In this document: positions 1 through 34,300 of the stretch, in pieces
Numbering within the stretch: position 1 is the stretch's first letter
How the letters are laid out: each line of letters opens with the position of its first letter
From: a virus
Virus record (IMG/VR): IMGVR_UViG_3300034101_001706
Span: 1 to 34,300 of that record
Strand: one strand, 5' to 3'
Length of the DNA stretch: 34,300 nt
Made by a program: the position numbers and the translations under genes
Notes under the pieces: model-generated
Told to the model about the DNA's origin: nothing
The model's input: only the letters and a program-made list of their open reading frames with translations
The model's database searches: none

Positions 1-1
1 C

Positions 2-442
2 AACTCTTTCATAGAGGAGAAAAAGCTTAGGGTCCCTAGGGTCACACAGAAGTTTGTGACACGATCCATTTCACGATTATCAAATGGTCAGAATAGACCC
101 TCGTCTAACTGGACAAGAGATAACAAAAGAGAGAAGGAACAGGTTCTCCTGAGAACCTTGAGCTGGGTGGGTAAATTAAGAGGTTGGCACATTGACCATA
201 TTAATCCCATCTCGAAAGGAGGGTCTTACAATGTCTCAAATCTTCGTCTTCTCCCTCCTGCCCTAAATAGAATTCTTTCTGACCTGGGGTGGTCGCACGA
301 GAAGCTTAACGACTTCGTTAAACATCTAGGCCCAAGGTGGAGGAAGGAGCTCAACATCCCTGAAGACTTCGAAAGTTGCCCAGCAGAAGAATTTCTTCAA
401 AGACTGAAGGTCGGACCAGAAGAACCACAGACCTTTTACTAA
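2..442 (+). CDS. HNH endonuclease-like protein, 5' end outside window
   Basis: The reading frame is open from base 2 to the TAA at 440-442 with no stop, so the gene probably begins left of the window; the only start codon seen upstream of the conserved part is GTG at 56. The core has an HNH-type pattern, WHIDHINPISKGG followed by N-V-S-N-L-R and a later N, as in HNH nucleases (His metal/base pair, Asn, final Asn/His). No zinc-binding cysteines are present. HNH proteins nick or cut DNA and in phages are often free-standing homing endonucleases, but a packaging or replication role is also possible. The next gene starts 1 nt after the stop, suggesting co-transcription. Family assignment is fairly sure; precise role and true start are not. 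Confidence 0.6.
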   Translation, partial: NSFIEEKKLRVPRVTQKFVTRSISRLSNGQNRPSSNWTRDNKREKEQVLLRTLSWVGKLRGWHIDHINPISKGGSYNVSNLRLLPPALNRILSDLGWSHEKLNDFVKHLGPRWRKELNIPEDFESCPAEEFLQRLKVGPEEPQTFY

Positions 443-443
443 C

Positions 444-953
444 ATGCCAAGGAAAAAGCCACAAAAGACCATTGAAGACCTGGAGAGGCAAATTGCCATT
501 CTAACTTCGGAGCTGAATCTAGCTAAGATGAAGTCTGAATCCCTCTGGTGCAAGATCTATGACTCCTTCATCGAGGAGGAAAACGAAGAAGAGACAGCCG
601 AACACTTCGCCAACAAGTTCTCGGAAATCTTAACGAGATGGGCCAGGTCTCAAAGAGACCGGTTGTCTGTGTCCGTGGCATCTACGGGAGTCATGCCACC
701 TTATTCAGAGTGTCTGAACGATTTAGTGGTTTCAATTTCACCCCCTGGGAAGAACCCTGAAGTTTTAGGTGACGTTCCGGTCCCCAACGCGGAGGATATC
801 CTGGAGATCCCCACTCAAAGAGTCCCCACGATCGAGACAGTTCCAAACCCTTCAGAAACTCTTTCAGACGACGCAAAAGTTGGACCACCGAAAATGAAAA
901 GAGTGAACGTTCCAAAAGGGATTCCTGGGGCCATTCCCATCGGACTTTCTTGA
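444..953 (+). CDS. Hypothetical protein with N-terminal coiled coil
   Basis: A 169-aa protein that I do not recognise. Residues about 9-35 (IEDLERQIAILTSELNLAKM) have heptad spacing typical of a coiled coil. They are followed by an acidic stretch (EEENEEETAEHF) and a proline-rich C-terminal half that is probably disordered, ending in VPKGIPGAIPIGLS. It begins 1 nt after the HNH-like gene and ends about 80 nt before the RNA ligase gene, so it is likely the last gene of the upstream unit. No enzyme motif is visible. Confidence 0.7.
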   Translation: MPRKKPQKTIEDLERQIAILTSELNLAKMKSESLWCKIYDSFIEEENEEETAEHFANKFSEILTRWARSQRDRLSVSVASTGVMPPYSECLNDLVVSISPPGKNPEVLGDVPVPNAEDILEIPTQRVPTIETVPNPSETLSDDAKVGPPKMKRVNVPKGIPGAIPIGLS

Positions 954-980
954 GCATTCGTCTGGACGGTTAACCGCCCT

Positions 981-1008
981 TTACCTGACCCCTAAAAGCC
1001 GGTATAAT
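981..1008 (+). promoter_or_regulatory. Putative sigma70-like promoter before RNA ligase gene
   Basis: A perfect -10 hexamer TATAAT at 1003-1008 is preceded by GG and lies 16 nt after TTACCT (981-986), a partial match to the -35 consensus. It sits in the 78-nt gap before the RNA ligase ATG at 1032. The GG-TATAAT form resembles the GGGTAAAAT motif found before other genes. A palindrome CGGTTAACCG lies just upstream near 968-977 and could be an operator. Confidence 0.5.
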
Positions 1009-1031
1009 TAAGAGAGTTACGGGGTCGTGTC

Positions 1032-1706
1032 ATGACTTGTGTCAAGTACCCCAGGACCTTTCACCTCCCTTGGTCCCTTGGGGCAACCTCCGATGACAAA
1101 GTCCTAAGAGACACTTCCCACTTTGAGGGGAAGGTGGTCGTTGTGACGGAGAAGATGGACGGTGAGAACACCACCCTTTATCAAAGAACACTTCACGCAC
1201 GAAGCATAGATTCGTCTGGCGGTGAAGATCGAGCCTGGGTGAAACAGTTCTGGGCATCGATTCGAAACGACATACCCGAAGGTTGGAGGATCTGTGGGGA
1301 GAATCTGTGGGCCAAGCACAGCATTCCGTATGCGGACTTGAAATCTTATTTCTACGGTTTCAGCATCTGGAATGCGAGGAACATCGCCCTTTCTTGGGAA
1401 GACACTCTCGAGTACTTCGAGGTATTAGGTATTCAACCGGTTCCGACCCTCTTTTCTGGGATTTGGGACCAAAAGGCCATTCAGAAACTCTCTGAGACCT
1501 TGGACCTCTCGGTATGCGAAGGGTACGTGGTTCGCCTATCCGAATCCTTTTCTTACGGGGAGTTCGGAAGTGCGGTGGCTAAGTTTGTCCGAAAAGGGCA
1601 TGTAACTACTGGGAGTCACTGGAGGCACTCCCGGATTGAACCCAATGAGCTGGGGCTTGATTGCCCCCGACCTTCTTCAAATCCGCTACATATAGATGAA
1701 AGTTAG
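1032..1706 (+). CDS. RNA ligase (covalent nucleotidyltransferase family)
   Basis: A 224-aa ATP-dependent ligase-like protein. Motif I is EKMDGEN, with Lys41 as the expected AMP-accepting nucleophile, followed by an HARS segment (residues 56-59). GENLWAKHSIPY (89-100) and FYGFSIWN (107-114) match the middle motifs of RNA_ligase-family enzymes, EGYVVR (163-168) is motif IV, and AKFVRK (183-188) is motif V with two lysines. These enzymes join or repair broken RNA, often tRNAs cut by host defence nucleases. The protein lacks a large C-terminal domain, so it is a compact nucleotidyltransferase. Its 3' end overlaps the phosphoesterase gene by 11 nt, suggesting translational coupling and a shared pathway. 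RNA rather than DNA ligase is inferred from motif style. Confidence 0.82.
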   Translation: MTCVKYPRTFHLPWSLGATSDDKVLRDTSHFEGKVVVVTEKMDGENTTLYQRTLHARSIDSSGGEDRAWVKQFWASIRNDIPEGWRICGENLWAKHSIPYADLKSYFYGFSIWNARNIALSWEDTLEYFEVLGIQPVPTLFSGIWDQKAIQKLSETLDLSVCEGYVVRLSESFSYGEFGSAVAKFVRKGHVTTGSHWRHSRIEPNELGLDCPRPSSNPLHIDES

Positions 1707-2331
1707 ATTCATCGGTGACGTTCATGGAAAATGGTCCCGATACAAAAAGTTACTTAAGGGTGTCGAGAATTCCCTTCAGGTTGGGGACTTCGGGGTGGGG
1801 TTTAGAAACCCGCACACGGACAAGGAGTATTCTGGCCCCCCTTACGACTCCATGAAGAAAGGGAAACACTTCTTCATTCGGGGAAACCATGACAACCCTT
1901 CGGCTTGCTCCCGTCACCCATTCTGGATTCGTGATGGGGAATCGGCGTTTGGGAGAGATGACATTTTTTGTATCGGCGGGGCTGTTTCCATTGATAAGCA
2001 CATCCGAACAGAAGGGTACGACTGGTGGCCGAATGAGGAATTATCTTACAAGGAACTGTGCACTCTTATGGATGTGTATGAACTTGTGAAGCCTTCTGTG
2101 ATCGTTTCTCACGAATGCCCGGATTCTGTGATCTCTCGCGTGTGTCACACTAAGGGAATGCTCAAATTCGATATCCCTTGCACCACAAGGAAGTGTTTTG
2201 ACAATATGCTCGAAATTCACAAGCCAGACCTATGGGTTCATGGCCATTGGCACATAGATTATCACATGGTCTTCGAAGGGGTTGAGTTCATCGGTTTGGG
2301 GGAACTCTCTTATTTGGACTTAGACCTCTAA
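1696..2331 (+). CDS. Calcineurin-like metallophosphoesterase
   Basis: A 211-aa protein with the complete binuclear metal-binding signature: GDVHG (Asp8, His10), QVGDFG (Asp31), GNHD (Asn64, His65, Asp66), a later VSHE and GHWH near the C terminus. The family hydrolyses phosphomonoesters or diesters, including nucleic-acid ends and nucleotides. It overlaps the RNA ligase gene by 11 nt and shares its last base with the ATG of the next gene (TAATGG). Adjacency to a ligase and, one gene further on, a P-loop kinase suggests an end-healing phosphatase, but the substrate is not shown by the sequence. No signal peptide is present, so it acts in the cytoplasm. Confidence 0.85.
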   Translation: MKVRFIGDVHGKWSRYKKLLKGVENSLQVGDFGVGFRNPHTDKEYSGPPYDSMKKGKHFFIRGNHDNPSACSRHPFWIRDGESAFGRDDIFCIGGAVSIDKHIRTEGYDWWPNEELSYKELCTLMDVYELVKPSVIVSHECPDSVISRVCHTKGMLKFDIPCTTRKCFDNMLEIHKPDLWVHGHWHIDYHMVFEGVEFIGLGELSYLDLDL

Positions 2332-2702
2332 TGGCAGACAACGAAAAGCTGGCAAACTCCAAGCTATTTGACTTCGATAAGTGGACGTATAACGTCCTTC
2401 GAGAGGACGTCGAGAACGACTTTTTTCGAACCCTTTTCCAGCTTAAGAGTTACCGAACTCGGTACTGGATTTCTGCGGTCAGAAAAGGACCTTACATGGA
2501 GAAGAGGCATATGGAACTTCTTTGTTTCCATTACACCCCGGATGGAAAAGAATTCCGTTGGCTCCCCGCTAACAATCTTTATTACCCAGTGAAATATTGG
2601 GGGGATTCGCGAGAACCGATAAATCTTCTACAAAGGTTGAGGGCAAAGAACGATGTAGAGAGCCTTCCAGAAAGCCTCATTTTTTGCTCAGACGATCTCT
2701 GA
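2331..2702 (+). CDS. Hypothetical protein
   Basis: A 123-aa protein rich in aromatic and charged residues, not recognised. It starts at the ATG overlapping the last base of the phosphoesterase stop codon, so it is probably translationally coupled. A short central segment (YWISAVRKGPYMEKRHMELLCFHYTP) looks like beta strands, but no catalytic motif is seen. It lies between the phosphoesterase and the P-loop kinase-like gene, so a role in the same nucleic-acid pathway is possible but unsupported. Confidence 0.7.
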   Translation: MADNEKLANSKLFDFDKWTYNVLREDVENDFFRTLFQLKSYRTRYWISAVRKGPYMEKRHMELLCFHYTPDGKEFRWLPANNLYYPVKYWGDSREPINLLQRLRAKNDVESLPESLIFCSDDL

Positions 2703-2753
2703 CCCTTTACTCGAGTCGAATTCACCTATAGTATCCCGTTGATTTAACACCCT

Positions 2754-3299
2754 ATGACGACAGTAATCAACCTCTTTGGGGGTTCGGGTTGTGGGAAGTC
2801 CACTACAGCCGCTCTACTCTTCGCTCGAATGAAGCTTCTCGGATTCCATGTAGAGCTGGTGAGAGAATACGTGAAATACTGGGCTTGGAATGACCGAAAA
2901 GTTCGAGAGTGGGACCAACTGTACCTCCTGGGAAAACAGAGCGCATACGAAAGTATGCTGTACGGGAAGCTGGATTACATCGTAACGGACAGCCCCATTC
3001 TTCTGGCCGGAATGTACCTAGAGTTTCGGTCAAACGGAAAAGACACATATGTCCGGGATGCGGCAGAGGCATTCATGAAGCATGCCGAAGGCCAAGGAGT
3101 CGTGTATAGAAACTTCATTTTAAAGAGAGGGAAACCTTTTGACCCGAGGGGACGCTGGGAAAACGCTAATCAAGCTGTTGAGTTAGATCTTTTTATTGAA
3201 CGGCAATTAAACACAAGGGGAATGAACCCGACCTCAATTAAGGGTCCTGATGAACAAAGAGACTTTGAAATTCTTGGAGAACTGAATCTAACTGAGTGA
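2754..3299 (+). CDS. P-loop NTPase, kinase-like (AAA/NadR-type)
   Basis: A 181-aa protein starting INLFGGSGCGKST, a Walker A loop at residues 9-17 with Lys15. DYIVTDSPILLAG is a Walker B-like strand ending in Asp. The segment HVELVREYVKYW after the first helix resembles the E-x-x-R region of NadR-type and small phage P-loop kinases. The length fits a nucleotide or polynucleotide kinase and not a motor ATPase. The substrate cannot be read from sequence; a 5'-end kinase acting with the nearby ligase and phosphoesterase is one hypothesis, a (deoxy)nucleotide kinase another. It is preceded by a 51-nt gap with a weak TATAGT element and followed by a gene overlapping or abutting its stop. Confidence 0.75.
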   Translation: MTTVINLFGGSGCGKSTTAALLFARMKLLGFHVELVREYVKYWAWNDRKVREWDQLYLLGKQSAYESMLYGKLDYIVTDSPILLAGMYLEFRSNGKDTYVRDAAEAFMKHAEGQGVVYRNFILKRGKPFDPRGRWENANQAVELDLFIERQLNTRGMNPTSIKGPDEQRDFEILGELNLTE

Positions 3300-3301
3300 A
3301 A

Positions 3302-3586
3302 ATGGTAAACCTTTACGTAACTGAAGGCAAGGGGAGGGACCCTGTTAAATTCTATCGAAATAGGGTTCGAATATTCATAGAGAAGGACATGTCATACGGA
3401 TTGTGGATTGACGAGGACTTTCTGTTTGAATACCTGAATATTGACCAAAAGAGAATGTACCTTTCCGGTAATTCAGAAGAGTCGCGAAGGTACGTTATAC
3501 CTAAGGAAGTCGCCAAAAAGCTAATTGAAAAGGGTGTGACCCCCCTTAGCAAAAGGCCCATGATAAAGATGATTGAGGACCTCTGA
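3302..3586 (+). CDS. Hypothetical protein
   Basis: A roughly 94-aa basic protein, not recognised. A GTG at 3296 overlapping the previous stop would add two residues; I prefer the ATG at 3302. It looks like a small alpha/beta fold (VNLYVTEG, VRIFIEKDMSYGLWID, then VIPKEVAKKLIEKGV). Its stop codon overlaps the ATG of the topoisomerase gene (TGATGG), so the two are probably translated together. No motif suggests a function. Confidence 0.68.
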   Translation: MVNLYVTEGKGRDPVKFYRNRVRIFIEKDMSYGLWIDEDFLFEYLNIDQKRMYLSGNSEESRRYVIPKEVAKKLIEKGVTPLSKRPMIKMIEDL

Positions 3587-5610
3587 TGGAAAACACCATT
3601 AACGTTAGTCTCTCTAGTCAATTGAAGGAGGACTACATGGCCTACTCCATGGCGGTTCTCGTAGGAAGAAGCATCCCGGACCTCTACGACGGACTCGTCC
3701 CGTCTCGTCGACGTATCCTTCAGACTATGCTTGAGGAGGGGCTCCTTCCCGGAAAGCCCTATGTCAAATGTGCTCGAACAACTGGTTTAACGAGTGCGTA
3801 CTACCACCCTCACGGTTCAGCTTACGGGTCTCTGATCAATATGGCGACTCCCTGGAACAATAATGTTCCCTGGGTAGATTGCCACGGGAACATTGGGAGC
3901 ACAGTTGACGGACCGGCTGCAGAGCGCTACCTTGAAAACCGCCTTCAGCAGGCAGCCATTGACCTTCTCCTGCAAGACCGAGAGGTCTGGGACACTCGGC
4001 CGAATTATGACGGCTCTAGGAAGGAGGCAGTGCGGCTAAATAGTGCACTTCCGGCTATCCTCTTAAACGGCGACTCCGGAATTGCCGTCGGCTTTGCGAC
4101 ACGTTTGGCCCCCCACTCCCTTTCATCGGTCGTAGAAGCTGTAAAGCTGCTTTGCCAAGAGACAAAAACAGAAAAGCAAAAGCTCGAGAATCTTCGAAAA
4201 GCCCGCCTAACACTAGTCCCCGACTTTCCGACAGGTCCTGAAGTCGTTGAGGACGAGCAACTCGATATTTACACAAGAACAGGAAGCGGCAACATTCGTT
4301 GCAGGGCAATTTGTAAAGAGGGGACCCAAAAAAGGGAAGGAAGAGCAAAAGATCGTCCCACCCTCATCTTCACAAATCTCCCTCCGAGTGCTAATCCAGA
4401 AAAGCTCGGGGAACAGATAAAATCCGAGCTGGAGAAGGGGAGAATAGAAGGTGTAGCTGAGGTAAACGACCTTTCTGACAAGGAGGGGGACTGCCTAGAG
4501 ATCGTGGCAAAACCCGGAGTAGAGACCGAGACCCTTAAGCAACAACTTTACACATACACAGACCTAGAATTGAGGTACTCGGCCAAGTCTTTGGTCATTG
4601 ACGGTGTGAGGCCCATAGATCTATCCCCCACCCAAATGGTTCAGAAGTGGGTAGGGTGGAGAGTACAGAAACTTCGGGAAAAGTTCTCCTATGAACAGTC
4701 TCTAAAAGAATCTCGTCTTCACATCGTTGAAGGTCTTCTTTTAGCAATTGGCAAGATCGATTCCATTATCAAGAGAATCAGGTCCTCGAAAGACAAAAGC
4801 GAGGCCAAATCCTCGCTGATGACCAAGCCGTTCAACTTCTCAGAAAGGCAGGCCGAGGCGATTCTAGACATGAGGCTTCGGCAGCTCTCTAATCTCGACT
4901 CTAGCGATCTGGAAGAGGAAAGGATTTCACTTGAGACTAGAATAACGGACCTTAAGGAGCTGACTCAAGAGGGGCCAGAAGGTGAGAAAGCCAGAAAGAA
5001 TCATCTGGTGAAAGAGGTGACTTCACTAGGTAAGATTTACGGAAAGGGGAGAAGAAGCCCTCTGATTAAGATTGTCGAGTCTCCCGTACAACTGACAGAG
5101 AAGAAGTCTTCTCCTAAGGTATCTTCCCCGAAGCCTAGATTTATGAAAGTGGACTCTAAGAAAGGGACTGTAGAACAGGCGAAAGGGCCCCGAGGGGCAT
5201 TAGTGCTAGACTCAAAGGATAAGGTTATCCTCATGACCGAAGACGGATTGCTTCGAAAGGTTCCGTCGAACTTTAAGGGGGCGATCTCCAGTTCCTACTC
5301 CCCCGTCACTTTGGCCAAAAGGGAGGCAGATGTCTCCCAAAGAAAATACCTGATTGTGTTTGAAGTGGAAAGTCAGGTTCGGTGCATCGTTCTCAACGGA
5401 ATCGACTTGTGCAAATCAACAAGCAAAGGGAAGAGATGGCTGATGGAAGGTTCCCGGCTTATCCACTTTTCAGAAAACCCTTACACTGTAGAGTGGGTTT
5501 CAAAGAGGAGGAAGCCTTTGAAATTAGACTTGACACAGAAGTCAGGGAAGCCCGCCTCAAGGGGGGTTAAGATCGGGTCTGCAGAAGAAATTGTAAACCT
5601 AAAGGGGTAA
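3586..5610 (+). CDS. Type IIA DNA topoisomerase, subunit A (GyrA/ParC-like)
   Basis: A 674-aa breakage-reunion subunit. The N terminus matches GyrA/ParC (YMAYSMAVLVGRSIPDLYDGL, then PSRRRIL). AYYHPHGSAYGSL (71-83) is the quinolone-pocket region and DGPAAERYLENRL (108-120) carries the catalytic tyrosine, Tyr115. IAVGFATRLAPHS follows the tower entry, and a coiled-coil region with EAILDMRLRQLSNLD is typical. The C-terminal region (about 520-674) is much shorter than the six-blade GyrA pinwheel, with only two or three blade-like repeats (GALVLDSKDKVILMTEDG). It should cut and pass DNA with an ATPase B subunit, which is not in the window; it presumably relieves torsion during phage replication. 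A-subunit identity is secure; gyrase versus topo IV activity is not. Confidence 0.9.
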   Translation: MENTINVSLSSQLKEDYMAYSMAVLVGRSIPDLYDGLVPSRRRILQTMLEEGLLPGKPYVKCARTTGLTSAYYHPHGSAYGSLINMATPWNNNVPWVDCHGNIGSTVDGPAAERYLENRLQQAAIDLLLQDREVWDTRPNYDGSRKEAVRLNSALPAILLNGDSGIAVGFATRLAPHSLSSVVEAVKLLCQETKTEKQKLENLRKARLTLVPDFPTGPEVVEDEQLDIYTRTGSGNIRCRAICKEGTQKREGRAKDRPTLIFTNLPPSANPEKLGEQIKSELEKGRIEGVAEVNDLSDKEGDCLEIVAKPGVETETLKQQLYTYTDLELRYSAKSLVIDGVRPIDLSPTQMVQKWVGWRVQKLREKFSYEQSLKESRLHIVEGLLLAIGKIDSIIKRIRSSKDKSEAKSSLMTKPFNFSERQAEAILDMRLRQLSNLDSSDLEEERISLETRITDLKELTQEGPEGEKARKNHLVKEVTSLGKIYGKGRRSPLIKIVESPVQLTEKKSSPKVSSPKPRFMKVDSKKGTVEQAKGPRGALVLDSKDKVILMTEDGLLRKVPSNFKGAISSSYSPVTLAKREADVSQRKYLIVFEVESQVRCIVLNGIDLCKSTSKGKRWLMEGSRLIHFSENPYTVEWVSKRRKPLKLDLTQKSGKPASRGVKIGSAEEIVNLKG

Positions 5611-5633
5611 AATCGTGATGAGTCTTTACCCCC
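5605..5633 (+). promoter_or_regulatory. GGGTAAAAT motif within an inverted repeat
   Basis: GGGTAAAAT at 5605-5613 includes the TAA stop of the topoisomerase gene. GGGGTAAA (5604-5611) is repeated inverted as TTTACCCC around 5625-5632, with a 13-nt spacer. There is no U-run after it, so it is not a standard terminator. It lies 59 nt before the next ATG and may be a promoter with an operator-like repeat. Confidence 0.4.
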
Positions 5634-5672
5634 CAGGGCTCGTCACTAAACTGTTGTTAGTGGAAGTTTATT

Positions 5673-6215
5673 ATGGTTGTAGTATACCCTTTCTCTAGGC
5701 TTCTGGCTAACCCGAGACTGTTTTTTGCGATTTCAGATTTCCTTGGGGGACCAGACCCTGAGACCCTTAGGGAATCATTTTACGAACTCTTAGAAGCCGA
5801 ATCGGGGGATGAGTCCCCTGAAGACTTTCGTTTTGACGTGGAAGAGGTCTACTTTGAATCCGAAGAAGACGCATCGGTAGTGATGATAACCTTTGATAAC
5901 GGAAAGATGCTAAGGTTAGAAGCTATTGAGGGAGAGGTCAACGCCCAAATAACTTCTGAAATGGACTTTATAGCGGCATCAACTGTGAGTCGACGCCTGA
6001 TCGACGCCATCGAGGAATCCCACCCTGAGCTGAAAGACGATATAGCACTTGAACACCCCCCGACGCCAGGGAACAGATTCTTAAGCTCAGAGGACGGAGA
6101 ACACTTTGAAGGAAGCTTCCACCTTCGCTCAAACCCCGACATTAAGTACGCCTTTCGGGTCATAAGCCTTGACCCAGAAATGGAGCAACTAGAGGCCAAA
6201 ATTCAACCGATGTGA
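5673..6215 (+). CDS. Hypothetical acidic protein
   Basis: A 180-aa strongly acidic protein (many Glu/Asp, for example EAESGDESPEDF) that I do not recognise. The first about 25 residues are hydrophobic (MVVVYPFSRLLANPRLFFAISDFL) but contain Arg and Pro and do not form a clear signal peptide. The middle contains alternating strand-like segments (SVVMITFDNGKMLRLEAIEG). A TTATTATGG context with no clear SD marks the start. It lies downstream of a GGGTAAAAT motif in the replication-side gene group. Function unknown. Confidence 0.68.
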   Translation: MVVVYPFSRLLANPRLFFAISDFLGGPDPETLRESFYELLEAESGDESPEDFRFDVEEVYFESEEDASVVMITFDNGKMLRLEAIEGEVNAQITSEMDFIAASTVSRRLIDAIEESHPELKDDIALEHPPTPGNRFLSSEDGEHFEGSFHLRSNPDIKYAFRVISLDPEMEQLEAKIQPM

Positions 6216-6234
6216 AAACGTCAACGAAACAACG

Positions 6235-7044
6235 ATGGTAGACAACGTAATTTACGCGACAGACAGCTTAAGAACTACAGTATCAGCTATTCGAAAGAAG
6301 GTCTCTGGTCTGAAAATTAGCGTAGAGTCCTTTGACTCAGAGCTAACTAAGCTCGAGAGCAAGTTCGAAAAGCTTCTCACTCAGACAGAAATTTACAAGA
6401 ATAAACTGAACAGAGAAATGGGTAGAGAAGTCAGGAGACTTCAAGCCGAACTCGATAGTCTTAAGAAAGAAGCGAGATCTGGAGTCCCCTCGTCCAGCTC
6501 GGAAAACCCTTTAGAAGTTTCCATCGCGTCCACGATCGCCATTTTCGAGTGTATCCTCCGACACATTTGCCAGGACTCTGAAGATGTTAAGCTCATGTGT
6601 TACTCTTTCCTCTTCCCCTCAATTTTCGAGAGAGTGGTGAGCGCTGAGGATGAAGCTTACTTTCTAGACGAGCTTCCTAGGTCCGCACCACTGGTTATCG
6701 AAAGAGGTAAAGAATACGTATCGTACATACGGTCAATTTGTGAAACCCACGTAACAGACCCAGAGTCCTGGGAACTCATCTCCGACCCTTTGGCCGACTG
6801 GTGGAGGAATGATGCCTTACCCCTTTTATACGGTTCAAGGGATGAGGAATGGGATACCGATATTCCTTTGTCCTTAACTGAAATGCTAATCTGGAAGAAT
6901 GAGCCTTCAGAGAGACCAATTCATTTCTCCAGAGTCTTCGATGGATTCGAAATATACCGAAAACTTAAGGATAAGGTTTACGACGTAACAGGAGTCAGAG
7001 CTTTTGACCTTAGAATGTTCACTTTTGAGGGATCTGAGGGCTAA
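6235..7044 (+). CDS. Hypothetical protein with long N-terminal coiled coil
   Basis: A 269-aa protein. Residues about 10-80 are a continuous heptad-like coiled coil (SFDSELTKLESKFEKLL, later VRRLQAELDSLKKEA), then a short Ser/Pro linker (SGVPSSSSENP), then a helical, aromatic-rich domain with several Trp residues and acidic clusters. No enzyme motif is visible. It begins 19 nt after the preceding gene and lies upstream of the polymerase gene. A structural or adaptor role is plausible given the coiled coil, but there is no direct support. Confidence 0.7.
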   Translation: MVDNVIYATDSLRTTVSAIRKKVSGLKISVESFDSELTKLESKFEKLLTQTEIYKNKLNREMGREVRRLQAELDSLKKEARSGVPSSSSENPLEVSIASTIAIFECILRHICQDSEDVKLMCYSFLFPSIFERVVSAEDEAYFLDELPRSAPLVIERGKEYVSYIRSICETHVTDPESWELISDPLADWWRNDALPLLYGSRDEEWDTDIPLSLTEMLIWKNEPSERPIHFSRVFDGFEIYRKLKDKVYDVTGVRAFDLRMFTFEGSEG

Positions 7045-7053
7045 AGTCTTGAC

Positions 7054-7062
7054 GGGTAAATT
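7054..7062 (+). promoter_or_regulatory. GGGTAAATT motif (putative promoter element)
   Basis: A variant of the recurrent GGGTAAAAT motif, only 6 nt before the ATG at 7069. If it is a -10 element, the transcript would be almost leaderless. Confidence 0.35.
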
Positions 7063-7068
7063 CAACTA

Positions 7069-7389
7069 ATGTCTCGAGACCCTATGACTCCTAACTGCGT
7101 CAGAATGAATGCCCACGTGAGGGAAATCCTCCATGAAAATGAGGACTTGGGTGGACCTTTAGGAAAGAGTTACACAGGGTGGTCCAACATCTACAGCCAT
7201 TATCTTCTCGGTGACTCTTCTACCATAGGGAGACCCTCCCTCTCTTCATACACTGTAAGGAGCTGGGAAGGTTTATCTCCCCGATGGTCACAACCCCCCA
7301 AGAAGTTATACGACAGTCCCTACGGAGCTATAATGTTTCCTGTTCAAGACAGCCCTTCTTCACCCCCTCTAAATTCAATCGAGATCTAA
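7069..7389 (+). CDS. Hypothetical protein
   Basis: A 106-aa protein rich in Ser, Pro, Gly and Tyr, not recognised. It has little predicted secondary structure and no catalytic motif. It is preceded by a GGGTAAATT motif and followed after 21 nt by the polymerase gene. Support is ORF length, position in a tightly packed same-strand gene string, and absence of any competing frame. Confidence 0.58.
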   Translation: MSRDPMTPNCVRMNAHVREILHENEDLGGPLGKSYTGWSNIYSHYLLGDSSTIGRPSLSSYTVRSWEGLSPRWSQPPKKLYDSPYGAIMFPVQDSPSSPPLNSIEI

Positions 7390-7410
7390 GATAAACCAAA
7401 AACCAACGCC

Positions 7411-10356
7411 ATGAAAACAAACCCACTCGGTTACCCGGTCCTCTCTGACGAGATCCATAAAAGAGTCTTCGGTTCAGAGGGGTCCGGGTCTTTCAATGAA
7501 CGGTCCCTAAACCAGGCCAGAAAGCTCCTCAGGAAATTCGGAATAAACACCCCAGTTGATTACCCTGATAACCTTTATGACGGGGGTCTCCCCCTTCCGT
7601 CCCTTAAGGGGGGTGATCTCCAGGAGCACTTCGAGAAGATTGCAGAGGATCAGATCGGTTCCTACAAAGTTCTGGCGGACTCCTTCTCCAAGTGCCAGCT
7701 TCCCAAAGTCCCGGGGGATGAGGACATTTGCTATAGACCAGGGTGGACAAGATACGAGTGGCTGGAGAAGGAAGGTAAGTTCAAAATAGAAGAGGTCCCC
7801 TTCCCTTCCGAAGAGGCCCTAACCTTTGACACAGAGACCTTTGTTCAAGGGGGAGGTTTCCCTATCATTGGAACGGCGGTCAGTGAAGTGGCTGTCTACA
7901 TATGGTTGGCGTCTGAGCTTCTGGACCCCTCCTTACCCTTAGAGAAATGGGATCAGTTAAATCTAATCCCCATGGGAACGGGAAAGTTTATAGCAGGACA
8001 CAATATTAGTTATGATCGAGTTCGCGCTCAAGAGGGCTACTCCTTGAGTAGAACCTCACCAGAAAACTTTTATTTCGATACTCTATCGGCCCACATCGGA
8101 GTTTCCGGTCTCGCTTCCGGTCAACGTTGGCTATACCTTCTTGCCGCCAAAGACCCAGAAAACCTCACTGAAGAGGAGAAGAGGAAGCTCAGGTATGCTC
8201 CAAAATGGTTAGATGAGGGGTCGACCAACAGTTTGGTTCAGTGCTATAACTTCCACGTTTACGAGGTTAGAAAGTACTTCGGTGACGACAATGTTAGACC
8301 TCTGGACCAAGGAGACAAACAAATTCGAAATGTTTTCGTAGACGCCTCCCACATGGTTCAGATTACGGCAGTTCTGAGGGACGCCGTTAGATACGCTGTC
8401 AAAGACGCATACTATACCGCAGAACTCTTTCAGGCACTTTGGCCCAAGTACCTTGACAGCACACCTTCTATGGTTGGACTCTGCGGCCATTACCACTTGA
8501 ATGGCTCCGTAGTGCCCCTCGTTAAAAACTGGCAAAAGTGGGTGCAGAAGGCAGAAGAAGTCTACCATAGCTACAGTGATGAAGTAACGGACATATGCAA
8601 AAGACTTCTTCTTCAGACTTACGAGAACTGGAAAGAAGTGGTAGAGTCTCTGGATGATCTTGAAAAAGGGTTGGAACTGGCAAACAAGTGGGTCCGAGAG
8701 GACCCCTGGACATCCCAACTAGACTGGGAAGTCAAAACCCTTAAAGGAAAGTACGCAGGGATTCCCACATGGTACCGAGCTTACTTGAAGGACCCGGATA
8801 AGTCTATCGGGGTCAGATCCATTCTAGCCCACCTTCTTTTGAAGCTGAAGTATGAAGGGTCGCCGATATTCCACTTTAAGGATAAGGGATGGTGTTATCG
8901 AGACGAGAGCGGCTCCCTTGTAAAAGTTCCACACCCTAAGGGGACGGGGGAAAATGTCGGAGGTCTCCTCAGCAAGGACTTTGTCCAGGACATGGAGGTC
9001 GGAAGGCTCAGCAGTGACCTTCCGGAAGCAAAGAGAGTCCTGGACGTTGCTAACTCTATTAGCTACTGGACTTCTGTTCGAAAAAGAGTTATGGACAGGA
9101 TATACATGCCTGTTAAGAATCCCTACGGTTCCGATGCCCTCGTAACTTTACCGGAGATCCTTTGCCACGGAACGGTAACTCGTAGAACTGTAGAGAGCCT
9201 TATGGCAACGATGTGCTCTACTAAAGACTGGAGAATCGGCACTGAACTAAAGACAAGAATTGAAGCCCCAGAGGGATGGAAAATCATCAGTGCCGACTAT
9301 GATGGCCAAGAGCTCCAGATTGCCTCGATCTACAGCGACCGATGGGAAAGTGGGATTGCGGGGGGGTCCCCGATGGGTTACAACGTTCTTTCAGGGTCTA
9401 AGGAAAATGGAACGGACCCCCACACTGCCCTCGCCAGGGCTATTCTCCCAGAGATCTATAAAGGGCTCGTGTGGGACAGAAAGAAAGGGGTCTGCGAAGC
9501 CGTAGATGAGGAATCTAAGGGACTTGAAGGAGTTTTCTACAGTGAAGAAAGATCGTTGTGGCTGAAGCCCATCGAGAAGAGTAGAAACAACCTCCTCAAA
9601 ATGGCTAGGGATCTGGCTAAAATCGTAGGTTTCGCTATCCTCTATGGGGGAAGTGTTCGGGCACTGAGCACCCCCATCAGAAGGACCTTTCCGGACAAGA
9701 AGGAAAAGGAGGTTAAAGACTTTGCCCTGAGGGCCATATCCTCCAAGAAGGGTTTTTTCTCCAACGGGACTTATGAGGGTGGCTCGGATTCGGGGGCATT
9801 TAACTTAATGGAAGAGATATCCATGAAGTCTAAGATTCCTCAGTTACCTTGCCTAGGGACTAAGATCTCTACCGCCATGCGTCCTGCAGCCGTGGGAACA
9901 GACTTCAAAACTGGAAGGACAAACTGGACAATTCAAGCTTCAGGGGCCGAAATCCTTTCAATCACGCTAACTGCTGTAGCGTGGTTGGCGGAAGAGTATC
10001 GTATCCCATACAGATTCATCATTAGTATACACGACGAACTGCACTTCATGACCCCTGAAAAATACGCAGAGCAATTCGCAGTTTTATTTCAGATAGCGCA
10101 CATGTACACATGGGCAAGATTTCAGAGTTCGGTAGGTATACCCGAACTACCCCTAAGTCGTGCCTTTTTCTCGTCCGTCGCAATTGACGACCGCCTCAGA
10201 AAGTCTCCCAAAGAGTGTACAGTTACGCCTTCTAACCCCGAGGGAAACTCCGAACCGAATGGGGTAGAGTATTCCTTAAAGGAACTCTCTGAAATCGGGG
10301 CAATCGAAAAACTTAGCACAAGATTGAAAGCAATTCAAAAAGGATTAATCAAATGA
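7411..10356 (+). CDS. Family-A DNA polymerase of the mitochondrial Pol gamma type
   Basis: A 981-aa replicative polymerase with 3'-5' exonuclease and polymerase domains. Exo I is FDTE (Asp140, Glu142), Exo II GHNISYD (Asp202) and Exo III KDAYYTAE (Asp332). Polymerase motif A is ADYDGQELQIA (Asp629, Glu634), motif B R733-x3-K737-x3-F741-x3-YGG (Tyr745) and motif C SIHDE (His874, Asp875). From memory of POLG and Mip1, colinear matches run end to end: NPLG near residue 4, WTRY (112-115), SGL-x-S-x-QR after Exo II, EDPW (430-433), KVPHP (505-509), GTVTRR (587-592), GTELK (610-614), NW-x-x-Q-x-S (838-844), AFFS-x-V-x-ID with LRK (to 931) and TPSNP (939-943). It is longer than T7-type polymerases (about 700 aa). 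A roughly 51-residue insertion precedes motif B. It overlaps the next gene by ATGA. No accessory subunit is seen in the window. Confidence 0.95.
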   Translation: MKTNPLGYPVLSDEIHKRVFGSEGSGSFNERSLNQARKLLRKFGINTPVDYPDNLYDGGLPLPSLKGGDLQEHFEKIAEDQIGSYKVLADSFSKCQLPKVPGDEDICYRPGWTRYEWLEKEGKFKIEEVPFPSEEALTFDTETFVQGGGFPIIGTAVSEVAVYIWLASELLDPSLPLEKWDQLNLIPMGTGKFIAGHNISYDRVRAQEGYSLSRTSPENFYFDTLSAHIGVSGLASGQRWLYLLAAKDPENLTEEEKRKLRYAPKWLDEGSTNSLVQCYNFHVYEVRKYFGDDNVRPLDQGDKQIRNVFVDASHMVQITAVLRDAVRYAVKDAYYTAELFQALWPKYLDSTPSMVGLCGHYHLNGSVVPLVKNWQKWVQKAEEVYHSYSDEVTDICKRLLLQTYENWKEVVESLDDLEKGLELANKWVREDPWTSQLDWEVKTLKGKYAGIPTWYRAYLKDPDKSIGVRSILAHLLLKLKYEGSPIFHFKDKGWCYRDESGSLVKVPHPKGTGENVGGLLSKDFVQDMEVGRLSSDLPEAKRVLDVANSISYWTSVRKRVMDRIYMPVKNPYGSDALVTLPEILCHGTVTRRTVESLMATMCSTKDWRIGTELKTRIEAPEGWKIISADYDGQELQIASIYSDRWESGIAGGSPMGYNVLSGSKENGTDPHTALARAILPEIYKGLVWDRKKGVCEAVDEESKGLEGVFYSEERSLWLKPIEKSRNNLLKMARDLAKIVGFAILYGGSVRALSTPIRRTFPDKKEKEVKDFALRAISSKKGFFSNGTYEGGSDSGAFNLMEEISMKSKIPQLPCLGTKISTAMRPAAVGTDFKTGRTNWTIQASGAEILSITLTAVAWLAEEYRIPYRFIISIHDELHFMTPEKYAEQFAVLFQIAHMYTWARFQSSVGIPELPLSRAFFSSVAIDDRLRKSPKECTVTPSNPEGNSEPNGVEYSLKELSEIGAIEKLSTRLKAIQKGLIK

Positions 10357-10550
10357 GAAAAGTCAGCAAACCGAAGAAACCACGGACCTGTTTCGTGGTT
10401 GTGCAGCATCGAAAAGGAAAAGTGGGATACTACTGGTGGCCCATTCCTTTCGACAAGAAGAGAAGGCAAATCCCTTCTTCTGTAGATTGCTGGTATAATG
10501 CGGAATACTTCTCCAGGGGGTCCTCAGTCGAGACTCTTAGGACCCTGTGA
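10353..10550 (+). CDS. Small basic hypothetical protein
   Basis: A 65-aa Lys/Arg-rich protein (RKVSKPKKPRTCFVVVQHRKGKVGYYWWPIPF). Its ATG overlaps the polymerase TGA by 4 nt, so it is probably translationally coupled to the polymerase. The basic, aromatic composition would suit nucleic-acid binding, but there is no recognised fold. Its stop overlaps the start region of the next gene. Confidence 0.62.
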   Translation: MRKVSKPKKPRTCFVVVQHRKGKVGYYWWPIPFDKKRRQIPSSVDCWYNAEYFSRGSSVETLRTL

Positions 10551-10774
10551 TGCCTCTCCCCCTTCCACTAGACCCTGATTTTAGGATAGAAGTTGTCGAG
10601 TCGTGGTTAGATGACTTTCTGGACCGGGTTCAAATGGGGGACCACCATGCCGCTGAGTACAGCCTTTCTGTTGCCACACAGGTCTACCTTAGCCTGCCCC
10701 CTGGGAGGGGCCATGAGGACATAGAGAGAAGAATATGTAAGGGAAGGGTAAAACTAGAGCACCTACAACCATAA
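10550..10774 (+). CDS. Small acidic hypothetical protein
   Basis: A protein of about 74 aa, mostly helical (RIEVVESWLDDFLDRVQMGD, later HEDIERRICKGRVKLEHL). A GTG at 10547 is possible, but the ATG at 10550 overlapping the previous TGA is preferred. It is not recognised. It lies at the boundary between the replication genes and the virion genes, and a GGGTAAAAC motif overlaps its 3' end. Confidence 0.6.
   Translation: MPLPLPLDPDFRIEVVESWLDDFLDRVQMGDHHAAEYSLSVATQVYLSLPPGRGHEDIERRICKGRVKLEHLQP
10746..10754 (+). promoter_or_regulatory. GGGTAAAAC motif (possible promoter element)
   Basis: A copy of the recurrent motif with one change, inside the end of the preceding gene and 24 nt before the ATG at 10779, the first virion gene. 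Because it encodes R-V-K in frame, it could be chance. Confidence 0.3.
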
Positions 10775-10778
10775 CCAA

Positions 10779-11114
10779 ATGCGAACGGTATCTTCTCAAT
10801 CCACAGAAGCGACAGTGGGGTCTAGAGTGGCTCTTCCTGAATTAGAAACATTCTCGACCAAACTCTCCGACGGGAGGGAAATCACAATTCGAGAAATGAC
10901 TGGGAGGGATCTCCTATACATGGAAGACGAACTGACCGACATGAAGGAGACACGAAGAAGTTTCCACCTTTTGGAGAGACTGAACGTCGGTCCCAACAGT
11001 GTATCCTTCGACGACATTGCGGACTTAAGTTTCAGGGATATAAAAGCCCTAACAGAACTTGTTACAAAGGTTAGTGAAATTGGGACCCAAGAGGGCAAGG
11101 AAGACCCAAAATAG
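10779..11114 (+). CDS. Tail assembly chaperone, short (G-type) product
   Basis: A 111-aa protein with the strand pair and motif KLSDGREITIREMTGRDLLY (residues about 28-47) common in tail-assembly chaperones of Mu- and lambda-like phages. Such proteins bind the tape measure protein during tail assembly and do not remain in the virion. The last codons read GAC CCA AAA TAG, placing a CCCAAAA slippery heptamer (11105-11111) directly before the stop. The -1 frame is open through it into the next ORF, so a fraction of ribosomes should make a 251-aa fusion. It starts 4 nt after the preceding stop. Confidence 0.8.
   Translation: MRTVSSQSTEATVGSRVALPELETFSTKLSDGREITIREMTGRDLLYMEDELTDMKETRRSFHLLERLNVGPNSVSFDDIADLSFRDIKALTELVTKVSEIGTQEGKEDPK
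11105..11111 (+). other. CCCAAAA slippery site for programmed -1 frameshift
   Basis: The heptamer fits X-XXY-YYZ in the zero frame (C CCA AAA) and is followed immediately by TAG. After a -1 shift the reading is CCC AAA ATA GAA GTA, without a stop until 11531-11533. A 7-bp hairpin (CCTACTT, loop AGTGA, AAGTAGG) lies at 11139-11157. That is 27 nt downstream, farther than usual for a stimulator, so its role is uncertain. Confidence 0.78.
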
Positions 11115-11533
11115 AAGTAGAGGATCTAGAAGACTTCACCTACTTAGTGAAAGTAGGGGAGTCTGAGAAAGTTCACGTCAGAGAACTGAGGCCCTCAGAC
11201 TTCACTTACTTACAACTCTTGCGTAACAAGAATAAAAGCTCTACTAAGATCCTTGAAAAGTTGATCCTGAATCCCGAAGTCCTCGGAAAATTAAAGGCTA
11301 AGAATTTCAGGCATTTTGCTAAGTGGTCAGCTGAGAATATATTCAGTGAGAGCGTTTTTTCGGTAGAGAGTTGGCTAGAAGTCGCATTTCACCTCAATAA
11401 ACAACGTTGGGATAATGGACTTGACTGGTTAGAACAGCAACCCATGAGTAAAATCAAGGCCATGATTTCCATAAACAAAAAGATGGCTGAACAACAAGAA
11501 GGTGAGCTTAAGAAGACTCGGAGAAAGAGGTGA
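11111..11533 (+). CDS. Tail assembly chaperone, frameshift (T-type) extension
   Basis: The -1 frame reads from ATA at 11111 to the TGA at 11531-11533, adding 140 residues to the 111-aa upstream product to give a GT-like fusion of 251 aa. The only internal start candidate is GTG at 11147, which lacks a nearby SD and falls in the loop of a hairpin, supporting synthesis by frameshifting. The segment contains VHVRELRPSDFTYLQLL, resembling ITIREMTGRDLLYMEDE in the upstream part, so the T region may carry a diverged copy of the G domain. It ends with a basic tail (KKTRRKR). The family role is binding the tape measure and recruiting tail tube subunits. Confidence 0.75.
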   Translation: MEVEDLEDFTYLVKVGESEKVHVRELRPSDFTYLQLLRNKNKSSTKILEKLILNPEVLGKLKAKNFRHFAKWSAENIFSESVFSVESWLEVAFHLNKQRWDNGLDWLEQQPMSKIKAMISINKKMAEQQEGELKKTRRKR

Positions 11534-11940
11534 TAGACATAGAGTTCAAAAGTGATTTCGGGGTAAAACCCTTCAACCTCTGGTGGTGGCAACCTGCTAA
11601 AGAGGAGTGGGGGGGAACCCTCGTTGAAGACAACAAGCCTTTCTGGAAAAACCAAACAGAGGTGAATGGTAGACCCTGGAAACCTTTGTCGGCGAAGTAC
11701 AGAGCCTGGAAAGAGAGGGTTTACGGTAACCTTCCGATCCTGAGACTCTCAGGAAATATGTTAAATTCAGCTGAGGTCGTAACCTATCTTCGGAACGACA
11801 AAATTGATGTCAGGACGACTAAATTAGGCCCCTACCACCAATTCGGAACCGATACCATTCCCGCAAGACCTTGGTTCGGTATTCCGGACAAATCTTTAGA
11901 TAGACTTTCAGAAATATCATGGAAACACATTCTAAAGTAG
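11530..11940 (+). CDS. Virion morphogenesis / tail completion protein (Mu gpG-like)
   Basis: A 136-aa protein starting at GTG that overlaps the previous TGA (GTGA). It has the pattern of the phage virion-morphogenesis family: RPWKPLSAKYRAWK, then PILRLSGNMLNSAEV, then YHQFGTDTIPARPWFGI, ending in a helix. Family members (Mu gpG, P2 gpS-type) act at tail completion or head-tail joining. Its place directly after the chaperone frameshift pair fits a tail assembly block. There are 45 nt before the next gene. Good family match, moderate certainty about exact step. Confidence 0.8.
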   Translation: MIDIEFKSDFGVKPFNLWWWQPAKEEWGGTLVEDNKPFWKNQTEVNGRPWKPLSAKYRAWKERVYGNLPILRLSGNMLNSAEVVTYLRNDKIDVRTTKLGPYHQFGTDTIPARPWFGIPDKSLDRLSEISWKHILK

Positions 11941-11985
11941 TCTTCACTTCAGCTAAAAGTCTAATCCCACTGAATCTAGTTTAAC

Positions 11986-12396
11986 ATGGAAGAAATCACA
12001 ACCCCCCTAGAAAACCTTGAGTCTCAGGTAACAGCTCAAGGGGAAAAATCCCCCGAGACCCCCGGTGACTCAAATGAAGCCCAGTCGGCTCCCCCTTCTG
12101 GGGGGGAAGTTTCCTTAGAAACTCTCGAAGTCGAGCCTGAAGTTAAGTCTCCTCGAAAGAACACTCGCTCGAAGTCTGCCCCCAAGGAAAAGCAGTCTAA
12201 GGAGTCAATCGAAGCCTCTATACGGGAAAAGCTCTCGAAAAGATCCGATGAGGGCGAAGTGGACCCCTTTGTGCCATCTTCCCAACTAGAGAACGAAGTC
12301 AAACAGGTAGCTAAAGAGTCGGGGTTCCCTTTAACCAGGGGGACCGAAGCTGGCGCTGCTCTGATGGCTAGAGCTCGTCGTAGATCCAATTCATGA
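11986..12396 (+). CDS. Hypothetical disordered protein
   Basis: A 136-aa protein rich in Ser, Glu, Pro and Lys with no hydrophobic core in the first 90 residues, so likely disordered. The C-terminal about 40 residues are more ordered (ENEVKQVAKESGFPL, GTEAGAALMARARRR). Similar Glu/Pro-rich small proteins appear elsewhere in this window (32621-32923). It overlaps the next gene by 4 nt. It is embedded in tail genes, so a virion or assembly role is likely, but none can be named. Confidence 0.6.
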   Translation: MEEITTPLENLESQVTAQGEKSPETPGDSNEAQSAPPSGGEVSLETLEVEPEVKSPRKNTRSKSAPKEKQSKESIEASIREKLSKRSDEGEVDPFVPSSQLENEVKQVAKESGFPLTRGTEAGAALMARARRRSNS

Positions 12397-12746
12397 ACAC
12401 CTTTGTCCTCCAACCTTCTTCAACCTGGAGGAAACTGGGGTTCTCCTTCTATTCTGACTCTCTTAGATATAGGGATGTCATTGAACTCGACACCAGGTGG
12501 AATGTGATGGAACTTCCCCCTGTCGGGGCAGTTTTGCTGAGGCCCAGCTCCAGTGTTCCTGCCCCCGGTCTAACACAATCCCGACCCCTTATACCCAGGG
12601 AACGTTCAGAGCAAAGGTCCGAGTTCTTTCCTTTTAGTAGTCGGGAAGAGTACGAAAGTTCCTTAAGCTCATATCCCCCCTCATCCCTGAAGCAAGTCGA
12701 CCGAATAAACGGCTGGTCTACAGGCAGTTCTGAAATCACAGGGTAA
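12393..12746 (+). CDS. Possible tail protein X / LysM-like small tail protein
   Basis: A 117-aa protein. The N-terminal half (GFSFYSDSLRYRDVIELDTRWNV, then PPVGAVLLRP) recalls the LysM-like layout of phage tail protein X, where a strand-helix unit ends in a proline-glycine turn and a final strand. The second half is Ser/Pro/Arg-rich and probably disordered. It lies just upstream of the sheath gene. Its TAA stop is inside a GGGTAAAAA motif. The assignment to protein X is tentative. Confidence 0.5.
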   Translation: MNTFVLQPSSTWRKLGFSFYSDSLRYRDVIELDTRWNVMELPPVGAVLLRPSSSVPAPGLTQSRPLIPRERSEQRSEFFPFSSREEYESSLSSYPPSSLKQVDRINGWSTGSSEITG

Positions 12747-12749
12747 AAA
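12741..12749 (+). promoter_or_regulatory. GGGTAAAAA motif (putative promoter before tail sheath)
   Basis: Recurrent motif containing the preceding stop codon, 95 nt before the sheath ATG. The leader in between contains an imperfect hairpin around 12778-12797 (CCTACGG paired with CCGTCGG) but no U-run. Confidence 0.42.
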
Positions 12750-12844
12750 ATAGTTGCACAAACCTAAGTCTTTGGCCTACGGGCACCACCGTCGGTTTCT
12801 TCCTCACCGGCACAAAGGCAAGGAAAACGAGGATTCTTACACCC

Positions 12845-15800
12845 ATGGCAACTTTTTCCTTCGGATCCGGAATCTCTTCCGGGGCACCAGGCACTTACAT
12901 TAACGAACAAGTCGGAAATATAGCTCCGGCGGGAATCGCCCCTTTCAGCACAATCTACATGCTAGTAGAAGCTGAGGAGGACGTGCCAGTCACTCGGTTC
13001 CCGTTTAACACCCCTGTTCCCGTATCCTCCCTCCAAGATTACCGCACTCTGGTTGGTGGGACCCCTGAGTCGAGGGTCCCTCTCCTAAGCTACAACTGTG
13101 TGAATGCCTTCTTCGCGAATGCGCAGGTTGGAGACTTAAGAGTCGTTAGAGTTGGGACCCCCAACCAAATCGTTGAGGTCGAAATTCTTCCCTCCGGTCT
13201 GAAGCTGAACGAGACCGGACTCCCCTCCCCACTTCAAGCTGGGGACACCGTTTACATTCAGCTTCTACTTAACAACCAAAAGCTAGTAGCAGGCGACGGA
13301 TCGACAGGGTACACTTCTAACGGAGAGTGGCTCGGTGTCCCAGTTCTGATCCCAGTTGAGTACATTCCTGGAGACGAGGTTAACAACAGAAGGATCTCTT
13401 CCGCCATTGCCAAGGCGATCTCCGACGCCATTGAGAGCAATCCTAGCCTTCGCAACTCCGTCTATGTTCGAGATTTCGGTCTTGTGAACGACCTTCTTCC
13501 GGCCTCGGGTTCCGATAGCGGGTACGTCACCATCGCAGCGAGTTCCTACAACGGAAATGTTACTGTCCAGGCTATTCAAGAGTCGACCGGAGGGAATTTC
13601 GTCTTAATGACGAATGGGTACGAAATTGAGAATATCGTTGGTCTACAAAACAATCTGGAGAGAGTTCCCCAAGACTACATTCAGTGTATCGATACTGCGT
13701 TCGATGGTCAATCTGATCAAGGGTATCTGATTGCCCCTGCTGCTTACGCCCAATTTGACTCTGAAGGGAGAGCTGCAGTAGGTGCCGCCGCTGCCGCCCA
13801 TTGCCAAAAGAACGAGTTTAAGTGGCTAGCTATCCCAGATAAAGGCCCCCGCCTGATCACGGATGTGAACAAGTACAAGGAGTATGTTCCTCACAGTCCG
13901 ACTGAAGATCTCAGCACGGAATCTCTTTACTTGGTAGACAACGCAATCTACAAGTGGGTTGGGTCTAGTGTGACTCACGATCGCGCCAAGTTCCAAACTT
14001 TACAGCCAGGATTTGACCCTGAAGTGGCTGTTCGACAGTCCGTAACTTCAGTGTCAACAGATGAGACTCTAGGGCTCAGAGACCTGTCCAAGTTCACTGT
14101 GAACTCTACGGCCCCCTTGGCTGAATACGGTGTTTTTGAACTTGACAACGACGTGATCTGGCCGGTTGAATTCCAAATTCAGCAAGTCACTCTGAGTGAC
14201 TTGGGTGAAGACTTCGAAGACCTGCTTCCCAGCGGTTCCACGTCTGCTGAGGTCTACATTGTAGCTCCCCCTTACGATACGGCTCGATACGGCCCTTACC
14301 CTTCAGACGGCTCTTCGCAATATGTCTTCATTTGTTCGACAGCATCTGAAGCCGTATCCGTTCTCACGGAAGTAGAGGCTCTCGGCGGGACCGTAAAGGT
14401 CGTTGAAGCGATGGCAGCACCCTTGAACTGCTACACCGTTTCTTCCCCCACTGGAAGCACCTCTTCGGCAACTTACAGCACCCCTCAGTGGGACCTGAAT
14501 GTTGAGATTGAGGGACAAGTTTCAAATCTGGTTCGAAACCTGACTGGAACCAACACTTACATCAATAACCTTCACCTTCCCGGAACTCTGCAGAATTCAA
14601 CGTCTGAATACAGACTGTCTTTTGTTAGCCGAGTGGTTCTAGACCCTTCCTCAACTGTTTCTGAGGCTTCTGAGCCTGGGTTCTCTGGCTCTGCTCGATT
14701 TGAGATCGTATCCCACAAGCTCGTCAACGGTCAAAGGGTGTACTTCACCGAGGCTGTCTTGGCCGGAAGTGCGGTTCTGGTGAAAGCCACTTCTAAGGCC
14801 AGTCTAAATCCCTACTTCGTTCGTGTGATCGACAATGATCACGTAGTTCTGGCTACATCGAGCTCCAACTATCTGTCCGGGTCATACATTCCTTACCCAA
14901 GCGAAAGCGTTTCTACCCTACCTACCGTGGTTTATTCAACGGTCAGGGGTGGAGGAATCTCTTCCGTGAACCTCTCGGAGCTAAGTGTCCTTCCCATGAT
15001 TCGAGGTAGGAAGTACGGGATTTCTACAGGAACAGTTTCAGAGGAAGCTGCAGACTCGAGCTCTTCTCCGAGCCCTTCTTCGGACAATCCGGCCGTCTCC
15101 ATCTTCCTGAACTCAAGCAGCCTCATCACTGGCAAGGAAAGAGTTTTTCCTTACGGGGAAGACGACGAAGCGGGCTGGCTACCGAAGCTGAAGCTGGTTT
15201 CTCCTGGAAGCCAGACTACCACGATTGAGAACTTCGTTTGCACTCCGACTGTAGAGCAGAGTTTCTCCTCTGAGGCCTATCTGGTTCCGACCTTCCAGGT
15301 TTTCGGTGGGGAATACGAAGCAGATACCACGGCAGGAACGGGGGCTCTTAGCTCAGTCACCGCATACCCCTCTGCTTGCGGGCTCAGCACCTCTTCATCG
15401 GGGGAAGACATTCAGGAAGCCCTTAGCTCTCTGTCAGGAGTCTACTTTAATGTGACTGCCGCCCCGGCTGGATCGGTCGCCCCGGATGGAACGACCGCAG
15501 TGGTCGAAGGGGACAGAATTGCCGTGGTGTTCAACGGATCTAACTATGAATGGGTGGTTGTCCCTGCTGAGGTTAAGGGTGGAGACTTAAGCTCGGTAGC
15601 TCGCATTTGCTACGGTTCCCAAGTTGAGGTTCCCTTGTCTGCCGAGAAGACTCCCCCAGAGAATCTCTGGAACTTTGAGGCTGTAACATCGACCGAAATC
15701 ATCAGCGATGCCCTTAGGGGGGTCGGCTTTAACGGAGAACCTCAGGCCCAGTTCATTGAGGCCGGTGTTGATAGCGTCAACCGATTCTATGAGGATAGCC

Positions 15801-16495
15801 AAAGGTACTTTAATGCGTTCGGATTCATAGCATATTACGGTCCTTACGTCGAAAACTCTTCCGGGCAGATGATTCCGGCGTCACCTTATGTGACAGGGGT
15901 TGCTGCTCGCAGGTATCGTTCCGAGGGGTTCCAGTTCCCACCTGCAGGGACGAAATATCAACTTGCGGATGCGGTGGGCGTTGACCTTGAGGTCAATTCT
16001 GCTCAACAGAACCTACTCAACCCTGACGGATGCAATGTCCTACGCAGCCTCCCTGGTTACCCCTCGACTGCTGTCTTCGTGTGGGGAGGACGAACTAGAG
16101 TTAATACCAGTGTTCCGGACCAGAAGAATTTCCAGTTCGTCAACACCCGTGTTATCCAGAACGTGGTTTACGGGTCGCTTCGAAATGCTTTCGATAACCA
16201 GATCTTCTCAGTCGTCGACGGCTTCGGAATCGTGTTCAACCAGATCGTCTCGATCGGAAACAGCGTCCTGAGCCAGCTTTACACGTCGGGGGCCCTCTTC
16301 GGAAGAAGACCTTCAGACGCCTTCCAGATTATCTGCGACGAAAGAATCAACCCCGCAGAGGATCTTGAGAACGGAATCGTGAATGTTAAGGTGTTTGACA
16401 CTCCAGTGCCGACTCTCGAGAGAATCGAGCTTGACCTCATTCGGGTCTCGATCGGTCAAATGCAACGTGAATTGGAGTCTCAGGGTCTGGGGTAA
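12845..16495 (+). CDS. Contractile tail sheath protein, very long
   Basis: A 1216-aa sheath subunit. The N terminus (SGAPGTYINEQ, then VGNIAPAGIAPFSTIYMLVEAE) and the following VGGTPESRVPLLSYNCVNAFFANA match sheath N-terminal regions. The last about 200 residues (YRSEGFQFPPAGTKYQL, later VFVWGGRT, FVNTRVIQNVVYGSLRNAF and LGRR-like FGRRPSDAF) form the conserved sheath C-terminal domain that links neighbouring subunits. The middle (about 350-950) is a large Ser/Thr/Gly/Val-rich insertion, probably beta-structured and exposed on the outside of the tail. T4 gp18 is about 660 aa, so this is nearly double. The start is preceded by GAGG 14 nt upstream. Identification is strong; function of the insertion is unknown. 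Confidence 0.9.
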   Translation: MATFSFGSGISSGAPGTYINEQVGNIAPAGIAPFSTIYMLVEAEEDVPVTRFPFNTPVPVSSLQDYRTLVGGTPESRVPLLSYNCVNAFFANAQVGDLRVVRVGTPNQIVEVEILPSGLKLNETGLPSPLQAGDTVYIQLLLNNQKLVAGDGSTGYTSNGEWLGVPVLIPVEYIPGDEVNNRRISSAIAKAISDAIESNPSLRNSVYVRDFGLVNDLLPASGSDSGYVTIAASSYNGNVTVQAIQESTGGNFVLMTNGYEIENIVGLQNNLERVPQDYIQCIDTAFDGQSDQGYLIAPAAYAQFDSEGRAAVGAAAAAHCQKNEFKWLAIPDKGPRLITDVNKYKEYVPHSPTEDLSTESLYLVDNAIYKWVGSSVTHDRAKFQTLQPGFDPEVAVRQSVTSVSTDETLGLRDLSKFTVNSTAPLAEYGVFELDNDVIWPVEFQIQQVTLSDLGEDFEDLLPSGSTSAEVYIVAPPYDTARYGPYPSDGSSQYVFICSTASEAVSVLTEVEALGGTVKVVEAMAAPLNCYTVSSPTGSTSSATYSTPQWDLNVEIEGQVSNLVRNLTGTNTYINNLHLPGTLQNSTSEYRLSFVSRVVLDPSSTVSEASEPGFSGSARFEIVSHKLVNGQRVYFTEAVLAGSAVLVKATSKASLNPYFVRVIDNDHVVLATSSSNYLSGSYIPYPSESVSTLPTVVYSTVRGGGISSVNLSELSVLPMIRGRKYGISTGTVSEEAADSSSSPSPSSDNPAVSIFLNSSSLITGKERVFPYGEDDEAGWLPKLKLVSPGSQTTTIENFVCTPTVEQSFSSEAYLVPTFQVFGGEYEADTTAGTGALSSVTAYPSACGLSTSSSGEDIQEALSSLSGVYFNVTAAPAGSVAPDGTTAVVEGDRIAVVFNGSNYEWVVVPAEVKGGDLSSVARICYGSQVEVPLSAEKTPPENLWNFEAVTSTEIISDALRGVGFNGEPQAQFIEAGVDSVNRFYEDSQRYFNAFGFIAYYGPYVENSSGQMIPASPYVTGVAARRYRSEGFQFPPAGTKYQLADAVGVDLEVNSAQQNLLNPDGCNVLRSLPGYPSTAVFVWGGRTRVNTSVPDQKNFQFVNTRVIQNVVYGSLRNAFDNQIFSVVDGFGIVFNQIVSIGNSVLSQLYTSGALFGRRPSDAFQIICDERINPAEDLENGIVNVKVFDTPVPTLERIELDLIRVSIGQMQRELESQGLG

Positions 16496-16500
16496 TACGA

Positions 16501-16767
16501 ATGACGGAGATAAAACTACAAGTTCCGGAACTTCTTCTTCAAACTCTGAAGGAAAAGTCAAAATTTCAGGGCGTCTCACTCGAGGCGCTCTGTATTTCTT
16601 TGCTCGAACGGGCCTCAAGTTCTATTGACCCCTCTCTCTACCCTTCCCTGGGAAGCGGGGACATACGGCTGGAAATTCGAAAGGTTTTCTCAAGTGGCCT
16701 TCCCCAGGAAGAAAAGGCTCGAAGAATCAGACTCCTGGAGTCTCAAATCACTCGAAGAATAAAATGA
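16501..16767 (+). CDS. Small protein with ribbon-helix-helix-like N terminus
   Basis: An 88-aa protein. TEIKLQVPELLLQTLKEKSK followed by FQGVSLEALCISLLERAS resembles the strand-helix-helix pattern of Arc/CopG/HicB-type DNA-binding proteins. The C-terminal half is helical and basic (EEKARRIRLLESQITRRIK). It starts 5 nt after the sheath stop and overlaps the gp25-like gene by 4 nt (ATGA), so it is made with tail proteins. It could be a regulator of the virion genes or a tail assembly factor with chance similarity. Family call is tentative. Confidence 0.55.
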   Translation: MTEIKLQVPELLLQTLKEKSKFQGVSLEALCISLLERASSSIDPSLYPSLGSGDIRLEIRKVFSSGLPQEEKARRIRLLESQITRRIK

Positions 16768-17141
16768 CTAGGACCCCAGGACCCTCAGCTTCGGTTAGGG
16801 GGTTGGCATACCCTTTGAGAATAGAAAACGGCAATTTGGCGATAAAAACGGACAATGATTTAAAAGCCCAGGAGATCCGTAGCGTCATTGAGACTCGATT
16901 CTTCGAGAGGGTTATGAGGGCCGATTACGGAACCAACGACTACACCCTAGAAGTTCTAGACCCCAGCCTCATAAATTCCGAACTTCAGACGTCGATAGAA
17001 GAAAATGTCGCTGGATTATCCTCGCTATCGATCGAGGGTGACTGGCTCTCTAGCGGCGACGACGGGCTTTACAAGGTTTTCATAACATTTTCTGTGAATG
17101 GACAACCGCAACCACCTTTAGAATTTTCCCTGAGCAACTAG
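16764..17141 (+). CDS. Baseplate wedge protein, gp25/GPW-like
   Basis: A 125-aa protein with the GPW/gp25 signature: GLAYPLRIENGNLA at the N terminus, a helix AQEIRSVIETRFFERVMRADYGTND, and a C-terminal beta sheet with NGQPQPPLEFSL. In T4 and P2-type tails this protein sits at the inner baseplate, connects wedge to sheath and helps start contraction. It overlaps the preceding gene by 4 nt. A GGGTAAAAT motif overlaps its TAG stop. The family match is strong. Confidence 0.85.
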   Translation: MTRTPGPSASVRGLAYPLRIENGNLAIKTDNDLKAQEIRSVIETRFFERVMRADYGTNDYTLEVLDPSLINSELQTSIEENVAGLSSLSIEGDWLSSGDDGLYKVFITFSVNGQPQPPLEFSLSN

Positions 17142-17149
17142 GGTAAAAT
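17141..17149 (+). promoter_or_regulatory. GGGTAAAAT motif (putative promoter before head genes)
   Basis: Exact copy of the recurrent motif, starting in the last base of the gp25-like stop codon, 87 nt before the portal ATG. The 95-nt leader contains no terminator. Confidence 0.45.
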
Positions 17150-17236
17150 TCAGCATTAAGAGTACTGAAGAAACTACTGCATGGGGAAGTCATCTGAGAT
17201 TCTTTTGAGGTTTCGGCTTCAGGTTGGTAATACGTA

Positions 17237-18697
17237 ATGGCTGAACGATTTAAAACGAGTCCAGTCCCCTCAGGGGAAGTGGCAGCTTATACTTCCAACC
17301 CTTACTCCCTGAGTGCGATATATATGTTCGGTTCCAGTTCCCCCTTCACGGGGTCTGGAAACACGATAGTAAGGCCGAATGACGAACTTCTAATATCAAA
17401 AGGGGGAAACCGCTCCTTATCCGTCTACCAGAGGTTGATGTTTGACGAGCATGTTCAAGCATCTTTCACAAAGCTAACACAAGAGCTAACCTCTAGACCT
17501 TGGTACTTAACCGAATACAGCAGTAAGCCCGGAGACTTGGCAGTCAGAGACTTTGTGGCAGAAGTCCTGCAAGAACTCCCGATTGACGACCTTTTCAAAG
17601 GTCTCGCAGAGTCCATGATCGTTGGCTTTAGTGTCGGGGAGGTGATGTGGAAGAAGACAAAGAGGGGGGTTATCCCATACGATATACGAGTCCGAGACCA
17701 AAGGAGATTCGTATTCCAGGAATCGGAAGAATCCAGAACCGGATTCACCATGAGGTGCCTAACCTTCAATAGAATGTTCGAGGGGGTAGAACTCCCTGCT
17801 AGGAAATTTATAATAAACAGATACTGGACCCAGCATAACGGCGACCCCTATGGCTCGGCTTTAGGGAGGGTTCTTTACCCCCTTGTGAAGTTTAGGAGAA
17901 GGGCTTTAGAGTCCTATGTTCTTTACGGAGATCGCTACGCTACTCCCACGGCAGTGGCAACTGCCCCCCTCAGTGCTTCGAGTGCGGAGATTGATACGGT
18001 TTACGATCACATCTCAAACCTCTCCCAGGAGACGGCTCTAATCTTACCAGAGGGGTTTAAGTTAGATTTCGTGAATCCACAAGGTACCCCGGACGTCTTC
18101 AAGAACTTGATTGATTACATCGATAAAGAGATAAGTCTTCTAATTTGCGGAGAAAATGAAGCAGGACAGGCTGAGTCGGGTTCCAGAGCTTCCTCCCAAG
18201 TTGCTAATGTCGTTCGTGTCGTTAAAGCCTCGGAACTTTCTGAATCAATTTCCCACACCTTAACACAAACTTTGGTTCGATGGATCGTGGACCTGAATTT
18301 CGGAGTTGATGTGGCTTCCCCGACACTTTCCCGTGAATTTAGAATCGAGGAGTCCGGCCTGACCTCCTCTGACTTGTTGGTCCTGAGCGAGCTCGGGTAC
18401 AAACCCACTCGAGACTGGATTAAGAGGCACTTTAGAGTAGACCTTGAAGAGGAGGGCCCAGAGTTCACGACCACGGAAGAGCAAGAGCCCACTGTATACT
18501 CCCCTGAAGAAGACGGGGACCTCTTCAAATCCATCTTCGGGGATGAGAGAGAATCTGAAGAAACGATCGAGGAGTCTAACGAGGAACCTGAAGAGGATAC
18601 CACCACAGATGAGGAGAAATCTGAAGAAACTGTCGAGGAGTCTAACGAGGAACCTGAAGAGGACATCCTGGACAAACTTCTCTCCTCCCTGGAGTAA
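17237..18697 (+). CDS. Portal protein, Mu gp29-like (DUF935 family)
   Basis: A 486-aa portal subunit. The body resembles Mu gp29-type portals: early LMFDEHVQASFTKLTQEL, then FKGLAESMIVGFSVGEVMWKK and DIRVRDQRRFVF, GDPYGSALGRVLYPLVKFRRR, and the C-terminal pattern SGSRASSQVANVVRVVKASE with LVRWIVDLNFG. Portals form the ring at the capsid vertex through which DNA is packaged and to which the tail attaches. The last about 70 residues are a very acidic tail with a 22-residue tandem repeat, SEET(I/V)EESNEEPEED. The protease-scaffold gene follows after 16 nt. Confidence 0.87.
   Translation: MAERFKTSPVPSGEVAAYTSNPYSLSAIYMFGSSSPFTGSGNTIVRPNDELLISKGGNRSLSVYQRLMFDEHVQASFTKLTQELTSRPWYLTEYSSKPGDLAVRDFVAEVLQELPIDDLFKGLAESMIVGFSVGEVMWKKTKRGVIPYDIRVRDQRRFVFQESEESRTGFTMRCLTFNRMFEGVELPARKFIINRYWTQHNGDPYGSALGRVLYPLVKFRRRALESYVLYGDRYATPTAVATAPLSASSAEIDTVYDHISNLSQETALILPEGFKLDFVNPQGTPDVFKNLIDYIDKEISLLICGENEAGQAESGSRASSQVANVVRVVKASELSESISHTLTQTLVRWIVDLNFGVDVASPTLSREFRIEESGLTSSDLLVLSELGYKPTRDWIKRHFRVDLEEEGPEFTTTEEQEPTVYSPEEDGDLFKSIFGDERESEETIEESNEEPEEDTTTDEEKSEETVEESNEEPEEDILDKLLSSLE
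18554..18663 (+). repeat. Tandem 66-nt-period repeat in portal C terminus
   Basis: The 44-nt block at 18554-18597 recurs with two or three base changes at 18620-18663, encoding SEETIEESNEEPEED and SEETVEESNEEPEED. The repeat adds acidic tail length to the portal protein. Confidence 0.85.
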
Positions 18698-18699
18698 GG

Positions 18700-18713
18700 G
18701 GGTAAAGTTTACC
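18700..18713 (+). promoter_or_regulatory. GGGTAAAGT motif with palindrome
   Basis: The recurrent motif at 18700-18708 forms a palindrome GGTAAAGTTTACC (18701-18713) ending right before the ATG at 18714. It could be a nearly leaderless promoter or an operator overlapping the start. Confidence 0.4.
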
Positions 18714-21224
18714 ATGACTTCTCAACAAAAAGTGTTCACAAAGAGAGTACACGTTTTTAAGGCAGGGCCTCAGATTTCGGCCCAGGGTGTTGAAAGAAAT
18801 TTCACTCCCGACGACCTTCAGCAGGCCGTTGAATCGTATGACCCCGGCGTTCACGAAGCTCCACTCGTTATAGGACATTCCGGAGACAGCGACAGCGTTC
18901 CTTCTTACGGTTGGGTTAAGAAACTCGTTAGAAAGGGTGAAGACCTTTATGCAGACGTAGACTTCACGGACACAGCGAAGGATTTAGTGAAGAAGGGGCA
19001 CTATAAAAAGTTGTCTATTTCCTTTTACTCTCCGAACTCTCCCATAAACCCCCATGAGGGAAAATGGAGTGTCAGGCATCTGGCCCTCCTTGGGGCTGCC
19101 CCCCCCGCCATCAAAGGGTTAGAACCCTTCTCCTTCTCAGAGAAGGAAGGTGTTTTTGACTTTTCCACCACCTTCAGTCCGAAGGAAGTCTTCGACGATG
19201 AACTTGGGCCCACCCTGCTCGTTGAGAGGGGTCCCCTGGAGCTCTTGAAGGAGCGGCTCGACTCTATTCGAGGTGAGATGGAGGGGGCAATCGAAGACCT
19301 CGAAGAAAACCAAGAAGAACAAACTGAAACGACGGTTGATAAACCGGAAACAACGAACTCGGCGGACGATAAGACCGCCCCTGAAAACCCTAACCAGCAA
19401 TTTTCCGAAATGAAAAAGAAAATGGGGCGAGAAGGAGCTGAAGTCTCCGATTCCGCACAAGAACTAGAAGATTCCTCAATCCCCCCGGTGAAGGAGGAAT
19501 TTGAAGAGGGAGTTTCTCGAAAGAAGTCTAAAGGAGCACACGGTCAGAAGGTCCAGGTGGTCCAAGAAGTTTTCGAGGAGTCCGACGAAGAGGACATGGA
19601 AGACATGGAAGACGAATTCAAGGAGCTTCCCCCTGCCCTCAAGGCCAATGCCGAGAAAATGAAGGCGAAAGCTGAAATGAAAGAGGAGGATAAGAACGAG
19701 GAGGATGAGGATTTCAAAGAACTCCCTCCTGCCCTCAAGGCCAATGCCGAGAAAATGAAGGCGAAAGCTAATATGAAGGGAGAAGAAGGTGAAGATGAAA
19801 TGGAATTCGACGAAGTTTCCCATAAGAAGGCAAAAGGTGGAAAAGTCACCTTTGGAACCCACACAGACTCCGAAGAAGACCCGACCGGAAGGGGAGAAAC
19901 TGCCAAGTCCGTTTCTGGAGGCTTTGTCGACCGGATGAAAGTCGGAGAGGTCGAAGGATCTGATGAAAGGGAAATCGACGGCTCTGATGATGGTGACCAG
20001 GAAGAAGATCGAGTGAAGCTCGCTAAGGATGGCGACCAGGAAGAAGATCGAGTGAAGCTCGCTAAGTCGGATTCTGATGGAGGAGACGAAAACTCCCGAT
20101 GGGCCGACCAACCTGAGGGTAAGAAGAGGGCCCACCACGGGGACCAGTACGACACAGGTGAAGAAGGACTTCCTGAGAGAAACAGACCAGGAAAATCCGA
20201 TGGAACTGACCCTTACGGTAGGGACGGAGGTCCGACCAAGGTCCCGACCATCTCTGAGGAGGACCCGGACACCGAGGAGATCGCCGTCCCTCTGAAGAGC
20301 ACCAAGAAGAACAAAGTAGTTCGCGTTCTTCACACTGAGTCAGGTCAAAAGAGGGCAGAGACTGTCGGGGGAGAAATTGCGGACCACAGCGAGGAGTCTG
20401 ACGGAGTGACTCGAACTCCTAAGAAAGCGAAGGTTTCTAACGGAACTGATGCCAGAGGGAGGGACGGAGGACCCACAGTGTTCCCGACTCGCTCTGAGGA
20501 AGAGCCCGACAACATGGAAATGGCCGTTGACCTAGAGTCAGTTGAGGGGAATGCCAAGGTCAGAGTGATTCGTCAAAAGTCTGGAGAAAAGGCTTCAACC
20601 GACCACAAGGAATCTTCCCACCCAATGACCAAGACCGGAAAAGGTTCTACATACGGTCAGAAGGCCCCCGTCTTCGAAATGGAAGAGGACATGGAAGACG
20701 AAGAGGACGAAGACTTCTCTGAGTCCGAGGACTTCTGCGGAATGGGGTCCATGGGTCAGGCAAAGGCCCTGGGATATCCCACTCAGATGTTTGAGGAGTT
20801 CCAAAAGCAGCTGGCTGAGCTTAAGAACGAGAACTCAAGGCTCAAGAAGGATTACCAGGAGCAGCAAACTCGTCACAGAAAGCAGAAGATTGCTGAGTTC
20901 GTAGACTCTCTCTATACAGAAGGTAAGCTCACAGATGGTATCATTCCACAGGGCGAACTTCAAGAGTATTGCGAGGGTCTGGAGTTCGGGACTCTGGAAT
21001 TCTCAGAAGGCGAATCCCCCACTTCGAAGCTCTTCGGCCTTCTCGACCGACTCCCAAACCTGGTTTATTTCGGGGAAGTCGTCTCAGAAGGAAAATTCCA
21101 GGACTTTGAGAGTGAGGAAGACCTTGACCCTCATGCTAGAGCCCTTAAGATGGTGGAAAGCGGAGAATGCTCTGATTACGTTGAAGCGATTAAGAGGTGT
21201 ATTCCTTGGGGTTCTGGGTCATAA
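18714..21224 (+). CDS. Head maturation protease-scaffold fusion (Mu gpI-like)
   Basis: An 836-aa protein. Upstream in-frame codons lie inside the portal gene in another frame, so I take the ATG at 18714. Residues about 5-140 match phage I-type proteases: APLVIGHSGD (His55), YGWVKKLVRKGEDLYADVDF, LSISFYSP (Ser101/Ser103) and RHLALLGAAPPAIKGL. Residues about 180-680 are a very acidic, repeat-rich, probably disordered region. Residues about 690-720 are a coiled coil (FQKQLAELKNENSRLKKDYQEQ), followed by a globular C-terminal domain. The protease would cleave scaffold and capsid proteins during prohead maturation, with the C-terminal part acting as scaffold. Mu separates these as overlapping I and Z products; an internal start for scaffold alone is possible. 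The length is unusual. Confidence 0.83.
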   Translation: MTSQQKVFTKRVHVFKAGPQISAQGVERNFTPDDLQQAVESYDPGVHEAPLVIGHSGDSDSVPSYGWVKKLVRKGEDLYADVDFTDTAKDLVKKGHYKKLSISFYSPNSPINPHEGKWSVRHLALLGAAPPAIKGLEPFSFSEKEGVFDFSTTFSPKEVFDDELGPTLLVERGPLELLKERLDSIRGEMEGAIEDLEENQEEQTETTVDKPETTNSADDKTAPENPNQQFSEMKKKMGREGAEVSDSAQELEDSSIPPVKEEFEEGVSRKKSKGAHGQKVQVVQEVFEESDEEDMEDMEDEFKELPPALKANAEKMKAKAEMKEEDKNEEDEDFKELPPALKANAEKMKAKANMKGEEGEDEMEFDEVSHKKAKGGKVTFGTHTDSEEDPTGRGETAKSVSGGFVDRMKVGEVEGSDEREIDGSDDGDQEEDRVKLAKDGDQEEDRVKLAKSDSDGGDENSRWADQPEGKKRAHHGDQYDTGEEGLPERNRPGKSDGTDPYGRDGGPTKVPTISEEDPDTEEIAVPLKSTKKNKVVRVLHTESGQKRAETVGGEIADHSEESDGVTRTPKKAKVSNGTDARGRDGGPTVFPTRSEEEPDNMEMAVDLESVEGNAKVRVIRQKSGEKASTDHKESSHPMTKTGKGSTYGQKAPVFEMEEDMEDEEDEDFSESEDFCGMGSMGQAKALGYPTQMFEEFQKQLAELKNENSRLKKDYQEQQTRHRKQKIAEFVDSLYTEGKLTDGIIPQGELQEYCEGLEFGTLEFSEGESPTSKLFGLLDRLPNLVYFGEVVSEGKFQDFESEEDLDPHARALKMVESGECSDYVEAIKRCIPWGSGS
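19632..19769 (+). repeat. Direct repeat (96-nt period) in protease-scaffold gene
   Basis: A 42-nt block starting CCTGCCCTCAAGGCC occurs identically at 19632-19673 and 19728-19769. It encodes two copies of (E/K)LPPALKANAEKMKAKA with acidic spacers, a recent duplication. Confidence 0.9.
19989..20066 (+). repeat. Direct repeat (39-nt period) in protease-scaffold gene
   Basis: Two adjacent, almost identical 39-nt units (19989-20027 and 20028-20066) encode DGDQEEDRVKLAK twice. One base differs (GGT versus GGC). Confidence 0.9.
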
Positions 21225-21236
21225 AGATTTAGCGGA

Positions 21237-21902
21237 ATGGACCTCCTGTCACTCGTGAGCGATGTCACAAAGAGGAAAAAGGAGTTCCTATCGAGAGCGT
21301 CAAAGCTGGCACTTCGTTCAGGGACTCTGGATAAGCTGGAGTACCTCACAAAAAAGGAATCCGATCTCCTTTCCTCTGCATTCTCCAGGGGTGAAATAAG
21401 GTCTGAGGAATTCTATCGAACCTTGGTCGATAAGACTCTGGTAAATTCTTTGGCCTCAGTTTACCTGGGGGCTCTCGAATCTGACCCAGAAGGGAAAATG
21501 GAGAGGGCTTGGCCGACCTTAATTGGACAGATGCTACCCCCCTTAATCGACTTTATGAAGGACATCGAGGAAAACTTACGAGAAGGAAACCTCGAGGTGA
21601 GGGTAGAAGAAGATCCTGAAACTTCGGACTTTTCCCGAAGAATGTCTTGGTTGGGGCTCGCAGCTCGAGTTCTCAGGTACATAGTGAACCCCTCTTATTC
21701 CTTTTTCTCACTGGGGGAGCACTATGTCAGGCAAGAACAAGGGTATCGTCAAATGAGGAGAATCCCTCGTATCGACGACAGAACGTGTCCAGACTGCATA
21801 GATTTCGGAAACTTAGGTTGGCAGCCGATCGGCTCCCTTCCGATGCCGGGTCAGCAGTGTCGATGCTACGACAGGTGCCGATGCAGAATCGAGTATCGGT
21901 AA
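21237..21902 (+). CDS. Minor head protein, Mu gpF/SPP1 gp7-like
   Basis: A 221-aa protein. The C terminus has the cysteine-rich signature of head-morphogenesis proteins: DDRTCPDCIDFGNLGW, then LPMPGQQCRCYDRCRCRIEY. The N-terminal part is helical (VTKRKKEFLSRASKLALR). Family members (Mu gpF, SPP1 gp7) bind the portal or capsid interior and are needed for infectious heads. It follows the protease-scaffold gene after 12 nt and precedes the capsid genes, the usual context. It is shorter than many homologues, perhaps lacking part of the N-terminal domain. Confidence 0.82.
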   Translation: MDLLSLVSDVTKRKKEFLSRASKLALRSGTLDKLEYLTKKESDLLSSAFSRGEIRSEEFYRTLVDKTLVNSLASVYLGALESDPEGKMERAWPTLIGQMLPPLIDFMKDIEENLREGNLEVRVEEDPETSDFSRRMSWLGLAARVLRYIVNPSYSFFSLGEHYVRQEQGYRQMRRIPRIDDRTCPDCIDFGNLGWQPIGSLPMPGQQCRCYDRCRCRIEYR

Positions 21903-21907
21903 TTCTG

Positions 21908-21916
21908 GGGTAAAAT
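21908..21916 (+). promoter_or_regulatory. GGGTAAAAT motif (putative promoter)
   Basis: Exact copy of the motif 6 nt after the gpF-like stop and 77 nt before the next ATG. A weaker GGTAAAAAA copy at about 21933 lies inside a CTAGG...CCTAG inverted repeat. Confidence 0.45.
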
Positions 21917-21993
21917 CTAATCGATTCAGCTAGGTAAAAAACTATTCCTAGAGGAAACAATACCTTCAATTTTCGTTCCTCACTTATACGAAC

Positions 21994-22467
21994 ATGTCTC
22001 TAAATATCGCACCCGTTTACGGCAAGCAGTATATCCGCTACGCGGAAACTTGGGAAGCTGCTTCCGACAAAGAAACCGACGGGGTCGGTGAGGTTGAGCT
22101 TCTAGAGTTCGCTGTGGTTGCTTGTGCGACTTATGCAGGCGCAAACAAAGTTTGTGCTCCTGGCGACCTCGACGACTTTTCAGGTGCAGTCGTGGGAGTT
22201 AACCAGTCCTACATTCCGACCTCACTTGCTCAACCTTACACTGCCCGCCAAGCCTCTGTTGCAACCAGCGGTTCGCTCATCATCGAAGTTTCCCCCGAAG
22301 CGGAAGCCTCCTTTGAACTGAACACCCAACTCGCCGTGGGACCCGACGGGAGAGCTCTCCCCGCTGACGACGGGGGGACTGAGGTCACTCTGAACGGCTC
22401 CACTCCTTTGATTCGGGAAGTTGTAGAAATCGGTGGGAGAACCATTCTTTTGGTATCTTTCTCCTGA
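21994..22467 (+). CDS. Possible capsid decoration protein
   Basis: A 157-aa protein, Ala/Val/Gly/Ser-rich and beta-strand rich (ELLEFAVVACATYAGANKVCAPGD, GAVVGVNQSYIP, GSLIIEVSPEAEASFELNTQLAVGPDGRALP). This resembles small decoration or head-fibre-base proteins (DUF2190-like) usually encoded just before the major capsid gene, which is its position here. It has its own putative promoter motif and a strong terminator right after it, so it may be highly expressed. Assignment comes from composition and context. Confidence 0.55.
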   Translation: MSLNIAPVYGKQYIRYAETWEAASDKETDGVGEVELLEFAVVACATYAGANKVCAPGDLDDFSGAVVGVNQSYIPTSLAQPYTARQASVATSGSLIIEVSPEAEASFELNTQLAVGPDGRALPADDGGTEVTLNGSTPLIREVVEIGGRTILLVSFS

Positions 22468-22492
22468 ACTGAGCCGGATTCAACGAAATTTA

Positions 22493-22516
22493 GAGCCCCT
22501 CGGGGCTCTTTTTTTG
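22493..22516 (+). terminator. Rho-independent terminator
   Basis: Stem GAGCCCC/GGGGCTC with a 2-nt TC centre, followed by seven T. It lies 26 nt after the preceding stop codon and separates the decoration-like gene from the capsid gene. Confidence 0.9.
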
Positions 22517-22540
22517 TCCAATTATAACCTAGACGGATTA

Positions 22541-22549
22541 GGGTAAACT
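22541..22549 (+). promoter_or_regulatory. GGGTAAACT motif (putative capsid promoter)
   Basis: Recurrent motif directly after a terminator and 74 nt before the major capsid ATG, a position where a promoter is needed. Confidence 0.5.
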
Positions 22550-22555
22550 TTCCTG

Positions 22556-22592
22556 GCTTTAATCTTAGATTAAGCTAATCACGAATGTGATT
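22556..22592 (+). other. Two hairpins in the capsid mRNA leader
   Basis: GCTTTAATC-TTA-GATTAAGC (22556-22575, one bulged T) and AATCAC-GAAT-GTGATT (22577-22592) lie back to back. There is no U-run. They may protect the 5' end of the capsid mRNA or regulate translation. Confidence 0.5.
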
Positions 22593-22623
22593 TTGAAGTC
22601 AAGTTACCAAGGGTACATCAATT

Positions 22624-22924
22624 ATGATGAATCTCCAACAGACCTATGCTGGCGTGGATCCCATCCTCACGACGCTAGCACAAGGTTTCATGCTACCGTC
22701 TACCAACATTGCGAACTTTATCGCACCTGTTGTAGACACTCCAACCAGAGCCGGAAGAATTCTTCGCTTCGGTAAGGAACAATTCGCTATCAACGACTTC
22801 CGTCGTGCTTACGGTACGAACATCCCTTATGTTCAGAGCCGTTACGACTCGGAGCCTTACGCTCTTGAGCAAGAAGTTGTGGCTTGGGAACTCCCGGAAG
22901 AAGTCGAATTGGCTTCCGCCGCTT
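22624..22924 (+). CDS. Major capsid protein, exon 1
   Basis: Encodes the first 100 residues plus the first base of codon 101. It begins MMNLQQTYAGVDPILTTLAQGF, with conserved capsid-type text such as NFIAPVVDTPTRAGRIL and EPYALEQEVVAWELPEE. Without splicing it would stop at TGA 22924-22926. Splicing after T22924 joins it to exon 2 at 23787 and forms codon TTA, giving ...ASAAL-DLRAIETRNAMSRL. The full protein is 348 aa, a normal HK97-fold coat size for Mu-like and myovirus heads. It is preceded by AAGGG and by a putative promoter with two leader hairpins. Confidence 0.85.
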
Positions 22925-23786
22925 GAGAGAGTGGTTGTAAAACTGGGTGAATTGCTGGGACCCTAACTGCATCAATTACGCACAAGGGAATCAGCAGCCA
23001 AGTTTACTACTTCGGTTCATAACCTAAAATGAATGTAGTAAAAAGGTTCAACGACTAGATGGTGAGTTCCGAAAACAATAATCCATCCACGAGTGCCCAG
23101 CACCCTAACAAATGGTTGAAATGGTACTACACTCTGTGCTCCTCAAGAAAATACAGGGGTCTCTCCAAGGAGAAAGGTTACCACGTCCATCACATCTTAC
23201 CTTTATGTGACGGCGGGGACAACTCTAGAGAAAACAGAGTGAAACTGACTAACCGAGAACACTTTATTGCTCACGTTCTACTTGCAAAAGGAACTGACTC
23301 AGTTAAACACTGGTTCACAGTCAGAAGAATGTTGGGAGTGAAAGGTGGAAAAGGAGCAGTTACCTATCAGCCTCGTCTATCAATTCTCGCTTCTTCACTT
23401 CATAAAACTGCCTTTGAACTTGCTCCAGGGGCAGCTCAAAAGGGAAGGCCAAAATCGGACCAAATGCGTTCAAGATTAAGCCAAACCAAGAAAGGAAAAC
23501 CTCTCCCCCCTGACACCATTCGAAAGGCACATGACGCTGTTCGAGGAAGGGTCCAAACAGAAGAGGAGAAGAAAAGAAGAAGCGACTCCGCAAAAGCTTA
23601 TTGGGCGGACGGTAAGAGGTCCAAAGCTCACAGGCAAACCGCCCGTGAGCATATGACCGATCTTAGGAAGAGAGAAACAGGGGTGAAGATATAGTCTGAC
23701 CTCCTCGAAAGAGAGAGAAGCGAGGAATAAAGAGTCCTCGCGATAACAAAAGTGCATCGAAAACGCAGGAGAAGGTCCTGCACAAG
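22925..23786 (+). other. Group I self-splicing intron in the major capsid gene
   Basis: 862 nt. P1: exon end CCGCTT pairs with GAGTGG (22929-22934) around a GAGA loop, with the required U-G wobble at the splice site. GTTCAACGACTA (23046-23057) matches the conserved R region known from the T4 td intron. GACTA (23053-23057) pairs with TAGTC (23692-23696), forming P7, and AAGATATAGTCTG is the usual 3' core. A terminal hairpin GCAGGA-GAAGG-TCCTGC (23765-23781) precedes ACAAG, with G23786 as terminal G. Splicing here restores the capsid frame. An alternative 3' site 6 nt upstream (after G23780) would also keep the frame but cuts the terminal hairpin. Confidence 0.9.
23059..23694 (+). CDS. Intron-encoded HNH homing endonuclease with NUMOD3 motifs
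   Basis: A 211-aa protein. HVHHILPLCDGGDNSRENRV followed by LTNREHFIAHVLL is a classical HNH core. The downstream basic part has NUMOD3-like repeats (KGRPKSDQMRSRLSQTKKGK, later RSDSAKAYWADGKRSKAHR) that usually bind the target DNA. It should nick or cut intron-less capsid alleles and so spread the intron. Its ATG starts immediately after P7 5' strand, and its TAG stop is part of P7 3' strand, so the coding sequence spans the P3 3' strand and P8 region and shares bases with the ribozyme core. There is no SD near the start; expression may be low. Confidence 0.9.
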   Translation: MVSSENNNPSTSAQHPNKWLKWYYTLCSSRKYRGLSKEKGYHVHHILPLCDGGDNSRENRVKLTNREHFIAHVLLAKGTDSVKHWFTVRRMLGVKGGKGAVTYQPRLSILASSLHKTAFELAPGAAQKGRPKSDQMRSRLSQTKKGKPLPPDTIRKAHDAVRGRVQTEEEKKRRSDSAKAYWADGKRSKAHRQTAREHMTDLRKRETGVKI

Positions 23787-24532
23787 TAGACCTCCGCGCC
23801 ATCGAGACTCGAAACGCAATGTCTCGTTTGATGAACTCTTACGAGTACACTGTTTCCCAAGCGGTCACGGTGACTGGCACCTACAACCCTTACGAGCCCT
23901 ACAGCGGAACTCCCGGTTCTCAGACAGGTCTCGGCTTCACCACCTGGTCCAACTTCAGCACCGCCTACGGCTCTGCAGCTGTCGGCCCTGCGGCATGGTC
24001 CGGACTGTCCGCGAACCCCATCGAGGACGTTCTCACCATGAAGCGTGCCGTTGCCAATCAGATCGGTGTTCGCCCGAACTCTGCTGTCATCGGTTCCTCC
24101 GTGTTCGACCAGCTGCTGACCAATGCTGCGATTCTTGATCGCATCAAGTACACCACCGCCGACTCGATCGACACCGACGTGCTCGCACGTTACTTCGGTC
24201 TTGAGCGTGGTCTACGAGTGGCTGAAGGTCGTTATCTCGCATCCAACGGAACCCTCCAGCCGGTGTTCCCGAGCAACGGAATTCTGCTGTTCTACAGCCC
24301 GAATGGCCCTTCCGATTCCATTATGCCCGCTGGTGGGGCGAATGCTGCAACTCCTGCTTTTGCTTACACCTACCAGCTAACCGGAACACCTTCCGTTCGT
24401 CCCGAGTACTACATTCGTGAGCGTCGAGTTGTTCGAGCTGAAATCACCATCGAGCGTGTTGTCAACTTGGTCGGCCTTGGTGCGACTGGTCTCATCGGTT
24501 CTGGCGCTATGATCACCGACATCCTGTCCTGA
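23787..24532 (+). CDS. Major capsid protein, exon 2
   Basis: Begins with TA completing codon 101, then DLRAIETRNAMSRLMNSYEYTV and continues to the TGA at 24530-24532, adding 247 residues. The segment contains TMKRAVANQIGVRPNSAVIGSSVFDQLLTN and VLARYFGLERGLRVAEGRY, the usual P-domain layout of Mu gpT-like and other HK97-fold coat proteins, and ends with YYIRERRVVRAEITIERVVNLVG. The ATG at 23819 is internal, not the gene start. Codon use is noticeably more GC-rich than in most neighbours, as expected for a highly expressed gene. Confidence 0.85.
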
Positions 24533-24546
24533 TTAGGAAAGGAAAT

Positions 24547-24555
24547 AAGGAGGTG
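24547..24555 (+). promoter_or_regulatory. Strong Shine-Dalgarno site of tail tube gene
   Basis: AAGGAGGTG, a nearly full match to the 16S anti-SD, 5 nt before the ATG at 24561. It stands out because most genes in the window have weak or no SD. Confidence 0.85.
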
Positions 24556-24560
24556 TTCAA

Positions 24561-25004
24561 ATGGCAATTCTCAGACCGATTACTAAGTCCCAATACGAAG
24601 TCTCTTTCGTAGCACCAGACGGACCTTCTTTAATCGCAACGTTTACAAAATTCAGCGGAATCAAAGATTCCTCCGATAGCAGCGAATACGCCAATGGCAC
24701 GGGCAATCGCCTTTACCATTTGGTCGGACCGCGAAAGGCGGACAACATCACTCTGACTGCTCCCTATGATCCCCGGGTCTACAAGCAGCTCGAAGTTTAC
24801 TGGCTTCAGTACAACTGTGCTGAAATCACGGTGACTGTCACTCCTAAAGACTGTGTCGGAAATGGTTCAGCCCCCGCTGGCGGCCAATACACTTGTTACG
24901 GGTGCAAATTCGTTTCAGTGAGTACCGCAGAGGTTGATCGAGAGAGCGGAGACGTTCAGGAGATCGAGGTTGAGCTTACGGTTAACGAATGGGATCGAAC
25001 CTGA
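24561..25004 (+). CDS. Tail tube protein
   Basis: A 147-aa beta-rich protein fitting the T4 gp19-type tube family. The N-terminal strand YEVSFVAPDG, then ATFTKFSGIKDSSDSSEYANGTGNRLYHLVGPRKADNITLTAPYDPR, has the two-strand-and-loop pattern of tube subunits, and the C terminus ends in EIEVELTVNEWDR. Tube subunits stack inside the sheath and form the channel for DNA. It lies 28 nt after the capsid gene with a strong SD, and a terminator follows, so capsid and tube are probably transcribed together at high level. Four Cys residues in the middle are unusual and could form disulfides. Confidence 0.78.
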   Translation: MAILRPITKSQYEVSFVAPDGPSLIATFTKFSGIKDSSDSSEYANGTGNRLYHLVGPRKADNITLTAPYDPRVYKQLEVYWLQYNCAEITVTVTPKDCVGNGSAPAGGQYTCYGCKFVSVSTAEVDRESGDVQEIEVELTVNEWDRT

Positions 25005-25020
25005 TCCCTCTCAGATAGGT

Positions 25021-25050
25021 AAAGGCCCCAGTTTCGATTGGGGCTTTTTT
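25021..25050 (+). terminator. Rho-independent terminator after tail tube gene
   Basis: Stem GCCCCA/TGGGGC (25025-25030 with 25039-25044) and T run 25045-25050; a preceding AAAG allows further pairing with the T run. It ends the capsid/tube transcript. Confidence 0.9.
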
Positions 25051-25066
25051 AGTGAGTGAACAACGG

Positions 25067-25075
25067 GGGTAAAAT
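25067..25075 (+). promoter_or_regulatory. GGGTAAAAT motif (putative promoter before baseplate block)
   Basis: Exact motif, right after a terminator and 23 nt before the next ATG. It sits in a small inverted repeat GGGTA-AAA-TACCC. Confidence 0.5.
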
Positions 25076-25098
25076 ACCCTATAAAGAAAGTTCCCTAA

Positions 25099-25593
25099 AT
25101 GGCTAAGACGATCTTCTCAAGTGGGTCGATAGTGACGAGCGAGTGGTTAAATGGGGCCAGGAACCTAGTATTTGACGGGCAGAACTTAGATTGGCATTAT
25201 GACCCTTTAGGTTTAAGTTCCCTCCAAGTTTCTGGGCCGAATGGCCTCGATTCCCGGTATATAACTCTCTACACTAACCAACCGAGCTTGTCTAGCACGG
25301 GGGCCCTAGTTACTGGCCGGGCAATATCAGGTGACAAAGTAGTCACTGGCCAATGGAACTTCGGGTACAATCCTCAGGTCAATCCCGATGAAGATCAGAA
25401 CTTTAACCAGGCCCCCAAGAGCTACTTAACTAACCTAAAGTACGAGGATGCCAATGGGATAGCAACCCCCTCATATCCCCAGAAGTTGGCTGCTCTCGAG
25501 GATCCAGACATTCTCACCAAGCTGGTTTTCAGAGAGTGTCTGGAAAACTTTACGCTCGACGACGGCTTCTATGGTTCTCAGACGGAAGGTTGA
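25099..25593 (+). CDS. Tail/baseplate-associated protein
   Basis: A 164-aa protein. FSSGSIVTSEWLNGARNLVFDG at the N terminus resembles the G-x-x-VTS-x-WLN motif found at the start of many phage tail-fibre or baseplate attachment proteins. The rest is beta/loop rich (GALVTGRAISGDKVVTGQWNF), with a helical C-terminal part (KLAALEDPDILTKLVFRECLENF). It is the first gene after the terminator and 6 nt before the baseplate J-like gene. A role as adaptor or short fibre base is plausible, not proven. Confidence 0.55.
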   Translation: MAKTIFSSGSIVTSEWLNGARNLVFDGQNLDWHYDPLGLSSLQVSGPNGLDSRYITLYTNQPSLSSTGALVTGRAISGDKVVTGQWNFGYNPQVNPDEDQNFNQAPKSYLTNLKYEDANGIATPSYPQKLAALEDPDILTKLVFRECLENFTLDDGFYGSQTEG

Positions 25594-25599
25594 TGACAA

Positions 25600-28413
25600 A
25601 TGGCACGTTATGCCCCATTACCCTCGGTTTCAATTGACCCAAGGAATGAGCCGGAGCTCGTCCAAGAAGCTTCTCAACGAGTTTATGAGGCCTCGAATAG
25701 AACCCTAAACGACTTTAGCTCCGGAAACCCATTAGCAGTGCTCCTTGAGGGGCAGGCTTTCGCACAAGGGGAATTTCTATTCTGGGCGAATCAACTTCCG
25801 GATAAAATCTTACTGGAGTGGATTGGGCCTTTTCTAGGCGCTATGAGGAGGTTGGGAACCCCTTCGTCTGCGAAACTTCGAGTTCAAATACCGCCTTCAA
25901 ATACTGCCACGACAATTCCCGCTGGTTCTGTATTTTCAACGGACTCACAAAAAACCCAGGGGCAGACATATGAGTTTATAACAACGGAACCTTACACTGT
26001 AACGCCAGGGGAGAGTGAAATTGAAATCGTAGTGTATTCAAAGTTTCTGGGAAGTGCTTACAATGTTCCTACAAACTCAATCGTAAACTCTGCGTTCAAT
26101 CCCTCTCTTAGCCTCACGGTGACCAACCCCCAACCCTCTACAGGGGGGAGCGATGTGGAGACTTACCAGGAGGTTCAAGAGCGCTTTTTCACGCTGATAC
26201 GGAGGAGAAATCCTGTTAGTGGGGAGGATTGGGAGAACTTCTTTATAGACCTCTATGGGGAGGGGACTCTAACGTCTGTTCAACCTAATCGGTCTTCTTC
26301 TTCGGGGTACTCTTATAGAGATGACTACACTAAAGCGAATGGTAATGTAAGTTTCTTTGTTCTCGGCCCAGGGGGTAAGGAGCTCACAGAGCAACAGATG
26401 GAGCTCGGTCAGAAGGCGATAAATTACAACCTACCGGTAGAAAATAATGCTTACCTATACCCAATAACTTTGAGCCCAGTTCAGTATAGTATAGAACTCT
26501 CAATAAATTCCCAGGGACCTTACGTATCCGATCTGAGAAGTTCTGCTCTGGACTTCAGGAACAGACTATATGAAATACTGACACCTGGGGTAGTCTTTCC
26601 GGCAAACTATTCACCCTCCGTGAGTGATGTTGATGCTGAATTCCACTCCACCTTTAGCAGTGATGTTCGGTTTAGGGACCCTAAGATCGAGACAACTCGG
26701 GCTTATAATACCCCGAACGGGATGGATTCTTCGTCCTCGGTCCACACAAAGGTGAAACCCTTCGTGCCGAAGGGGGCCCTGTATTCTGTTGGGGATCTTG
26801 TTATTCTTAACAATCCTAACCCAACTTTCTATCCCGTGGAGTCCGATTTCACTCCCGTATCCTCTCAAAAGGTAGACCAGCCCTTGTACGGTAATCTCTC
26901 TTTGAAGCAAATAAAAAGATTATCGTCGGGGTCGTACCTCATCGGGGACATAGTGTACTATGGCGGTGAATACGGACCTTCTGAAGAGGGTCTTCACGTC
27001 ATTCTCGATAATATAACCATAGAATCTCCTAATAAAGTCATTTCCTACATACAGAACGGAAAAGTGTCGGGGGTTAAAACTTACAGCTCTTGGGAAGAGG
27101 GTTCCTCTTACCAGTACTCCTCAGGGGGGGCTTTAGATCCGGACATCGTGGAATTTGACTACACATCGGGGGATTTCATTCCGAGTCTCCCTGGTGATTC
27201 TATGCCCCTCAACATGAGGCCAGGGGGATTTGCGTGGTTAGTCGCGAAGAACTTCACTCTACCTCGAGCCACGAATAGAGTTTCGGGGGCTCAAGAAGAG
27301 TTCCTAATAGGGGCCCCGGTGGTACCACAAAAGCTGGTTCCTGGGCAAAGTTATTCTGGGGGAACTTGGGTCTACACCCCAGTGTTAGGGAGCGGTGCTA
27401 ATCCTGAGGTAGACCCCTTCTACCACTATGTTGATTTAAGAAAAGGTGCTATTAGCAAGTACTCCTTCGTTATTTCGAACTTCACATATGACCCTTCGAC
27501 CTTAACCGTCAATCAATACTTTGACTCCCTTGTAGAGGAGGGGGTGCTGAAAGAAATCTCCTGGAGTTCTGCGGATGAAGGTCTACCGATCTATCAGTAC
27601 AAGGCCCGATTCAAACCCGGCGACTACATAGCTCATAAGGGATCCCCCGGATCTGAACCGGAGTACTATGTGTCTTCCGGTTTCTTCACACCTCACACCT
27701 CTGAAATCCAGGACCTACTGAGGGAAGGCTCCCTGTTCCCCTTGGCCCCCTCCCCTGGCCTGAAAAGGTCCTTACAGTCACAAATTTCCGAGGGGGTTAT
27801 ACGTAAATTCGCTAAACTCTTCTACTTCCTTCCGGGCGATAGAACTCTGTTTCGAGAAGGTTCAGAGGTGTATTCATACACAGCCGTTAAACCTGTGACC
27901 CCTTTGTTTGATTTCGACCTCTATAAGAAGAATGGGATCTTTGTGGACTCGGGGGAAATTTCTTCTGAGACTCTGGAACCGGGGCAATACGTTCCTTTCT
28001 TTGACCCAGATGCTCTAGATTTTTCCGAAGACACCATAGTAAGTGAGGATGGGAGATCTTTCTACAGAGTGATGAGATCTTTCGTGCCATCCCAGTCCGT
28101 CGTAAATTGGACAGGAGTGGAGGTTGCCAACAGCCCTCAGTACGAGGAGTACCAAGGGAATCTCTTAAGATTCGTTTCCTCTTACGCTTGTGAGCAGGAA
28201 ATTTTGCCTCAGTTTGATTCTTCAACTTCCTCTATAAAGCTCGGTAGATGTCAAGTCACTCTAACACCCTCTGGTTCAAACTTGACTACTTCCAGAACAT
28301 TCGTTTGGGAGCCTACCGAGGAGCTTTCTGACACACCTGAATTGTCTTGGTTTACCGGTTCCAACTTCTCCCTGGGACCCGTAGATTACCGTGAGGGGAC
28401 ATTAGCTCTATGA
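25600..28413 (+). CDS. Baseplate J-like / gp6-type wedge protein
   Basis: A 937-aa protein. The N-terminal about 300 residues match baseplate J proteins: LVQEASQRVYEAS, the LL-x-WIG-like LLEWIGPFLGAMRRLGTPSSA, the strand pair TTIPAGSVFSTD, and SAYNVPTNSIVN, then GGSDVETYQEVQERFFTLI and NPVSGEDWENFF. J/gp6 proteins form the wedge ring that switches shape on contraction. The remaining about 600 residues are a long beta-rich extension with repeated short Y-x-x-GD segments (YSVGDLVILNNP, YLIGDIVYYGGEYG, YKARFKPGDYIAHKG), possibly a chain of small domains. It overlaps the next gene by ATGA. Confidence 0.85.
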   Translation: MARYAPLPSVSIDPRNEPELVQEASQRVYEASNRTLNDFSSGNPLAVLLEGQAFAQGEFLFWANQLPDKILLEWIGPFLGAMRRLGTPSSAKLRVQIPPSNTATTIPAGSVFSTDSQKTQGQTYEFITTEPYTVTPGESEIEIVVYSKFLGSAYNVPTNSIVNSAFNPSLSLTVTNPQPSTGGSDVETYQEVQERFFTLIRRRNPVSGEDWENFFIDLYGEGTLTSVQPNRSSSSGYSYRDDYTKANGNVSFFVLGPGGKELTEQQMELGQKAINYNLPVENNAYLYPITLSPVQYSIELSINSQGPYVSDLRSSALDFRNRLYEILTPGVVFPANYSPSVSDVDAEFHSTFSSDVRFRDPKIETTRAYNTPNGMDSSSSVHTKVKPFVPKGALYSVGDLVILNNPNPTFYPVESDFTPVSSQKVDQPLYGNLSLKQIKRLSSGSYLIGDIVYYGGEYGPSEEGLHVILDNITIESPNKVISYIQNGKVSGVKTYSSWEEGSSYQYSSGGALDPDIVEFDYTSGDFIPSLPGDSMPLNMRPGGFAWLVAKNFTLPRATNRVSGAQEEFLIGAPVVPQKLVPGQSYSGGTWVYTPVLGSGANPEVDPFYHYVDLRKGAISKYSFVISNFTYDPSTLTVNQYFDSLVEEGVLKEISWSSADEGLPIYQYKARFKPGDYIAHKGSPGSEPEYYVSSGFFTPHTSEIQDLLREGSLFPLAPSPGLKRSLQSQISEGVIRKFAKLFYFLPGDRTLFREGSEVYSYTAVKPVTPLFDFDLYKKNGIFVDSGEISSETLEPGQYVPFFDPDALDFSEDTIVSEDGRSFYRVMRSFVPSQSVVNWTGVEVANSPQYEEYQGNLLRFVSSYACEQEILPQFDSSTSSIKLGRCQVTLTPSGSNLTTSRTFVWEPTEELSDTPELSWFTGSNFSLGPVDYREGTLAL

Positions 28414-29681
28414 GTCAAGCCCTAGTCCCCTTGAACGGGGGAATTAAAGACATAGTCATTCGGTCTTCGGCTCCGGGCATATTCCTGTCGAAGCAATACA
28501 TTTCGCAATTTGGACTGAATCCGAGACCTTCTGAGTGGTTAACTACGGGGAGGCCTATTTACGACCGACTCCCTTCAGCCTCCCAGAACTATAAGAAGGT
28601 TTACGAAGAAGGTGATTACGAGGCTTTCGTCTACATCCCTTACGGTGAAAGCGAGCTCGGCCGTTCTTCCTTGAGTGTGGTTTCTTCCGGAGAGGACAAC
28701 GAGTTTTTAGTGATTCAGTCTGGAAGTGTGGTCTGGAAAAATGGGACGATTCCGGTAAACCCCACGATCATAAACCTCGAGGAACTTGGTATGTGGAACA
28801 CTAAGTACCTTCTTGCTTACCGAATGTATTTCGACAATTCCCCTCGAGTCTTTCAGTGCGAGGTGGAAGGCTTTTCCTTGGTCGGACAAGATTTGGCGGT
28901 GAATTCCTCTACCGACGGTCTCTCAGGGTGGCGGTACACCTCAGATTTCGCCTTCACTGGGCTTGAGTCGAGACCTTGGTCTAATCTGGACTCAGAATTC
29001 CCCGGAAGCAATGGTCCTGCGTTTCTTGAGTGGCAGACGCCGTACCCAAACTCTCTTTCCCGCATCACTTTGAAATGTCCACCCGGATTCGAACCGAAGG
29101 GGGTTGCCACCTTAAAGAGAATGGTCTGTCAAACCCAGGCTGAAGAGGGTTCGTATTGCTATGACTACACCTGGGAATTCGAAGCTTCAGCGGAACCGAA
29201 GTTTGACGATCGAATCGCTCACTACGAGTTCTTAATTCAGGAGCCCACCCCACAAACCGGGTGGAGGGTCGACTGGGATGAAGAAGACCTTAAAATATAT
29301 CAGATTTCGGTCGACGGGATTCTATCTCTCAAGAGAAAGCCAGAAGAGGGGATCTCAGTTTGTGAGCTTGTGGCTTTCCCTGAGAACGCTGTTCCGGCTG
29401 AAGTTGACCTCGGAGAGGGGGGATCTGTTCGAGCCACCTACTGTAATCTGGCCCTGGTAGATGTGAACAAAGACTTTAAGGTTGAGAAGATCTCCGATCT
29501 TCGGCAAATAGTAAAAGTTGACTACACTCCGATTTCTGATTGGTTAACTCAACCATGGGATGGAAATCTGTCCGACCTCTTCAAGAAATTTAGCAATTTC
29601 ACGGAGCTGTGGATGAGTCCCGTTTCCGCCATGAAGAGTGAGTATGAGGGCTTAAACGAGAAATCTATTCAAGTGGTATAA
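28410..29681 (+). CDS. Probable baseplate protein, unknown family
   Basis: A 423-aa protein translated from an ATG that overlaps the J-like stop by 4 nt. It is rich in aromatic residues and strands, ends with a helical segment (WDGNLSDLFKKFSNFTELWMSP), and contains six Cys residues. No named motif is recognised. In T4 and related phages the gene after gp6/J is another wedge component, so a wedge or fibre-connector role is likely by position only. Confidence 0.62.
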   Translation: MSQALVPLNGGIKDIVIRSSAPGIFLSKQYISQFGLNPRPSEWLTTGRPIYDRLPSASQNYKKVYEEGDYEAFVYIPYGESELGRSSLSVVSSGEDNEFLVIQSGSVVWKNGTIPVNPTIINLEELGMWNTKYLLAYRMYFDNSPRVFQCEVEGFSLVGQDLAVNSSTDGLSGWRYTSDFAFTGLESRPWSNLDSEFPGSNGPAFLEWQTPYPNSLSRITLKCPPGFEPKGVATLKRMVCQTQAEEGSYCYDYTWEFEASAEPKFDDRIAHYEFLIQEPTPQTGWRVDWDEEDLKIYQISVDGILSLKRKPEEGISVCELVAFPENAVPAEVDLGEGGSVRATYCNLALVDVNKDFKVEKISDLRQIVKVDYTPISDWLTQPWDGNLSDLFKKFSNFTELWMSPVSAMKSEYEGLNEKSIQVV

Positions 29682-29684
29682 GAG

Positions 29685-32549
29685 ATGAGGGAACTAAGGG
29701 CAGAATACGACCAGAATAGCTTTGAGAAATACGGTTCGCAGAACTATTTCTTCACTCCTACTCAACAACTAGAGATTTCTCGGACCGAGTCGAGAGTCTC
29801 ATCACAGTTGGACTGGCTCGCACAGTTGTTGGGATGGAACGGAAGGAACTATTGGGGGAATCTAGCGAGGTCTACGGAAGACAAAAGAAATCTTCAAGTG
29901 GGGTCATTCGGCTTCTACAATGGTTATGTGTACCCCGAAGTCCTTGAAATCAGAGGGTGGGAGAATAAGTTTATCCTAAAGGGGGAGCACAGCCTTAGGC
30001 CGAACCAAGAAATTTTCATCGGAGAGGAGAAGCTCGTCATCAGTGCTTCAGAGAAGCGGGGTGAAAACACAGAAGTCACAGTTTCTGAGCTTACTGTAAA
30101 ATCCCTTGAAAGTTTATCCCAAGGTTCACAATTAAGGTTCACTGAACCTGGAAAAATCCCCCCTCCTTTTGTTCGTTCCGATGTAGGGACTTCAGGGGAC
30201 TTTAAGTTTCATGTTGGGTTAAATGATGGCGTTAGCCTTTACCCTCTGGAGGACAAGGAAGAAAAGTTTCCTTTCCTTGTGAACACCCTCTTTTCAGGGT
30301 CCAGGTACTGGTTCGACAAACCGCTTCGGTTTTCCTTCGGCGAGAATCTCGTAGAGCCTTCTTATGACTTTGAGAGAGGTTTATGGTGGCTAGAGGTTCC
30401 AGGGGAGGGGGAGAACACCGAGATTCCCTTAGAGGGAAACCTCGTTTCCGGGGGGAATACCCTGGAAGTCAGAATTAAGAAGTGGGAGGACCCGTCAGAC
30501 TGGGTTTCCGAGGAGACTCTAGAAAACTTTAAGGGTGTGTGGGGAGACAAGGGAGGAAAGTTACCCCTTCATTTCACCTTCGATGCTCTCTCCCTTCACG
30601 GCTTAAATGAAGAGCTTTCTGTCAGACTAGAACCTTTCACAAGGGAGATAGACTTCGACCAACTTCTGGAATTTGTTTATAACCAGAAAGCCTATATATC
30701 CCCATCCCCTCCGGACTTCAGGGGGGATCAAGTTTGGTGGAACTCTCTTACAGGCGCCTTCTCGGTGTACCTGAACGGTTCTCTTAACTGCGGCCCGTGG
30801 GCAGAAATAGACTACCCTAAATCCCCCCTAATCGGACCTTTCAGAGACTTTGTTTTTCCGGACTCTGAATCCTTCCTATCCTACATAGATCCCCCTTTCG
30901 CGGAGTCTTCGGAGGAAATTCCCGAGGGGGCTTTGGTAGAAGTCCTAGACATGCAAGGTCTGAACGAAGAGTCTGGAATTCTCGGGGTAACAAGCCCCCT
31001 GAACGGTCCCGGAAAGATATCCCTGTATCGGGAGGGAAATCAAGGGTTCTGGAGAGTCCACGAAATTGAAATTCAGGATGTGAGTTCTTTTGGGCAAACT
31101 TCTCAAAGTCTTCCCCCCAACTGTACGGTCAGACTCCTAAATAGTGAGGGCTTAACATCAAGTGACCCCGGAGGTAACTTCGAGATATCGAACCTAAAGT
31201 TTGACATCCATGAGAGGCAAGTTCTCCTATTACGAAAAGACGAGAGCGAAGGAAAATGGTTCATTTCACCACCGGCTGCTCTGAAGTACATCGGAAACAC
31301 ACGACTATTTCGAGGGGGACTTGAGCAGGAGCCCGAGCAAGGGGAATTAAGTTGGGACTTCTCGAACCAAGACATTAACACGAGGGATGCTAGAATCTTT
31401 TATTATAGCCGGTGGGAGCAAGCTGGAGGTTCCTGGCAATTAGCCGGGGATTGGGTCTCCGTGAAAGGTGATTCAAACCTGAACCCTACATTCAATCCAG
31501 ACTTCATAAACTTCGGTGCGGTAAAGGTGTACTGTAATGGTTCCCCCCTCACTGATGGAGTTTCATTAAAGGAGTACGATTATCAAATTTCATACTCTGT
31601 CAACCCCGAAACTGGGAAGTTTGAATTCTCCTATATTCCGATCACACATCGAGGTTGTATCGTTCGCCCGAGGATAACGATATCCGATTCTATCACGGGT
31701 GTGTTCGACTTTGATGTTTCCGACTACGTGTTCAGCGGCCTTGACTTCAAGGTTACACCTAATGTCGAAGACTCAGAAACGCTTTTGAGGGTGTGGAAGA
31801 CGAACCCCCTTCAAGTGGGGGAGTCCGGAAGTGGCCTAGAATCGTTAAGGTATGCAAATGTCCTCAGGGCGGATGTTAATCAGGGACCCTCGGATCCTGT
31901 TTGGTCGAGATACCATTTACGACTCTCCCCGATGTATTCTCGAAACGGGGTAGACTGGCAAAAGGTGTCCCTTGTGTGTCAGAATTTCGGCTACTGGGGG
32001 ACTCCATTAACCCTGGAGGAGATGAGTTGCCCCCCTCGAAAGCAAGAACCGAAAGTCTATGAAGAGTTAATTCTGGAAGGTGTGGACCAAAGCTACGGGT
32101 TTGACGTCCTTTATTCAGGACCCTACCTCTATTCAAACGTCAATTATTCTTACTATGGGGGGGAAGATTACGATAACTCGGACATTCTTCCGGGATTCGA
32201 ATCACCATTTGACGGCTTCACAGAGGCAGAATTGGAGGAATATTCCCCTCTAAATGAAAGAACCGTAGACTTAGAGTCCGCCGTGGGTGAGGGGTTCGGT
32301 GATTGGCAAGGGAATTATTACGTTTTGTCGGAATGCACCGAGCTTTCTGGATTTCTTTCTGTTGATGCTCTTCTTGGAAATCTGCAGCCCGTTCTCCCCC
32401 CGGTTTGGGATTCCAGCATCTACAAGTTTCCACCCCACTGCCGAACTGGAAAAGACTCCAGTAGAGTGGATTCCAACAATTATGTCATTGGCTACGCCTT
32501 CTTCGCGGCGGATCTGTCGGCAGCGGGTGAAGCAGTTTTTGACCTTTAG
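29685..32549 (+). CDS. Large probable baseplate/tail structural protein
   Basis: A 954-aa protein with a mostly beta-strand, Glu/Ser/Gly/Trp-rich sequence. SPPDFRGDQVWWNSLTGAFSVYLNGS (around residue 345) matches the GD-x-WW-x-S-x-TG motif common in phage tail-fibre and baseplate proteins. The N-terminal about 70 residues (LRAEYDQNSFEKYGSQNYFF, RVSSQLDWLAQLLGWNGRNYW) look helical and may bind the wedge. It starts 4 nt after the preceding gene. A role as a gp7-like outer wedge or a fibre-holding protein is likely but cannot be fixed. Confidence 0.62.
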   Translation: MRELRAEYDQNSFEKYGSQNYFFTPTQQLEISRTESRVSSQLDWLAQLLGWNGRNYWGNLARSTEDKRNLQVGSFGFYNGYVYPEVLEIRGWENKFILKGEHSLRPNQEIFIGEEKLVISASEKRGENTEVTVSELTVKSLESLSQGSQLRFTEPGKIPPPFVRSDVGTSGDFKFHVGLNDGVSLYPLEDKEEKFPFLVNTLFSGSRYWFDKPLRFSFGENLVEPSYDFERGLWWLEVPGEGENTEIPLEGNLVSGGNTLEVRIKKWEDPSDWVSEETLENFKGVWGDKGGKLPLHFTFDALSLHGLNEELSVRLEPFTREIDFDQLLEFVYNQKAYISPSPPDFRGDQVWWNSLTGAFSVYLNGSLNCGPWAEIDYPKSPLIGPFRDFVFPDSESFLSYIDPPFAESSEEIPEGALVEVLDMQGLNEESGILGVTSPLNGPGKISLYREGNQGFWRVHEIEIQDVSSFGQTSQSLPPNCTVRLLNSEGLTSSDPGGNFEISNLKFDIHERQVLLLRKDESEGKWFISPPAALKYIGNTRLFRGGLEQEPEQGELSWDFSNQDINTRDARIFYYSRWEQAGGSWQLAGDWVSVKGDSNLNPTFNPDFINFGAVKVYCNGSPLTDGVSLKEYDYQISYSVNPETGKFEFSYIPITHRGCIVRPRITISDSITGVFDFDVSDYVFSGLDFKVTPNVEDSETLLRVWKTNPLQVGESGSGLESLRYANVLRADVNQGPSDPVWSRYHLRLSPMYSRNGVDWQKVSLVCQNFGYWGTPLTLEEMSCPPRKQEPKVYEELILEGVDQSYGFDVLYSGPYLYSNVNYSYYGGEDYDNSDILPGFESPFDGFTEAELEEYSPLNERTVDLESAVGEGFGDWQGNYYVLSECTELSGFLSVDALLGNLQPVLPPVWDSSIYKFPPHCRTGKDSSRVDSNNYVIGYAFFAADLSAAGEAVFDL

Positions 32550-32592
32550 TTCTAAGGTTCCGCTTCTTAGGGGCTGAGTGGTAAGAGGTCGA

Positions 32593-32601
32593 GGGTAAAA
32601 A
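32593..32601 (+). promoter_or_regulatory. GGGTAAAAA motif (putative promoter)
   Basis: Recurrent motif 44 nt after the previous stop and 7 or 19 nt before the next start. Confidence 0.38.
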
Positions 32602-32620
32602 TCATCAAATGAGGCTAGAG

Positions 32621-32923
32621 ATGGCTACTCGAAGGAAAAGGATCAGTACTATGCCGGAATTAGAAGGGGGTGCAGAACCTGGTTTTGAAAATATGGGTCC
32701 AATTTCTGAGACTCAACCTCAAGAGGACACTGAAAACCCGATTCATTCGGAAGTCTCGACAGCGGATCCTGAGATTAAGGAACCAGAAGAGGCCCCGACA
32801 GAAGAGGTCTCCCTGAACGAAGAGAGAGAGATAACAGCCGAAAAAGCCCCCCGAAAAAAACCTAGAGCTCTCCCTAAAAGGCTGCCTCGAAGGAATTCTC
32901 CTCGATTCTCCCTGAAGTACTGA
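32621..32923 (+). CDS. Hypothetical disordered acidic/basic protein
   Basis: A 100-aa protein from the ATG at 32621, preceded by GAGG at a good distance; an in-frame ATG at 32609 is the alternative. The first 70 residues are Glu/Pro/Thr-rich, and the C terminus is strongly basic (EKAPRKKPRALPKRLPRRN). Similar composition is seen in the protein at 11986-12396. It lies directly before the spike gene with no gap. Function unknown; a small accessory virion protein is possible. Confidence 0.55.
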   Translation: MATRRKRISTMPELEGGAEPGFENMGPISETQPQEDTENPIHSEVSTADPEIKEPEEAPTEEVSLNEEREITAEKAPRKKPRALPKRLPRRNSPRFSLKY

Positions 32924-33721
32924 ATGTCGAAGCTTCGGAACAACCCGTTCACTCGCACGATGGCCGAGGTCATTCGAAGCGTCGAGAACAACAACATGTA
33001 CAAAGGCCTCCCGAAAGGGACGACTCGCGGAGTGATCGTTGACGTGAACGACCCTGAAGAGAGGGGTAGAGTCAGGGTTCTTTTCGACGCCATGAATTCG
33101 AGGGACATCCCTCACATTGAGGGGGCTGGCGAATATTCTCTTCCTCGGGAAGGCGAGCCTCTTGACTACTCCCACTGGATCGACGTTTCCCCGGCTTTCT
33201 GCGGTCTTCAGCCTGAATCGCTAATCGGAAAAAGGGTCACAATATGCCTGAGCAATAGCCAATACCAGTACGCTGTTCTTCAGGATGTTATATACGACCC
33301 TCAGAACTTAACCGATGAGGCTAAGGAGAAGTTCGAAATTCCAAACAACAGCACTATGACTCGACTCCCGTTGTACCCCTCGGGAAGTCTCCCCCCACCT
33401 TGTGAAGAAAATCACGGTTGCTCTATCGTTGAGCTAGATGGCCCCATGAACTCGGACTGGCTCTGTGTTTGCCTACGGCGTAACGGAAAGTTTTTATGGG
33501 TTAGACATGTCGATCTTCAGCACGGTCATGCGGGAGAGAACGACGGTCTTCAACCGCCCGACTCAGGGGGAGATGTTGAAGTCCCAGTGTCCGAACAAGC
33601 CGTTTGGGATTATGTCTTTCCCACGTCCGACGCAGAGATGGAAAAGGTTTCGGCTTATGGAACCGCCCCCCGCCCCAACCCATTCGGAGGGGCTGCTACC
33701 TGGAATCCGCCCCCCACGTAA
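32924..33721 (+). CDS. Baseplate spike / hub protein with OB fold (gp5/gpV-like)
   Basis: A 265-aa protein. GTTRGVIVDVNDPEERGRVRVLFD is the typical start of the OB-fold domain in gpV, gp5 and VgrG-type spikes. It is followed by HWIDVSPAFCG and IGKRVTICLSNSQYQYAVLQDVIYDP, the matching later strands. The C-terminal part lacks a clear triple-helix repeat and is rich in Pro and Gly, so the puncturing tip may be on another protein. It begins right after the preceding stop and ends overlapping TAATGG with the next gene. Confidence 0.75.
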   Translation: MSKLRNNPFTRTMAEVIRSVENNNMYKGLPKGTTRGVIVDVNDPEERGRVRVLFDAMNSRDIPHIEGAGEYSLPREGEPLDYSHWIDVSPAFCGLQPESLIGKRVTICLSNSQYQYAVLQDVIYDPQNLTDEAKEKFEIPNNSTMTRLPLYPSGSLPPPCEENHGCSIVELDGPMNSDWLCVCLRRNGKFLWVRHVDLQHGHAGENDGLQPPDSGGDVEVPVSEQAVWDYVFPTSDAEMEKVSAYGTAPRPNPFGGAATWNPPPT

Positions 33722-34135
33722 ATGGCACTTCGAAGACCATCGGTGTATCGAGAACGAGAATTCGTCTTCCAGGATTTCCTGTATGATGAAGAAGGGGGAG
33801 TCTCCTACCGGTACGTTCAAGCGAAGTACGACGGGCACCCTTTTGGATCTCTAGGAGAAACCTTTGACTCCTCTAACCCAGTGACTTCGGGTGGCCATGT
33901 TATAGCCAGACTAGACTATACAATTTTGGAAAAACTCGTGGTAATCGATCACTGGGAGGTTAATTGGAGAGATGAGTGGCCCTTGAGATTAGCCGCGCAG
34001 TATCTTACAAATTGCCTCTATCCGATATCTGCTGGATACTCTGTCAAGGTGAACAAAGAGGTTTATCCATTCTGGGTTTCCGAGACTTTCTTCCCTCAAA
34101 CAAACGAGCCTTTTGACCTTTTGACAGCAGGCTAA
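33722..34135 (+). CDS. Hypothetical baseplate-region protein
   Basis: A 137-aa protein whose ATG follows the spike stop immediately (TAAATGG region, last base shared). It has a strand-rich N terminus (REFVFQDFLYDEEGGVSYRYVQ), then YTILEKLVVIDHWEVNW and a helix RLAAQYLTNCL. No family is recognised. It shares its stop (TAATGA) with the following partial gene, so it is in the baseplate operon. Confidence 0.65.
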   Translation: MALRRPSVYREREFVFQDFLYDEEGGVSYRYVQAKYDGHPFGSLGETFDSSNPVTSGGHVIARLDYTILEKLVVIDHWEVNWRDEWPLRLAAQYLTNCLYPISAGYSVKVNKEVYPFWVSETFFPQTNEPFDLLTAG

Positions 34136-34300
34136 TGACTATTCCCAAGATAAAAGAGGCTATTCTTAGCACTCCTGAGACTGTCGTTCTTTACTTCGAT
34201 AACCCTCTAGACACTACAGTCTCTACTCCCCTGAGCTCATTCACGGTCAATTACGGGCAATACGAAGTTCTTTCTTTCCTGTACTCCTCGGACACCATGT
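34135..34300 (+). CDS. Partial gene, 3' end outside window
   Basis: ATG at 34135 overlaps the previous TAA (TAATGA), and the frame stays open for 55 codons to the window edge. The visible part (KEAILSTPETVVLYFDNPLD, then SSFTVNYGQYEVLSF) looks like an Ig-like or fibronectin-like beta domain, common in tail-fibre and surface proteins. Too little is present to name it. Confidence 0.6.
   Translation, partial: MTIPKIKEAILSTPETVVLYFDNPLDTTVSTPLSSFTVNYGQYEVLSFLYSSDTM

Follow-up and report, generated by a model that had tools for sequence, protein, structure and literature searches.

DNA polymerases of the Pol gamma type have been published from cyanophages since 2011. They were described in the Acaryochloris phages A-HIS1 and A-HIS2 (Chan et al. 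2011), the first report of the kind, in S-TIM5 (Sabehi et al. 2012) and in S-CBWM1 (Xu et al. 2018), a history set out in the paper on the Microcystis phage Mic1, where a common origin of the phage enzymes with those of mitochondria was argued (PMC7156551). A 2016 review largely agrees on cyanophage Pol gamma (PMC4928673). Cyanophages are the only viruses so far reported to carry a full-length Pol gamma homologue, and where the mitochondrial DNA polymerase came from is a long-standing question.

The DNA analysed here, called the window, is a stretch of 34,300 nucleotides of a viral record (IMGVR_UViG_3300034101_001706). In the ORF scan of this window, an open reading frame on the plus strand at 7411-10356 begins with ATG, ends with a stop codon and codes without interruption for 981 aa. 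An earlier note, made from the sequence alone, had described its product as a phage-encoded polymerase collinear with mitochondrial Pol gamma. The product of this gene, polG, belongs to the Pol gamma type of family A polymerases and runs collinear with both yeast Mip1 and mammalian POLG. The homology to the mitochondrial enzyme is real, the kind of protein is an established one, and the window protein is one more member of the cyanophage family. The features of the locus are as follows.

3586..5610, plus strand: type II topoisomerase A subunit (gyrA-like), conserved upstream neighbour (PF00521, 3.5e-94)
5673..7044, plus strand: two hypothetical genes between gyrA and polG, at 5673-6215 and 6235-7044 (syntenic in S-CBWM1)
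7411..10356, plus strand: polG, Pol gamma-like family A DNA polymerase, 981 aa (ORF list; matches to PF18136, PF00476, PHROG 22619 and PDB chains)
7411..7800, plus strand: N-terminal domain, about residues 1-130, with NPLG, LS...H...FG and GWTRY (alignment, placed motifs)
7825..7839, plus strand: exonuclease motif I, FDTET, residues 139-143 (alignment; D140 and E142 invariant in the relatives' alignment)
7996..8019, plus strand: exonuclease motif II, GHNISYDR, residues 196-203 (alignment; H197, D202 and R203 invariant in the relatives' alignment)
8392..8406, plus strand: exonuclease motif III, YAVKD, residues 328-332 (alignment; Y328 and D332 invariant in the relatives' alignment)
8710..8922, plus strand: short spacer, residues 434-504 (pairwise alignments to Mip1 428-484 and human POLG 550-617)
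9289..9315, plus strand: polymerase motif A, SADYDGQEL, residues 627-635 (alignment)
9439..9585, plus strand: insertion of about 49 residues between motifs A and B, about residues 677-725 (alignment, model)
9607..9645, plus strand: polymerase motif B or O-helix, with R733, K737, F741 and Y745 (alignment)
10021..10038, plus strand: polymerase motif C, ISIHDE, residues 871-876 (alignment)
10147..10239, plus strand: C-terminal Pol gamma signature, LPLSRAFFSSVAID ... TPSNP (motif placement)
10353..11940, plus strand: small genes downstream of polG, hypothetical (synteny with S-CBWM1 and IMG/VR relatives for most of them)

In Pfam searches, the polG product was matched by PF18136, the mitochondrial polymerase exonuclease domain, over residues 61-347 (2.8e-58) and by PF00476 (DNA_pol_A, 9.7e-12). 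Among PHROGs, the match to PHROG 22619, a DNA polymerase family, reached 1.9e-227, and PHROG 17 matched more weakly. When the protein was compared by phmmer with the sequences of all solved structures, the best chain was 9c51, yeast Mip1 (9e-101), and mouse and human POLG chains gave values of about 1e-94 to 1e-98. These were the only strong matches in the PDB, where Pol I chains obtained only E = 0.06. The mouse POLG sequence used throughout this work is PDB chain 9g74_A, described by the PDB as mouse.

Alignment with Mip1, POLG, T7 and Pol I enzymes revealed family A motifs A, B and C together with the catalytic aspartates and the O-helix, and the exonuclease and polymerase motifs that the note had read from the letters are all intact. 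The catalytic residues are kept across the aligned relatives, and the motif patterns are intact in all of the 126 scored. The further signature segments that the note had assigned to Pol gamma, and not to Pol I or T7 enzymes, are present without exception (14 of 14), in order and at the corresponding positions of mouse POLG and yeast Mip1. The resemblance goes well beyond what chance would give, and the assignment agrees with the PF18136 match and with the best PDB chains, which are all Pol gamma. Position 741 of the O-helix, at a site that governs chain-terminator discrimination in other family A polymerases, is phenylalanine in the window and tyrosine in mouse POLG and Mip1. Phenylalanine is found there in 77/77 Aokuang-type proteins and tyrosine in 48/48 of the S-TIM5 type, a contrast also noted for phage isolates in the Mic1 paper (PMC7156551).

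An AlphaFold model of the polG product, built from 38 phage sequences, had a mean pLDDT of 86.5 and a pTM of 0.84, with values mostly >90 in the N-terminal domain. When this model was compared with the PDB using Foldseek, 36 Pol gamma chains ranked ahead of everything else. The match extends over the whole length of the protein, with TM scores of 0.78-0.79 for human POLG (0.79 for 8d33, full length) and 0.75 for Mip1, versus 0.3-0.4 for structures of the Pol I type, so that the structural comparison proposed in the note came out in favour of Pol gamma. A fold search against viral models placed proteins of 959, 608 and 245 residues at ranks 1, 2 and 7; the latter two fit the sizes of the two Mic1 exons and may represent them.

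Conservation of the same segments, in the same order, had been claimed for the entire protein, including its N-terminal and spacer regions. This holds for the N-terminal domain, with which Mip1 and mouse and human POLG align from residue 2-3 on, while the spacer is shared only in part. Its core, WYR...LLKLKYEGSP...GWCY, is kept, aligning with Mip1 428-484 and weakly with human POLG 550-617, and is conserved in relatives (WYR...GWC). The stretch between EDPW and KVPHP measures 75 residues in the window, about 120 in Mip1 and about 270 in human POLG. Judging from these alignments, the accessory-interacting region of human POLG appears to be missing from the window spacer: the lacking part, about 195 residues in total with respect to the human enzyme, corresponds roughly to the accessory-interacting subdomain of human POLG plus a second stretch. 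The insertion before motif B is modelled with good confidence as strands at residues 686-689, 693-698, 709-711 and 716-720. It occurs in 23 of the 77 Aokuang-type relatives scored and is absent from the other 54, from mouse POLG and from Mip1.

Next to the mitochondrial enzymes, with which it shares about 33% identity as well as the N-terminal domain, exonuclease, thumb, spacer core, polymerase core and C-terminal signature, the window protein is thus distinguished by being phage-encoded, by its shorter spacer, by the insertion and by the O-helix phenylalanine. Animal Pol gamma is the mitochondrial enzyme of a nuclear gene, whereas the window polG lies among phage genes.

A tblastn search of 50,697 phage records gave 11 matches, every one in a cyanophage, and several of these polymerases are annotated as DNA polymerase gamma. 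The closest was that of S-CBWM1 (gp77, ATW62761.1; Aokuangvirus), with 58.4% identity over 100% of the protein, followed by the S-TIM group (35-36%), A-HIS1 and A-HIS2 (31%) and Mic1 (30%); the matches of S-TIM5, A-HIS1/2 and Mic1 cover 97-99% of the window protein (97-98% for A-HIS1/2). S-CBWM1 resembles the window also in its gene order, with gyrA and two hypothetical genes before polG and small genes after it, in the O-helix phenylalanine and in an insertion of like kind before motif B; it differs in the position of the tail and capsid genes relative to polG and by a sequence divergence of 42%. The S-TIM5 enzyme (Aurunvirus) is likewise of Pol gamma type and full length, with 35% identity, but it has the O-helix tyrosine, no insertion and a different gene neighbourhood. 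The polg genes of A-HIS1 and A-HIS2 also code for Pol gamma-type enzymes, although they form a separate clade and the A-HIS1 genome is far smaller (55.7 kb). The Pol gamma of Mic1 (ORF86/ORF85) differs from that of the window in that its gene is split by an intron and in that it clusters with mitochondrial Pol gamma, to which it is closer than to the Pol gammas of other phages.

More than 120 distinct full-length relatives were found in viral contigs, a far denser sampling than the handful published. With A-HIS1 as the query no relatives were found in the viral contigs, and searches around Mic1 returned only near-identical copies there (L263, L264, L265).

Most window ORFs match S-CBWM1, and the block of gyrA, two hypothetical genes and polG stands in the same order in both; the window gyrA is 53% identical to S-CBWM1 gp73 and is placed alike. 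The window also encodes portal, sheath, protease, capsid and baseplate genes homologous to those of S-CBWM1. The portal, sheath, capsid and baseplate genes and the synteny with S-CBWM1 support a phage origin of the contig, and by gene order and homologous structural genes the phage is Aokuangvirus-like. Genes of the photosystem reaction-centre family PF00124 (psbA/psbD) are found in S-CBWM1, in S-TIM5 and in 9 of 22 IMG/VR relatives, while the window fragment holds no host marker.

The replication genes were searched for in 20 related phage records, which include the complete genomes of S-CBWM1, A-HIS1, S-TIM5 and Mic1; the searches for family A, B and C polymerases each gave the expected matches in controls. 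In every record (20/20) the Pol gamma-like enzyme was the only family A polymerase, and none of the 20 contained a polymerase of family B or C. It is therefore very likely that the Pol gamma-like enzyme is the replicase of these phages. Transcription of polG in Mic1 falls in the middle phase of infection, that of replication (PMC11237433). An anticodon domain of the POLG2 type (class II tRNA synthetase) was found in none of the 20 records. Along with the apparent loss of part of the spacer, this points to an enzyme of one subunit, like that of yeast. Neither a helicase of the DnaB/Twinkle type (PF03796, 0/20) nor a T7-type RNA polymerase (PF00940, 0/20, with a match in the T7 positive control) was detected in these records, and thus a single phage carrying the mitochondrial set of Pol gamma, Twinkle and T7-type RNA polymerase was not found among them. 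S-CBWM1 and A-HIS1 encode a primase-like protein with DUF5906.

The best explanation of the ORF at 7411-10356, and one that we hold with high confidence, is that it codes for the Pol gamma-type replicase of an uncultured cyanophage related to S-CBWM1 (Aokuangvirus). Besides its N-terminal domain, the enzyme has a DEDD exonuclease for 3'-5' proofreading, a thumb and a short spacer, and its palm/fingers core carries the two catalytic aspartates of motifs A and C and R733, K737, F741 and Y745 of the O-helix. Most likely it would copy the phage genome as a single subunit, like yeast Mip1, with no POLG2-like accessory subunit, and in proofreading it would shift the primer end into the exonuclease site. 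It would probably act together with a DUF5906-type primase-helicase of the phage and with a 5'-3' exonuclease, by analogy with S-CBWM1. The catalytic activity, processivity, partners and host of the window polymerase are in this sense what we infer for it. The phage enzymes could serve as single-subunit counterparts with which to compare human POLG, and they also offer an O-helix phenylalanine that occurs naturally.

Maximum-likelihood trees were calculated under LG+C20+F+G4, with 871 columns in the ingroup tree, and were rooted either with seven outgroups or with four of the T7 type only; mouse POLG and yeast Mip1, both opisthokonts, were the only eukaryotes included. In both outgroup-rooted trees, the phage and mitochondrial Pol gammas were split from T7-type and Pol I enzymes with a support of 100/100. 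The window protein, for which a tree had been proposed as a check, falls inside this clade and outside the T7-type and Pol I enzymes, grouping with S-CBWM1 and IMG/VR relatives at 100/100. Mic1, mouse POLG and Mip1 were joined at 100/100 without outgroups, at 100/99 with seven outgroups and at 95/99 with T7-type outgroups only, and also when the N-terminal part (100/99) or the C-terminal part (98/97) was used alone. The Mic1 polymerase is 41% identical to mouse POLG and 40% to yeast Mip1 but only 33% to the window protein. Since Mic1 is closer in trees and identity, the suggestion of the note that the window protein itself is a relative close to the root of the mitochondrial enzymes was not borne out, and the more rewarding subject to follow is Mic1, for its grouping with mitochondrial Pol gamma, and not the window protein.

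These results bear on several other readings of the gene. A common phage PolA of the T7 or Pol I kind, sharing no more than the generic family A motifs, could account for the weaker matches to PF00476 and PHROG 17, but the collinearity with Pol gamma over the full length, the PF18136 match against an E of 0.06 for Pol I, the tree and the TM scores speak against it, and we reject it as extremely improbable; profile, tree and structure all support setting the protein apart from Pol I and T7-type enzymes. Contamination of the assembly by eukaryotic DNA, which had been discounted on the grounds that the gene is intronless and overlaps phage genes, would find in its favour the resemblance to mitochondrial Pol gamma and nothing else. 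The ORF is uninterrupted, its stop overlaps the start of the downstream gene at 10353, the phage genes gyrA, portal, sheath, capsid and baseplate flank it, and the gene order is repeated in an isolated phage, S-CBWM1, and in many independent contigs, so that the chance of contamination is practically nil. A bacterial home for polG was also rejected. The sole match among 84,980 bacterial and archaeal genomes was a contig (CALGUV010000157.1) binned as an uncultured Microbacteriaceae MAG, which is syntenic with the window around polG and is therefore most likely a misbinned cyanophage contig. The plasmid search for polG relatives gave no match.

As regards the relation to mitochondria, a mitochondrial enzyme nested among the phage Pol gammas is favoured, and favoured at most, since a tree with all phages in a single clade stays unrejected (AU p 0.083 with seven outgroups, 0.21 with four) and two opisthokonts are the sole eukaryotes. 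A derivation of the mitochondrial enzyme from a cyanophage-type Pol gamma, within the phage radiation and beside a Mic1-like lineage, would account for the higher identity of Mic1 to mouse POLG and Mip1 than to the window and for the branch that unites the three in all trees and in both parts of the protein; with the all-phage clade unrejected, a root weakly placed by very long outgroup branches and two eukaryotes only, we propose it tentatively. The more specific version, in which opisthokont Pol gamma is nested in the cyanophage radiation with a Mic1-like phage nearest and the donor virus had neither T7-type RNA polymerase nor Twinkle-type helicase, is somewhat more doubtful; if true, these two mitochondrial proteins came separately from Pol gamma. 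The opposite direction, with Mic1 or the cyanophages overall having taken the gene from a eukaryote, which would make the cyanophage polymerase a mitochondrial enzyme acquired by capture, would agree with the grouping of Mic1 with the eukaryotic enzymes and with the finding of Pol gamma, among phages, so far in cyanophages only. However, the other phage lineages are deep and more diverse (30-39% between groups) than a recent capture would give, and the mouse and yeast enzymes pair with each other and leave Mic1 outside (100/98), which means that a eukaryotic donor would lie outside the opisthokonts. We consider this direction unlikely.

Interruptions of polG were observed in two relatives from viral contigs, one at 10080-10815, after residue 698 (L065), at the spot of the insertion of about 49 residues, which could conceivably be a relic of a mobile element, and the other at 7233-7962, after residue 499 (L080). 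Both inserts are about 730 bp long and their internal ORFs resemble homing endonucleases by eye. Together with the published Mic1 intron, after residue 631, three insertion sites are found in polG, and Rfam recognised no group I intron in the inserts of L065, L080 and Mic1. In the window, the major capsid gene (22624-24532) is split by a group I intron (Rfam RF00028, 22901-23717, 71.2 bits) carrying the ORF of an HNH homing endonuclease (23059-23694), and its exons match the S-CBWM1 major capsid protein. The tail sheath protein at 12845-16495 is unusually long (1216 aa), with a known sheath domain only at its C-terminal end.
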